From an uncultured SAR86 cluster bacterium (lineage in GTDB: Bacteria; Pseudomonadota; Gammaproteobacteria; Magnimaribacterales; Magnimaribacteraceae), in assembly GCA_938048695.1 (NCBI GenBank), contig CALIUO010000002.1, positions 1-53,723 on the forward strand: a stretch of DNA of 53,723 nucleotides, read 5' to 3'. Below are positions 1 to 53,723 of the stretch, in pieces. A program made the translations under genes and the position numbers. The first letter of the stretch is position 1; the number at the start of each line of letters is the position of its first letter. The notes beneath the pieces were generated by a model, which worked only from the letters and a program-made list of their open reading frames with translations, made no database searches and had not been told where the DNA came from.

Positions 1-215
1 CCTTGAAGTATCATTTTCTTTACTATCTCGACAAATTCTCCAGTTTCGCTGCCTAATCCAAGTGCAGCCGTTAAAAGGCGCGGAGTATCAATTGGTGAAT
101 TTTCCTGAATATTATCCAAAGATTTTTTTAATTCATCTATTTTTAGGCTTGGATCACTAGTTACTTTCGTGACGAAATCACAATATGTTTCAAAAAATTT
201 ATCTGCATTTTCCAT
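1..215 (-). CDS. MazG-like nucleotide pyrophosphohydrolase (partial, runs off left edge)
   Basis: The first 71 codons of a minus-strand gene are present, starting with ATG at 215. Residues about 50-69 read AALGLGSETGEFVEIVKKMI, the first metal-binding helix of the MazG / all-alpha NTP pyrophosphatase fold, where the acidic residues bind Mg. The family hydrolyses non-canonical or surplus nucleoside triphosphates to monophosphates and pyrophosphate in the cytoplasm. The long N-terminal segment before this helix fits the phage-type/short MazG-like proteins rather than tandem-domain E. coli MazG. It is divergent from uvrD with about 120 bp between them. The rest of the protein is outside the window, so substrate cannot be judged. 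Confidence 0.72.
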   Translation of the reverse strand, partial: MENADKFFETYCDFVTKVTSDPSLKIDELKKSLDNIQENSPIDTPRLLTAALGLGSETGEFVEIVKKMILQ

Positions 216-338
216 ACTCCAATGATACCTAAAGCACATGATATTAATAGGCTCTATAAAGAAATTAATAAGAGTTTTTTTACAAAATTAAGATCGAATT
301 ACTCAAGATGTTAGTTCAATTCTTGGTAAAATAGATGC

Positions 339-2504
339 GTGGATGTATCTGAAATTTTCGAAAGTCTTAACGAACCCCAGAGAAATGCGGTAACTTCTGA
401 ATCGAAGAACTTACTTGTTCTTGCCGGCGCAGGATCTGGTAAAACCAGGGTCATCGCGCACAGAGTAGCCTGGCTAATAAAGGCTGAAAATATAAACCCT
501 CACTCAATCTTAACTGTAACTTTCACTAACAAAGCCTCTAGAGAAATGCGAGGAAGAATTGAAGACATTGTTCAAGATGAGATGGGTAATTTTTGGTGTG
601 GTACATTTCATGGAATTTCACATCGTTTACTAAGAACACATTGGCAAGAAGCCGGCTTAAGAAAAGAGTTTGCGATTTTGGATTCTGAAGATCAATATCG
701 AGTTATCAAGAGAGTCGTAAAATCTATGGGCTTGGATGACACAAAATGGCCGCCAAGACAGATTCAGTGGTTTATAAACAAACAAAAAGATGAGTGCAGA
801 AGATCAAAAGATGTAGAAGTTTCAGATGACTATTTCGCAGAAAAAATGACCGAAGTTTACAAATCTTACGAGGAACTTTGCGAAAGAGAAAGTCTGGTCG
901 ATTTTGGTGAGCTCTTATTGAGAGTTTATTTATTGCTCAAAAGTAATGAAGAGGTTCTGAGGCATTATCAGAGAAGATTTAGTCATATATTAGTAGATGA
1001 ATTTCAGGATACCAACGAGGTGCAATATCAATTTTTGAGACTTCTAGCAGACGGCGGTGCGCATTTTATGTCTGTTGGAGATGATGATCAGTCTATTTAT
1101 GGATGGAGGGGAGCAAAGAGCGAAAATATAAATCGATTTACCAATGACTACACAAACACTGAAATCATAAGACTTGAACAGAACTATAGATCTACTTCAG
1201 TAATTCTTGGTGCTGCTAATGAGGTTATAAAAAACAACCAAGGCAGAATGGGTAAAGAGCTCTGGACTGATCAAAAAGAAGGAGAGCCTATTTCAGTTTA
1301 TTCAGCTTATAACGAAGATGATGAAGCAAGATACGTCGTCGGGAGTATACAGAATTGGGTAAATCAAGGCAGAAGTCTAGATGAAGTAGCAATCCTTTAC
1401 AGATCTAATGCTCAGTCAAGGGTACTAGAGGAGGCAATTCTAAGAGAGTCATTGCCTTACAAAATTTACGGCGGGTTACGATTTTATGAAAGAGCAGAAA
1501 TAAAAAATGCTATGAGCTATCTTCGACTTCTCTATGGAAGAGAAGATGATGCAGCCTTTGAAAGAGTTATTAACATTCCTCCCAGAGGAATAGGTGCTAA
1601 AACGATTGATCTTATAAGATCAAAGGCCTCCGAAAAGAGCATTTCGCTATGGAAGGCATGCGAAGAACTTATAGATATAGACGGTTTAACGCCTAGAGCT
1701 TCCCAAGCTATTCAAGGTTTCATGACTAGTTTTGACAATCTTGAGGATGAGACTAAAGATCTGCAGTTGAAGGAAATTGTAGACATCACAGTAGAGAAAA
1801 GTGGCTTGATCGAATATCACAAAAAAGAAGCTGGAGAAAAAGGGCAGACACGAGTCGAGAACCTTTCTGAGTTAGTAGGAGCAGCAAGAGATTTTGAGCC
1901 AGACTCCTTTGATGATCTAGAAGAGGGTCCATTGAAGATGTTTATTGATCATGCAGCCCTTGATGCTGGAGAAACTCAAGCTTCTGAACATGAGTCTGCT
2001 ATCCAATTAATGACCTTGCATTCAGCAAAAGGACTGGAGTTTCCTTTAGTTTTTATAACCGGATTTGAGGAAGGGCTTTTTCCGCATAAATTATCTATAG
2101 AAGACCCAAACCAATTACAAGAAGAAAGAAGGTTGTGCTACGTGGGCATGACTCGATCAATGGAGAAATTATTCATAACTCATGCTGAGATGAGAAATCT
2201 ATATGGTACAGAAAGCTTTAATCCTGCATCTAGATTTTTAAGAGAAATACCTGAAAATCTTACAGTTGAAGTAAGAACTGGTGGAAATGTTCCGAGAGCT
2301 TCAAAGACCAGATCAAAAAGAATATCTGGTGAAGTTCCCGATACAGAGTTTAAGTTAGGCCAAAGAGTCTTACATGAGGCATTTGGAGAAGGAGTAATTC
2401 TTAATTACGAAGGTGAGGGAGCAAATGCAAGAGTAGAGGTTAATTTTGATTCTAGTAAAACTAAATGGCTGATGGTTTCTTACGCTAAACTACAACACAT
2501 ATAA
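339..2504 (+). CDS. uvrD: DNA helicase II UvrD
   Basis: A 721-residue superfamily 1A 3'-5' helicase, essentially the length of E. coli UvrD (720). It unwinds DNA in nucleotide excision repair and methyl-directed mismatch repair. The GTG start gives an N-terminus (MDVSEIFESLN) that aligns with the E. coli protein, which supports this start. Visible motifs are Walker A AGAGSGKT at 29-36, motif II DEFQDT at 220-225, motif III GDDDQSIYGWRGA near 247-259, motif V LMTLHSAKGLEF, and motif VI ERRLCYVGMTR. The C-terminus (GQRVLHEAFGEGVI...) is the Tudor-like domain by which UvrD/PcrA contact RNA polymerase. The lipoprotein gene for a TRAP receptor follows after 15 bp, so the two may be cotranscribed. 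Rep is excluded by the N- and C-terminal sequence. Confidence 0.97.
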   Translation: MDVSEIFESLNEPQRNAVTSESKNLLVLAGAGSGKTRVIAHRVAWLIKAENINPHSILTVTFTNKASREMRGRIEDIVQDEMGNFWCGTFHGISHRLLRTHWQEAGLRKEFAILDSEDQYRVIKRVVKSMGLDDTKWPPRQIQWFINKQKDECRRSKDVEVSDDYFAEKMTEVYKSYEELCERESLVDFGELLLRVYLLLKSNEEVLRHYQRRFSHILVDEFQDTNEVQYQFLRLLADGGAHFMSVGDDDQSIYGWRGAKSENINRFTNDYTNTEIIRLEQNYRSTSVILGAANEVIKNNQGRMGKELWTDQKEGEPISVYSAYNEDDEARYVVGSIQNWVNQGRSLDEVAILYRSNAQSRVLEEAILRESLPYKIYGGLRFYERAEIKNAMSYLRLLYGREDDAAFERVINIPPRGIGAKTIDLIRSKASEKSISLWKACEELIDIDGLTPRASQAIQGFMTSFDNLEDETKDLQLKEIVDITVEKSGLIEYHKKEAGEKGQTRVENLSELVGAARDFEPDSFDDLEEGPLKMFIDHAALDAGETQASEHESAIQLMTLHSAKGLEFPLVFITGFEEGLFPHKLSIEDPNQLQEERRLCYVGMTRSMEKLFITHAEMRNLYGTESFNPASRFLREIPENLTVEVRTGGNVPRASKTRSKRISGEVPDTEFKLGQRVLHEAFGEGVILNYEGEGANARVEVNFDSSKTKWLMVSYAKLQHI

Positions 2505-2519
2505 AGAAAGGTATTAAAA

Positions 2520-3617
2520 ATGAAAAAATTATTAGTTATTGGAATAACACTTGTTTTGATTTCTTGCTCAGGCACAGAACAAACAAATGTGGAAGATAGT
2601 GGATGTTTTTCAACCGGTAGCAAGACCTATAAGTGGACAATGGTAACTACTTGGCCTAAAAATTTTCCAGGCCTTGGAATGGGTCCCGAGAATTTTTCTA
2701 AGTATGTGGATGAGATGACGTGTGGAAGAATGCAAATTAAGGTTTATGGTGCGGGAGAGTTTGTTCCAGCATTGGGGGTTTTTGATGCAGTTTCACAAGG
2801 TAATGTTCAGTTAGGTCATGGAGCCTCTTACTATTGGACAGGTAAAGTAAAATCTTCTCAATTTTTTACCGCTGTTCCTTTCGGACTAACTGCCCAGGAA
2901 ATGAATGGCTGGCTGCATTACGGAGGTGGAATGGAGCTTTGGGAAGAGGCTTATGCTCCCTTTAACCTGATTCCTCTAGCAGGTGGCAATTCAGGTGTAC
3001 AAATGGCAGGTTGGTTTAAGAAAGAAATCAATTCTTTGGATGACCTCAAGGGCCTTAAAATGAGAATACCTGGATTGGCAGGAGAAGTATTCACAAGAGC
3101 GGGTGCTGAAACAGTTACTCTTCCAGGTAATGAGATTTTTCTTTCCTTGCAACAGGGAGTAGTTGATGCTGCTGAATGGGTAGGGCCATATAATGATCTT
3201 ACCTTTGGATTTCATCAGGTTTCTGATTACTACTATTATCCAGGATGGCATGAACCTGGCTCTACTCTGGAAATTATCATAAATAAAGAAGCTTACGAAA
3301 CCTTACCTGATGACTTGAAAGCGATCATTAAATACGCAGCAAAGTCGGCTAATCAAGAGATGCTTGATGAGTATACAGCCAGAAATAATAAAGCACTTAC
3401 AGAATTAATTGAGAAACATAATGTTGACCTTAGAAAGCTTCCGGATAGTGTGCTTATTGAACTTAAAAAGATAACAAATGAAGTCATGGAAGATTTTATT
3501 GAAGATGATCCGATGGCTCAGAAAGTTTATAAATCTTATAACGAATTTAAAGAACAAGTTATCAACTATCATAGGATTTCGGAAAAGGCCTATATCGACA
3601 CAAGAGAGTTGGATTGA
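2520..3617 (+). CDS. TRAP transporter solute-binding lipoprotein (DctP/TakP type)
   Basis: A 365-residue exported receptor of a tripartite ATP-independent periplasmic carrier. The N-terminus MKKLLVIGITLVLISC is a lipoprotein signal with the lipobox cysteine at 16, so it is probably membrane-tethered. The body carries the DctP-family signatures SLDDLKGLKMRIPG and VDAAEWVGP and resembles the TakP branch (2-oxo acid and related carboxylate receptors). The ligand cannot be read from sequence. AGAAAGG lies 8 bp before the ATG. The matching membrane subunits are not beside it; they are at 5181-7047 on the other strand, beyond lipB and lipA. Its stop overlaps the TTG start of lipB (TTGA). Confidence 0.9.
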   Translation: MKKLLVIGITLVLISCSGTEQTNVEDSGCFSTGSKTYKWTMVTTWPKNFPGLGMGPENFSKYVDEMTCGRMQIKVYGAGEFVPALGVFDAVSQGNVQLGHGASYYWTGKVKSSQFFTAVPFGLTAQEMNGWLHYGGGMELWEEAYAPFNLIPLAGGNSGVQMAGWFKKEINSLDDLKGLKMRIPGLAGEVFTRAGAETVTLPGNEIFLSLQQGVVDAAEWVGPYNDLTFGFHQVSDYYYYPGWHEPGSTLEIIINKEAYETLPDDLKAIIKYAAKSANQEMLDEYTARNNKALTELIEKHNVDLRKLPDSVLIELKKITNEVMEDFIEDDPMAQKVYKSYNEFKEQVINYHRISEKAYIDTRELD

Positions 3618-4228
3618 ATAATTTAAAAGATAAAGATCTTGGTTTAACAGAATTCCAAGATGTATGGAGACAGATGCAGGTAGTTACTGACCAAAAGTCT
3701 GGTCAAGAAAAGGATGAGATCTGGTTTACGGAACATCATCCCGTTTACACCTTAGGGCATGCTGCAATAGAAGAAAATATCATTTCAACAGATGATATTC
3801 CCGTAGTCAGGACTGATAGGGGTGGACAGGTTACTTACCATGGACCTGGGCAGCTGATGATCTACTTTTTACTCAATTTAAAGAGACTTAACTGGGGGCC
3901 GAAAAAGTTAATTTGTGAATTGGAATCGCTAATCATCGACCTTCTTGAGCAATATGAAATTAATGCGTGCAGAAGACCCGGAGCTCCAGGTATCTATGTT
4001 CAAGACAAGAAGATAGCCTCTATTGGCTTAAAAATTAAACGAGGATTTTGTTACCATGGTATTAGCTTAAACGTCGATATGGATACGAAGCCCTTTGATG
4101 GAATAGTAACTTGTGGAATCGAATCCTTGGAGGTAACTCAAATAAACGAATTTACAGAAATTCCAATTCATGATGTCAAAAGAGATTTCATACAGCTTAT
4201 CAAGAGTCAAGGAGCTAGGGCCGCCTAA
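3614..4228 (+). CDS. lipB: Octanoyl-[ACP]:protein N-octanoyltransferase LipB
   Basis: A 204-residue enzyme that moves octanoate from acyl carrier protein to lipoyl domains, the first step of endogenous lipoate synthesis. The signature [12 protein letters not shown] (70-80) binds the acyl chain, and the predicted catalytic pair is K133 (DKKIASIG) and C167 (VTCGIE), as in E. coli LipB. The start is TTG at 3614, which overlaps the TGA of the receptor gene; residues just after it align with the family, but no clear Shine-Dalgarno is visible, so translational coupling is likely. It ends in a TAATG overlap with lipA. GcvH, encoded at 37164, is one expected substrate. Confidence 0.95.
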
Positions 4229-5184
4229 TGGATAACTTGATACCTACAAAAACCATAAAAGAAAATGGCGTAATAGCTATTAAAAATGGCATTAAGCCTA
4301 ATTCAAACAAACTTATTCCAATAGAGAGAAAGCCCACTTGGCTCAGAGTAAAGTCACAAAATTCTTCGAAGTATAGAGAGCTTAAAGAAATTGTTGCCAA
4401 TAAAAAGCTTCATACCGTTTGCGAAGAGGCAATGTGTCCAAATATTCAAGAATGTTGGAGTCACGGAACAGCAACTTTTATGTTACTGGGTTCAGTTTGC
4501 ACTCGGGCCTGTAAATTTTGCGCTGTAGATACTGGCAACCCTAAAGGACTTCTCGATAAAGACGAGCCTCTTAAGGTTGCTAATTCAATAGCTCATATGA
4601 ATTTAAAATATGCGGTCCTAACATCAGTGAACAGAGATGATCTCGATGACGGAGGTGCAGAGCACTTTTCAGACACTGTCAAAGCCATCAAAGAGAATGC
4701 TCCTGAGGTAGTTATTGAAGCACTTGTTCCCGATTTTCTAGGAAATGAAAAATCGATTGAAACTCTCTTGGATTCTCAATTGGAAGTTTTTGCTCAAAAC
4801 CTAGAGACAGTCAAACGATTGACCAAAAGAGTCAGAGATCCTAGGGCAGGTTATGACCAAACCCTTCAAGTATTAGCTTACGCAAAAAAATATTCTCCTT
4901 CTATTATCACTAAGACTAGCTTGATGTTTGGTCTTGGAGAGACTGAAAAGGAGATTTTAGAGTCCTACCAGGATATTAAAAAAGCTGGGGTTGATGTTTT
5001 AACTTTAGGTCAATATATGAGGCCTACAGTAAATCATTTACCTGTAGAAAAATGGTATTCTCCAGAAGAATTTGATTATTATAAAAATCTAGCAGTTGAA
5101 TTTGGTTTTCTTGAGGTAGCTGCGGGTCCTATGGTCAGATCTTCTTACAGGGCCGACAGGATAGCGCACCTTATCTCAACTTAA
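4228..5184 (+). CDS. lipA: Lipoyl synthase LipA
   Basis: A 318-residue radical-SAM enzyme that inserts two sulfurs into protein-bound octanoate. The auxiliary [4Fe-4S] cluster cysteines are C65, C70 and C76 ([12 protein letters not shown]), and the radical-SAM cluster cysteines are C91, C95 and C98 (CTRACKFC). The C-terminal RSSYRAD motif near 304-310 supplies the serine ligand of the auxiliary cluster, so both clusters look intact. ATG overlaps the lipB stop by one base. The 3' end shares the tetranucleotide TTAA with the end of the convergent TRAP permease gene. Confidence 0.97.
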
Positions 5185-6554
5185 CTGCCATATACTGCCT
5201 CCGGCAAGGCGGTGACAAGTTCAGGAAATATTGCCAAAGCAATAAGAACTCCCAACTGGATAAGTATGAATGGAATTACCCCTCTATATATGTCTTTTGT
5301 GGCAAGAATGTCTGGTGCGACACCTCTTAGATAGAAGAGTGCAAAACCAAAGGGAGGCGTTAAGAAAGAAGTCTGAAGATTTATTGCGATCATAATTCCA
5401 AGCCAGATTGGATCAACTCCAAGCATCAATAAGGCGGGCCCAACAATTGGCACAACTACTAAAGTTATTTGTATGAAGTCCAAAATGAAACCCAATAAAA
5501 AGATAAGAACCATTACAACCAAAACAGCACCGAAAGCTCCACCGGGTAATTCTGCAAAGATACTAGTTATAAGATCGTCTCCTCCAAAGCCCCTGAAAAC
5601 TAACGAAAATATTGATGATCCTAAAAGGATCATAAAAACCATTGCAGTTATTTCGGTGGTTGTTTCTACAGCTTCCGTTAAGTTCTTTCTTGTTAAGCTA
5701 CTTTTACTGACGGCCAGAAGAACAGCTCCAAAAGCTCCAACACCAGCAGCCTCAGTTGGTGTTGCTATACCTAATAGGATGGAACCCAAAACAGATGAAA
5801 TTAAGACAAATGGAGGCAGTAATGAGGTAAGCATTATCTTCCATCGTCCTGAGACAATGGTTGTTTCTTGGGCAGGTGCCATCTTGGGTGACATGTAAGC
5901 TCTAATCACCACATATAGGGCATAACAAATAACTAATATCAGCCCTGGAATAATTGCTCCCATAAACAGATCACCAACAGAAACAGTCCTAGCTGAGAAA
6001 TTGCCTACGCTTAACTGAGATTGTTGATAGGCAGCAGAAAGCACATCACCCAGGATAACTAACGCAATAGATGGAGGGATTATTTGGCCTAAAGTACCCG
6101 TGGCACAAATAGTCCCTGCAGATAAGCTTGGATCATATTGCCTAGATAGCATTATGGGTAAAGAGATTAATCCCATTGCTATAACAGTCGCACCTACTAT
6201 ACCTGTACTGGCTGCTATCAAGGCCCCAACAAATATCACAGATATCGCAAGACTTCCTCTGAAGCCTCCAATAACTTCGGCCATATTACTCAGCAAGTCT
6301 TGTGCCAAATTTGATTTTTCCAGAAGCACACCCATGAAAACAAACAGCGGAACAGCAACCAGAGTCATATTCGTCATGTCTCCATAGAGACGATTAGGGA
6401 TTGCGCCCAAGAAAGCGCCCTCGAAAGTTCCCGTTAATATACCTATACCTGCAAAAATTAGGGCTGTACCAGCCAAAGAAAAAGCAACTGGGAAGCCTGC
6501 TAGCAGCACTAAACAGATTACTCCGAACATCAGCAATGGAATAAATTCAACCAT
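5181..6554 (-). CDS. TRAP transporter large permease subunit DctM
   Basis: A 457-residue, very hydrophobic protein of the DctM/IT superfamily with about twelve membrane segments. It forms the ion-coupled channel of a TRAP carrier. Recognisable family stretches are [10 protein letters not shown] near the N-terminus, [32 protein letters not shown] and [13 protein letters not shown]. The start overlaps the end of dctQ by 8 bp, so the two are coupled. The likely partner receptor is the lipoprotein at 2520-3617. It converges on lipA with a 4-bp overlap. Confidence 0.92.
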
Positions 6555-7047
6555 TGTGTTTGATAGTCAGAAAAGACTTTAATATCTCAGAGAAACTTTG
6601 CAGTGCAAGTAAAGCAGCAACTGCAATTAACAAAGATTTTTGAATATAAACAAATGGGAGGCCATCAGGCTCTGCTGAAACCTCTAATATTCGCCAAGAA
6701 AATTCGACATAACCCCACGAATAAAGCAGTATCGTCCAACAAACAGGTTGTAAGAAAATGATGTTGCCGATCAAGTCTACAAAAGCTTTTCTTGAGTCGC
6801 TGAAATTTCTATAGAAAATATCTACCCTTACGTGCGCTCCTCTCTTTAAGGCAAAAGCAGCTCCTAGAAGAAATAGGGCTCCATGAAGATACAGGACGAC
6901 ATCTTGCAAAAATACAGACCCCATATCAAGCCCATATCTCATCACAACAACAAGACAAGTAACCAAAACCATTATCGCTACAAACCATGAACAAATTTTT
7001 CCTGTTATTTCAGAAAATCTATCTAAGTTCGAGCTTAATTTTTCCAA
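6547..7047 (-). CDS. TRAP transporter small permease subunit DctQ
   Basis: A 166-residue membrane protein with four predicted helices, typical of the DctQ subunit that pairs with DctM. The motif DVVLYLHGALFLLGAAFALKRGAHVRVDIFY, here spanning roughly residues 49-79, is characteristic, in particular the HVRVDIFY end. It is the first gene of the dctQM pair and is divergent from the acyl-CoA dehydrogenase gene with about 55 bp between the start codons. Confidence 0.9.
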   Translation of the reverse strand: MEKLSSNLDRFSEITGKICSWFVAIMVLVTCLVVVMRYGLDMGSVFLQDVVLYLHGALFLLGAAFALKRGAHVRVDIFYRNFSDSRKAFVDLIGNIIFLQPVCWTILLYSWGYVEFSWRILEVSAEPDGLPFVYIQKSLLIAVAALLALQSFSEILKSFLTIKHNG

Positions 7048-7102
7048 GGTTAATCTATTTTTTCTTAAAAGGTATTTGAATTATAATTACGGAGAGGTAT
7101 TT

Positions 7103-8314
7103 ATGAACTTACAATTTACACAAGAAGAACTAGATTTTCAAAAAGAAGTTAGAGAATGGATAAAAGATAATTATCCGGAAGACATGAAAGAGAGGCTTAC
7201 GAACGCACCTAATGGTCACGTAACTAAGGAAGAGCACGTTCAATGGCAGCAAGCACTTTATTCCAAGGGATGGGCTGGTATAAATTGGCCTAAAGAATAC
7301 GGAGGCGCTGCTTTTACGGCTTCTCAAAAATATCTCTTCAGTAAAGAGATGGCCGCAGCAAGAGCTCCAGGCTTTACAGCGTTTGGAATATCCATGGTTG
7401 CTCCGGTCATAATGGCCTTTGGATCAGATGAGCAAAAAAAGAAATATCTTCCAGATATACTCTCTTCAAAAGTGTGGTGGTGTCAGGGTTACTCTGAGCC
7501 CGGATCTGGTTCTGACTTAGCTTCATTAAAGACAAAGGCTGAAGACAAAGGAGATCACTATCTTGTAAACGGAGCTAAAACATGGACCACAATGGCTCAA
7601 CATGCCGATATGATATTTTGCTTAGTGAGAACTAGCCAAGAAGATATTAGACAGAAAGGAATTTCTTTCTTGTTAATAGACATGCATTCAGAAGGCATTG
7701 AAGTTCAACCTATTAATACATTAGATAATACTCCTATAGGTCACCATGAAGTGAATACAGTTTTCTTTGAAGACGTGAAAGTTCCTAAAGAAAATTTAAT
7801 TGGAGAAGAGGGCAAGGGTTGGACATACGCAAAATATCTTCTTGAATTCGAAAGAGGAAATGGTTATTCATCTGAGCTTTATCAACAACTTCAACAAATA
7901 AAGTTGAAGGCAGAAACTGAGGACTCAAGCGGTACAAAATTATCTGAAGATCAAGCTTTCAAGGAGTCAGTTGCAGAGATAGAAATACAAATTAATGCAA
8001 TGGAAGCGACTGAACTTAGAATATTGGGGAGTTTAAGTGCCGGTCAAAATGTGGGACCTGAATCTTCTCTTCTTAAAACAAGAGGTACAGAAATTGGCCA
8101 GGCGATCACTGAGTTGGCTGTTGAGTTGGTTGGTTATTATGGTATTCCGTTTAATAATCCGGGACCTGAGATTGGCAATAATGAGCCCGCAATAGGAAGT
8201 CGCTTTGCAAATACTGCTGCGCCTAGATATTTTAACTACAGAAAGGCCAGTATTTATGCTGGCTCTAATGAAGTGCAAAGAAACATCATGGCTAAATTAG
8301 TCTTAGGCTTATAA
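7103..8314 (+). CDS. Acyl-CoA dehydrogenase family protein
   Basis: A 403-residue FAD enzyme that introduces a 2,3-double bond into an acyl-CoA. ATG at 7103 is preceded by a strong Shine-Dalgarno GGAGAGG (7091-7097); a longer reading from TTG at 7076 is less likely. Visible are the FAD/substrate loop QGYSEPGSGSDLASL (128-142), NGAKTWTTMAQHADM (156-170), and the C-terminal YAGSNEVQRNIMAK. The whole sequence resembles the subfamily used for ring-containing, dicarboxylic or branched acyl-CoAs (pimeloyl-CoA and FadE17-like enzymes) rather than FadE of straight-chain oxidation. Substrate is unknown. An ECH1-type isomerase lies 0.8 kb downstream on the other strand. Confidence 0.92.
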   Translation: MNLQFTQEELDFQKEVREWIKDNYPEDMKERLTNAPNGHVTKEEHVQWQQALYSKGWAGINWPKEYGGAAFTASQKYLFSKEMAAARAPGFTAFGISMVAPVIMAFGSDEQKKKYLPDILSSKVWWCQGYSEPGSGSDLASLKTKAEDKGDHYLVNGAKTWTTMAQHADMIFCLVRTSQEDIRQKGISFLLIDMHSEGIEVQPINTLDNTPIGHHEVNTVFFEDVKVPKENLIGEEGKGWTYAKYLLEFERGNGYSSELYQQLQQIKLKAETEDSSGTKLSEDQAFKESVAEIEIQINAMEATELRILGSLSAGQNVGPESSLLKTRGTEIGQAITELAVELVGYYGIPFNNPGPEIGNNEPAIGSRFANTAAPRYFNYRKASIYAGSNEVQRNIMAKLVLGL

Positions 8315-8317
8315 TTA

Positions 8318-9091
8318 ATGCTTGTTCTTGTTTCTCCTGCTAAGACTCTGGATTACGAAAGTGACATGAGTGTCGATGACTTTTCCGTTGCTTCTCATCT
8401 TTCTGATAGTCAACTGCTAGTAAAAGAGCTGCAAAAAAAGAATCCTGAAGATCTAGCTTCCCTGATGGGTTTAAGTGAGAAGCTGTCTTTTCTCAATTTC
8501 GAGAGGAACATGAACTGGTCCAAGCCCACCAAACCAACCAACACCGCTAGGCAAGCTATATACGCCTTTAAAGGAGATGTTTATCAAGGACTTGATGCAA
8601 ACTCACTTTCAAAAGCTGATATTAATTATGCCCAGAAGAATCTTTGTATCTTGTCAGGGCTATATGGAATTTTAAAACCTCTTGATCTGATGTACCCCTA
8701 TAGACTAGAAATGGGTACAAAAATGGAAACTAAGCGTGGAAAAAATTTATATGATTTTTGGGGTTCTAAGCTAACAAAACATATCAACGATCTATCGGCT
8801 AATAATAAGTCTAAAGGGATCGTTAATTTAGCCTCTTTGGAATACTTTTCCGCTATTCAAGCAGATAAACTTGATCTTCCTGTTATTAGTCCAGTCTTTA
8901 AAGACTACAAGAATGGAAAATATAAAATTATAAGTTTCTTTGCTAAGAAGGCGCGAGGCTCAATGACTAGATTTATCGTCCAGAATAAAATCAAAAAGGT
9001 AGAAGACCTTAATGATTTTAATTTGGACGGATACCGTTACAGTAAAAAAGATTCAGAGTTGAATAAGCCAGTCTTTCTTAGAAAGGCTTAG
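8318..9091 (+). CDS. yaaA: Peroxide stress protein YaaA (DUF328)
   Basis: A 257-residue cytoplasmic protein of the YaaA/DUF328 family, about the length of E. coli YaaA (258). The N-terminus MLVLVSPAKTLDYES and the blocks RQAIYAFKGDVYQGLDA, LSGLYGILKPLDLMYPYRLEMG and KIISFFAKKARGSM match the family closely. In E. coli it is OxyR-controlled and limits Fenton damage by lowering free iron; it also binds DNA. It begins 3 bp after the dehydrogenase stop. Its TAG shares TTAG with the stop of the convergent enoyl-CoA hydratase family gene. Confidence 0.95.
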   Translation: MLVLVSPAKTLDYESDMSVDDFSVASHLSDSQLLVKELQKKNPEDLASLMGLSEKLSFLNFERNMNWSKPTKPTNTARQAIYAFKGDVYQGLDANSLSKADINYAQKNLCILSGLYGILKPLDLMYPYRLEMGTKMETKRGKNLYDFWGSKLTKHINDLSANNKSKGIVNLASLEYFSAIQADKLDLPVISPVFKDYKNGKYKIISFFAKKARGSMTRFIVQNKIKKVEDLNDFNLDGYRYSKKDSELNKPVFLRKA

Positions 9092-9939
9092 ACTCCAACC
9101 TCTCCATCAAGATATTTTCTTCTTGGTAGCATATCTTCAAAATCCGGTTTTGTGTTTTCGGCTTTTGCTTTGAAAGCTACGGACATCTCATCACTGATGC
9201 CTACTGCAGTGTTCCATAATGCTATATGATTTAGAGCTTCCTCTATAGTGTGATCTCTTCCATAGTTTAAAGACTCTTTAGTCCCTGCTATAGCTAAAGG
9301 ACCTTTTGAGGCAATCTCTGAAGCAATTTCCATGACTTTTTCCATCATCTCTTCTTTTGTTTCAAAGACTTCATTTACTAAACCATGTTTCATGGCTTCA
9401 TCTGGGAGAAATCTTCTACCAGTATATGCTAATTCTCTGACCACCCCTTCAGGTATTAATCTAGGTATTCTTTGCAAAGTTCCTACATCAGCGGCCATTC
9501 CAATATTTATTTCTTGTATACAAAAGAATGCATCTTTTGTGCAGTATCTCATATCTGTTGCTGTTGCTAGGTCAACTCCACCTCCTACACAAGCACCCTG
9601 AACGGCTGCAATAACTGGAATTCTGGCTTTTTCCAAACAAGTGATAGTGTGCTGTAAGTCTAACGTTACTCTATATCCAGATTCTTTTCTCATACCCATA
9701 TGAGCATTTGGCTGTTTATCTGCCGGTGAAAAATTAGCTAAGTCCATCCCTGCACAAAAATGCTTACCTTCTCCAGAGAGCACAATAACTCTTGCTGATG
9801 CATCATCTGAAATGCTTTCCACCAAATGAGGAAGTTCCGACCAGAAAGCTTTATTCATAGAGTTGAATTCGTCTGGCCTAGACATCTTTATATGAGCAAT
9901 TTTGTCTTTTATGTCTAAATCAAAACAAGTGTATTCCAT
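9088..9939 (-). CDS. Crotonase-fold enzyme, probable delta3,5-delta2,4-dienoyl-CoA isomerase (ECH1 type)
   Basis: A 283-residue crotonase family member. The oxyanion-hole blocks GKHFCAGMDLANF (58-70) and GACVGGGVDLATATDMRY (115-132) are clear. Acidic residues D123, E143 and D151 have the same spacing (20 and 8) as the catalytic D176, E196 and D204 of rat ECH1, and the surrounding text (IQEINIGMAADVGTLQRIPR) matches that subfamily rather than ordinary enoyl-CoA hydratase. It would let unsaturated fatty acids with odd-position double bonds enter beta-oxidation. GGAGA lies just before the ATG. A 55-codon gene ends 17 bp upstream on the same strand. Confidence 0.88.
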   Translation of the reverse strand: MEYTCFDLDIKDKIAHIKMSRPDEFNSMNKAFWSELPHLVESISDDASARVIVLSGEGKHFCAGMDLANFSPADKQPNAHMGMRKESGYRVTLDLQHTITCLEKARIPVIAAVQGACVGGGVDLATATDMRYCTKDAFFCIQEINIGMAADVGTLQRIPRLIPEGVVRELAYTGRRFLPDEAMKHGLVNEVFETKEEMMEKVMEIASEIASKGPLAIAGTKESLNYGRDHTIEEALNHIALWNTAVGISDEMSVAFKAKAENTKPDFEDMLPRRKYLDGEVGV

Positions 9940-9956
9940 TTTTTATCTCCGTATTC

Positions 9957-10124
9957 TTAGACAGTCTCAGCTAAATTAATTATTTCATCAACTTTTACTT
10001 TGAGTTGATCGACATGATCAAAGGCTTTGTTGTGGGGCATCACAACTTTTCTTTCTCTACTGAGAAGATCTAACCCTTTTTTTAGTTCTTGAGCACTCTC
10101 TATTAATTTTTCTTTATTTTCCAT
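9957..10124 (-). CDS. Small hypothetical protein (55 aa)
   Basis: An intact 55-codon frame that fills most of the space between the ECH1-type gene and cysQ. The product begins MENKEKLIESAQELKKGLDLL and looks like two charged amphipathic helices (about 3-21 and 38-54) around a short VVMPHNK turn, with no signal peptide or membrane segment. It lies 17 bp upstream of, and in the same direction as, the isomerase gene, so it could be its operon partner. No strong Shine-Dalgarno is visible. I do not recognise a family. The absence of any other use of this 240-bp gap supports a real gene. Confidence 0.5.
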   Translation of the reverse strand: MENKEKLIESAQELKKGLDLLSRERKVVMPHNKAFDHVDQLKVKVDEIINLAETV

Positions 10125-10182
10125 ATTAATTTTTTATATGTCCTTTGATGATATATTGTAGAAGAAAAGACAGATTCAAGAA

Positions 10183-10992
10183 ATGGAAGTTTCAAATTTA
10201 AAAGAAATCTCAAAAGAAGTCCTTAAGGCAGTCGACTCTGCTTCTGAAGAAGTAATGCAAATCTACGAATCAGGAAATTTTGATATTGAAGGCAAACAGG
10301 ACGGGTCGCCCGTTACGCTTGCAGACAAGAAGTCTCATCAAGCCCTCTCATCTTCTCTCATGTCGATAGATCCAAATATTCCTATATTGTCTGAAGAAGG
10401 AGATGTCCTAGAAAATACTAAATCTTTATTTTGGTTAATAGATCCTTTAGATGGTACCAAAGAATTCATTAATAAAAATGGTGATTTTACTGTTAATGTT
10501 GCCCTTATCGAAGATGGAGTACCTGTTCTTGGAGTCGTATCTGCACCTGCTATCAAAGAGTGTTTTGTAGGTTATATAAACCAGGCATTTAAGATAGTAA
10601 ATGGGGAAGAAATTCAGATAAGTTCAAAAAAACAGACTCAAGATATGTGCTTAGTTACTGTAAGCAAGAGTCATAAAAGCGATAAGGATAATCTCTTCAT
10701 AGAAGCTTGTACGAGTGAATTTGATAAAGTTGAGGAAGTGCCAACCGGAAGTTCTTTGAAGTTATGTCGTGTTGCAGAGGGGGCGGCTAATATATACAGC
10801 AGAATGGGCCCCACTTATCAGTGGGATATAGCTGCAGGACAGGCTGTAGTTGAAGCAGCCGGGGGCTCAGTTTCTGATTTAGAAGGACGACCGCTGAGAT
10901 ATGAGTTTAAATCAGAGAAAAAAAATCCCTTATTTTATTGCTCAGGTGACCCTTCATTTCCGTGGAAAAATATATTTGATAAATTAGTCTAA
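10183..10992 (+). CDS. cysQ: 3'(2'),5'-bisphosphate nucleotidase CysQ
   Basis: A 269-residue member of the inositol monophosphatase superfamily. Metal-binding residues are E71/E72 (LSEEGD) and the core DPLDGTKEFI at 87-96 with D87 and D90; a later WDIAAGQAVVEAAGG block supplies the third metal ligand. The DGTKEF form is typical of CysQ, which hydrolyses 3'-phosphoadenosine 5'-phosphate to AMP, relieving inhibition from sulfate assimilation and sulfotransfer. No sulfate assimilation genes are adjacent. The 3' end overlaps that of the quinone oxidoreductase by 9 bp. Confidence 0.93.
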   Translation: MEVSNLKEISKEVLKAVDSASEEVMQIYESGNFDIEGKQDGSPVTLADKKSHQALSSSLMSIDPNIPILSEEGDVLENTKSLFWLIDPLDGTKEFINKNGDFTVNVALIEDGVPVLGVVSAPAIKECFVGYINQAFKIVNGEEIQISSKKQTQDMCLVTVSKSHKSDKDNLFIEACTSEFDKVEEVPTGSSLKLCRVAEGAANIYSRMGPTYQWDIAAGQAVVEAAGGSVSDLEGRPLRYEFKSEKKNPLFYCSGDPSFPWKNIFDKLV

Positions 10993-11946
10993 ACTAAGAA
11001 TTATCTTGCCTATATTCTTATTAGCTTCCATTATTGAGTGAGCTTTTTCACACTGTGAAAAGGGCAGGGCTTCATGAACAATGGGCCTTAGCAAGCCTTC
11101 ATCAAAGAGGGGCAAAACATTATCTGAGAGCTCTTTCATAATATCGTTCTTCTTAATTACGCTTCTTGCCCTGATAGTTGATCCAATAATCTTTTGTCTC
11201 TTTATCATCAAGTGCCCCAAGTTTAGGTTAGATTGTGCACCTCCCATTAATCCTATAATGACTAGCCTGCCTTCCAGGCCTAGAACTTGTAAATTTTTTT
11301 CAAAATATTCTGCCCCAATAGGATCCAAAATTACGTCTGCTCCTTCTGGAGACCAATTCTTGATACTAGCAAATATATCATTAGATCTTATTTCTCCAGC
11401 AGAGGCTCCAAGGTTCAAACAAAAATCAATTTTTTCTTTGGATCCTGCCGAGACAAAACTATCGCATCCGAACGCTTTAGCCAGCTGCACTCCCGCTGTA
11501 CCGATGCCACTCGCACCCGCATGAAAGACAACTTTGTCACCTTCCTTCATGCCTGCTTCCATAAAAAGATTTAACCAACACGTCGCGTAAACTTCTGGAA
11601 TAGATGCTCCTTCTATCCAATCCAACTTCATTGGTTTTTTTATAGCATGATGTTCAGGACAGGCTACATACTCTGCATATCCTCCGCCTGCCAGAAGTGC
11701 AATCACCTCATCGCCCATTTTCTTTGAGGTAACATTTTTTCCTACACTCTCAATAATCCCACTACACTCAAGCCCTAAAATTTCACTTGCTCCTGGAGGC
11801 GGAGGATATAATCCATTTTTTTGAGCTATATCGGCTCGATTTAGCCCAGCCGCTTTAACCTTTATTAATACCTCATCATCTTTTACTTCAGGCAGGCTTG
11901 TTTCTCTTACCTCAAGTCTGTTATCTATAACTTCTATTGCTTTCAT
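10984..11946 (-). CDS. NAD(P)H-quinone oxidoreductase, PIG3-like zinc-free MDR family
   Basis: A 320-residue medium-chain dehydrogenase/reductase. I place the start at ATG 11946 (MKAIEVIDN) because this matches the conserved N-terminus of PIG3-type quinone oxidoreductases; a 344-residue reading from 12018 would run into the rpoH upstream region. Motifs are NRADIAQKNGLYPPPPGASEILGLE and the Rossmann segment HAGASGIGTAGVQLA. A TATAAT hexamer on the minus strand at 11962-11967 is well placed as a -10 box, though no good -35 is visible, and would leave only a short leader. It is divergent from rpoH (about 98 bp between start codons). The quinone substrate is inferred from the family. Confidence 0.88.
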   Translation of the reverse strand: MKAIEVIDNRLEVRETSLPEVKDDEVLIKVKAAGLNRADIAQKNGLYPPPPGASEILGLECSGIIESVGKNVTSKKMGDEVIALLAGGGYAEYVACPEHHAIKKPMKLDWIEGASIPEVYATCWLNLFMEAGMKEGDKVVFHAGASGIGTAGVQLAKAFGCDSFVSAGSKEKIDFCLNLGASAGEIRSNDIFASIKNWSPEGADVILDPIGAEYFEKNLQVLGLEGRLVIIGLMGGAQSNLNLGHLMIKRQKIIGSTIRARSVIKKNDIMKELSDNVLPLFDEGLLRPIVHEALPFSQCEKAHSIMEANKNIGKIILSLD

Positions 11947-12044
11947 ATTTGTATCCAAAAGATTATACCTTTCTTCTATAAATTTACGTTTTTTAGCTAA
12001 ATTTGCACCAGTATTCACTAAAAAATGTAAAATTCATATTGGAT

Positions 12045-12938
12045 ATGCCTAAAAAAGAGCTCAAAAGCGAGAATTCAGTAGGAACGGCTCTTCAGGAAAT
12101 GGAGACTTTATCCCCTGGAGGAGACCTTCAAGCCTATATAAATTCTGTACATAGCATTGGTATCTTAACCTCCGAGGAAGAGAAAAAGCTTGCTGAAGAT
12201 TTATATTATAGAAATGACCTAGATGCAGCGAGAAAATTAGTCTTGGCCCACTTAAGGTTCGTTATTTATATAGCCAAGACATATTCTGGTTATGGTTTAC
12301 CAGAAGCCGATCTCATTCAAGAGGGTAATGTGGGTCTGATGAAGGCAATCAGGAAATTTAATCCTGAGATGGGTGTCAGACTGGTCTCATTTGCAGTGCA
12401 CTGGGTAAAAGCAGAAATTCACGAATATGTCCTTAAAAATTGGAAAATCGTAAAAATCGCAACCACTAAAGCCCAAAGAAAGCTCTTTTTTAATCTTAGA
12501 AGTAAGAAAAAAGGACTAGGTTGGCTTACTGAGGAAGAAGTGGAGTCTATGGCTAAAGATCTGAGGGTAAAACCTTCTGAAGTGAGGGAGATGGAGAAAA
12601 GATTAAGTGGTATAGACATGTCGTTCGATCCTCTATCTGAATCTGACGATGAAGAAGCTTCTTATGCCCCTTCACAGTATTTAGAAGACGTAGATGCTGA
12701 TCCTGCTGAAATCTTTGAAAAAGATAGTCTCGATGAGACTAATGCTTCTCAGCTATATCAAGCTATCAATGAACTAGATGATAGGAGCAGAGACATAATT
12801 CAGGACAGATGGTTAGCTGATGAGAAGCTAACACTGCATGAACTGGCAGAAAAATATGGCATATCGGCTGAGCGAGTCCGGCAAATTGAAAAAAATGCTA
12901 TGAAAAAGGTTAAGCAGTCCTTCTCCTCTGGAGACTAA
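12045..12938 (+). CDS. rpoH: RNA polymerase heat-shock sigma factor RpoH (sigma-32)
   Basis: A 297-residue sigma-70 family factor counted from ATG 12045; an in-frame TTG at 12003 would add 14 residues unlike the family. The diagnostic RpoH box QRKLFFNLR is at 144-152. Region 2 ([33 protein letters not shown], roughly 70-102) and the C-terminal helix-turn-helix ([21 protein letters not shown]) are intact. It directs transcription of chaperone and protease genes after heat or misfolding stress. HspQ (40063) would be a plausible regulon member. trmB follows almost directly. Confidence 0.97.
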
Positions 12939-12939
12939 T

Positions 12940-13605
12940 TTGCAAACTCAAGATCGTCTTAAAAGTTTTGTTTTAAGGAAGGGAAGAATTACTTCTAACC
13001 AGCAACGGGCTATCGATACTCTTTGGGACAAGTACATAGTAGATAGTACTGAAGAGCTTAAGAATATTCTGCCTAACACTCATCCAATTTTAGATATTGG
13101 TTTTGGATCTGGCGAAACCACCGCTTTCATATCCAAACAAAAACCTGAGACATTTGTTCTAGGAGCTGAAGTTTATTTATCTGGTATAGGTTCACTACTT
13201 AGTAAAGTATCTGAAGACAGTTTAGAGAATATTAGAATTCTCAATTCAGATATTGCTCCTTTTCTAGAAGAAAAAGTTTCGGATAATTTTTTTGAACTGA
13301 TATTGATGTTTTATCCTGATCCTTGGCCTAAAAGGAAGCATCATAAAAGAAGGTTAATTAACAAGGACTTTATCGATTTGCTTAATAGCAAGATAAGACC
13401 TGAAGGTATTTTTTATTTCAAGACTGATTGGAGCCATTATTTCCAAGAAGTAAAGAAGATTGTTTCAAGGGATAAAAAGTGGGCAGTGCTAGAAAAGAAG
13501 GATTTAAAAAATTATCTTCTTGATCTACCCCAGACTTCCTTTGAAAGTAAAGCTTTAGTTGCAAAACGAGAACTCAATGAGTTGATCTTACAAAGAATTA
13601 GCTAG
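12940..13605 (+). CDS. trmB: tRNA (guanine-N7-)-methyltransferase TrmB
   Basis: A 221-residue SAM-dependent enzyme that makes m7G at position 46 of tRNA. The SAM site is DIGFGSGET (52-60) and the family signature is FYPDPWPKRKHHKRRL (124-139). The start is TTG at 12940; GGAG at 12930-12933, inside the end of rpoH, sits 6 bases before it and no ATG is available nearby, so the non-standard start is well supported. The stop lies in the palindrome TTAGCTAGCTAA (13598-13609), which also contains the rdgB stop on the other strand. Confidence 0.95.
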   Translation: MQTQDRLKSFVLRKGRITSNQQRAIDTLWDKYIVDSTEELKNILPNTHPILDIGFGSGETTAFISKQKPETFVLGAEVYLSGIGSLLSKVSEDSLENIRILNSDIAPFLEEKVSDNFFELILMFYPDPWPKRKHHKRRLINKDFIDLLNSKIRPEGIFYFKTDWSHYFQEVKKIVSRDKKWAVLEKKDLKNYLLDLPQTSFESKALVAKRELNELILQRIS

Positions 13606-14179
13606 CTAATTTATGAATTTCTTTTAACAAGAGTTTAAAAGCCTCCGATCTATGTGAAATTTCATTTTTTTCTTTCTTGTTCAATTCCGCCAAGTGAAAC
13701 CCATTTTTTATTATAAATATAGGATCATATCCAAAGCCTTTAGACCCCTTAAATTCAGTTGCTATATCTCCCTCTAAGCTTCCATAGCTTTTTACAATCC
13801 TTCCTTCAAAGTAACCCACTAAACAACATCTAAATCTTGCAGATCTATTATTAACTTTGTAAGGCTCCATATCTTGCAGTAGCTTTAAACAATTGCCTTC
13901 ATCAGTGCCTGATTCAGAGTATCTGGCAGAATATATCCCAGGTTTTCCATCTAAAGCATCAACCTCAAGACCAGAATCATCTCCAAGTGCTGGTATGCCT
14001 AATTTCTTGGAGACAAACTCAGCCTTGATAAGTGCATTTTCATAAAAAGTACTTCCTGTCTCAGGTGGAAGTTCCCCAATATCTTCTGGTATATGAATAA
14101 ATTCATACTCGGTTTTGGAAGCTAATTCTGTGAATTCTTTTAGTTTTCCTTGGTTCTTTGTTGCAACCGCTATCTTCAT
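13598..14179 (-). CDS. rdgB: XTP/dITP diphosphatase RdgB (HAM1 family)
   Basis: A 193-residue house-cleaning enzyme that hydrolyses dITP, ITP and XTP to monophosphates and keeps deaminated purines out of DNA and RNA. Motifs are ATKNQGKLKE (6-15), the metal and catalytic block GDDSGLEVDAL with D68, and KGFGYDPIF (147-155). The ATG overlaps the metW stop (ATGA), the last junction of a metX-metW-rdgB unit. Confidence 0.96.
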   Translation of the reverse strand: MKIAVATKNQGKLKEFTELASKTEYEFIHIPEDIGELPPETGSTFYENALIKAEFVSKKLGIPALGDDSGLEVDALDGKPGIYSARYSESGTDEGNCLKLLQDMEPYKVNNRSARFRCCLVGYFEGRIVKSYGSLEGDIATEFKGSKGFGYDPIFIIKNGFHLAELNKKEKNEISHRSEAFKLLLKEIHKLAS

Positions 14180-14763
14180 TTAGAAATTTTATATATAGCT
14201 GTGGCGGCAAATAAATTAGGAGAGATTTTAGCCAGAATACTTTCGTTACCGGTGCTGTTAAAAAAACGCCTTTCATTTATATTTATCGAAGATTCATCAC
14301 ATAGGATTTCAAAATCTTTGATAGTACAGAGATGAATATTGTCTGTCTCATGCCAATCCTTTGGCAACGACCCCGTTACAGGCATTTTGCCTGAGAATAA
14401 CAGGCTTAATCTTGTTGATATATGACCAAAGTTGGGTATTGTAACTATGCTCTCTTTACCAATCCTTGTAACTTCCATTAAAGCTTTTTTAGGCTCTCTA
14501 AGAACCTGAATTGTTTGACTCATGATGACAACATCGAAGCTTTGATCACCAAAATTTTCTAATCCTTGATCAATGTCTTGTTCGATAACATTTAGTCCAG
14601 ATTTGATACAAGCATTTATGTCCTCTTGATTGATTTCCACTCCTAAAACTGTTGCTCCTGAATCATTAGAAAGAATTTTTAAAATCTCACCATCTCCACA
14701 TCCGAGATCAAGAACCTCGGAATCTCTTTCAATCCATTGTTGTATGACTTCGATTGTATCCAT
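14176..14763 (-). CDS. metW: MetW, methyltransferase-fold partner of MetX
   Basis: A 195-residue class I methyltransferase-like protein with the SAM motif LDLGCGDGE (18-26) and the MetW block MSQTIQVLREPKKALMEVTRIG. In Proteobacteria metW nearly always follows metX; published work on related pairs shows MetW is needed for MetX activity or solubility, so a regulatory partner role is likelier than an independent methyl transfer. The start codon directly abuts the metX stop, so the two are expected to be made together under the SAM-II riboswitch. Confidence 0.93.
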   Translation of the reverse strand: MDTIEVIQQWIERDSEVLDLGCGDGEILKILSNDSGATVLGVEINQEDINACIKSGLNVIEQDIDQGLENFGDQSFDVVIMSQTIQVLREPKKALMEVTRIGKESIVTIPNFGHISTRLSLLFSGKMPVTGSLPKDWHETDNIHLCTIKDFEILCDESSININERRFFNSTGNESILAKISPNLFAATAIYKISK

Positions 14764-15873
14764 TTAATAGTCCAGGAAAGATGATAGTCCTCTAGTGTAC
14801 CTGTTATCAGCAAATAAGAATGAATCATGGCCGTGGGGACTCTCAATTTCTAAGTAACTAACTTTCTTCTTTGCGGCTATGAGTGCGTTAACTATTTCCT
14901 TTGACCTATCTGGTGAAAATCTCCAATCAGTTGTGAATGAAACTACTAATAATTGGGCTTTAATAGATTCGAAGGCTTTGGAAAGATCTCCTTCATATTC
15001 ATCAGCAGGATCAAAGTAATCTAAGATTTTTGTCATCAAAAGGTAGGTATTGGCATCAAAATTTTCAGAAAAGACATCACCTTGGTATCTTAAGTAACTT
15101 TCGATTTCAAATTCAGCGTCGTAAACGAAATTTAATTTATCTTCCTTCAAGTCTCTACCAAATTTGCTTTTCATGGCCTCCTCTGAAAGATAAGTAATAT
15201 GTCCTACCATTCGTGCAAGTTTCAAGCCTTGTTTAGGAGACTTGTTAGTATCTAAATACCTTCCAGCATCAAAGTCTGGATCGTTCAGTATTGCTTGTCT
15301 AGCCACCTCATTAAAAGCAATATTTTGAGCGCTTAATTTTGGTGCTGCTGCAATAATCCCAGCCTTTTTGATTCTGTCAGGAAAAAGTCGAGACCATTCT
15401 AGGGCTTGCATTCCACCCAGACTGCCGCCTACAACAGCATGCCATTTTTTTATACCAAGAGAATCGGAAAGCAAGGCTTGTGATCTTACCCAATCCTTAA
15501 CCGTAATAATTGGAAAATCAGGTCCAAAATACTCACCGGTTTTACTATTTTTTGAAGACGGGCCTAGAGATCCATGACATCCGCCAATATTATTGGGACA
15601 TACAACATAAAATTTATTGGTATCTATGGCCTTACCAGGACCAATGAGAGAATCCCACCATCCTGTCCTTTTTTCGCCTTCGTATACTCCGGCCGCATGA
15701 TGGTTACCGCTTAAAGCATGACAGATAAGAATGGCATTAGAGGAGTCTTGATTTAAATTGCCGTATGTTTCGTAAACAATTTCTATATCTTCAAGCGATT
15801 GACCGCACTCAAGGTCCAGCTTACCTTCAAGGATAAGCTTTTTGGGCTTTACAATACCAACTGACTCATTCAT
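14764..15873 (-). CDS. metX: Homoserine O-acyltransferase MetX
   Basis: A 369-residue alpha/beta-hydrolase-fold enzyme that acylates L-homoserine at the start of methionine synthesis. The nucleophile is S151 in [14 protein letters not shown], and the C-terminal HGHDSFL holds the catalytic histidine; LSGNHHAAG and CHGSLGPSS are further family blocks. MetX enzymes can use acetyl- or succinyl-CoA, and some gammaproteobacterial ones paired with MetW use succinyl-CoA; I cannot tell which applies. The gene has its own promoter, a SAM-II riboswitch and a terminator-like hairpin that contains its ribosome-binding site, so it should be shut off when S-adenosylmethionine is plentiful. Confidence 0.95.
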
Positions 15874-15906
15874 AAAAAAACCTGTTCGCCTTTGCTAAAC
15901 AGGTTT
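15874..15906 (-). terminator. Intrinsic terminator / SD-masking hairpin before metX
   Basis: On the minus strand AAACCTGTT (15906-15898) pairs perfectly with AACAGGTTT (15886-15878), followed by a T run up to the metX ATG. This is a 9-bp hairpin plus U tract, as in a rho-independent terminator. The 3' arm carries ACAGG, the only Shine-Dalgarno candidate, 7 bases before the ATG. The hairpin can therefore block both transcription and translation. It sits directly after the SAM-II aptamer and is its likely expression platform. Confidence 0.75.
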
Positions 15907-15917
15907 AATTTAATGCA

Positions 15918-15965
15918 TTAGCTGTATTTCAATTAAACGCCCGCAAGCTATATCAAATCGGCGAA
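15918..15965 (-). promoter_or_regulatory. SAM-II riboswitch aptamer upstream of metX
   Basis: Read on the minus strand, the element has the conserved order GATTTG ... GCTTGC ... CGTTTAA ... GCTAA of SAM-II (SAM_alpha) riboswitches. P1 is CGCC (15963-15960) with GGCG (15941-15938). The pseudoknot helix P2 can form between TAGCT (15950-15946) in the loop and AGCTA (15923-15919) downstream. SAM-II elements bind S-adenosylmethionine and control metX, metA or metC genes, mostly in Alphaproteobacteria and in marine metagenomic sequence. The position, about 45 bp before metX, the promoter start at its first base and the terminator hairpin after it all agree. The match is from memory of the consensus and was not computed. 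Confidence 0.82.
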
Positions 15966-15971
15966 AGGTTT

Positions 15972-16000
15972 ATTATATTGAATCTATAGCTAGAAACCAA
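15972..16000 (-). promoter_or_regulatory. Sigma-70 promoter of metX-metW-rdgB
   Basis: On the minus strand a perfect -10 box TATAAT (15977-15972) lies 17 bp after a weak -35 TTGGTT (16000-15995), which is inside the end of yggT. The predicted transcription start near 15965 coincides with the first base of the SAM-II aptamer. The -35 has only three consensus bases, so readthrough from yggT may also contribute. Confidence 0.55.
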
Positions 16001-16565
16001 CAGATAGCCAAACTGGCAGACCTGACTCTATCGCAAACTGCACAAAAATTGCTTGCAAAAAATTTAACGCGATAAATGCAAAAATAGGGGAAAAGTCTAA
16101 TCCGCCCATAGGAGGCAAGAAGATTCTGAATGGATTGAATAATTTATCTGACATTTGTCTAATCAGAACTATGGCAGGATGAAAATTACTAGCCGCAACA
16201 AAACTTAAGATTATGCCTCCAAGCAAAATCCACCATATCATTTTTAACATGAGCAAAATAACGGAGTAAGTAGACCACATTAAAATCTTAATTGGAGCAT
16301 ATTCAATGGAGCCAGCTATAGCTGCCATATAAAAGGCTCCAGCTTGAATAAAAACAGCTACAAAGAAAGTGGCTAAGTCCACATTAAAAATTGGTTTGAT
16401 AAATGACCTGATAAATTGACTTGGAAAATCAACAGCCCTTATTATTCCTTGAACAAGAGGGTTGTAGTAGTCAACCTTGAGAAGACGAAATAAGAAGTTG
16501 AATACAACTCCAAGTGTAAATACATCCATTAAGGCCTTGAATAGGAAGAATGTAGCTTCTGACAT
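15990..16565 (-). CDS. yggT: YggT family membrane protein
   Basis: A 191-residue integral membrane protein with two YggT domains, each with a pair of helices. The family block NPFRIFLPPMGGLDFSPIFAFIALNFLQAIF (about 144-174) is clear. Function is not firmly known; the family is linked to osmotic or ion stress and membrane organisation, and in many bacteria lies next to proC and yggS, as here. The ATG overlaps the proC stop (TAATG). The last codons carry the -35 region of the metX promoter. Confidence 0.9.
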   Translation of the reverse strand: MSEATFFLFKALMDVFTLGVVFNFLFRLLKVDYYNPLVQGIIRAVDFPSQFIRSFIKPIFNVDLATFFVAVFIQAGAFYMAAIAGSIEYAPIKILMWSTYSVILLMLKMIWWILLGGIILSFVAASNFHPAIVLIRQMSDKLFNPFRIFLPPMGGLDFSPIFAFIALNFLQAIFVQFAIESGLPVWLSVGF

Positions 16566-17383
16566 TATTTGTCTCCTAGTTCGATGGATTTCTCTTCAGC
16601 AGCTTTCATTGATTTTTTTATTATCTCTTTTAAATTTTGTTTCTCAAATTCTTCTATAGCCTTTTGTGTAACCCCGCCCGGAGAGGTAACATTTTTTCTC
16701 AAATTCTGGGGTGAATCAGTGGAAGCTATTGCTAAATTAGCAGAACCCGAAATCATCGAAGCAATTAAGTTAATCTTATCATCAGTTGGAAGGTCAAGAT
16801 TTTGGGACGACTCCAGTAAAGACTCAATTAAATAAAATACATATGCTGGTCCCGAACCAATTAGAGCAGTGAAAATATCTAATTCTTTTTCTTTAATTTC
16901 AGCTGTCTTTCCAACCGAACCAAATAGTATCTTGGCTTTTTCTATATCGGTTTCTTTCACTCTTTCATTTGAAGAAAGTGCAGTTACACCCTCCATAATA
17001 CTAGCAGGAGTATTCGGCATCGCTCTTATAATCTTTGTTGATGAGCCTATGATCGATTCTATGTTTTCTATCTTCACACCAGCTGCAATAGATATAACAA
17101 GTTTGTCTTTTTGATCAACGTTTTCTTTGATTTCAGATAATACTCTTTCGATGATATTAGGTTTTACAGCTAAAATAATTACATTGGAATCTTCACAAAC
17201 CTTTTGATTATTTTTTGACGTTAACACACCAAAATCCCCGGATAGCTTATCTAAATGTTCTTGCTCCGGTGATGAAGAGATAATTTTAGAAGCTTCGTGG
17301 CCATTATTTATCAAACCCGATATCAGTGCTGTAGCCATATTGCCAGCACCTATAAAGCCTATTATTTCATCAAGTGTTTTCAT
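16565..17383 (-). CDS. proC: Pyrroline-5-carboxylate reductase ProC
   Basis: A 272-residue NAD(P)H-dependent enzyme for the last step of proline synthesis. The Rossmann motif GFIGAGNMATALISGL is at 9-24. Other family blocks are RAMPNTPASIMEGVTAL, ALIGSGPAYVFYLIESL and the C-terminal NVTSPGGVTQKAIEEFE. It overlaps the yggS stop (ATGA) and the yggT start (TAATG), giving a tightly coupled yggS-proC-yggT unit. Confidence 0.96.
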   Translation of the reverse strand: MKTLDEIIGFIGAGNMATALISGLINNGHEASKIISSSPEQEHLDKLSGDFGVLTSKNNQKVCEDSNVIILAVKPNIIERVLSEIKENVDQKDKLVISIAAGVKIENIESIIGSSTKIIRAMPNTPASIMEGVTALSSNERVKETDIEKAKILFGSVGKTAEIKEKELDIFTALIGSGPAYVFYLIESLLESSQNLDLPTDDKINLIASMISGSANLAIASTDSPQNLRKNVTSPGGVTQKAIEEFEKQNLKEIIKKSMKAAEEKSIELGDK

Positions 17384-18054
17384 TTTCTTGGACCAAATAT
17401 TCCTGTTCCTATTCTTATCATTGTAGCGCCTTCTTGAATGGCTACACCATAATCTGATGTCATCCCCATCGACAGGGTATCAAGCTTATATCCTTTTCTT
17501 ATTAGTGAATCATAGATTTCTTTTACTTTCATAAAAACCTTTCTCTGTTCTTCTTCGGAATCTCTAGGCCTAGGAATTACCATCAACCCTCGGATTTTTA
17601 TATTTTCCAAAGCTTCTGATTTTTGGATAAGTTCTTCAAGGTTTTCTATCTTTACTCCAGACTTACTTTCCTCATCGTCTATATTGATTTGTAAGCATGC
17701 ATTCAGGACACCCTTTGATTTAGGTCTGGCAGAATTAAGTTTATCTGCAACCTTAAAGCTATCTATGGTGTGGACCCAGTCAAAAATCTCGGCTATCTTT
17801 TTCGCCTTTCTGGATTGAATTGAGCCTATAAAATGCCAGACTATATCTTGATCTAATTGAGTTATTTTTTCTTCTGCCTCTTGAAGGTAATTTTCTCCAA
17901 AGTTTTTGATCCCTTCTTCGTAGGCCATAATAATTTTTTTAATAGTCTGAGATTTGCTAGCCCCTATGAGAACAACATCCTCAACAGATCTCTTAGAAAG
18001 ATTACAGTTTGCTTCTATGTCCAAAATGATTTTTTGGATAATCTCTGATTTCAC
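17380..18054 (-). CDS. yggS: Pyridoxal phosphate homeostasis protein YggS (PLPBP)
   Basis: A 224-residue PLP-binding TIM-barrel protein of the YggS/PROSC family, which buffers free PLP rather than catalysing a known reaction. The PLP lysine is K34 in LIGASKSQTI, and the blocks FGENYLQEAEEKI, WHFIGSIQSRKAKKI, LMVIPRP and LSMGMTSDYGVAIQEGATMIRIGTGIFG (end of the barrel) are all present. The start is GTG, 3 bp after argS, with only a distant AGGA; coupling to argS is likely. Confidence 0.94.
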   Translation of the reverse strand: MKSEIIQKIILDIEANCNLSKRSVEDVVLIGASKSQTIKKIIMAYEEGIKNFGENYLQEAEEKITQLDQDIVWHFIGSIQSRKAKKIAEIFDWVHTIDSFKVADKLNSARPKSKGVLNACLQINIDDEESKSGVKIENLEELIQKSEALENIKIRGLMVIPRPRDSEEEQRKVFMKVKEIYDSLIRKGYKLDTLSMGMTSDYGVAIQEGATMIRIGTGIFGPRK

Positions 18055-18057
18055 AAG

Positions 18058-19803
18058 CTACATTTCCTGAGGAGCATTGATGCCCAAAATTGATAGCCCA
18101 TTATGTATAACTTGCTTAACTCCGCTTAGCAGAAACAATCTAGAGTTCATTAGATTTTGATCTTCAACAAGAAATTTTTCACTGTTGTAGTAACTGTGAA
18201 AGATGCTAGCTAAATCTTTGAGATAATAACAGATTAAATGAGGCTCACTTGATAGAGCAGCCCTCTCAATTAATACAGGATATTGATTAAGAACTTTCTG
18301 TAATTCAACTTCCTTATCTAAGTCCAATAAAGTTAAATCAGAGTTTGCAAGTTTGCCTTCATCTATATGTGACTTACTTAAAACGCTACAAATACGAGCA
18401 TGAGCATATTGAATATAATAAAGAGGGTTATCTTTAGACTGTTCTTTTGCAAGATCTAAGTCGAAATCCAAATGTTGGTCAGACTTCCTATTAATATAAA
18501 AGAATCGAGCCGCTTCAGTTGTAACCTCATCAATTAACTCTTTGAGTGTTATAAACTCTCCGCTTCTTGTAGACATGGGTACTTTCTTGCCAGACCTGAT
18601 TAGGTTCGCAAATTGAATAAAGACCACCTCTAATTTCTGAATATTCCTTGCACTAGCTTCCATTGCAGCTCTCACTCTTGGAATATAGCCATGATGATCA
18701 GAGCCCCAAATATTGATTATCCTGTCATACCCTCTGTCATATTTGTCCAGATGATAGGCCACATCAGAAGCAAAGTAAGTATATTCTCCATTTCCTCTTT
18801 TTAGCACTCTGTCTTTATCATCACCTAACGTTGATGATTTAAACCATGTGGCACCTTCTTGCTCATAAATAAATCCATTGGAATCAAGTTCATTGATAGC
18901 TTTGTCAACAATACTATCTGATCCAAGCTTATTCTCATAAAGAGATGATTCCGAAAACCATTTGTTATGGTTGACTCCGAACTCAGATAGATCAGCTTGA
19001 ATCAGGTCCAGTATTTCCTTCAGAGCAAAATCTCTAATAAAAAGGAATTCATCTCCAAGCCTAGATCGTATTGTTTCAATAACTGAATCTACAAAACTTT
19101 CATCTTCTTGTGTGTCTTTATTAAGAAGATCATTCAAATCTGAATCACTTAAAAAAAGCTCATTTGATCTCTTTTCCTTTAAGTTTTTAGCTATAGGTAT
19201 CAAGTATTCCCCTTGATAACCATTTTTAATCATCTGTATATCATTATTAAAAATTTGTGCATACCTAATCCATAGACTTGCAGCCAAGATGTTCATCTGC
19301 CTACCAAAATCGTTTACATAATATTCTTCATCAACTTTAAATCCTGCTTCGTTTAAAAGTCTGGCAAGAACTGATCCAAAAACAGCTCCTCTTCCATGTC
19401 CTACATGTAATGGTCCGGTAGGGTTACTTGATACATACTCTATTAAAACTTTTTTGTTATTTGATTTGGAAGAACCATAACCATCCTTTTCGATAAAGAT
19501 CTCTTTAAGCACAGCTCCATGAGACTTTTTTGATAGGAAGAAATTAATAAAACCAGGTCCCGCGACTTCAACTTTTGTAATATCTTGGTCTGTTTGGAAA
19601 TTCTCTTTGATTTCTTCAGCTATTTCTTTTGGATTTCTACCAAGTGGTTTAGCTAGTACCAGCGCAATATTTGATGCAAGGTCCCCATGTTCCTTTTCTT
19701 TATTGTCTTGAATATTTATATCGAATTTTTTGATATCAATATCAACACTGCTATATAACTCACCTAATATCCTCTTAAGGTCCTTTTGGATCTTTTCTTT
19801 CAT
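18058..19803 (-). CDS. argS: Arginyl-tRNA synthetase
   Basis: A 581-residue class I aminoacyl-tRNA synthetase, within the usual 560-590 range. The ATP-site HIGH motif appears as HVGH (133-136) in SSNPTGPLHVGHGRGA. The KMSKS loop is degenerate (KKVPMSTRSG), as is normal for ArgRS. The N-terminal Arg-S additional domain and the C-terminal anticodon-binding DALR domain are both present. It starts 7 bp after efp. Confidence 0.97.
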   Translation of the reverse strand: MKEKIQKDLKRILGELYSSVDIDIKKFDINIQDNKEKEHGDLASNIALVLAKPLGRNPKEIAEEIKENFQTDQDITKVEVAGPGFINFFLSKKSHGAVLKEIFIEKDGYGSSKSNNKKVLIEYVSSNPTGPLHVGHGRGAVFGSVLARLLNEAGFKVDEEYYVNDFGRQMNILAASLWIRYAQIFNNDIQMIKNGYQGEYLIPIAKNLKEKRSNELFLSDSDLNDLLNKDTQEDESFVDSVIETIRSRLGDEFLFIRDFALKEILDLIQADLSEFGVNHNKWFSESSLYENKLGSDSIVDKAINELDSNGFIYEQEGATWFKSSTLGDDKDRVLKRGNGEYTYFASDVAYHLDKYDRGYDRIINIWGSDHHGYIPRVRAAMEASARNIQKLEVVFIQFANLIRSGKKVPMSTRSGEFITLKELIDEVTTEAARFFYINRKSDQHLDFDLDLAKEQSKDNPLYYIQYAHARICSVLSKSHIDEGKLANSDLTLLDLDKEVELQKVLNQYPVLIERAALSSEPHLICYYLKDLASIFHSYYNSEKFLVEDQNLMNSRLFLLSGVKQVIHNGLSILGINAPQEM

Positions 19804-19810
19804 TTACTTT

Positions 19811-20374
19811 TTATTTACGACCCTGATATTCACCATTTCTAGTATCAATGGTTACTATTTCGCCTTCAGAAACAAAAAGAGGTACTTTCACAACAGCTCC
19901 CGTTGATAGAGTGGCCGGTTTTGAGCCTCCGGTTGCAGTATCTCCTTTTACGCCCGGATCTGTCTGGCTGACTTCTAAGTCTACGAAAGTAGGGGCAACA
20001 ACTGAGATGGGCTTCTCATTCCACAAGAGAACTTTACAGATATCTTCTTCAGTAACCCATTTTTCAAGTTCACCCACTGTATCAGTACCTACGGGTATCT
20101 GTTCGTAGGTGTCAGGATGCATGAAAAACCAAGCGCTACCATCGCTGTATAAAAATTGCATATCAAGTTCTTCTACATCAGCAGCTTCAAGCGACTCTCC
20201 GACCTTACAGGTCTTTTCTCCAACTCGCCCTGTTAAGTAGTTCCTAAACTTAATTTTGCTAAATGCTTGACCCTTACCGGGTTTATTGAACTCTTCTTCA
20301 ATAATTACACATGGATCATTATCTATAATTATTTTTAGACCCACTTTAAAATCACTAGTTGAATAAGATACCAA
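19811..20374 (-). CDS. efp: Elongation factor P
   Basis: A 187-residue three-domain OB-fold protein that rescues ribosomes stalled at polyproline. K34 in NKPGKGQAF is the site that EpmA/EpmB modify with beta-lysine in the E. coli branch; no epm genes are in the window. The C-terminal [18 protein letters not shown] is nearly identical to E. coli. The start is TTG (20374), preceded by AAGGAA, and aligns with the family N-terminus. Confidence 0.97.
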
Positions 20375-20383
20375 GTTTTTTCC

Positions 20384-21214
20384 TTATATATTTTTTAACG
20401 AAACTAATTTGTTACCAAATTTTACAAGCTTATTTTCTATCAAGGAATCTAAATCTAATTTACTTGAGTCTTCAAAGAGCAGAATAATGGTAGAGCCCAT
20501 CTTAAAATGAGCTAATTCGTCTCCTTTTTTAATTTGTTTCTTATCAGATGGTCCTCTCTTCCATTCATTAATAAGCTGACTTCTGGAGGCATTATCATCA
20601 ACACTCCAAAATGGAACAATACTACCCACTACAGAAGCTCCAACTGAAACTAAAGAAAAATTTAACCCATCGGAATCAATCTGAAGGACGGACCTCTCAT
20701 TTTTAATGTATAGGTTAGGTATGGATTCTTGTGCCTTTTTATTGACACTAAAAAGAGAAGTACCTAAATGTTGAGAATCGATTATTGTTCCATCAAATGG
20801 ACAATGGATTCTATGATAGTCTGTAGGGGCTAAATAAATTGTTATAAAGTAACCCTCGTCGTACAGTGATTTATAACTGTCTCCAACCAAATCTTCCAAT
20901 GCATACTTAAACTTTTTTGCTTGTATAAGCTGACCTTCTTCAATGAATCCATGATCAACTATTTCACCATCAACAGGAGAGATAAAGGCTTTATCAGAAT
21001 CATCAACAACCCTGGAACCATCTTTTAACTTTCTCGTAAAAAATTCATTATATGATCTATATTTTCTTATATCAGAATGTATAGCTTCATTAAGATTGGG
21101 CTTGTATAGTGCAATAAAACCTTTTATCAAAATGGTTTTGATGAACTCTAGTCTACTGTTTGCCAGATATCCTAATACTAATGTTAAGAATATATGAGGG
21201 ATTAATTTATGCAT
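20384..21214 (-). CDS. psd: Phosphatidylserine decarboxylase proenzyme
   Basis: A 276-residue membrane-associated enzyme that makes phosphatidylethanolamine. It self-cleaves to create a pyruvoyl group at the serine of an LGST motif, here MGST with S241 (HFKMGSTIILLF). D82 (SPVDGEI) and the H in YHRIHCPFDG are the expected protease-like residues. FNKF/NEFFTRKL near 56-63 is typical of the class. The ATG overlaps the stop of the upstream membrane protein gene (TAATG). The Leu-to-Met change at the cleavage motif is a minor variant. Confidence 0.94.
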   Translation of the reverse strand: MHKLIPHIFLTLVLGYLANSRLEFIKTILIKGFIALYKPNLNEAIHSDIRKYRSYNEFFTRKLKDGSRVVDDSDKAFISPVDGEIVDHGFIEEGQLIQAKKFKYALEDLVGDSYKSLYDEGYFITIYLAPTDYHRIHCPFDGTIIDSQHLGTSLFSVNKKAQESIPNLYIKNERSVLQIDSDGLNFSLVSVGASVVGSIVPFWSVDDNASRSQLINEWKRGPSDKKQIKKGDELAHFKMGSTIILLFEDSSKLDLDSLIENKLVKFGNKLVSLKNI

Positions 21215-21990
21215 TATCTTCTTAAGAGAGTTGGCAACACAGGAGTTGTATCTCTGTATTCCTGATACTCAGGATACTTAGCTAATAACTGTCTTTCAAG
21301 AAGTGGGATTAATTTTTTTAAGACGATTAAAAGTAGCATTACAAAACCCATAACTGACCATTGAGAACCAATACCGTTTAATGCAATGAGCTGAAGTCCG
21401 AAGAAAAATAATAAGAGACCAGCTAAGTTTGGATGCCTTAAATAGCTCCATAGCCCAGTTCTAATAAATTTATTTTCATCCTGTTTTGTCTTTTTTATCT
21501 TTCTTTCACAAATAAATTCCATAGCGATTCCAAGGGTACAAAAGGAGATTCCCAAAATATCTAAAAAATTTAATGATGAATAGCCTGATAAATAATTTAA
21601 AGACAGTGCAGAGCTGAAACAGGCAATTTGAATGAAAGAAATCTTTATAGTGTTTATTATGATTATTAAAAATTTCTTTTGATGAATTAAATCACGAATT
21701 GACTCGAGAAATTCTTGAAGTAGAAGTGATTTTATAGAGCTATAGGCATTAAAAGATTTCAAGCACCATGCAATTACTATTAGATTAGAAAATAACTGCC
21801 TTAAAGATATATCTGATATCTCAAATTGTAACTGAATGAATGCGCCTAAAATCAAAGTAAAGAGAACAGGGAAGAAAAGGAACTTCAATAACACTCTTGG
21901 ACTTTTTTTATTGATACTGATGAGGATTAAGCTTATTAATGTTATTGAGTTGAAAGAAAACAAGATTAATAAGTATGCAAAATTTGACAT
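21214..21990 (-). CDS. Membrane methyltransferase/reductase-like protein (DUF1295/ICMT superfamily)
   Basis: A 258-residue protein with about seven membrane helices. The C-terminal half has the hallmark of the isoprenylcysteine methyltransferase / DUF1295 (steroid 5-alpha-reductase-like) superfamily: TGLWSYLRHPNLAGLLLFF followed by LLERQLLAKYPEYQEYRDTTP. The RHPN motif is part of the nucleotide cofactor site in this group. Substrate unknown; linkage to psd hints at lipid modification, but this is inference. A second DUF1295 member with the same RHPN motif is at 43463. Confidence 0.8.
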   Translation of the reverse strand: MSNFAYLLILFSFNSITLISLILISINKKSPRVLLKFLFFPVLFTLILGAFIQLQFEISDISLRQLFSNLIVIAWCLKSFNAYSSIKSLLLQEFLESIRDLIHQKKFLIIIINTIKISFIQIACFSSALSLNYLSGYSSLNFLDILGISFCTLGIAMEFICERKIKKTKQDENKFIRTGLWSYLRHPNLAGLLLFFFGLQLIALNGIGSQWSVMGFVMLLLIVLKKLIPLLERQLLAKYPEYQEYRDTTPVLPTLLRR

Positions 21991-22025
21991 CTTCTAAATT
22001 TTCCTCAAATGACATTTTTTTGGCA

Positions 22026-22054
22026 TTGCAATGAACCTTATTTGTCACTATAGT
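22026..22054 (+). promoter_or_regulatory. Sigma-70 promoter of the TonB2-type operon
   Basis: TTGCAA (22026-22031) and TATAGT (22049-22054) are separated by 17 bp and match the consensus boxes at 4/6 and 5/6 positions. The predicted start is about 22061, a G, which is also the first paired base of the leader structure. The -35 box lies inside a perfect 10-bp palindrome CATTGCAATG (22024-22033), a possible repressor site. It does not resemble a Fur box. Confidence 0.55.
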
Positions 22055-22060
22055 TTAAAC

Positions 22061-22126
22061 GTTCGCACTCGGGGAAGGTGAAATAATGTGCTTGCAAAAC
22101 ACTTAAGTTTCATCTACTTTGCGAAT
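22061..22126 (+). promoter_or_regulatory. Structured 5' leader RNA of the TonB2-type operon
   Basis: Three nested helices can form. P1: GTTCGCA (22061-22067) with TGCGAAT (22120-22126), one G-U. P2: GGTGAAA (22077-22083) with TTTCATC (22108-22114), one G-U. P3: TAA-GTG (22084-22086, 22088-22090, one bulged T) with CACTTA (22100-22105). The apical loop is CTTGCAAAA, and the internal loop holds CTCGGGGAA opposite TACTT. That is 20 pairs in 66 nt, starting at the predicted transcription start. I do not recognise a known riboswitch class. Confidence 0.45.
22086..22106 (+). CDS. Possible six-codon leader peptide (MCLQNT)
   Basis: ATG at 22086 is preceded by GGGGAAGGTGA (22071-22081), one of the strongest ribosome-binding sites in the window, and is followed by five codons and TAA. 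It lies wholly within helices P2/P3 of the leader. Translation would melt those helices, so it could act as a leader ORF or as a decoy site that ties translation to folding. It may also be chance, because short ATG-stop frames are common. Confidence 0.3.
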   Translation: MCLQNT

Positions 22127-22162
22127 AGATTAAATAAGAATTTTAGAAATTAGGAGATAGCT

Positions 22163-22927
22163 ATGACGCGTCTTTGTAAATTTGTTTTCGTGTTGGCCGG
22201 AATTTCAGTTTCGGGCCTTGTGTTTAGTGATCAAATCCAACCTTTATTAGACGTTGGTGCGGCTAGACAAGTTGCCGAGAAAACATCTCAGTCAAAAATC
22301 GATGAAATGGACGAACAGACTTCAGTGATAGTCAGCGAGTTCAAAACAGTCAGTAAACAAATAGAAGGTTTGAGGGTATACAACGCTCAAATGAGACAGC
22401 AAATTCAGCGTCAAGAAGAGCGTTTGAAGGAAATTGATAGAACGCTAAAAGAAGCACAGGTTATGCAGAGACAGATTCCACCATTTACAAGAAGAATGTT
22501 AGCTGGAGTAGAAACTTCTATTGAGCTTGATCTGCCATTTCATTTAGCTGAAAGAAAAGAGCGAATTGCTTTTGCTAAAGCGGCTTTAGATAATCCAACC
22601 GTCTCTCCAGCTGAAGGTTTGAGGCAGGTTTTAGAGGCTTTCAATGTAGAAGCAGAATATGGAAGAAAAATAGATGCTTATAAAGATAGCATTGTTATTA
22701 ATGGTGAGCTAAGAGAAGGTAACATTCTAAGGGTCGGTAGACTGGCAATGGTTTTCCAAACAGCCGATGAAACGCAAACACATGCCTGGAATAATGCTAC
22801 TAGGTCATGGGAAGAACTTGATAATAGTTATAGGAACCCTACAAAGAGAGGCTTAAGAATAGCTAATAAGCTAGCTACAGTTGACTTGATGGAACTTCCT
22901 TTACCAGCAGCAACGGAGGCAAACTAA
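22163..22927 (+). CDS. DUF3450 periplasmic coiled-coil protein of the TonB2-type system
   Basis: A 254-residue exported protein with a signal peptide (about 1-22, ending near LVFSD). Residues about 35-105 form a long coiled coil (ARQVAEKTSQSKIDEM... to ...KEIDRTLKEA), followed by a globular part. DUF3450 proteins are encoded first in many gammaproteobacterial TtpC-ExbB2-ExbD2-TonB2 operons and probably act with TtpC in the periplasm; the molecular role is not established. AGGAGA precedes the ATG. The upstream leader (22061-22162) is about 100 nt long. Confidence 0.85.
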   Translation: MTRLCKFVFVLAGISVSGLVFSDQIQPLLDVGAARQVAEKTSQSKIDEMDEQTSVIVSEFKTVSKQIEGLRVYNAQMRQQIQRQEERLKEIDRTLKEAQVMQRQIPPFTRRMLAGVETSIELDLPFHLAERKERIAFAKAALDNPTVSPAEGLRQVLEAFNVEAEYGRKIDAYKDSIVINGELREGNILRVGRLAMVFQTADETQTHAWNNATRSWEELDNSYRNPTKRGLRIANKLATVDLMELPLPAATEAN

Positions 22928-22928
22928 A

Positions 22929-24320
22929 ATGAGAAAAATAAAACTTTTTATACTTATACTTAGCCTCGGGCTAACATCCTCAATATCTTTCTCTGAAGAA
23001 GGAGAAGAGGAGGCAGTACAACCATCTAATCCTCAAGAATTATTAGAGATAGTAAAACAAGGACAATTTGCTGACACTCAACAACAAAGGGATAGAGAAG
23101 CCCAATTCAGAAACGAAAAGAACAGACAAGCTAAACTTCTATCTGATGCGAAAGACGAAAGAGCTAGGCTTGAAAGAGAGGCTGCTAGGTTAGAACAAAA
23201 ATTTGAAGCTAATGAAGCACTTTTAGTCGTAGCTGAAGAACAACTTCGAGAAAGACTGGGGTCACTAAACGAAATCTTCGGCCACCTGGCTGGAAATACC
23301 ACAGAAGCTCGTAATATCATGGAGCAATCAATTACTGCTGCTCAATTTGGTAAGGAAAGAGAAGAGTTCATGACTGCTTTAGGCTCAAAAATGAACGAAG
23401 GTATCAAATTAGCTTCGATAGAAGAGCTTGAAACTTTATGGTACGAGCTGCAAAGAGAAATAAATGCTTCCGGTGAAGTGGTTAAGTTCAATACAGAAGT
23501 AATAACTACTGATGGAAATGTTGAAAATAGAGACGTAGTTAGGGTGGGCAATTTTAATGTTGTATCTGATGGTCAGTATTTAACTTATTCTCCATCACGT
23601 GGGACATATTCTGAACTTCCTTCTCAACCAGCTGGAAGATATACATCTCAGACTTCAGACATATTGAATGGTGACACTTTCCCAGTTCAATTTGCCGTTG
23701 ACCCAACAGGACCTCAGGGAGGCTCATTGCTTGCCAGCTTGATTTCTATGCCAAGCACATGGGGTAAAATGCAAGAGGGTGGCCCAGTAGGCTATATGCT
23801 CATGGCAATCGGACTCTTGGCAACGCTCTTATTCATTTGGAGATTCTATGAACTTTGGAATATAAGGGGCGGTGTTATAGCTCAATCAGCTTCTTCAACC
23901 TTAAGTAATGATAATGCTTTAGGAAGAATTCTTAAGATAGCAGAAGACGATAAAGAAGCAGATACAGAAACATTGGAGCTAAAGATGGCTGAACAGATCT
24001 TGAAAGAAAGACCTACTGTAGAGGGATTAAATTGGGTTCTTAAGATCGTCTCTGTTGTGGCTCCCCTAATGGGACTTTTCGGAACAATCATAGGTATGAT
24101 AGAAACGTTTACTATGATTACCTTATTTGGAACAGGTGATCCTAAAACAATGGCGAGTGGTATATCTACTGCTCTTGTAACAACATGGTTAGGACTTATG
24201 GTCGCTATCCCAACTACTTTTATGTACGCAACGGTTAATAATATTTCTAGAGGAATATTAGGTACTATTGAGGAATCAAGTACTGGTATGGCTGCTAAAA
24301 GATCGGAAGGTACAAGTTAA
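22929..24320 (+). CDS. TtpC-like MotA/TolQ/ExbB proton channel protein with long periplasmic domain
   Basis: A 463-residue inner-membrane protein. A signal (1-22) is followed by a coiled coil (about 45-110) and a periplasmic domain. The last third has the three-helix ExbB/TolQ fold: about 285-307, about 370-394 (VVAPLMGLFGTIIGMIETF) and about 413-437. In Vibrio TonB2 systems TtpC is required for TonB2-dependent iron-siderophore uptake. GGAGG lies 10 bases before the ATG, inside the end of the DUF3450 gene. Confidence 0.88.
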   Translation: MRKIKLFILILSLGLTSSISFSEEGEEEAVQPSNPQELLEIVKQGQFADTQQQRDREAQFRNEKNRQAKLLSDAKDERARLEREAARLEQKFEANEALLVVAEEQLRERLGSLNEIFGHLAGNTTEARNIMEQSITAAQFGKEREEFMTALGSKMNEGIKLASIEELETLWYELQREINASGEVVKFNTEVITTDGNVENRDVVRVGNFNVVSDGQYLTYSPSRGTYSELPSQPAGRYTSQTSDILNGDTFPVQFAVDPTGPQGGSLLASLISMPSTWGKMQEGGPVGYMLMAIGLLATLLFIWRFYELWNIRGGVIAQSASSTLSNDNALGRILKIAEDDKEADTETLELKMAEQILKERPTVEGLNWVLKIVSVVAPLMGLFGTIIGMIETFTMITLFGTGDPKTMASGISTALVTTWLGLMVAIPTTFMYATVNNISRGILGTIEESSTGMAAKRSEGTS

Positions 24321-24341
24321 GATTTACTGAAGAAATAAAGA

Positions 24342-24866
24342 ATGCAATTTTTTTATAACTTTTCAGATGCTTTATTTGCTTTCATGCAAAGAGGTGGGGA
24401 TGTACTGTATCTAATTGGACTTTTAGCGTTTGTAATGTGGTTCCTAATATTCGAAAGAATGTGGTTCTACTTCTACACTCATAAGACTTATCTAGGTCAA
24501 TCCATGAATGAATGGGATCAAAGACAAGACAAGAGTTCTTGGAATTCTAAGGCTATAAGAGATATGCTTATTTCTGAAAATGAGATAAGAATTGATAAGA
24601 ATCTCGGCTTAATCAAGATGTGTGTAGGAATAGCACCTTTGTTTGGTTTATTTGGAACTATTACTGGAATGATAGAGGTTTTCCACTTGCTAGCTGTAAC
24701 TGGCGGTGGTGATGCTAAGGCCATGGCCGGAGGAGTTTCAAGATCTACAATACCCGCTATGGCAGGACTTGCGGTTGCTTTAACCGGAACTCTCGCTAAC
24801 CAATTTTTAGTGAATAGAGCACAGAAGGAGAAAGACCTGCTGGTTGATCAGTTGGTCGCAGAATAG
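24342..24866 (+). CDS. exbB: ExbB2, TonB-system proton channel
   Basis: A 174-residue short ExbB with three membrane helices. Family blocks are GGDVLYLIGLLAFVMWFLIFERMWFY (helix 1), IAPLFGLFGTITGMIEVFHLLA (helix 2) and ISRSTIPAMAGLAVALTG-type text in helix 3 (here VSRSTIPAMAGLAVALTG). With ExbD it converts proton flow into force on TonB. It belongs to the short ExbB2 form, distinct from the longer TtpC just upstream; both are expected in the same complex. Confidence 0.92.
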   Translation: MQFFYNFSDALFAFMQRGGDVLYLIGLLAFVMWFLIFERMWFYFYTHKTYLGQSMNEWDQRQDKSSWNSKAIRDMLISENEIRIDKNLGLIKMCVGIAPLFGLFGTITGMIEVFHLLAVTGGGDAKAMAGGVSRSTIPAMAGLAVALTGTLANQFLVNRAQKEKDLLVDQLVAE

Positions 24867-24875
24867 GAATATATT

Positions 24876-25286
24876 ATGAGAAGATCACCAATAAGTAGCG
24901 CTGTTGCAGAAGAAGAAGACATTAATTTAACACCGATGTTAGATGTTGTTTTTATTCTGCTTATTTTCTTTATCGTAACTGCAAACTTCATTAAAGAGCC
25001 AGGTCTTGAAGTAAATAGACCTGATGCAGAAACCTCTAATATCCAAGAAAATGCAGCTATTTTGATAGCTATTGGAGCTACAAATGACATCTGGATAGAT
25101 GGAAGAAGGGTTGACGTTAGACAAGTAAAGGCAAATATAACCAAACTTTTAGCCGATAACCCTCAAGGCTCTGTTGTCATTCAGGCTGATGAAAAGGCTC
25201 AAGCTGATGCCATAATACAAGTTATGGATCAGTCTAGAGAAGCTGGAGTTTATGCAATTTCATTAGCATCTGAACCTAAGTTTTAA
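24876..25286 (+). CDS. exbD: ExbD2, TonB-system proton channel subunit
   Basis: A 136-residue single-pass inner-membrane protein. The membrane helix LTPMLDVVFILLIFFIVTA (18-36) carries the essential aspartate D23, equivalent to D25 of E. coli ExbD. The remainder is the periplasmic domain that contacts TonB. AGGA lies just before the ATG, overlapping the exbB stop region. Confidence 0.94.
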   Translation: MRRSPISSAVAEEEDINLTPMLDVVFILLIFFIVTANFIKEPGLEVNRPDAETSNIQENAAILIAIGATNDIWIDGRRVDVRQVKANITKLLADNPQGSVVIQADEKAQADAIIQVMDQSREAGVYAISLASEPKF

Positions 25287-25291
25287 ATTTT

Positions 25292-25933
25292 ATGGGATTT
25301 TTTGCAGAACAAAATCTTAAAATGCTAGGGGCAACCCTAACAGGCTCCTTCCTATTAACTGTTGCAATTTTTTATACCATGCAATGGCTTATAGATGTTG
25401 GAGATGTCGAGCTAAATGATAAATCTATCAAAATTGCTGACGTCACCATGCCGGAAAGAGAGTTAGAGTTAATGATGGATATGGAAAGGCCACAAGAAGA
25501 AGAGCCACCTCCAGAAACAATGCCACCAGAGTTTGATATGACTCCTCCAGCTGATTTAGATACATCTGCGGCAAGACCAAATTTAGGATTTAAAGGAAAA
25601 AAAGCTGGTGTGTTTGCCGACGGTTCATATGTACCTATATTTCAGGTACCTCCTGTCTATCCAAGAAGAGCATTGGAGAGAGGAATTGAAGGGTGTGTTA
25701 TGCTCAAGTTCACTGTTACTAAAGTTGGCTCAACTAAAGAACCTGAAGTTGAGTGGGCTGTTCCCCCAGGAATTTTTGATAGAGCAGCAATGAGATCTGC
25801 TTTGAAATATAAATATAAACCTCAGATAAGAGATGGTGAGGCTATTGAAGTACCTAATGTAAGAACAATTATTGTTTTTAAAATAGAAGACCCCGGTAAG
25901 CCTGCTGATTATGTACCTGAGGGATGTGCGTAA
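25292..25933 (+). CDS. tonB: TonB2, energy transducer
   Basis: A 213-residue TonB. It has an N-terminal membrane helix (about 10-30), an acidic proline-rich spacer (EEEPPPETMPPEFDMTPP, about 70-87), and a C-terminal TonB domain with PVYPRRALERGIEGCVMLKFTV and PQIRDGEAIEVPNV. The short spacer is typical of TonB2 rather than E. coli TonB1. It would energise outer-membrane TonB-dependent receptors; none is encoded in the window. Confidence 0.92.
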   Translation: MGFFAEQNLKMLGATLTGSFLLTVAIFYTMQWLIDVGDVELNDKSIKIADVTMPERELELMMDMERPQEEEPPPETMPPEFDMTPPADLDTSAARPNLGFKGKKAGVFADGSYVPIFQVPPVYPRRALERGIEGCVMLKFTVTKVGSTKEPEVEWAVPPGIFDRAAMRSALKYKYKPQIRDGEAIEVPNVRTIIVFKIEDPGKPADYVPEGCA

Positions 25934-25939
25934 ATTGTT

Positions 25940-27403
25940 ATGATTAGACTAGGTTATCCATTAAAAATATTTCTTATTGCATCAGCTATAAGCTTGCTTC
26001 CAGTCACACTAGGAGTCGCTCCTTTAGACTACAAAGGTAGTTCGCTTGAGGCTGCTGAAGATGATAAGAAGAAAAAGAAAAAAAGAAGAAGAACAAAGCT
26101 ACCCAGTAAAAAGATGCAAAGAATTTTGCAGACTATAGTTCCTTTTATAGAGGCTGAGCAATGGAACGAAGCACTATTGGCATTAGAGCCAGTAGCTGCC
26201 ATAGACTCAAAATTTACAAGTACAGATAGATCTAAAATGTACTACTACCGAGGTTATATATACTTTTCTAAAGAACAATATGGAATGGCTGAAACCGCTT
26301 ATAAAAATCTCATTGCAGAAGAAGACTCAAGTGATCAAGAAAGACAGGGTGCCATATATTCTTTATCCCAACTTAGGTATATAGCTGAGGATTACAAGGG
26401 AGCTATAAGCTACTTATTAGAATGGTTAGACAATGAAGAAGAACCAAGCTCTGACGGCTATGGTTTACTTGCTCAAGCTTATTATCAAGTTGAAGATTTT
26501 CAAAAATCTGTTGACGCAATAGATACGGCAATTGAAATACAAGAATCACGAGATATCGCAATAAAAGCCCCAGTTTTGGATGCAGAAGGAAATGAAACTG
26601 GAGAAATGATTGATACAGGCGAAACAAGAAAAGGTGTTGCTAAAGAAAACCATTATCTCCTTAAGATGGCCCTTTATTCTGAGCTGAAAAAGGATCTTGA
26701 GGTTTTGCCAATTTATGAAATCTTAGTTCAACACTATCCTAAAAAGAGGTATTGGACCAATCTATCCGGTCTTTATGGACAAAGAGATAGACAAATGGAT
26801 CAAATGGGGGCCCTAGAGGCTGCTTATGATGACAGACTTTTGGACAAACAAAGAGAGTTTACGGCACTATCACAGCTCCTTTTTATGTTCGAGAATCCTC
26901 GAAAGGCAGCTAGAGTAATTGAGGATGGTTTAAATCAAGGTATAGTCAAAAAAGAGGAGAAAACTCTAAAAGCAGCTGCACAATATTGGCATGCCGCTAA
27001 AGAACTAGAAAGAGCTAAGCCTTATTATCAACAAGCAGCTACAAAATCCAAAGAAGGTGAGCTTTTTATATTCTTAGGACAAGTGCACTTTAGTCTTGAC
27101 GAATTTGATAAAGCAGAAAAAGCCATAAAGGACGGAATCAAGAAAGGTAAGCTTAAAGATGAGGCAGCAGCCTACATGCTTCTAGGTCAAATAAATTTCG
27201 AAAATCAGAAATGGGAATCGGCTATAGAATCTTTCAGAAAGTGCATTGATGTTGCTGAAAGACAGTTCGACGATAAAAAAGAGAAGCAAAAAGAGAAAAA
27301 GAAGAGAGTACAAGATCAAGCTAGAAAATGGGTAACCTATACTGAGGGTGAAGAAGAGAGAGTTGAAGCTTTAAAGCTTAAGAGAAAAGCTCTAGGCGTT
27401 TAA
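25940..27403 (+). CDS. Tetratricopeptide-repeat protein of the TonB2-type operon
   Basis: A 487-residue protein with an N-terminal membrane signal (about 9-27), then a basic stretch (43-51, all K or R) and at least six TPR-like helix pairs, for example GYIYFSKEQYGMAETAYKNL and YMLLGQINFENQKWESAIESFRKC. It is the usual last gene after tonB2 in marine gammaproteobacterial DUF3450-ExbB-ExbD-TonB clusters. A scaffold role in the periplasm is likely but unproven. The stop shares TTAA with folA on the other strand. Confidence 0.85.
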   Translation: MIRLGYPLKIFLIASAISLLPVTLGVAPLDYKGSSLEAAEDDKKKKKKRRRTKLPSKKMQRILQTIVPFIEAEQWNEALLALEPVAAIDSKFTSTDRSKMYYYRGYIYFSKEQYGMAETAYKNLIAEEDSSDQERQGAIYSLSQLRYIAEDYKGAISYLLEWLDNEEEPSSDGYGLLAQAYYQVEDFQKSVDAIDTAIEIQESRDIAIKAPVLDAEGNETGEMIDTGETRKGVAKENHYLLKMALYSELKKDLEVLPIYEILVQHYPKKRYWTNLSGLYGQRDRQMDQMGALEAAYDDRLLDKQREFTALSQLLFMFENPRKAARVIEDGLNQGIVKKEEKTLKAAAQYWHAAKELERAKPYYQQAATKSKEGELFIFLGQVHFSLDEFDKAEKAIKDGIKKGKLKDEAAAYMLLGQINFENQKWESAIESFRKCIDVAERQFDDKKEKQKEKKKRVQDQARKWVTYTEGEEERVEALKLKRKALGV

Positions 27404-27879
27404 TCCTTAACATACTCAACAAAGCTAAAATTAATTCCGTTTTCCGAACTTTTTTGCCTAGAAATTTCTTTCCAAATTTTAAAATCCCATTTAGGGAAGA
27501 AAGTATCGGCAGAATCTACTTCCAGCTCAATTTCTGTAATTAGCAGTTTCGTTGCCAACGGCAAAAATTCTTTATAGATATATTCTCCGCCTATTATATT
27601 CACCTTTTCAGAGTAGCTTCTTGCTTCGTTAATGGCTTCTTGACTAGAGCTGACCTCGACCACCCCATCCCTGCCCTGAATAGACCTTGTCATGACAATA
27701 TTTTTTCTGTTTGGCAGTGGTCTGCCAATTGAATCATATGTAGCACGACCCATTACAATCGCGGTATTTTCTGTATTTTCTCTAAAAAATTTTAGATCTT
27801 CTTTTATATCCCAAGGGATTTTGCCTTTCTTACCAATTGCTAGATTGATATCTACAGCAGCGATTAATACTATCTCCAT
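27400..27879 (-). CDS. folA: Dihydrofolate reductase
   Basis: A 159-residue enzyme that reduces dihydrofolate to tetrahydrofolate. Substrate-binding acid D28 lies in PWDIKEDLKFF, with MGRATYDSIGRPLPNRKNIVMTR and the nucleotide-binding IIGGEYIYKEFLP also present. ATG 27879 overlaps the thyA stop (TGATG); a TTG one codon earlier is less likely. Coupling to thyA makes sense because thymidylate synthase produces dihydrofolate. Confidence 0.96.
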   Translation of the reverse strand: MEIVLIAAVDINLAIGKKGKIPWDIKEDLKFFRENTENTAIVMGRATYDSIGRPLPNRKNIVMTRSIQGRDGVVEVSSSQEAINEARSYSEKVNIIGGEYIYKEFLPLATKLLITEIELEVDSADTFFPKWDFKIWKEISRQKSSENGINFSFVEYVKD

Positions 27880-28781
27880 CAAACTGCTATTGGCGCACTA
27901 ATGAAAGGGTGAGATTTATAATCTACAAGCGTAAAGTCTTCAAATTCATAATCGAATAGGTTTTCTTTTTTATTGATAGTTATTTCAGGAAGAGAATGCG
28001 GTTTTCTGGATAACTGCTCCTCAACTTGCTCTAGATGATTAAGATAAATATGCGTATCTCCTAATGAATGAACAAATTCTCCAACTTTTAAGTTTGTCAC
28101 CGAGGCTATCATATAAGTCAATAATGCATAGGATGCTATGTTGTATGGAACACCTAGGAATACGTCCGCACTTCTTTGATAAAGCTGACATGATAACTTG
28201 CCTTCGCTTACATAAAATTGAAATAAAGTATGGCATGGAGGAAGTCCAGACTTAACCATGATGGGTATTTCCTTTGGGTTCCAGGCAGAAACTATGTGGC
28301 GTCGGGAATTTGGGTTATTCTTCAGATCTTCTACAACTAAACTCAGTTGATCAATTCCTTCAAAATCTCTCCACTGCTTTCCATATACAGGTCCCAAATC
28401 ACCGTACTGTTCAGAAAAAGAATTATCATTTTTTATTAAATCTATGAATTCAGATAATTTATCTTTCCACTCCTGAGAGTGCATCTTTAAATCTTTACTT
28501 TGATTTGTTTCTTCTAACCAATTTTGAAAAGGCCATTCATTCCATATGTTTACTTGATTTTTAACTAAGTATTTAATGTTTGTATCACCTTTAATGAACC
28601 ACAATAATTCATGGAGGATAGAGTTAAAGTTCACTTTTTTTGTTGTAACGAGAGGGAAGCCCTCTTGTAAATCAAATCTCATTTGATGGCCGAATATACT
28701 TATAGTGCCGGTACCAGTTCTGTCTTCTTTTTTGGTTCCTTTAGCTTTTATTTCTTTTAGTAAGTCTAGATATTGTTCCAT
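27879..28781 (-). CDS. thyA: Thymidylate synthase ThyA
   Basis: A 300-residue folate-dependent enzyme that methylates dUMP. I place the start at ATG 28781 ([11 protein letters not shown]), matching the family N-terminus and lying 10 bp after lgt; a longer reading would overlap lgt. The catalytic cysteine is C183 in [26 protein letters not shown] and [20 protein letters not shown] are intact. A segment of about 35 residues at 85-125 makes it longer than E. coli ThyA (264), as in several other ThyA subgroups. Confidence 0.96.
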
Positions 28782-28791
28782 CAATTTAAAT

Positions 28792-29553
28792 TTATTTTCT
28801 GTGAGAATAATAAATGAGAAGTAATCCAATTACTATCATTGGTAAACATAGTAATTGTCCTCTTGTAAGGAACTCAAAAACAAACCCAATATGCTGATCT
28901 GGCGTTCGAAAAAATTCTGTTATGAATCTTATAAGACCATAGCCTATTAAGAAATGACCTGAAACATTCATCAATGGCTTGGGTTTTCTAGACACAAAGA
29001 GCATATATATGAAAAGTAATATTCCTTCTCCAAACGCTTGATATAGCTGAGATGGATGCCTTGTTAAACCTAGAGGATCTGAAGGAAAAATTACGCCCAA
29101 TCCTAATTCAGTTGGTCTACCCAGCAGCTCTGAATTAAGAAAATTTCCCAATCTAACAAATCCGAGTCCAGGTGGTACATAAGGTGCCACTCTATCCATT
29201 AACCAGAAAAAATCTACTCTCCATTGTTTTGATAACCAAAGGCAAGCTATTAATACGCCTAATAAACCGCCATGAAAAGATAGTCCGCCTTCCCAAATAA
29301 AGAATAAAGATAATGGGTTGTTCAAGAATTGGTCTAAAGAATAAAAGAACACATATCCAGCCCTTCCGCCCAATATTGCTCCTATTAGGCTGTAGAACAT
29401 CAAGTCGCTTACTTGATTTTCGTTGAGGTCTTTCTGATATCTTTGAATTAGGAGGTAAATAGTAATGAAGGCAGACAACCAAGTTAATCCGTACCACCTA
29501 ATTGCTATAGGGCCTAATTGTATGGCAATAGGATCAATTTCAGGAATAATCAT
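28792..29553 (-). CDS. lgt: Prolipoprotein diacylglyceryl transferase Lgt
   Basis: A 253-residue integral inner-membrane enzyme that transfers diacylglycerol to the lipobox cysteine of prolipoproteins. Motifs are [37 protein letters not shown] and the signature [19 protein letters not shown]. It is needed by lipoproteins such as the TRAP receptor at 2520. ATG overlaps the stop of the symporter gene (TAATG). lgt-thyA is a common pairing in gammaproteobacteria. Confidence 0.96.
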
Positions 29554-31301
29554 TAGGGTTGCCTTATTTCATCTACCATATCAGAAACTTCATCGGGAGG
29601 AGGGCTAGTAAGGCTTGAAATTCCAAGGGCTAGTATAAAATTTAAGATCATTCCAAAAGAGCCTATACCTTCCGGCGAAACACCCATCAACCAGTAATCT
29701 GAATTATTGATTCCTGGATTTATGAATTTAAAATAAATAATGTAAGAAGCTGTAAATAAGAGCCCACCCAGCATGCCTGCAATTGCTCCTTCTTTGTTTA
29801 ATCTTTTATAAAAAATACCAAGAAATAAAGCAGGAAAAAAAGTTGCAGCTGCAAGTCCAAATGCAAACGCCACAACTTGTGCCACAAAGGCTGGAGGGTA
29901 AATGCCAAATATTCCTGCAATACCAATAGCTACAGCTGCTGCTATTCGTGCATATTTTAATTCCTGTTTTTCTGTAATATTTGGCATGTAGGTCTTCTTC
30001 AGAAGGTCATGGGAAACTGAAGAGGAAATGACCAATAACAAGCCTGCAGCTGTTGATAGTGCAGCCGCAAGTCCACCTGCAGCTACAAGCGCTATTACCC
30101 ATCCAGGAAGTTGAGCTATTTCTGGATTTGCTAAGACAATAATATCCCTATCGATATAGATCTCGTTTTCATTGGATAAATTTGGATTATTTTCAACAAT
30201 TCTCTCACCACTATCTCCTCTATCACTCGTATATTTAGGTTTAGTTTCTTCTAGTGCATCTCCGGACGAATATTGAATCCTGCCATCCTGATTTTTGTCT
30301 TTCCAAGCTATTAAGCCAATTTCCTCCCAATTTTTAAACCAAGAGGGTGAAGTACTGTAAGGTTGATCTTGGATAGAATCGATAAGATTCATTCTGGCAA
30401 ATGCAGATACTGCTGGAGCGGTTGTATACAAAAGAGCTATGAATATAAGTGCATAGCCAGCTGATTGTCTAGCCGCGCCAACGCTAGGCACTGTAAAAAA
30501 TCTTACAATTACATGAGGTAAGCCTGCTGTACCAAACATCAGGGCAGCAGTTATACAGAAAATATCAATATTACTCTTAACATTCTCCGTATAGGCAGCA
30601 AACCCTAGATCCTTTGTAACTTGATCGAGTTTATCTAAAAGGTAAATATCACTGTCGACCATTGTGCTTCCAAATCCAATCTGAGGAACAGGATTACCAG
30701 TCATTAGAATAGATATAAATATTGCGGGCACTAGATAAGCAAAAATCAGTACACAATACTGTGCAACTTGAGTGTAGGTAATACCTTTCATGCCACCTAA
30801 AACAGCATAGAAAAAGACTATTGCCATACCAACAATAACCCCAGTATTAATATCAACCTCTAGGAACCTAGAGAAAACAATTCCTACCCCTCTCATTTGA
30901 CCAGCGATATAAGTAAAGGATATAAAAATTAGACATATAACCGCTAGTTTTCTGGCAGTTTTAGAATAATATCTTTCGCCAATGAAGTCAGGGACAGTGA
31001 ATTTGCCAAACTTTCTTAAGTAAGGAGCAAGAAGCAAAGCTAAAAGAACATAACCTCCAGTCCATCCCATTAGATATACGGAGCCATCTTTTCCTAGGAA
31101 GGCTATGAGGCCCGCCATAGATAAAAATGACGCGGCCGACATCCAATCTGCCGCAGTTGCCATGCCATTGGCTACCGGGTGAACACCTTTTCCAGCAACA
31201 TAGAAATCATTTGTTGACTGCGCTCTGGACCAAAGAGCTATTCCTATATAAAGACCAAAGGAGATACCCACGAAGATATAAGTAAGCAATTGTGTAGTCA
31301 T
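29553..31301 (-). CDS. Sodium:solute symporter, ActP-like (VC_2705 type)
   Basis: A 582-residue SSS-family carrier with about thirteen membrane helices. The N-terminus shows NDFYVAGKGVHPVANGMATAADWMSAASFLS, the sodium-site region of acetate/monocarboxylate SSS carriers. With the DUF4212 protein upstream (ATGA overlap) it forms the two-gene arrangement known for VC_2705-type symporters. A hydrophilic insert of about 60 residues carries an EF-hand-like loop from D335 (DKNQDGRIQYSS). Acetate or another short carboxylate is a likely substrate; not provable here. Confidence 0.9.
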   Translation of the reverse strand: MTTQLLTYIFVGISFGLYIGIALWSRAQSTNDFYVAGKGVHPVANGMATAADWMSAASFLSMAGLIAFLGKDGSVYLMGWTGGYVLLALLLAPYLRKFGKFTVPDFIGERYYSKTARKLAVICLIFISFTYIAGQMRGVGIVFSRFLEVDINTGVIVGMAIVFFYAVLGGMKGITYTQVAQYCVLIFAYLVPAIFISILMTGNPVPQIGFGSTMVDSDIYLLDKLDQVTKDLGFAAYTENVKSNIDIFCITAALMFGTAGLPHVIVRFFTVPSVGAARQSAGYALIFIALLYTTAPAVSAFARMNLIDSIQDQPYSTSPSWFKNWEEIGLIAWKDKNQDGRIQYSSGDALEETKPKYTSDRGDSGERIVENNPNLSNENEIYIDRDIIVLANPEIAQLPGWVIALVAAGGLAAALSTAAGLLLVISSSVSHDLLKKTYMPNITEKQELKYARIAAAVAIGIAGIFGIYPPAFVAQVVAFAFGLAAATFFPALFLGIFYKRLNKEGAIAGMLGGLLFTASYIIYFKFINPGINNSDYWLMGVSPEGIGSFGMILNFILALGISSLTSPPPDEVSDMVDEIRQP

Positions 31302-31555
31302 ATATCCTCTTCTTCAGAAAGTTTTCTATCTAGTCTTTTCATTAGCCAGACATATAGAAAAATTATTACAACAAACACATAAATACTTCCTTGTTGAGCA
31401 AACCAAAAACCAAGCTTGAATCCACCAATTTTTATTTGATCTAAAGAGTCTGAAAAGAGTATTCCAAAGCCAAATGAAGCAATAAACCAAACTATTAACA
31501 AGGAGAAGACAATCTTAATATTAGATCTCCAGTATTGATCACTTTTTCTTTTCAT
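31298..31555 (-). CDS. DUF4212 small subunit of sodium:solute symporter
   Basis: An 85-residue two-helix membrane protein with the DUF4212 blocks YWRSNIKIVFSLLIVWFIASFGFGILFSD (from about 8 on) and GFKLGFWFAQQGSIYVFVVIIFLYVWLM. Members are always found just before VC_2705-type SSS carriers and are thought to be accessory subunits. Its stop overlaps the start of the symporter gene by four bases. Confidence 0.92.
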   Translation of the reverse strand: MKRKSDQYWRSNIKIVFSLLIVWFIASFGFGILFSDSLDQIKIGGFKLGFWFAQQGSIYVFVVIIFLYVWLMKRLDRKLSEEEDI

Positions 31556-32341
31556 CTAACGCATTAAAAGATTTAAAGCCATTATCATAACCAAAAATGC
31601 AAAAGCTATTCTTAGTTTTTTTTGCTTCATTCTATGGGCAATGTTCACACCGTATTTTGCCGTAATAGAGCTCATGATCCCCACAATGATTGTCGCGGGT
31701 AAATAGATGAAGCCCAGGCTATTTCCGGGCAAGCTCTCATTATCGTATCCTATAATTATGTAAGATATTGAACCAGCTAAAGCTATTGGAATACCGCAAG
31801 CCGCAGATGTACCTATAGCGTTCATCATCTTCAGTCCTCTGTGATAGAAGTAGGGTACAGAGAATATCCCGCCCCCTATGCCGAATACTCCCGAAAGCCA
31901 TCCAATTCCACCTCCTGCTACTACCGGACCAACTAAGCTCGTTCTAGGATTTTGAGGCGGCGGAGGAAATTCAAAAATTAACTGGATGGACGCTACAACC
32001 AGGAATAACGCCACTAATCCTTGCAATGTGCTGCTCTCTAGATAACCAGCTGTAACTCCGCCAAGGCATGAACCTATAATTATACTAGGCGCTACTAGTT
32101 TAATAAGATTCCAGTTAACTGCCCCTTTAATATTATGAGAAAAAGTAGAAGATAGGGAGCTAAAGACTATTACACCTAAAGAACTTCCTAAAACCATATG
32201 TGATAGAATTTGATCAGGAAACCCTAAATAAGAGAATATGTAAAAGAAGGTAGGAATAATAATTATGCCTCCCCCAATACCAAACAAACCGGCCAAAACA
32301 CCAGAAAATGTCCCAAGAAAGAAGTAAATTAGAATTTCCAA
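31556..32341 (-). CDS. TauE/SafE family membrane protein
   Basis: A 261-residue protein with about eight membrane helices and the two GIGGG repeats of the TauE/SafE (DUF81) family: GLFGIGGGIIIIPTFFY near the N-terminus and GVFGIGGGIFSVPYFY in the middle. Family members export or import sulfite, sulfoacetate or related small organosulfonates or anions; substrate unknown. The start is TTG with no clear Shine-Dalgarno. It is the first gene of a run through lgt-thyA-folA. Confidence 0.88.
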   Translation of the reverse strand: MEILIYFFLGTFSGVLAGLFGIGGGIIIIPTFFYIFSYLGFPDQILSHMVLGSSLGVIVFSSLSSTFSHNIKGAVNWNLIKLVAPSIIIGSCLGGVTAGYLESSTLQGLVALFLVVASIQLIFEFPPPPQNPRTSLVGPVVAGGGIGWLSGVFGIGGGIFSVPYFYHRGLKMMNAIGTSAACGIPIALAGSISYIIIGYDNESLPGNSLGFIYLPATIIVGIMSSITAKYGVNIAHRMKQKKLRIAFAFLVMIMALNLLMR

Positions 32342-32382
32342 AGGCGCATTTTATCATTAACTACAGCTTCTCTCTCTGATTT

Positions 32383-33156
32383 ATGTGTCTTATTGCATTA
32401 TCTGTAGAGAAAACAAAGGATTGGAATGGAAAAGACTCTTATTTTTTTATCATTATTGCAAATAGGGACGAATATCATGAAAGACCAACCACTAAAATGC
32501 ATTGGTGGTCTAATAAAAAGATACTTGCTGGCAAAGATGAAGAAGCTGGTGGAACTTGGTTAGGAACCAATAAAGAAGGAAAGTTTGCGGCAATAACAAA
32601 TCTAAAAGAAAACACTAATAACAAATATCTAGTTTCTAGGGGAGAGCTTGTTACGGACTTTCTTGAATCCAAATTATCTGCAAAGGTTTACTTAGAGAAA
32701 TTGGAAAGCAAAAAGGATCAATATGCTGGCTTCAATCTTATTGTTGGAGACAAAGATGGATTATTCTATTTGTGTAATCGACTAGATGGCATTTTCTTCA
32801 TATCAGAAGGTATCCATGCACTAGGGAATCTAACATTGAACTCCTCAACCAAGAAGGTAGAGGCGATAAAAAATGATTTTCAAGAAATCCTCCACGAAGG
32901 ATTTTCTAATCAAAAAGGCTTTCAGATAATGAAGAGGGATTATGGAAATCTTCATGAAAAAACAAAAAAAGAGCTCAAAGTTAGAGATGCAGAAGAAATT
33001 CCATATAGATTTATTCGATCACCAATCTACGGAACTAGATGTACTACCATATTTTCCTCTTTACCTTCCGGTGAAGTAAATATATCGGAACTTACTTATA
33101 AGAAGGAGGGTATAGAAGGATCTTCTGTAGATTTTTCCTTTAATATTAAGGATTAA
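32383..33156 (+). CDS. NRDE family protein (TANGO2-like)
   Basis: A 257-residue protein with the defining NRDE sequence ANRDEYHERPT near 28-38, the start MCLIAL with cysteine at position 2, and AGGTWLGTNKEGKFAAITN. Family function is uncertain; eukaryotic TANGO2 is linked to Golgi organisation and heme or acyl-CoA handling, and the fold resembles Ntn hydrolases in which Cys2 could be the nucleophile. It is divergent from the TauE/SafE gene across 41 bp and overlaps rppH at its 3' end by 11 bp. Confidence 0.9.
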   Translation: MCLIALSVEKTKDWNGKDSYFFIIIANRDEYHERPTTKMHWWSNKKILAGKDEEAGGTWLGTNKEGKFAAITNLKENTNNKYLVSRGELVTDFLESKLSAKVYLEKLESKKDQYAGFNLIVGDKDGLFYLCNRLDGIFFISEGIHALGNLTLNSSTKKVEAIKNDFQEILHEGFSNQKGFQIMKRDYGNLHEKTKKELKVRDAEEIPYRFIRSPIYGTRCTTIFSSLPSGEVNISELTYKKEGIEGSSVDFSFNIKD

Positions 33157-33643
33157 GCTTTTTATATTTTATATAGAAAGGCAATAAATCACCCAATGCC
33201 TTTCTGTAGGCTTCCCTTTTAAACTCAACCCCTCCACGAATGGGGTGCCAATATGTTGACCAAGTCCATTCAGTAAATTCAATTTGATCATGTAGAGTAA
33301 GATTGATGGCATTATCTTCACCTATAAACTCTGCTAAAAACCACTTTTGAGTTTGGCCTCTAAATTTCCTATTCTTAAGCGAGAAATATTTTGGGATTTT
33401 ATGTTTAGGTACATCATAGTCAATCCATCGATCGTTTTCTTTAATTATCTTTATATGATTTTCTCTAAGCCCAACTTCTTCGTAGGTTTCCCTAAGAATA
33501 GCTTCTTCTGGAGATTCCCCGTCATCTATTCCTCCTTGGGGGAATTGCCACCCATCTCCTGATTTTCTTTTGCACCAGAGCAGTTTGCCCTCTTTATTAA
33601 AAATAATAATTCCTGCATTGGGTCTGTATAATCCATCTTTCAT
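33146..33643 (-). CDS. rppH: RNA pyrophosphohydrolase RppH
   Basis: A 165-residue Nudix hydrolase that removes pyrophosphate from 5'-triphosphate mRNA and so starts RNase E decay. The Nudix box GGIDDGESPEEAILRETYEEVGL spans residues 37-59 with all key glutamates. YRPNAGIII and GWQFPQGG identify RppH among Nudix proteins. Divergent from the HAD gene with 25 bp between start codons, so both promoters must extend into coding sequence. Confidence 0.95.
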   Translation of the reverse strand: MKDGLYRPNAGIIIFNKEGKLLWCKRKSGDGWQFPQGGIDDGESPEEAILRETYEEVGLRENHIKIIKENDRWIDYDVPKHKIPKYFSLKNRKFRGQTQKWFLAEFIGEDNAINLTLHDQIEFTEWTWSTYWHPIRGGVEFKREAYRKALGDLLPFYIKYKKLNP

Positions 33644-33668
33644 AAATCAATCTTCTTTGTATATATTA

Positions 33669-34340
33669 ATGAAAAAAAATAAATTAGCCCTATTTGATTT
33701 AGATGACACTCTTTTCAATGGTGATATAGAAGGAGAGTGGGTTAAATATATGGATCAAAAAGGGTTTATCAAAGATTCAGAGTTTTACTCAAAGATGGAT
33801 AAATTTGGGAAATATTATAGAGAAGGAAGGCTAGACGTTGACGAGTATTCCGAGTTCTTACTTAGCCCTGTAATTGGAAAGAATTTAACTGAATTAGGGA
33901 GTTTTATTGAAGAGTTTACCTCTGATATTACAATCAGGTTTAGTGATGAATTATCAGAAGAGCTCTTAAATAAACACAAGTATGACACCAAAATTTTGAC
34001 TTCAGGCTCTTTATCTTTTCTAGTTCACAAGATTGGACCCAAATTGGGAATTGAAAATTGCTTTGGCACTGATCCAGAGTACTCTGAAGGAAACTTTACA
34101 GGAAAGGTAGAAGGGCAGCCTAACTTCTCTAATGAAAAAGTTAGAAGAATAAGAGAATGGATGGAAAATAAAGAATTCGATGAGATATTCTCTTACTCAG
34201 ATTCGATAAATGATTTACCTCTTTTAGAATTTGCTGACTTCCCAATGGTCATTAGTCCAGATAAAGAATTGAGAAAGGTTGCAAAAGAAAGAAAGTGGTT
34301 AATTGATGACCGAAGAAATTTTAGTCGTAGTCTTCCATAG
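33669..34340 (+). CDS. HAD-superfamily phosphatase, subfamily IB (SerB-like)
   Basis: A 224-residue phosphatase. The start at ATG 33669 ([16 protein letters not shown]) puts the catalytic aspartates at D10 and D12; upstream in-frame codons overlap rppH and are not family-like. Motif II is LTSGS (about 142), and motif III/IV is [17 protein letters not shown]. It belongs to the HAD-IB group that includes phosphoserine phosphatase-like and lipid phosphate phosphatases; the substrate is not identified. Its end overlaps gcvP by 20 bp, the longest 3' overlap in the window. Confidence 0.87.
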
Positions 34341-37149
34341 AAGGGCAGCTACAAACTAAATTTCTATCCCCATAAACATTGTCTACTCTACCCACAGGAG
34401 ACCAATACTTATTCTCATAAAGGCCATCAACTGGGTAGGCTGCTTGAGATCTTTCATATTGATGTTCCCACTTACTATCTATTAAAGTCTTGGCAGTATG
34501 TGGTGCATTTTTTAATACATTATCTTCTTTAGAAGCATTTCCTTCTTCTATTGCTCTTATTTCGTCCCTGATTTTTATCATGGCTTCACAAAATCTATCT
34601 AATTCTTTTAATGACTCACTCTCGGTAGGTTCGATCATTAAGGTCCCTGCAACTGGCCATGACATGGTTGGGGCATGAAATCCATAGTCGATAAGTCTTT
34701 TAGCAACATCCTCTACTTCAATTCCTGCGCTTTCTTTAAGTGGTCTTATATCAATAATGCATTCATGTGCAACGAGGCCATCCTTTCCTTTGTAAAGTAT
34801 CTCATAATGATCTTTTAGCCTTGCAGCAATGTAGTTTGTATTGAGTATTGCATTTTGAGTAGCCTCCAAAAGACCTTTAGTTCCCATCATCTTCATATAC
34901 ATCCAACTTATGGGTAAGATGCTAGCACTTCCCCAATCTGTACCTGAGACAGGTCCTACAGCCTTGTTTTCATTATGATGAGAAGGCATAAAATCTTTAA
35001 GCTTATCCACCACACCTATTGGACCGATACCTGGACCACCTCCACCATGAGGTATGCAAAATGTTTTATGTAAATTTAAGTGGGAAACATCCCCGCCAAA
35101 AGATCCTGGGTAACATAACCCAACCATAGCATTGAAGTTAGCTCCATCTATATACACAAAAGCGCCATGAGAGTGAATTATTTCGCAAACCTCTGTAACC
35201 GAAGTTTCAAATACGCCATGTGTGGAAGGATAAGTAATCATCAAAGAGGAGAGGTTGTCAGAGTGAGCTGACGCTTTTTCTTTTAGATCATCTATATCTA
35301 TATTACCTTCATCATCACAATCAACAGGGACTACCTTTAAGCCTACCATCTGAGCGGAAGCAGGATTTGTCCCATGTGCTGATTTGGGAATTAGACATAT
35401 ATTTCTGTTAGCTTCATTATTATTTTGATGATAGGCATCGATTGCAAGCAGCCCTGCATATTCTCCTTGAGACCCTGCATTTGGTTGTAGTGATATACCT
35501 GAATACCCTGTAAGAAGAGATAACATTTCTTCCATATCTGAGACCAGTTTTGTATATCCTGCTAGTTGATTTTTTGGTGCAAATGGGTGGATATTTGAGA
35601 ACTCTGGCCAACTCACTGGAATCATCTCTGAGGTGGCATTTAACTTCATAGTGCATGAACCTAGAGGAATCATTGCTCTGTCCAGGGCTATATCTTTATC
35701 GCAAAGTTTTCTTATGTATCTCAGCATCTCTGTTTCTGTGTGAAATGCATTAAAAATATTATGGTCGAGAAAGTCAGACTTTCTGACAATATCTTCAGGG
35801 ATAGATGCACTTTCAATTTCTTTAATTGGATCATTAGAGCCTGAAAATACTTTCATAAGGGTCTCTAGATCTTCAATGGATGTTGTTTCATCTAATGAGA
35901 TGCCTATCGAGGTGGAGTCTATTTTTCTTAAATTAATCCCATTTTCTACTGCCCTATCATGAATTGCTTCTGTATTAGCATCTGTTTCTAAAACCAAGGT
36001 ATCGAAGAAATTTTCATTCTTAGATTTAAAGCCATTTGCAGATAAGTTTACTTTAAGCAAGTTCGTTAGGTTATTAACTTTCTTAGCTATTTGTAATAGC
36101 CCTTCTTTGCCATGGTATAGAGAATAAAACCCCGCCATGATTGCAAGCAATGCTTGGGCAGTACATATATTACTAGTAGCTTTTTCTCTTCTTATATGCT
36201 GCTCTCTTGTTTGAAGAGCGAGTCTATATGCTAAATCTCCAGAACTATCTACTGAGGCTCCAACTATTCTTCCAGGCAAAGACCTTTTTAGATCCTCTTT
36301 TACTGACATAAAGGCTGCATGTGGTCCTCCACAACCAAGCGGAACACCAAATCTTTGAGACGAGCCTACAACTATATCTGCTCCCATTTCTCCTGGAGGC
36401 TTAATTAAACATAAAGCTAATAAGTCGGTGGCGAATATGGCAATTCCTTTTTTTTCATGAATGGAGTTAACAATCCCAGAATAATCTTGGATTAAGCCAT
36501 CTGAGCCAGGGTATTGTACGAATACACCATAACAATCTTCGTTCACAGCCTGCTCTATGGGTCCGATTATTATCTCTATTCCTAGAGGTTTGGCTCTGGT
36601 TTTAAGGACATTTATAGTATTTTCAAAGCTATTCTCATCTACGTAGAAGGTATCTGATTTAGATTTAGAAACTCTTTTCGCCAGTGTCATTGCTTCAGCA
36701 GCAGCAGTAGCCTCATCAAGAAGAGATGCATTTGCAATGTCCATACCTGTGAGGTCGCTAACCATAGTTTGAAAGTTTATGAGAGCCTCTAGTCTTCCTT
36801 GAGATATTTCAGGTTGATAAGGAGTGTAAGATGTATACCAGCCAGGATTTTCAAAAACATTTCTCAGAATTACTTTAGGCGTGAAAGTATTGTAGTGACC
36901 TTGCCCTATGAGACTCTTATATACCTTATTTTCTTGTGCAATAAGTTTTAAATCAGCAAGTGCTTCTTCTTCTGTTTTTTCTTCTCCGAGATCAATTTTA
37001 CCTTTCTCAAGAATGTTTTCTGGTACAACAGCATCTATAAAGCTATCCATAGACTTGTATCCTATGGATTGCAGCATAAAGTCTCTATCGTGAGAACTAG
37101 CTCCTATATGTCTGTTAGAAAAGAGATTATTTTTTTTTAGCGTGGTCAA
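34321..37149 (-). CDS. gcvP: Glycine dehydrogenase (decarboxylating) GcvP
   Basis: A 942-residue single-chain P protein of the glycine cleavage system, a homodimer type of enzyme. PLP-binding lysine is near residue 695 in [41 protein letters not shown]-type text ([16 protein letters not shown]) and GSCTMKLNA are also present. It decarboxylates glycine and passes the aminomethyl group to lipoyl-GcvH. The start appears to be TTG (37149), giving [18 protein letters not shown], which aligns with the family although no Shine-Dalgarno is obvious. It begins 14 bp after gcvH. Confidence 0.97.
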
Positions 37150-37163
37150 ATTTTTGGATTAAT

Positions 37164-37547
37164 TTAGTCCTCACAAGAGGCATTGTATTCTTCTTCAGTC
37201 ATTAGGCTTTCGAAAGCAGTTGAATCGTTAAGTTTAATTTTAAAGAACCATCCATCCTCCAAAGGGGAGTTATTCACTATTTCTGGTTCATCAAGTAACT
37301 TCTCATTTATTTCGATAACTTCTCCTGAAAGAGGAGCATAGACATCTGAAGCCGCTTTAACTGATTCTACTATTGCCGATTCTTCTTCAGCATCTAATTC
37401 TTTACCGATATCAGGTAGTTCAACAAATACTATATCGCCTAACAAGTCTTGTGCATGTTCACTAATGCCTACAGTTAAAATACCTTCTTCATCGATTCTG
37501 CCCCACTCATGACTGGCTAAATAACGTAATTCGCTTGCACTGCTCAT
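37164..37547 (-). CDS. gcvH: Glycine cleavage system H protein
   Basis: A 127-residue lipoyl carrier. The lipoylated lysine is K64 in ESVKAASDVYAPLSGEV. H protein is the natural substrate on which LipB and LipA, encoded at 3614-5184, assemble lipoate. ATG overlaps the gcvT stop (ATGA), giving coupled translation. Confidence 0.97.
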   Translation of the reverse strand: MSSASELRYLASHEWGRIDEEGILTVGISEHAQDLLGDIVFVELPDIGKELDAEEESAIVESVKAASDVYAPLSGEVIEINEKLLDEPEIVNNSPLEDGWFFKIKLNDSTAFESLMTEEEYNASCED

Positions 37548-38641
37548 ATTCTTTCCTTAAATATTTCTTTACCTTCTTTGATAAATCTAGGTGAGCCTAT
37601 TTTAGCAAAAACCTCCTTACCCCTCATCTCTGCATAACAACTTTTTGCAGAAATTTTTGGAACTCGTGCTAAAGCGATAGGCTTTTTTAGGGTAGGGGAG
37701 TATGTACCACTCGTAACTGTGCCCTCTATATTTTTCTCATCATCAAAGTAGACTTTCTGGCCTTGTCTCAATATTGCCCTTTCTTCAAGCATTAATCCTA
37801 CAAGTTCATATTGCTTGTTTTCTTTTTTCATCCTCATGAGCGCTTCTTTGCCAAAAAAATTTCTATCTTCATCAGTGAAATCGACTGTCCATGTCATATT
37901 GCATTCAAATGGAGAGATGGAATCATCCATTTCAAAACCATATAGATTCATACCCGCTTCAAGTCTTAATGTATCTCTGGCACCCAGGCCTATGGGTTGA
38001 GCACCTGCTTTAATTGCATTTTTCCAAAGACCAACAGCAAGATCATGAGGCAGTATTACTTCAAAACCGGCTTCTCCAGTGTAGCCTGTCTTTGTTGCAA
38101 ACATGTCATTTCCATATACGCCCTGTTGTTTTTTTTTGGATTCAAGTGTCCTAACTATAGGGGCTGGACAATTTGAAAGGACTTCAGAAGAATTAGGACC
38201 TTGAATTGCAACCATTGATAAGTCATCTCTTTCTTCCATCTCCACTGAATAATTTTTTGCTTTAGTCGAAATCCATTTCAAGTCTTCACCTCGAGTAGCG
38301 CAATTAACTACCAATCTATAACCATTTTCTAGCTTGTAAGCAATCAAGTCATCTATGACCCCTCCATCATCATTCAACATAGCTGAATACAAGCCTTCAT
38401 AAAGTTCATTTAGCTTTCGAACGTCATTAGAGATTAATTTTCTTACAAATTCTTCTGCGTCTTTACCTTTTAAATCTAAAATTGTCATGTGAGAAACATC
38501 AAAAATTCCGCAATTTTCTCTCACACAAACGTGCTCACTTATCTGAGATCCGTAATTTATAGGCATAGACCAGCCATGAAAATCTACCATCTTGGCGTTT
38601 GCGTCTATGTGGTTTTGATATAGAGAGGTTTGTTTAGTCAA
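37544..38641 (-). CDS. gcvT: Aminomethyltransferase GcvT
   Basis: A 365-residue T protein that moves the methylene group from H protein to tetrahydrofolate. Family blocks are MVDFHGWSMPINYGSQ, FDVSHMTILDL and GYTGEAGFEVILP. The start is TTG (38641), which gives MTKQTSLYQNHID and aligns with E. coli GcvT; the next ATG would delete this conserved region. First gene of gcvTHP; a promoter and dyad symmetry lie upstream. Confidence 0.96.
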   Translation of the reverse strand: MTKQTSLYQNHIDANAKMVDFHGWSMPINYGSQISEHVCVRENCGIFDVSHMTILDLKGKDAEEFVRKLISNDVRKLNELYEGLYSAMLNDDGGVIDDLIAYKLENGYRLVVNCATRGEDLKWISTKAKNYSVEMEERDDLSMVAIQGPNSSEVLSNCPAPIVRTLESKKKQQGVYGNDMFATKTGYTGEAGFEVILPHDLAVGLWKNAIKAGAQPIGLGARDTLRLEAGMNLYGFEMDDSISPFECNMTWTVDFTDEDRNFFGKEALMRMKKENKQYELVGLMLEERAILRQGQKVYFDDEKNIEGTVTSGTYSPTLKKPIALARVPKISAKSCYAEMRGKEVFAKIGSPRFIKEGKEIFKERI

Positions 38642-38661
38642 AGGTCAATAATTAAAAAAGA

Positions 38662-38690
38662 ATTGTACTATTTCCTTCCTATTATGTCTT
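38662..38690 (-). promoter_or_regulatory. Candidate promoter of gcvTHP
   Basis: On the minus strand AAGACA (38690-38685) and TACAAT (38667-38662) are 17 bp apart and match the sigma-70 boxes at 4/6 and 5/6 positions. A CTAAT pentamer (38700-38696), the core recognised by GcvA in E. coli, lies just upstream. No GcvA or glycine riboswitch can be claimed from this alone. Confidence 0.4.
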
Positions 38691-38703
38691 TTGTAATTAG
38701 TCT

Positions 38704-38726
38704 TTATCCACCAAAAATGTGGATAA
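38704..38726. repeat. Inverted repeat with paired DnaA-box sequences
   Basis: TTATCCAC (38704-38711) and GTGGATAA (38719-38726) form a perfect 8-bp inverted repeat around a 7-bp centre. On the minus strand 38726-38718 reads TTATCCACA, the exact consensus DnaA box; the plus-strand arm (TTATCCACC) differs in one base. There is no T run, so it is not a terminator. It lies in the 225-bp gap between gcvT and the aminotransferase gene. Confidence 0.5.
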
Positions 38727-38776
38727 CTTTGTTAGTGAATTCATGAGAGTCTTGTCCCAGTGATCCTATGAACAAT

Positions 38777-38793
38777 TGATTAAAATTTAATCA
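38777..38793. repeat. 17-bp AT-rich palindrome upstream of aminotransferase gene
   Basis: TGATTAAAATTTAATCA is a perfect 8-bp inverted repeat around one central base, about 75 bp before the aminotransferase ATG. The form suits a dimeric repressor or activator site, but AT-rich palindromes also arise by chance. Further downstream GTGTTA (38826-38831) and TAACAC (38848-38853) could form a weak hairpin over a TATAAC box. The rest of the 38642-38866 gap shows no ORF. Confidence 0.35.
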
Positions 38794-38866
38794 TATATAT
38801 TTAATATACCTATCAATTAAATGCAGTGTTAATATCATGTTTTTTTATAACACCCTAATCAACTAA

Positions 38867-40066
38867 ATGGATTATTTTTCTAAATTTGAAGAGCTTAAAT
38901 CTGAAAATCTATCGTTAGATTTGACAAGGGGCAAACCATCTTCAGATCAGCTTGATTTATCTAATTCTTTAATGGAAACATCAGAAAATTTAGCTATGTT
39001 TGAAAGCTTGGATTTAAGGAATTATGGTGAAATTAAAGGTATAGATTCCTGTAGAGATCTAGGAGCTAAAATTTTAAATTGTGATAAAGATTTAGTATGG
39101 GCTGGAGGAAATAGTAGTCTTTCTTTAATGTCTCAATTCTTAACCTTTTTGTTTGTTCAGGGAAATGGAGGAGGGCCATGGAGCAACAAGGAAAGAATAT
39201 CAGTTCTATGTCCCGTACCTGGATATGATCGCCATTTTAAACTTTGCGAAACCTTTGGAATTAATATGATCTCAGTACCTTTGACAGGAAGAGGCCCAGA
39301 TTTGGGTGAAGTAAAGAGACTTGTTGAAACAGATGAGTCAATTAGAGGAATATGGTGTGTTCCTAAATACTCAAATCCAACTGGCGAGGTTTATAGTAGA
39401 GATACGATCGAAGGCTTGTTGGACATATTTGGTAACCAATCAAGAAAAAATATAATTTTCTGGGACAATGCCTATGCGGTTCATGATTTATCCAATCAAC
39501 CGCCTCTAATAGACATATTTTCTCTGGCACAAGACAAGAAATGTGAAGATTCTGTAGTCCAGTTTGGATCTACCTCAAAAATTACCTTTGCCGGGTCTGG
39601 CATTGGTTACATAGCGATGTCAAAAACTAACCAAGAATTATTCCTTCCATTCTATTCATCATTAATGATTGGGCCAGATAAAATAAATCAAGCTAAGCAT
39701 GTGATATTTTTTAAAGATGTGGACTTAATGGATCACATGAAGAAGCATGCCGAAATCATCAAGCCCAAATTTGATCTTGTTATAAGTAAGCTCAACTCTC
39801 AGAGTTTGGGTAAGTGGACAGCTCCTGATGGGGGTTATTTCTTACTTTATGAATCTGATAATGGTATGGCGAAAAGGATAATTAGCTTGGCTGAAGAGTT
39901 GGGACTAAAACTTACCCCTGCCGGAGCTACTCACCCGTACGGTATTGATGAAGAGGATAAATATATAAGAATAGCACCTACTGCCTGTAGCTTAGAAGAG
40001 TTGGATAAGGCAATGGATGTATTCTTATGCTGTATAGGTCTTGCCAGCGAGGAAAGAAGAAATTAA
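38867..40066 (+). CDS. Aspartate aminotransferase, type 1c
   Basis: A 399-residue PLP enzyme. The sequence follows the type 1c aspartate aminotransferase pattern (as in Corynebacterium AspT): LDLTRGKPSSDQLDLS, RNYGEIKGI, GGNSSLSLM, CVPKYSNPTGEVYS (N170), FWDNAYAVHDL (D200, Y203) and the PLP lysine K238 in GSTSKITFAGSG. It would interconvert aspartate and glutamate with their oxo acids. No Shine-Dalgarno is visible; a TATAAC box ends only 15 bases before the ATG, so the mRNA may be nearly leaderless. Convergent with hspQ, sharing TTAA. Confidence 0.9.
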   Translation: MDYFSKFEELKSENLSLDLTRGKPSSDQLDLSNSLMETSENLAMFESLDLRNYGEIKGIDSCRDLGAKILNCDKDLVWAGGNSSLSLMSQFLTFLFVQGNGGGPWSNKERISVLCPVPGYDRHFKLCETFGINMISVPLTGRGPDLGEVKRLVETDESIRGIWCVPKYSNPTGEVYSRDTIEGLLDIFGNQSRKNIIFWDNAYAVHDLSNQPPLIDIFSLAQDKKCEDSVVQFGSTSKITFAGSGIGYIAMSKTNQELFLPFYSSLMIGPDKINQAKHVIFFKDVDLMDHMKKHAEIIKPKFDLVISKLNSQSLGKWTAPDGGYFLLYESDNGMAKRIISLAEELGLKLTPAGATHPYGIDEEDKYIRIAPTACSLEELDKAMDVFLCCIGLASEERRN

Positions 40067-40395
40067 TTCTTGCTGTTTTCTAAAATTTCGTAAGATTTAC
40101 CATCAAAACCTCCAAAGAAAACAGGAACATCTGGATGTTCAACAGGTACCCGACTATCATCTACTGAAAGGTTCTGCTGAGATACGTAAGCTGAATAAAA
40201 AACCTGATCGTTTTCTGCAAATACATGGTAAAAGGGTTGATCTTTATTTGGCCTGATTGCTGCAGGGATTGATTGATACCATTCTTCAGTATTATTGAAT
40301 TCAGGGTCAACATCATAAATTACTCCTCTAAAGTCTAGGTATTTATGCTTTACGACTTGTCCAAGGGCATATTCAGTTTCTATAGTCTTTTTCAT
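40063..40395 (-). CDS. hspQ: Heat shock protein HspQ
   Basis: A 110-residue YccV-like protein, family text ALGQVVKHKYLDFRGVIYDVDPEF and YHVFAENDQVFYSAYVSQQNL. In E. coli HspQ is heat-induced, binds hemimethylated DNA and acts as a specificity factor for Lon. ATG 40395 overlaps the reductase stop (TGATG); a TTG one codon earlier is possible but less likely. RpoH control is plausible, though no sigma-32 promoter is visible because the start is inside the upstream gene. Confidence 0.93.
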   Translation of the reverse strand: MKKTIETEYALGQVVKHKYLDFRGVIYDVDPEFNNTEEWYQSIPAAIRPNKDQPFYHVFAENDQVFYSAYVSQQNLSVDDSRVPVEHPDVPVFFGGFDGKSYEILENSKN

Positions 40396-41606
40396 CAAAT
40401 TAAATCGTTTAAGTTTGTGGTTGGATCAGAAATCATTTCAGGTTTTATTTTAACTTTATTTGCTACTAGCTTTCTACAAATTAAAAATTCTTTTGAATTA
40501 TTTATTGAATCAACTGCTAGTAACTCATCTTCTTTTGTATAAAACAGCATAAATTTAGCATCATCAGCATCACCTCTCATGGTGACCTTGTCGTGGCTAC
40601 CTGATAGCCCCACAATTTGAAGCTTATGGTCGTATTGGTCTGACCAAAACCATGGGATCTGGCTATATTCGCTCGGGTTGCCATTAATAGAGCCAGCCAC
40701 CGTCTTAGCTTGCTCCATTGCATTGTGCACTGATTCCAATCTTAGTTTCTTACCCAATAGTTTATTGGGATGATTTGTACAGTCCCCACAGGCATAAATG
40801 CCTTCATGACTTGTAAGGCCAAATTCATCAACAGATATACCATTATCGCAATCTATTCCTGCCTCTTCGGCTATTTCAGTATTGGGCATAATTCCTGCAC
40901 CAATTATTACGGTATCCGCCTTAATCTCAGTTCCATCAGAACAAATGACGTACTCAGGCTTAGACGAACCCTTTATTTGTTCAAGACTAGTATTGAATTT
41001 AAATGTAACTCCATTATTTTCGTGAAGCTTTAGGTAATATTCGGATATTTGTGGATCTACTGTCCTGTTCATGACTCTATCGGCCATTTCTACAACTGTA
41101 ACAGAGATATTATTTTTGGCGGCTATGGCAGCTACTTCCAATCCTATATATCCAGCTCCTATAACAACGAGATCTTTGCTAATTTTTAGATCTTCTTTTA
41201 TCGATTCAGCATCATGTAGACCTCTTAGATAGTGAATCGATTCAAGATCGTTTCCTGGAAAATCTAAACGTCTAACTCTGCTGCCTGTTGCAAAAATTAA
41301 TTTGTCATAGCTAATGTCTGTACCATCTCTTAAGAAGACCTGCTTATTTTTTGTATCAACTCTCTCTGCTGTATTTCCCAGTTGAAGCTGTATTTTATTC
41401 TCTGTGAAGAACTCTAGTTTTTTGAAATAAAGTCTTTCTTTATTAATAGAGTCTTCGAGAAAACCTTTTGATAAAGGAGGTCTTTGATAAGGAAGGTGTT
41501 CTTCTTGTCCAACAAGCGTAATTGAACCTAAATAGCCTTCTTTTTTTAAAGAAGTGATACATTGGATTGCAGATTGTCCTGCTCCAATAATGACTAAGTT
41601 TTCCAT
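40395..41606 (-). CDS. FAD-dependent ferredoxin/rubredoxin-type NAD(P)H reductase
   Basis: A 403-residue two-dinucleotide-fold reductase of the BphA4/ferredoxin reductase group. FAD site VIIGAGQSA (5-13) and PYQRPPLSKGFL are at the N-terminus; the NAD site is VVIGAGYIGLEVAA near 146; the second FAD motif is YACGDCTNHPN. A Reductase_C-type domain ends the protein. It would pass electrons from NADH to a ferredoxin serving an oxygenase or P450; no ferredoxin or P450 gene is adjacent, so the partner must be elsewhere. Confidence 0.88.
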   Translation of the reverse strand: MENLVIIGAGQSAIQCITSLKKEGYLGSITLVGQEEHLPYQRPPLSKGFLEDSINKERLYFKKLEFFTENKIQLQLGNTAERVDTKNKQVFLRDGTDISYDKLIFATGSRVRRLDFPGNDLESIHYLRGLHDAESIKEDLKISKDLVVIGAGYIGLEVAAIAAKNNISVTVVEMADRVMNRTVDPQISEYYLKLHENNGVTFKFNTSLEQIKGSSKPEYVICSDGTEIKADTVIIGAGIMPNTEIAEEAGIDCDNGISVDEFGLTSHEGIYACGDCTNHPNKLLGKKLRLESVHNAMEQAKTVAGSINGNPSEYSQIPWFWSDQYDHKLQIVGLSGSHDKVTMRGDADDAKFMLFYTKEDELLAVDSINNSKEFLICRKLVANKVKIKPEMISDPTTNLNDLI

Positions 41607-41681
41607 GTTTAAAAAAGTTCTCGATTATTTTTTTGAAACTATCTAAAGTCTACATCTAATTTAAAAATAAGGGAGAAAAAA

Positions 41682-41963
41682 ATGATAGGAATTGTTGCCA
41701 CATTAAAGATTAAAGAAGGATCTGGTTCAGATTTTGAAGCAATAGCCACTCAATTGGTTGAAAAAGTAAATGCTAATGAAGATGGAGTTGTTTATTACGA
41801 TCTCTATAAAGAAGATGACACTACTTATGTCTTCTTAGAAAGATATAAAGATGAAGAAGCACAAGCTGAACACGGTAAGACTGATTATTTTAGAGAGCTA
41901 GGTGCCAAGATGGGACCATTTATGGCAGGTGCGCCTGAGATAAGAACACTTCAATCTGTTTAA
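41682..41963 (+). CDS. Antibiotic biosynthesis monooxygenase-like (putative quinol monooxygenase)
   Basis: A 93-residue ferredoxin-like ABM-fold protein (YgiN-like). Text such as MIGIVATLKIKEGSGSDFE, YYDLYKEDDTTYVFLERYKDEEAQAEH and the terminal IRTLQSV fit the family. Members are cofactor-free dimers that oxidise quinols or handle reactive compounds. GGGAG precedes the ATG by 7 bases. Divergent from the reductase and abutting zapE tail to tail with no spacer. Confidence 0.87.
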   Translation: MIGIVATLKIKEGSGSDFEAIATQLVEKVNANEDGVVYYDLYKEDDTTYVFLERYKDEEAQAEHGKTDYFRELGAKMGPFMAGAPEIRTLQSV

Positions 41964-43022
41964 TTAAATCAAATGAGGTCTTGAGAGATATTCTCTGGAC
42001 CTCATTTCTTCTAATCGGCTCAAGGTCCTCTTAAAAGGCTCGGTAAGTCTGTTTCCTCTATAAATCTCGTTTAAATTTGCCTCTAAAGAAAGGATTAAAT
42101 TAACATTCCTTTCGTAACATTCATCAACAAGGGCTATAAATCTCCTTGCAGCATCACTGTTATTTTCTTTCATGATTGGAACTCCTGAAACAAAAACAGT
42201 ATGAAATTCGCTACAAACTTCAATATAGTCTTTTGCACTTCTTGGCCCCTCACAAATCTCTTGAAAGGACATCCATACGGAACCTTTCGATAGTTTTATT
42301 GTTTTTATCTTTCTTCCAAGAATCAGAATATTCTTATTTTCTTCATATTCATTGTTAGTCAGTTCTGAGAAATTAGACTCGAGTTTCTCTATGCTTTTGC
42401 CTTCACCTTCAACGACAAATATTTCCAATTTTTCAAGCGTTCTTAGACGATAGTCTTGCGCAGAATCTAATTCAAAAATCTCACAGTTCTCCTTTATAGA
42501 CTCTATTGCTGGGATGAATCTACTTCTATGCAGTCCGTCTTTATATAGGTTATTTGGATGTGTATTTGAGGTTGTAATTAAGGTCACTCTATTTTCAAAT
42601 AACTCATTAATAAATCGCCCTAATAGCATCGCATCGCCTATATCTTCTACATAGAATTCGTCAAAACACAGAACTTCGGTCTGTTTAGCGATATTTTTAG
42701 CTGCTATCTTTAAAGGATCTTTTTGGCCAGATATTTTGTCTAAATCTTCGTGCAAAAGCTTCATGAATCTATGGAAATGAACTCTTTTTTTATTGTTAAC
42801 TGGCAGAGTTTGAAAGAAAATATCCATCATCTGGGTTTTCCCTCTTCCCACTTCACCCCTTATATACAGCCCCTTTATTTTTTTTTGGCCAAACCACGCT
42901 TTTGAGCGTTTGACTAAATCAAAGTTGAGCTGATCAAGCTTATCTAAAAGCTTACTTTGTTCTTCATCAAAGCTCAAAAGCCCATCTTCAATTAATTTTG
43001 AATACAGATCAGAAGGTTTCAA
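41964..43022 (-). CDS. zapE: Cell division ATPase ZapE (AFG1 family)
   Basis: A 352-residue AAA-like ATPase. Walker A is GEVGRGKT (56-63) in GLYIRGEVGRGKTQMMD; Walker B is VLCFDEF (117-123). HFHRFM and TSNTHPNNLYKDGL are further AFG1 blocks. ZapE binds FtsZ and influences Z-ring stability in E. coli under stress. The start is TTG (43022), just after the GFA-family gene, with weak ribosome-binding sequence. Confidence 0.93.
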   Translation of the reverse strand: MKPSDLYSKLIEDGLLSFDEEQSKLLDKLDQLNFDLVKRSKAWFGQKKIKGLYIRGEVGRGKTQMMDIFFQTLPVNNKKRVHFHRFMKLLHEDLDKISGQKDPLKIAAKNIAKQTEVLCFDEFYVEDIGDAMLLGRFINELFENRVTLITTSNTHPNNLYKDGLHRSRFIPAIESIKENCEIFELDSAQDYRLRTLEKLEIFVVEGEGKSIEKLESNFSELTNNEYEENKNILILGRKIKTIKLSKGSVWMSFQEICEGPRSAKDYIEVCSEFHTVFVSGVPIMKENNSDAARRFIALVDECYERNVNLILSLEANLNEIYRGNRLTEPFKRTLSRLEEMRSREYLSRPHLI

Positions 43023-43025
43023 TTC

Positions 43026-43448
43026 TTATGCGAAGTCTGGATTATGGGTAAAGGTATGTATGGTCTCATCAACTGGAGACCAAGATTTGGCTGTAGAACT
43101 CCAAAAGTTTGAGTCTGCATTTATCCAAGTTGAGTCATCAATACTTCCAGCTTTTATAAATTTAATATCGGGATTTTCTTTAACAAAAGAGATTAATGGG
43201 GAGCCGCACTCTGCACAAAAACCTCTAGATATATTAGAGCCTGCAGAGCCAGTTACAGTATAGTATTTTAACTCTCCATTAATTTGTAGAGATTCATTCG
43301 GAATTAGCAATATTGTTGCTTTTCCACTCCCCGTGCTTTTTTGACAATCTGTGCAGTGACAGTGATGTGCCGAGATCACATGAGACTTGTCAAATTTATA
43401 GGTTATTTTTTTGCAAAGGCATCCACCACTTTGTAGTTCACTATCCAT
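43026..43448 (-). CDS. GFA/CENP-V family zinc protein
   Basis: A 140-residue protein with the Mss4-like zinc site pattern: C10 and C12 (GGCLC), C30, C32 and C35 (HCHCTDCQKSTG), C78 and C81 (FCAECGSPL). Family members were named for glutathione-dependent formaldehyde activation, but most have no proven activity. AGAGGAGA lies upstream of the ATG. It sits in a minus-strand run with the DUF1295 membrane protein and zapE. Confidence 0.9.
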   Translation of the reverse strand: MDSELQSGGCLCKKITYKFDKSHVISAHHCHCTDCQKSTGSGKATILLIPNESLQINGELKYYTVTGSAGSNISRGFCAECGSPLISFVKENPDIKFIKAGSIDDSTWINADSNFWSSTAKSWSPVDETIHTFTHNPDFA

Positions 43449-43462
43449 TTTCTATTCTCCTC

Positions 43463-44332
43463 TTATCTTTGTGGTTTCTTTAAAATTAAAGAAGGTGTAT
43501 TTTCTACGTAGTTCACATATTCAGGATCAGATCCCCATTTCTTCATTCCTCTATTTTCTAGCATCGGAATTCCACTTACCCTTGTTAATAGTACATAAAC
43601 AAAAATGGGAGATATCAATGTCACTAATTGCCAACCACTTAAGACTGGGAGGGCAATCAAGGTTAGTCCAGTCCACAAGGTAATCTCACCAAAATAATTA
43701 GGATGTCTAGACCAAGCCCATAGACCTGAAGTAATGAATTCTTTTTCTTTATTCTGTTGCTTTTTAAAGTTTCTTTTTTGCCTATCTGCAATCACTTCAA
43801 TCGAAAATCCGAATAGCCACAAAGCCAATCCAATATAGGCCATTAAACCAAGCGGAATGCTCACATCAGAGGTTATAGCTGCCAAGCCTGCAGCCATGGT
43901 TAAGAAGACCCAGAGCCCTCCCATAGTCCAAGTCATTATGTACCAATGAAATTGGGTTTTCATAACCGTGAATCTATTATCTTTACCATCCTGCTTAACC
44001 CTCAAGAACAAGAAAGACCCTAGCCTCACTGCCCATATCACTATTAACGCGCCTATAAGGATATCTCTCGTATCTACAGACGGATTAAGATAAAACCCCA
44101 AAGCTATTGCGCTCAAATAAGAGATTGATCCAGTCAAATCAAAATAATGTTCAGTTTGGTAAATATAGGAAGGAATAAATATTATCCAATGAAGCAGATA
44201 ACTAACACTTGCACACAATGCAAATAGAGAAATTCCATTATAGTATTGCGAGCCCTGACTGCCAGCTAAAGCAATAAGCACCCCTAGGGCAATACAGACA
44301 AAAGTAGTGGGTATTGTGACGGTTCGTTTCAT
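43463..44332 (-). CDS. DUF1295 (steroid 5-alpha-reductase-like) membrane protein
   Basis: A 289-residue protein with about eight membrane helices. The C-terminal half carries the family signature TSGLWAWSRHPNYFGEITLWTG and ends with MKKWGSDPEYVNYVENTPSLIL. Members use NADPH to reduce double bonds in lipid-like substrates, but bacterial functions are mostly unknown. It is clearly longer than, and different from, the RHPN protein at 21214. Confidence 0.87.
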   Translation of the reverse strand: MKRTVTIPTTFVCIALGVLIALAGSQGSQYYNGISLFALCASVSYLLHWIIFIPSYIYQTEHYFDLTGSISYLSAIALGFYLNPSVDTRDILIGALIVIWAVRLGSFLFLRVKQDGKDNRFTVMKTQFHWYIMTWTMGGLWVFLTMAAGLAAITSDVSIPLGLMAYIGLALWLFGFSIEVIADRQKRNFKKQQNKEKEFITSGLWAWSRHPNYFGEITLWTGLTLIALPVLSGWQLVTLISPIFVYVLLTRVSGIPMLENRGMKKWGSDPEYVNYVENTPSLILKKPQR

Positions 44333-44376
44333 AGTAATTATTAGTGAGTTAATCGACCATTAGAAGAGACAAAAGC

Positions 44377-45063
44377 TTACTTTTCAAGTTTATTAATCCT
44401 ATTTTTTGAAACTTTTTCCACTAAGGTAAGTCCTACTCCGACACAAGGACCAATTCCAAAAACGAACAAAATAGTTCCGATTCCAACAATCCCACCTAAG
44501 AACCAGCCTACAGTAACGGCAGTGATTTCGATAATTGTTCTAATTAAAGGAATAGAAGTGTTTGTTTTTTGCTGCAGTCCAATCATAAGACCATCTCTAG
44601 GTCCTGGTCCTAGATTGCTAGCGAGATAAATGCCACTTCCTATTCCAACTATCAAAATGCCAAAACTGGCTTGCAATATTTTTAGGTAAATCAACTCTGG
44701 TTGAGGTATGAAGCCAAGAGTTAAATCAATAGCCGAAGCTATTATGATTGCATTTAATATAGTTCCAATTCCTGGTGTTTGTTTAAGAGGTACCCAAAAT
44801 ATTAGTATGAAAATACTTATTAAGAATGTCGCCATTCCTATTGAGAGATCTGTCTTTGATGAGATTCCTTGAGCTAAAACTGTCCACGGACTCACCCCTG
44901 AACCACTACCAATTATTATTGCCTCTCCTAAACCAAATAAGAAAAGACCAATAACTAGCATAATTAGGGTACTAAGTTTTGGCCTGGTATTCAGAGGAAA
45001 ATCAGAGCTCCAACTTACGATTGGTACTTTTTTTATGTTAAAAACTCTACTTAGAAACCCCAT
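44377..45063 (-). CDS. YczE/YitT-like membrane protein
   Basis: A 228-residue protein with five or six membrane helices. Family text includes FGLGEAIIIGSGSGVSPWTVLAQGIS and YLASNLGPGPRDGLMIGLQQKT. YczE homologues are needed for surfactin production in Bacillus through an unknown mechanism; the general function is not known. First gene of the YczE-DUF1295-GFA-ZapE run. Confidence 0.82.
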   Translation of the reverse strand: MGFLSRVFNIKKVPIVSWSSDFPLNTRPKLSTLIMLVIGLFLFGLGEAIIIGSGSGVSPWTVLAQGISSKTDLSIGMATFLISIFILIFWVPLKQTPGIGTILNAIIIASAIDLTLGFIPQPELIYLKILQASFGILIVGIGSGIYLASNLGPGPRDGLMIGLQQKTNTSIPLIRTIIEITAVTVGWFLGGIVGIGTILFVFGIGPCVGVGLTLVEKVSKNRINKLEK

Positions 45064-45139
45064 CTGATTAATAAATTATATTTTGCTTTAGGTTGAATGT
45101 AGTTTAATCTTCAAGTGAGACTAACACAGGAGATTGATA

Positions 45140-45502
45140 ATGATTACATTAATTCTTTTAGCTTTATTGCTTACCTTAATTCAGCTGATGACGCCGGCTT
45201 TGCTTAATAGTAAGAATTTAGAATTTCTTATTTCTAATAGAGAGGGTTCAGTGGAAGAGGCACCGATTGTTGGGCGTGCAAGAAGAGCAGGTAATAATAT
45301 CTTAGAAAGCCTACCCGCATTTTTAGCATTAGCCATCTTGTCTATAATCCTTGAAATTGACACATATAATTTAGCTATGATTTGGTTGGGCTCAAGAGTT
45401 TTATATTATTTCTCTTACGTATTTGGAATATTGTATATAAGGACGATTATTTGGTTTGTATCAATAATCTGTTTGATATTAATGGGTCTTGCGCTGATTT
45501 GA
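45140..45502 (+). CDS. MAPEG family membrane protein
   Basis: A 120-residue four-helix protein. The start is ATG 45140, 7 bases after AGGAG (45128-45132); a TTG at 45134 is too close to that site. EEAPIVGRARRAGNNILESLPAFLALAIL matches the MAPEG fold with the conserved R-x-x-R-x-x-N pattern. The family includes glutathione transferases and eicosanoid enzymes; the bacterial role is uncertain. The PhyH gene starts 6 bp after its stop. Confidence 0.85.
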   Translation: MITLILLALLLTLIQLMTPALLNSKNLEFLISNREGSVEEAPIVGRARRAGNNILESLPAFLALAILSIILEIDTYNLAMIWLGSRVLYYFSYVFGILYIRTIIWFVSIICLILMGLALI

Positions 45503-45508
45503 AGATAG

Positions 45509-46285
45509 GTGAATTATTTTTTATCAGATATTGAAAACGAGAAATACCTTAGGGATGGATTTATCCTCAGGAGTGACCAATTTTCAAAAACTGAGTTAGT
45601 TAATTATCGAAACTCTCTAGAAAAAACCGTTTTAAAAGCCCAAACTCTAGCGGGTAGTGGTAAAAAATATTTCCTTGATAAGAAAAAATTCATAGATATT
45701 GATTTCTTGACCCTTCAATATGAGCCACAACCTAATGAAAAGTATCTGAAAGTTATAGAGCCAGCCCACTCCTTAAATTCTGAGCTGGAAGGTTTAATCT
45801 TTGATAGGAGGCTAACCGATCCAATTAAATCAATTTTATCAACAGATTCGCTGAGTCTTTGGACGGATAAACTCAATCTTAAAAGGCCAAAGGTTGGATC
45901 TGGTTTTGGTTGGCATCAAGATTCTCCTTACTGGATTCATGATAATGACGATGTAGACGCTCTCCCGAATGTTTATGTGTGCCTAGACAAGGCAGACAAA
46001 GCAAATGGATGTTTCAGAGTTATTAGGGGTAGTCATAAAAGGGGTTGTTTGCCTGGTACATACGATGATTCTCAACTAGGTGGTTTTTATACTGATAAAA
46101 ATCATTTTGATTTAGAAGACTGCATCGATATTGAGGCTAATGCAGGATCGCTGATATTTTTTAATCCACATATAGTGCATGGGTCTTCACCCAATGAGTC
46201 TACTCAAGAGAGAAGGGCATATATTGTTACTTATCAACACAAAGATAAACCTTCCTTGAAATCAGGAAAAGTCTTAAATATATAG
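45509..46285 (+). CDS. Phytanoyl-CoA dioxygenase (PhyH) family protein, first copy
   Basis: A 258-residue Fe(II)/2-oxoglutarate oxygenase fold. The iron triad is H136 and D138 (WHQDSPYW) with H224 (HIVHGSSPN), and R235 (RRAY) can bind 2-oxoglutarate, so it looks active. Closest in form to small-molecule and ectoine-type hydroxylases; substrate unknown. The start is GTG (45509). Coupled to MAPEG; its end is 2 bp from the MATE gene end on the other strand. Confidence 0.88.
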   Translation: MNYFLSDIENEKYLRDGFILRSDQFSKTELVNYRNSLEKTVLKAQTLAGSGKKYFLDKKKFIDIDFLTLQYEPQPNEKYLKVIEPAHSLNSELEGLIFDRRLTDPIKSILSTDSLSLWTDKLNLKRPKVGSGFGWHQDSPYWIHDNDDVDALPNVYVCLDKADKANGCFRVIRGSHKRGCLPGTYDDSQLGGFYTDKNHFDLEDCIDIEANAGSLIFFNPHIVHGSSPNESTQERRAYIVTYQHKDKPSLKSGKVLNI

Positions 46286-46287
46286 CT

Positions 46288-47637
46288 TTATATATTTACT
46301 CTCCAGGCACCTTTTTTAATTGAAACGAAGATCATAGTTCCAAAGATCATCATTGCTATGGCAGATGAGATAAAAATTGATCCAATTCCAAAGCCTAACC
46401 AGTGAACGGAGATACCACCACCTATGCTTGCTATTAGAAACCTGGCGATGGTTGCAATGGTTGGCCATTTCATAGCATTAGCACCCTGAGATGCGAAATA
46501 TAGTGATAGACCAATCCCCTGAAAAATATAAAAGGGACCAACTATTTGTATATAGAGTTTTGTCACTTCAAATGCTTTCACATCATCTGTAAAAAACTGA
46601 ATCCAAGTATCTGGAAATAACGCCAGTGTTAAGCCAATAAATATTGAAACTATACCTGCAGATGTTCCTCCATAAATACCTACAGTTTCAGCCCTTATGA
46701 TATTTTTTGCACCTATATTTGCTCCCACTATAGAAGTCATTGCAGTACCTATTCCGAAGATTAAAGGAATCATTAAAAACTCTACTCTTGACCCTATACC
46801 ATATCCTGCAAGCGCTTCAGTGCCGAAAGTACCAACTAAGCCGGTAAGAACCAAAATAGTTCCAACCGTCAAGAGTGGGGATACTGAGGCAGGTATTGCA
46901 ACTTCAAAAATATTATTAAATAAATCCTTGCTCAGCATTAATTGCTTCAGCCTTAATTTAACGGGAATAGACTTACTCATTAGTTTAAGAAAGATAATTA
47001 TGACCATCACAGAAGCGCTTATGAGAGTCGCTATAGCTGCCCCTGGAACGCCTATTTGAGGGAATCCGTACCATCCTAAGATAAACCCACCTGACAGAAA
47101 TACTTGTAAAAATGAAGTGCATATCATTAGAGTAGCCGGAAAGCGCATATTGCCCATTCCTCTCAATACTGCGCTCATACTTCCTGAAAGCCACAGTATT
47201 AAACCTCCAAGAAATAAATAAGAGCAATATGTATAAGACTCTTCTAAGATATCTCCTCGACCACCAAGCAAGAAGAGAAGTTGTTCACCAAATAATAAGA
47301 AAAATAAGAGGAACGTAAATGCTCCTCCGAGAGATATAACAACAGAATGCCAAATTAGTCTTTCAGCTTTATCTATATCATTTGCTCCCATGCTTCTAGC
47401 GATGGCAGAAGTTATTGCTCCACCAAGTGCACCACCTGACATAGTTTGCGTTATCATCAATAAAGGGAAGGCAAGTGCTACAGCTGCAAGAGAATTTGTT
47501 CCTAATTTACTAATGAACCACACTTCAGTTAAAACAACTATAGACTGAATGAAGAAGGCGACAGTATTTGGTGCTGACATTCTTATCAGCAGGGGCATGA
47601 CAGGTTGTGTGAGGAACTCTTGGGTTCTATTATCCAC
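46288..47637 (-). CDS. MATE family efflux transporter
   Basis: A 449-residue cation antiporter-type exporter with twelve membrane helices in two related halves. MATE text includes LIRMSAPNTVAFF near the N-terminus, GGALGGAITSAIARSMGA and VGTFGTEALAGYGIGSRVE in the second half. It exports drugs or metabolites using H+ or Na+. The start appears to be GTG (47637), preceded by AAAGGA. A PhyH dioxygenase gene lies directly upstream and another ends directly downstream. Confidence 0.93.
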   Translation of the reverse strand: MDNRTQEFLTQPVMPLLIRMSAPNTVAFFIQSIVVLTEVWFISKLGTNSLAAVALAFPLLMITQTMSGGALGGAITSAIARSMGANDIDKAERLIWHSVVISLGGAFTFLLFFLLFGEQLLFLLGGRGDILEESYTYCSYLFLGGLILWLSGSMSAVLRGMGNMRFPATLMICTSFLQVFLSGGFILGWYGFPQIGVPGAAIATLISASVMVIIIFLKLMSKSIPVKLRLKQLMLSKDLFNNIFEVAIPASVSPLLTVGTILVLTGLVGTFGTEALAGYGIGSRVEFLMIPLIFGIGTAMTSIVGANIGAKNIIRAETVGIYGGTSAGIVSIFIGLTLALFPDTWIQFFTDDVKAFEVTKLYIQIVGPFYIFQGIGLSLYFASQGANAMKWPTIATIARFLIASIGGGISVHWLGFGIGSIFISSAIAMMIFGTMIFVSIKKGAWRVNI

Positions 47638-47649
47638 TAATCCTTTAGC

Positions 47650-48540
47650 TTATTTTCTTGTAGATTCTTTTACCAAGTTTTCAGGGGTTGCTAAACTTTC
47701 GTACTGATCTTTAGACTCTCCAAATATTTTTTCGGGAGAAACTGATTCAAGCCTACCTTCTTTGTCCTCAGGATCGGTAAAGAAACCTAAAACATAACCA
47801 CCTTTTGAGTATCCTATTAGAGATCTAAGCTCAGGACTAAAATCTTTCGCCACTTCAGGAGGACAAGAGAGATATTGATTTTCTTCTTGCCTTAACCAAC
47901 TTGGCGCGTAATGAAGAAAAACACCCAATCTAGGTTGCTCTGTGACATTTGTTCCACCTCCATGTAAAACCGAGCCTGTATAAATAAATACAGAACCAGC
48001 TTTCATCTCCGCATAAGCTATTTCTTCAGGTAAGGGCTCCCTATCTTTGTGCCACTTATGAGAGCCTGGTACAACTTGAGTTGCTCCATTTTCTTTTGTG
48101 AAATCATTAATTGCCCAAACCGTACTGAATTGGGTTTCAATTTTTCTTGGAATATAGCCTCCCCAAACACCTCTATCTCTATGGAGTATTTGACTGGATT
48201 CGCCTGGACCTATTTGAATGGCTGAAGTGAAATGAAGCTGATAACTTTCACAATGAGGCCCTAAGAAGCTATCTGCCACCTGATTAATTAATGGATCTAA
48301 AGCTAAATCTTGGCAAGTTTTTGATCTTGCCATTAGAGCACCTACTCTTTTAGTTTCAAAACCGGTGAATTCATCTTGCCCATTTCTAGTTACATTTAAA
48401 TAAGGTTTTAAGTCATTCTTAATTGATTCTAAATTCTGATCACTTAAAAAGTTATCAATTATTAGACCGGCATCCTCATCTAAAATTTCAAGTATTCTTT
48501 CAATAGGGGTATCCATTGAAACATGCTTAATCTCTCCCAT
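47650..48540 (-). CDS. Phytanoyl-CoA dioxygenase (PhyH) family protein, second copy
   Basis: A 296-residue Fe(II)/2-oxoglutarate oxygenase fold, divergent from the copy at 45509. The metal ligands are H120 and D122 (LHRDRGVWGG) and H193 (VLHGGGTNV), with R204 (EQPRLG) as the oxo-acid binder, so it looks active. VVPGSHKWHKDR is typical of the family. It starts the PhyH-MATE pair with 12 bp between the genes. The substrate cannot be assigned. Confidence 0.88.
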   Translation of the reverse strand: MGEIKHVSMDTPIERILEILDEDAGLIIDNFLSDQNLESIKNDLKPYLNVTRNGQDEFTGFETKRVGALMARSKTCQDLALDPLINQVADSFLGPHCESYQLHFTSAIQIGPGESSQILHRDRGVWGGYIPRKIETQFSTVWAINDFTKENGATQVVPGSHKWHKDREPLPEEIAYAEMKAGSVFIYTGSVLHGGGTNVTEQPRLGVFLHYAPSWLRQEENQYLSCPPEVAKDFSPELRSLIGYSKGGYVLGFFTDPEDKEGRLESVSPEKIFGESKDQYESLATPENLVKESTRK

Positions 48541-48594
48541 AAATTCAGTTTAAACCAAATTTACGGAATTTAGAATTTTGTCTGTAATAAGTAC

Positions 48595-49665
48595 TTACCT
48601 GTAAAACTCTTCTATTTGATCATTTATAAAGAGAGCATCTTCAGGCGAGAAACCAGCTCCCGCAATATGCCCCCATAAAGAAGGTATAACTCTGAATTTA
48701 ACACCGGGAATTAATTTCGCTTCCTCTCTCAAAGCATCTATGTGGAAGTACATATCGGTTTCGCTAGGCATATATAAAACATCTGCTTTTATAGAGCCCA
48801 AAGCTTTAGTGTAGTCCCCATCAAAGCCCGGAGTATTACCAATATTATTATTCTGCCAGGTTCTGGCTAGAGCAATGAGATTATTAGCATCCCAAGTAAG
48901 AACAAATTCTTCAAACCACTCAATTACCTCATCAGTGCTATTAAGGCCCATTTCTTCATAAAGACCTAATCTAAACCATTCCTGAGACCAGCCCCAACTT
49001 GCCCAATGTGCACCTCCAGCTCTCAAGCCTATTTCAGGAGGGGAGGCATATTGTCCCTCATTGAAGTCTTGATCTGATTTTATCGCAGCTATAAAACCTT
49101 CCAATCTAACTATGCCATGTGGATATTCAACAGCTGAACCGGCTATACCTACTATTTTTTCTACAAAATATGGATAACTAACTCCCCACTGAAATGCTTG
49201 CTGAGCTCCCATAGAAAAACCAACTACACTTTTGATTTTCTTTACTCCAAATTCCTCCGTAAGTAATTTATGTCCAGCTTTTACATTGTCTCTAATCGAA
49301 ATCAGAGGAAAATTTGGGCCATCGTAAGGAGCCGGAGTATTGCTTGGAGAGCTAGATAAACCATTCTGAAACATATCTGTTGCAACAATAAAATATTTAT
49401 TTGGGTCTAAGGCTTTTCCTGGCTCTATTAAAAAATCAAACCCATGATGGTCGCCCAAATATGCTGAAGGCACGAATATCAAATTATCCTTTTCTTTATT
49501 TAATTCTCCATGAGTCACATATGAAAGTTTGGCATTAGGTAACACCACTCCGCTCTCCAAATCAAAGTTACCGAGATTAAATATTTTATGCTCTCCTTCT
49601 GTGTAAGAATTTAAAGAAAAGAAAAGAACGAATGCTAATATTTTGATTTTGAATTCTTTTTTCAT
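48595..49665 (-). CDS. Secreted MetX-like alpha/beta hydrolase
   Basis: A 356-residue protein from ATG 49665, with a signal peptide (MKKEFKIKILAFVLFFSLNS, cut near 20-24). The body follows the homoserine acyltransferase layout: nucleophile S151 in VVGFSMGAQQAFQW, acid in SETDMYFH and histidine in WGHIAGAG. It lacks the NHH and CHGSLGPSS blocks seen in the true MetX at 14764, so it probably does not acylate homoserine. A periplasmic esterase or amidase role is likelier. It overlaps or abuts pip and lies in a three-hydrolase run. Confidence 0.82.
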   Translation of the reverse strand: MKKEFKIKILAFVLFFSLNSYTEGEHKIFNLGNFDLESGVVLPNAKLSYVTHGELNKEKDNLIFVPSAYLGDHHGFDFLIEPGKALDPNKYFIVATDMFQNGLSSSPSNTPAPYDGPNFPLISIRDNVKAGHKLLTEEFGVKKIKSVVGFSMGAQQAFQWGVSYPYFVEKIVGIAGSAVEYPHGIVRLEGFIAAIKSDQDFNEGQYASPPEIGLRAGGAHWASWGWSQEWFRLGLYEEMGLNSTDEVIEWFEEFVLTWDANNLIALARTWQNNNIGNTPGFDGDYTKALGSIKADVLYMPSETDMYFHIDALREEAKLIPGVKFRVIPSLWGHIAGAGFSPEDALFINDQIEEFYR

Positions 49666-49675
49666 TTTTTTGTCT

Positions 49676-50638
49676 CTAATTATTCGCAAAATTATTAGTA
49701 GCTTCTATGAGTAAGTGAGTAATTTCTTCTTCAAAGGCTGAGTGGCCAGAAAAAGGTGCTATCTTCAATTCTGCTTCAGGCCATCTTGAATGTAACTCGT
49801 AAGCGGTAGTCGGAGGACAAACTACATCATATCTTCCTTGAACTATTACTGTAGGTATATTTCTTATCTTGTCGATATTGTCCAGAAGTTGATTTTCATC
49901 TTCTAGAAACCCCTTATTCACAAAATAATGATTTTCTATTAAGGCAAATGCCAAAGCGAATTCGCTGTTAACAGAATCCTTCACTGCCTCTGGATTATGA
50001 TTAATAAAACTTGTTGATGCTTCCCATTTAGACCAGGCCTTGGCAGCTGAAAGTTTTTTTTCTTCATCTTCACCATTAAATATTTCCCTATACGCTTCTA
50101 TAAGGTTAGATCGTTTTTCTAGAGGAATCTCTTTTAAAAAACCTTTCCACGCCTCAGGATAAATCTCACTGGCTCCATATTGGTAGAACCATTGGAGTTC
50201 CTTTTCCCTAAGCATAAAAATACCTCTAAGAATAAGCTCAGAGACAACCTCAGGATGGCTTTGGGCATAGGCCAGGGCAAGAGTACTCCCCCATGACCCA
50301 CCGAAAACTAACCATTTATCGATATTAAGTTCATTTCTAATAGACTCAATGTCTTCTACCAGGTGCCACGTTGTATTATCTTCTAGACAAGTGTGCGGTT
50401 TGCTCTTGCCACAACCACGTTGATCGAAGAGAACGATACGATACTTTTTAGGATCAAAGAATCGTCTTGAAAAGCTTCCAGCCCCACCTCCAGGACCTCC
50501 ATGTAAGAAGATAAGCGGCTTTCCTTTAGGATTTCCGCATTGCTCGTAATATATTTCGTGAATTCCTTTATTTATGTAGCCTGAATCAAATGGTTCTATC
50601 GCCGGAAATAATTTATTTTTCTTATTAAAGAATTTCAT
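49676..50638 (-). CDS. pip: Proline iminopeptidase (peptidase S33)
   Basis: A 320-residue cytoplasmic alpha/beta hydrolase that releases N-terminal proline from peptides. HGGPGGG (46-52) forms the oxyanion hole, the nucleophile is S115 in FGGSWGSTLALAYAQ, and FDQRGCGKS is diagnostic. Acid and histidine are in GRYDVVCP and SGHSAFE. The length and text match the standard enzyme. It overlaps the upstream hydrolase gene by 14 bp. Confidence 0.94.
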   Translation of the reverse strand: MKFFNKKNKLFPAIEPFDSGYINKGIHEIYYEQCGNPKGKPLIFLHGGPGGGAGSFSRRFFDPKKYRIVLFDQRGCGKSKPHTCLEDNTTWHLVEDIESIRNELNIDKWLVFGGSWGSTLALAYAQSHPEVVSELILRGIFMLREKELQWFYQYGASEIYPEAWKGFLKEIPLEKRSNLIEAYREIFNGEDEEKKLSAAKAWSKWEASTSFINHNPEAVKDSVNSEFALAFALIENHYFVNKGFLEDENQLLDNIDKIRNIPTVIVQGRYDVVCPPTTAYELHSRWPEAELKIAPFSGHSAFEEEITHLLIEATNNFANN

Positions 50639-51512
50639 CTCTTTCTTTAAAGAAGTTCACCATATCTTCTATGACTAAGGGTAATACTTCAGGAGGTAGA
50701 TTGTGACCCATATTTTTATATGCTTTGTACCTTGAACCTTCAATAAGTTCAGCTGTATGCTCTCCATGATCTATTGGCAACAGTGTATCTTCTTCCCCAT
50801 GTTGCACTAGTGTAGGAACAGATATGCTCTTAACTATTTCTGATCTATCGCCTGCTTTAAAAATAGCTGTTAATTGTCGAGGCATAGCCTCAGGAAAAAA
50901 GCCATAAGATCGGGCATTGTCAGAGTCTATTTCCTCAATATTTCTGAAAGTGTTTTCATTTCTTTCCGACATTTCAGATAAGTGGGGTGCGCCCGTAGAA
51001 GACATAATTGAAACGAGACTTTTTGTTTTTTCCGGATAATTAGCCGCAATAATTTGGGCTATCATTCCACCCATAGAGGCACCAACAATGTGCGCTTCAT
51101 CTATATTCAGGTATTCCAGAAGAGCAACTCCGTCATTTGCCATGTCATTTAGCGTATAAGGTGCGCTGAAATCAAAACCAAGAGAACTAAGAAAGAATTT
51201 CCAGTAAAGGTTTGGTCTACCTAATCTGTCCAATTTCTCTGAATCTCCCGTATCTCTATTATCAAAAAGTACTACTTGATATCCCGAGTCGACAAGGTCA
51301 TTGACTATCTCTTCCCCCCATACTTTATGAGATGCCATCAAACCCATGATCATCAAAACAGTTGGATCTTCTTTCTTTCCTGCAGTTGTGTAAGCAATAG
51401 AGACACCATTTATATCAACAGAAGTTGTTTTCTGTTTAACGCTATAAGCTGAGTATGCGTTTAGGGAAATTAAGCAAACAAACGAAGCAATTATTAATCT
51501 TTTAATTATCAT
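50625..51512 (-). CDS. Exported alpha/beta hydrolase
   Basis: A 295-residue hydrolase with a signal peptide (about 1-22). The nucleophile is S146 in HIVGASMGGMIAQ; acid and histidine are in HGEEDTLLP and NMGHNLPPEV. FDNRDTGDSEKL is typical of the aclacinomycin methylesterase (RdmC)-like branch. Probably a periplasmic esterase; substrate unknown. It starts where the DUF1145 gene stops and overlaps pip by 14 bp. Confidence 0.85.
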   Translation of the reverse strand: MIIKRLIIASFVCLISLNAYSAYSVKQKTTSVDINGVSIAYTTAGKKEDPTVLMIMGLMASHKVWGEEIVNDLVDSGYQVVLFDNRDTGDSEKLDRLGRPNLYWKFFLSSLGFDFSAPYTLNDMANDGVALLEYLNIDEAHIVGASMGGMIAQIIAANYPEKTKSLVSIMSSTGAPHLSEMSERNENTFRNIEEIDSDNARSYGFFPEAMPRQLTAIFKAGDRSEIVKSISVPTLVQHGEEDTLLPIDHGEHTAELIEGSRYKAYKNMGHNLPPEVLPLVIEDMVNFFKERDEIL

Positions 51513-51751
51513 TAATTTTCCTTTTTCTCTAGAGCACCTATGTATAGAACGCCAAATATTAAAGTTTGAAACAATCCATAAATTAAGCCGTCATTAGAAT
51601 CTTTAATTTTCTTAAAGAAGACAACAAATTCGATAGCGTGTATCCCTAGAAGAAGAGCCGCAAAGTAATTGATCCACATAGAGAAGCCCAAAAAGTAGTT
51701 GGCTGCTAATACTGCCCATAAAAATAGAGTAAAAATTTTTTCTTTATTCAT
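51512..51751 (-). CDS. DUF1145 small membrane protein
   Basis: A 79-residue protein with three hydrophobic segments, matching DUF1145 (YhhL-like): FLGFSMWINYFAALLLGIHAIEFVVFF followed by LIYGLFQTLIFGVLYIG. Function unknown. Its stop overlaps the hydrolase start. Confidence 0.8.
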   Translation of the reverse strand: MNKEKIFTLFLWAVLAANYFLGFSMWINYFAALLLGIHAIEFVVFFKKIKDSNDGLIYGLFQTLIFGVLYIGALEKKEN

Positions 51752-51754
51752 AAT

Positions 51755-52147
51755 TTACCTTTTTGAAGCTTGCTCTCTCATTACTATCTTTAATCCTTCT
51801 AGATAGCTTGTCCAATACTCTATTTGAGGTTCTTTCAAGGTATCCTTCATGCGCTTATCCAGTTTGCTGTACTGACGTTTTATTCCTCGCTCTATTCTTT
51901 TGGGTATATTTACACCTCCTTTTCGAATTTCACGTTGAACCACCTGTTGAAGCCCGGTTAAACACTCCTTTAGAGCCTCACGAAATTCATCATTCTGCTT
52001 GTCATCCATTTCCATAGCCGCTATGTGGACTAGCAGTTTGGGTTGAAGCCAGGGCGGCAGATCTTCGGGAGTAATTGCAGATTCAGCTGTTGCAGAAGTT
52101 GCTAATAGTATTCCTATGACTAGTGTTAGTTTCTTTATATATTTCAT
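51755..52147 (-). CDS. Exported hypothetical protein (130 aa)
   Basis: A signal peptide (MKYIKKLTLVIGILLATSATAES, cut near 21-22, given here as positions 1-23) leads to a charged helical protein rich in K, R and E, with cysteine at about 68. No family recognised. It lies 3 bp from DUF1145, in the same run. It is probably a small periplasmic helical protein. Confidence 0.75.
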   Translation of the reverse strand: MKYIKKLTLVIGILLATSATAESAITPEDLPPWLQPKLLVHIAAMEMDDKQNDEFREALKECLTGLQQVVQREIRKGGVNIPKRIERGIKRQYSKLDKRMKDTLKEPQIEYWTSYLEGLKIVMREQASKR

Positions 52148-52156
52148 AATAGTTTT

Positions 52157-52354
52157 TTAATTTAAGTTCCCGTTAGTAATCAATAACCAAATGAAGAAAC
52201 CGCTTACTATTATTATAGAAATGTAGGTCTGCCACTTGTTAGCCTTCTTGTCTCCTTCAAACTTCGACTGCTCTTTGTTGAAGTTCTTAGACAAATTTCT
52301 AAACCATAGAATTCCTACGAAAATTAGTATGGCTAATAGTATAAGTTCAATCAT
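52157..52354 (-). CDS. Small membrane protein (65 aa)
   Basis: From the ATG at 52354 the product has two membrane helices (about 2-18 and 43-60) joined by a charged loop NLSKNFNKEQSKFEGDKKANK. A 21-codon extension to a TTG at 52417 is possible but would overlap the next small frame. I do not recognise a family. Ribosome-binding sequence is weak. Confidence 0.6.
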   Translation of the reverse strand: MIELILLAILIFVGILWFRNLSKNFNKEQSKFEGDKKANKWQTYISIIIVSGFFIWLLITNGNLN

Positions 52355-52362
52355 ATTTTTAA

Positions 52363-52434
52363 TTAGAAAAAGAAATAAAGTATTAAAACTATTATAAGAC
52401 AGCCATAGATAATCCAATTAACCCAATTATTCAT
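52363..52434 (-). CDS. Possible tiny membrane protein (23 aa)
   Basis: ATG at 52434, 23 codons, TAA. The product (begins MNNWVNWIIYG, ends LYFFF) is one hydrophobic helix with a tryptophan-rich start. It fits exactly between the 58-aa and 65-aa genes, 6 bp after the first and 8 bp before the second. Too short for certainty. Confidence 0.3.
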   Translation of the reverse strand: MNNWVNWIIYGCLIIVLILYFFF

Positions 52435-52440
52435 AATTTC

Positions 52441-52617
52441 TCAACCAAACTCTTTTTTCTTTCTATAGATATAAATAATCTCTGGAATTCCTAATAAATT
52501 GAAAGCAAGAAAAAATAAGAAGGATTTCTTCTCGTCTAGCTTCGCTGCTATCCAACAGGCATTGTAAGTCCAGTAAATTTCCCAGGCAGCCAATACCAAA
52601 ATTATGAATATCCACAT
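52441..52617 (-). CDS. Small membrane protein (58 aa)
   Basis: ATG at 52617. Residues 1-12 and about 33-51 are hydrophobic, separated by AACWIAAKLDEKKS-like polar text; the block WEIYWTYNACWIAAK followed by LAFNLLGIPEIIYIY resembles small DUF5652-type membrane proteins. Function unknown. It lies 17 bp after the interrupted gene at 52635-52802. Confidence 0.55.
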   Translation of the reverse strand: MWIFIILVLAAWEIYWTYNACWIAAKLDEKKSFLFFLAFNLLGIPEIIYIYRKKKEFG

Positions 52618-52634
52618 AGATATCTACTCTACAT

Positions 52635-52802
52635 TTAGCTAATAAAAAACAAAAGGGCGAATATATAGTGTCTAAAAGAGAAATCTGCTGTAAATACCTT
52701 TCTTGTATCGGGATTGCTTTTTCTAATTTTCTAGACAGAAAGCCAAATCATGGAAATAACAAATATCACAACGCATAGTAAGAAGATTAGTGGTGCTTTC
52801 AT
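52635..52802 (-). pseudogene. Small two-helix membrane protein gene interrupted by in-frame TAG
   Basis: ATG at 52802 overlaps the stop of the upstream gene (ATGA). After 23 codons (begins MKAPLIFLLCVVIF) there is a TAG at 52733-52731, and the same frame then continues for 31 codons through a basic linker (KIRKSNPDTRKV) into a second hydrophobic helix (HYIFALLFFIS) before TAA. Either a 23-residue single-helix protein is real and the tail is chance, or a 54-residue gene has a nonsense change. TAG is used as a normal stop elsewhere in the window, for example by yaaA and trmB, so recoding is unlikely. Confidence 0.4.
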
Positions 52803-53230
52803 TTACCAAGAGAGAGGTTGGAGTTTATAAAACCTGCTTTTAACAACCACTTACCATTTTTGTTAACCAGTAGATAAGTAGCATCGGTTGTTGAGAGAAC
52901 TTTCTCATCGTCATTCAATCTAGAAAAATTAATATCAACCATCGCGGATAATTCGTCGGCATATATCAATTCAGATTTATTTATTTTTGAATAAGCCCAT
53001 CCCTGTTTTCTTAGACCTTCGAAGTCTACAGAGTCACCATAGTTTTTAGACACAGTCTTATTATTTCCTATTAAAAAAACAAAAGGAGAATCCGAGGCTT
53101 CGTTAATTGCATCTTTATCAGCAATATTAAATAACTCAAAATATTTATAGAGAGCTTCTTCAGGGTTTTGTGCCCACAAGCTTCCAGAGACTAGCAAAGT
53201 TAGTAGGAGGGTGGTTAGGTTCTTAGTCAT
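52799..53230 (-). CDS. Exported hypothetical protein, possibly NTF2/SnoaL-like (143 aa)
   Basis: A signal peptide (1-20, cut after SLWAQ or just before) leads to a 120-residue domain. The pattern of an early helix (PEEALYKYFELFNIADKDAINE) and later strands ending in TYLLVNKNGKWLLKAGF is like SnoaL/DUF4440 NTF2-fold proteins. No catalytic residues are evident. Its start overlaps the end of the upstream membrane protein gene. Confidence 0.7.
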   Translation of the reverse strand: MTKNLTTLLLTLLVSGSLWAQNPEEALYKYFELFNIADKDAINEASDSPFVFLIGNNKTVSKNYGDSVDFEGLRKQGWAYSKINKSELIYADELSAMVDINFSRLNDDEKVLSTTDATYLLVNKNGKWLLKAGFINSNLSLGK

Positions 53231-53471
53231 TTAATTTCTTCCAAGGTAGAAAGTGAATCTTACCTGATATAACAAATCGAAATAACCAACCCATGCCATG
53301 ACATCCAATGAAGATAACAGGAGCAAACAAAAGAACAAGTTCTTTGATGATACCTCTTGTCGGTTCTTGGGCTTCAAAAAAAGCTATGTAGACCAGAACT
53401 AAAAAAAAGACTATTCCAACCATAAAACTAAACCAGTGAACTATTAGTGCGAATCTGTGAAGTATGTCCAT
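53223..53471 (-). CDS. Small membrane protein (82 aa)
   Basis: From ATG 53471 (MDILHRFALIVHWFSFMVG) there are two or three membrane helices; HRFALIVHWFSFMVGI and GCHGMGWLFRFVISGKIHFLPW are conspicuous, with several histidines. An extension to 53543 would overlap the next small gene. No family recognised. It overlaps the 143-aa gene by 8 bp. Confidence 0.65.
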   Translation of the reverse strand: MDILHRFALIVHWFSFMVGIVFFLVLVYIAFFEAQEPTRGIIKELVLLFAPVIFIGCHGMGWLFRFVISGKIHFLPWKKLND

Positions 53472-53475
53472 CAAT

Positions 53476-53616
53476 CTAGAGTGCGAATAAGCCCATAAAG
53501 AACATAACAATAGCGAAAGCAATTGCAGCCTCCGGAACATCATCTCTATCTTTTTTGTTTTTAAAGAAATAGAAGCATCCGAAAGTAACTGAGAGGGCTA
53601 TTAGAAATATACCCAT
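53476..53616 (-). CDS. Small membrane protein (46 aa)
   Basis: ATG at 53616 overlaps the stop of the gene at the right edge (TAATG), with AGGAG about 10 bases upstream. The product has two hydrophobic helices (1-18 and 30-46) and a charged middle KNKKDRDDVPEA. Overlap on one side and close spacing on the other support a real operon gene. Function unknown. Confidence 0.6.
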   Translation of the reverse strand: MGIFLIALSVTFGCFYFFKNKKDRDDVPEAAIAFAIVMFFMGLFAL

Positions 53617-53723
53617 TAATCCATCTCCTCTTCATGAATCTCAAAATATTTCTTATTGAGTTCATTCTTCTTTCTGTGTTGGTGTCCTTTAATCCCATTG
53701 GAAACAGTAGTGTCTTTGTTTAG
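53616..53723 (-). CDS. C-terminal end of an unidentified protein (partial, runs off right edge)
   Basis: An open frame enters from the right edge and ends at TAA (53618-53616). Its last 35 residues include SNGIKGHQHRKKNELNKKYF and end EIHEEEMD, a charged, histidine- and lysine-rich tail. Too little remains to name a family. It appears to be the upstream gene of the small-protein run. Confidence 0.6.
   Translation of the reverse strand, partial: LNKDTTVSNGIKGHQHRKKNELNKKYFEIHEEEMD

Follow-up and report, generated by a model that had tools for sequence, protein, structure and literature searches.

A conserved leader hairpin confined to one SAR86 lineage at a TonB2-type operon: a candidate 5'-terminal mRNA stabiliser

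The ompA and papA leaders of Escherichia coli are 5'-terminal stem-loops that act as stabilisers of their messages. RppH and RNase E depend on single-stranded 5' ends, and secondary structure at the 5' end stabilises mRNA (PMC3997798). Leaders can also act as premature-terminator attenuators, such as those described in PMC2965389, or be bound by CsrA, such as those of the glgC type described in PMC7652899. As regards the genes themselves, the system to compare is the tonB2 operon of Vibrio, in which ttpB2 is the first gene and ttpD2 the last; TtpB2 is a DUF3450 protein (PMC6957404). We consider here an operon of this type in SAR86, bacteria that are among the most abundant of the surface ocean, that long resisted isolation and that are rich in TonB-dependent transporters (PMC11582366). 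TonB systems energise such transporters, and control of the operon at the RNA level, if true, would offer a way to study how uptake is set in these cells.

The window (the whole stretch of DNA that was analysed, 53,723 nucleotides from an uncultured SAR86 cluster bacterium) carries a TonB2-type operon in which, as in the published description of the Vibrio operon, DUF3450 (TtpB2) leads and is followed by ttpC, exbB, exbD and tonB genes. The upstream neighbour, a DUF1295 gene, is divergent to the DUF3450 operon, and the promoter is therefore directed at the latter.

22026 to 22054, plus strand: sigma-70-type promoter, TTGCAA-17 nt-TATAGT (pattern match and conservation over 18 genus leaders)
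22163 to 22927, plus strand: DUF3450 gene, ttpB2-like, first of the TonB2-type operon (Pfam)
downstream of this gene to 27403, plus strand: genes for a MotA/ExbB-domain protein (ttpC-like by position), ExbB, ExbD, TonB and a TPR protein (Pfam)

The promoter, with its -35 box TTGCAA at 22026-22031, a spacer of 17 nt and its -10 box TATAGT at 22049-22054, is not significant as a pattern match by itself (2 sites found against 3.6 expected in shuffles); it is credible because its boxes are conserved across the leaders of the genus, with 100% identity for the -10 box and 96% for the -35 box over 18 leaders, compared with 66% for the DNA further upstream. The 17-bp-spaced promoter of the original prediction is thus borne out. 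Helix P1 of the leader starts exactly 6 nt past the TATAGT box in 18/18 genus leaders, and from the promoter spacing we infer a transcription start at 22061, so that the hairpin would probably begin at +1. The combined pattern TATARTN12-18GGGGA is not enriched in the 19 genus genomes: counted over both strands, it occurs 101 times and the reversed pattern 156 times. Whereas the Vibrio promoter has a putative Fur box (PMC6957404), none was found over the SAR86 promoter, the best Fur-like 19-mer in 21901-22170 (one strand) reaching only 13/19, at 21913, inside the divergent gene. The same score is reached at 16 places in the window, and a SAR86 Fur box could be degenerate.

The leader hairpin is composed of the following elements.

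22061 to 22126, plus strand: leader hairpin, probably from +1 (MFE fold, conservation, covariance model)
22061 to 22067, plus strand: 5' strand of P1, GTTCGCA, pairing with 22120-22126 (92% of cells paired over 18 leaders)
22071 to 22076, plus strand: junction core, GGGGAA, invariant in 18/18 genus leaders
22077 to 22083, plus strand: 5' strand of P2, GGTGAAA, pairing with 22108-22114 (94% of cells paired)
22088 to 22102, plus strand: P3, apical hairpin with a GCAA loop, weakly conserved and enlarged in seven genus members
22108 to 22114, plus strand: 3' strand of P2, TTTCATC (pairing over 18 leaders)
22114 to 22119, plus strand: 3' side of the junction core, CTACTT (96% identity over 18 leaders)
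22120 to 22126, plus strand: 3' strand of P1, TGCGAAT (pairing over 18 leaders)

The stretch 22061-22126 has an MFE of -18.3 kcal/mol, the mean of its shuffles being -10.3 (1/200 as good), and a z-score of -3.41 that is optimistic as the stretch had been chosen by eye; the stability of the whole leader together with 58 nt of the gene is unremarkable (z -1.17). Three nested helices around a G-rich internal loop had been predicted. P1 and P2, of 7 bp each, stand as claimed; in the MFE fold P3, which had been given 6 bp and a 9-nt loop, consists of 5 bp with one bulge and ends in a loop of 4 nt, and of the three helices it is the one kept least well, with 79% of cells paired. The internal loop also has to be corrected, as it is partly paired in the MFE fold: 22072-22074 pair with 22117-22119, which leaves three of the four Gs predicted paired. 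Among the leaders of the genus (leaders are designated L, genera g and families f), 16/18 fold with a z-score of -2.0 or below, the exceptions being L014 (-1.1), the MFE fold of which lacks P1, and L018 (-0.8); a further weak case is L004, with two broken P1 pairs. Outside the genus, the same threshold is reached by 6/14 scored family leaders, two more having been left unscored.

Pairing is kept across these leaders. In a MAFFT alignment of 18 rows, 92.8% of cells pair, compared with 89.6 +- 0.8 for shuffles (0/500), and pairing drops to 47% or less in slid versions; a one-column slide of the other alignments causes the same collapse. Of five pairing measures, three lie above shuffles in the 18-row alignment, the counts of double-change pairs and of extra pair types being no higher than in shuffles (453 and 462 of 500); all five lie above them in a 24-row alignment that was fitted to the covariance model and hence leans towards structure. 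The latter holds 9 pairs with double changes in 33 cells (shuffles, 11.9 +- 2.5). In the 18 leaders, one pair of P1 shows a C-G/U-A/U-G exchange and one pair of P2 an exchange from A-U to U-A, in 5 sequences. Under a tree-based null, with gaps filled by reconstruction and events placed on the gene tree, 378 leaf cells are paired against 347 +- 11 (0/1000) and 4 compensatory same-branch events are found against 1.2 (30/1000); for the plain 18-row alignment, the corresponding values are 234/252 paired against 225.3 (p 0.014) and 1 compensatory event against 0.09 (p 0.086). RNAalifold finds 14 pairs, 2 with compensation, in the 18 rows and does not recover the helix in the 24-row alignment (-0.34 kcal/mol). 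The compensatory changes on which the original prediction depended are thus present, as a modest signal, and the structure is supported fairly well within the genus and moderately between two genera. These data also bear on the idea that the letters act as a DNA operator over the transcription start, the hairpin being incidental. The 5' arm and junction, at +1 to +16, do adjoin an almost invariant promoter; conservation extends to the 3' arm, located 40-60 nt downstream, and the pairing is kept while the letters differ between the two genera and is lost on the one-column slide, and we consider an operator improbable.

In order to study the distribution of the element, we collected DUF3450 genes from relatives, 59/61 of which have one, including 34/35 genomes of the same family (f1). 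All 34 family leaders were read, and the 18 from the own genus all contain the element. A first covariance model was built from 11 leaders. In 18/19 genus genomes it detects a single strong copy, located ahead of DUF3450, and the seven held-out genus leaders are among those recovered (E 2e-10 to 1e-5); the remaining genus genome is half complete and gave no match to DUF3450. No genus genome has a second strong copy, weaker matches occurring at E 0.009-1. For a second genus, g4, this model finds the element at the operon in 3/6 genomes when searched genome-wide (E <= 1) and at the right place in 6/6 when searched in short loci, and it matches none of the other ten of the 34 family leaders (g2, g3, g5, g6 and g7). 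Of 203 genomes of the order, a second model with g4 included detects 18 of the genus and 5 of g4, together with one weak partial match in family f2 (E 0.0076); with stricter filters, among 274 sampled genomes of the class it matches the own genome and none of the other 273. The pattern TTCGYN1-5GGGGAA has a single match elsewhere in the own genome, antisense inside an RlmB-type methyltransferase-like gene (by eye), and viral contigs gave no exact match to one pattern. The Rfam search proposed with the original prediction yielded nothing in the window above the gathering score; at E up to 10, a chance-level snoRNA nearby (E 8.3) was the only match, and hence no relevant family was identified. 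No leader RNA of this operon is reported among the matches listed from open-access papers. The hairpin is therefore real, conserved across the genus and confined to the lineage, and the element is a lineage-specific new example of an already known type of control element. As a separate observation, a second DUF3450 gene is present at G000:C52:1601-2311 and at G014:C76:1054-1767, with 45-46% identity to the first, which is the level of the family f2 copies; both contigs are short (3.0 and 5.7 kb), so bin contamination is possible.

Over the genus, identity is 100% for GGGGAA and 96% for CTACTT, higher than for P1 (82-83%), P2 (85-89%) and the apical part (71%); the stretch from the Shine-Dalgarno (SD) to the AUG is also 100% identical. 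As the junction is more conserved than the stems, a generic stabiliser is by itself an incomplete reading, and the simplest cause would be sequence-specific reading of the junction by something, beyond folding. Within the family, GGA starts at +11 to +13 in 32/34 leaders and at +9 in L030; L058 has GGGGT at the junction position and no GGA.

A possible reader, albeit a doubtful one, is CsrA/RsmA, a dimer of which would repress translation, as in glgC, by sitting on GGGGA of the 5' hairpin and on AGGAG at the SD. The core motif of CsrA is ANGGA, and the leader does not match it, GG preceding its GGA. Neither does the leader match the SELEX consensus RUACARGGAUGU given in PMC7652899. No parts of the leader are more invariant than the two GGA-containing sites (junction and SD), and glgC-type leaders as described in the same source similarly have one GGA in a 5' hairpin and one in the SD; they differ in that the SAR86 GGA lies outside a hexaloop, without the flanking consensus, and that 80 nt of sequence separate the two sites, compared with the 63 nt quoted there, unless the hairpin brings both together. 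The junction GGA is moreover almost fully paired in 9/9 g4 and g5 leaders (unpaired 0.01-0.05, against 0.18-0.79 in the genus), and L058, lacking it altogether, also argues against CsrA. In a survey of 61 SAR86-order genomes, a CsrA gene is found in 29/35 genomes of the own family (f1) and 9/9 of f3, the operons of which also have a leader of their own, and in 0/9 of f2 and 0/8 of f4; inspection by eye of five leaders of f2 and one of f4 revealed no such element. This presence and absence splits by family and may reflect descent only, which would fit the account in PMC11582366 of four SAR86 families forming two pairs; the own genome (85% complete) gave no match to CsrA. Independently of the leader, the lack of CsrA in f2 and f4, 13/17 of these genomes being more than 90% complete, looks like the loss of a global regulator.

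The invariant junction could also be read by the ribosome, GGGGAAGG being the ribosome site of a short upstream ORF within the hairpin (e.g. MCLQNT) that acts by coupling or stalling. An NTG codon does lie 13-16 nt past the start of GGGGAA in 16/18 genus leaders, and 10/16 of these frames end after six codons. The peptide and its frame are lost across a one-base indel (MCLQNT against LCCKTH), L011 and L018 have no start codon there and none is consistent in the other genera of the family (by eye), all of which makes such an ORF highly unlikely.

The original prediction had gone further and proposed a new cis-regulatory RNA, perhaps sensing a substrate, a metal or temperature. Its first part holds as far as a conserved structured leader, absent from Rfam and with some covariation, is present at one operon; the sensing is unsupported. 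With its internal junction conserved and no Rfam family matching it, the short structured leader is what a riboswitch, or another ligand- or ion-sensing RNA, might look like; such an RNA is nevertheless very improbable here, given the restriction to two genera with a single strong copy in each genome, a single stem without a multi-helix pocket and a leader without terminator, the sole terminator site in 21500-22700 being at 22197, inside the gene. No expression platform was found in the leader: the junction strand pairs with the SD with a probability of 0.000. An anti-SD switch, in which CUACUU would pair with AGGAG as is possible on paper, was accordingly rejected at 10, 25 and 37 °C. An RNA thermometer was also rejected, the MFE fold of the 5' hairpin being unchanged from 4 to 37 °C.

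Our best reading, which we hold tentatively, is that of a 5'-terminal stabiliser hairpin whose junction is the contact site of a putative trans factor. The mRNA of the TonB2 operon would start at the base of an extended, imperfectly paired hairpin made of P1, the GGGGAA/CUACUU junction, P2 and a variable P3, and this base-paired 5' end would hinder both the removal of pyrophosphate by RppH and the tethering of RNase E to the end, which would give a long-lived message of the ompA/papA type. The invariant junction would probably be a specific contact for a putative trans-acting factor tuning protection or translation, and a small second hairpin may mask the SD and damp initiation. The likeness to the ompA and papA stabilisers is that a stem is predicted at, or a few nt from, +1 and that the 5' end would be sequestered; the differences are the sequence-invariant junction of the SAR86 leader and the fact that stabilisation is here a prediction.

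With a start position assumed for each leader, pairing of the six 5'-most nucleotides exceeds the shuffled mean of the same leader in 32/34 family leaders (lower in L007 and L023), and outside the own genus many individual values fall inside the shuffle range. Mean pairing of these nucleotides is 0.84 in the own genus and 0.54 in g4, where 4-7 nt at the 5' end stay unpaired in the MFE folds of L020, L022, L023 and L024; sealing of the end is thus predicted well for the own genus and poorly for the second. Homologues of RppH over the curated cut-off are present in 31/35 family genomes, one of them in the window itself (33194-33640, minus strand, 146 bits, above cut-off, 11 kb from the leader on which it might act), and RNase E/G is over the cut-off in 24/35 family genomes, many of them incomplete, with a model that does not separate E from G. 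Against the stabiliser counts that, in E. coli, only about 10% of the mRNAs are affected when RppH is lost (PMC3997798).

The second hairpin lies at the ribosome-binding site (RBS).

22153 to 22175, plus strand: predicted RBS hairpin, the SD GGAGAT paired with bases of codons 2-5 and the AUG (22163) in the loop (fold)

Over 33 family loci at 20 °C, the pairing probability of the SD is 0.76, compared with 0.50 for synonymous nulls; it is above the null mean in 29/33 loci (lower in L008, L029 and L058, equal in L059), and in 10/33 no more than 5% of the nulls reach its value. Eleven other window genes served as a control; an SD match is present in 4, two of which are as paired (0.82 and 0.94), so a paired SD is by itself nothing exceptional. 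The third codon is CGT in 31/34 loci, and CGT makes up 6/167 Arg codons in 12 window genes; three of these six sit in the DUF3450 gene, which makes codon bias a possible cause of the kept CGT. Pairing of the five paired SD bases decreases only from about 0.84-0.99 at 25 °C to 0.65-0.91 at 37 °C.

A bolder reading, to which we give little credence, is that of a new RNA control of TonB operons, in which a putative protein or metabolite would read the junction and set the lifetime of the mRNA or access to the occluded RBS, beside or instead of Fur. If junction-reading control were true, an abundant lineage of the surface ocean would tune nutrient uptake at the mRNA level. The leader, being short and conserved, is amenable to reporter testing.

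Leaders of the same operon in family f3 have a different organisation. By eye, a promoter-like sequence stands ahead of DUF3450, and in 7/8 leaders read (L060-L062 and L064-L067) a hairpin of -9.6 to -12.0 kcal/mol is followed by a T-rich run, the hairpin of the eighth, L063, being only -2.4. The upstream gene (EF-P-like by eye) is divergent in the four loci checked, three of them among the seven, and the terminator-like hairpin therefore belongs to the operon leader. Its stem shows a compensatory exchange, T-A to C-G, in L065 relative to L064. The hairpin and T-rich run of the f3 leaders resemble premature-terminator attenuators as described in PMC2965389, from which the leader of the window differs by having no T-run after its hairpin; an intrinsic-terminator attenuator was rejected for the latter on this ground (21500-22700 scanned). 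Early hairpins at the DUF3450 operon may thus recur in SAR86 with different outcomes. In genus g2 of the own family, AAACACTGGAACAAATTACT is kept in three of the four leaders (L028, L029 and L056), and occurs twice in L029.
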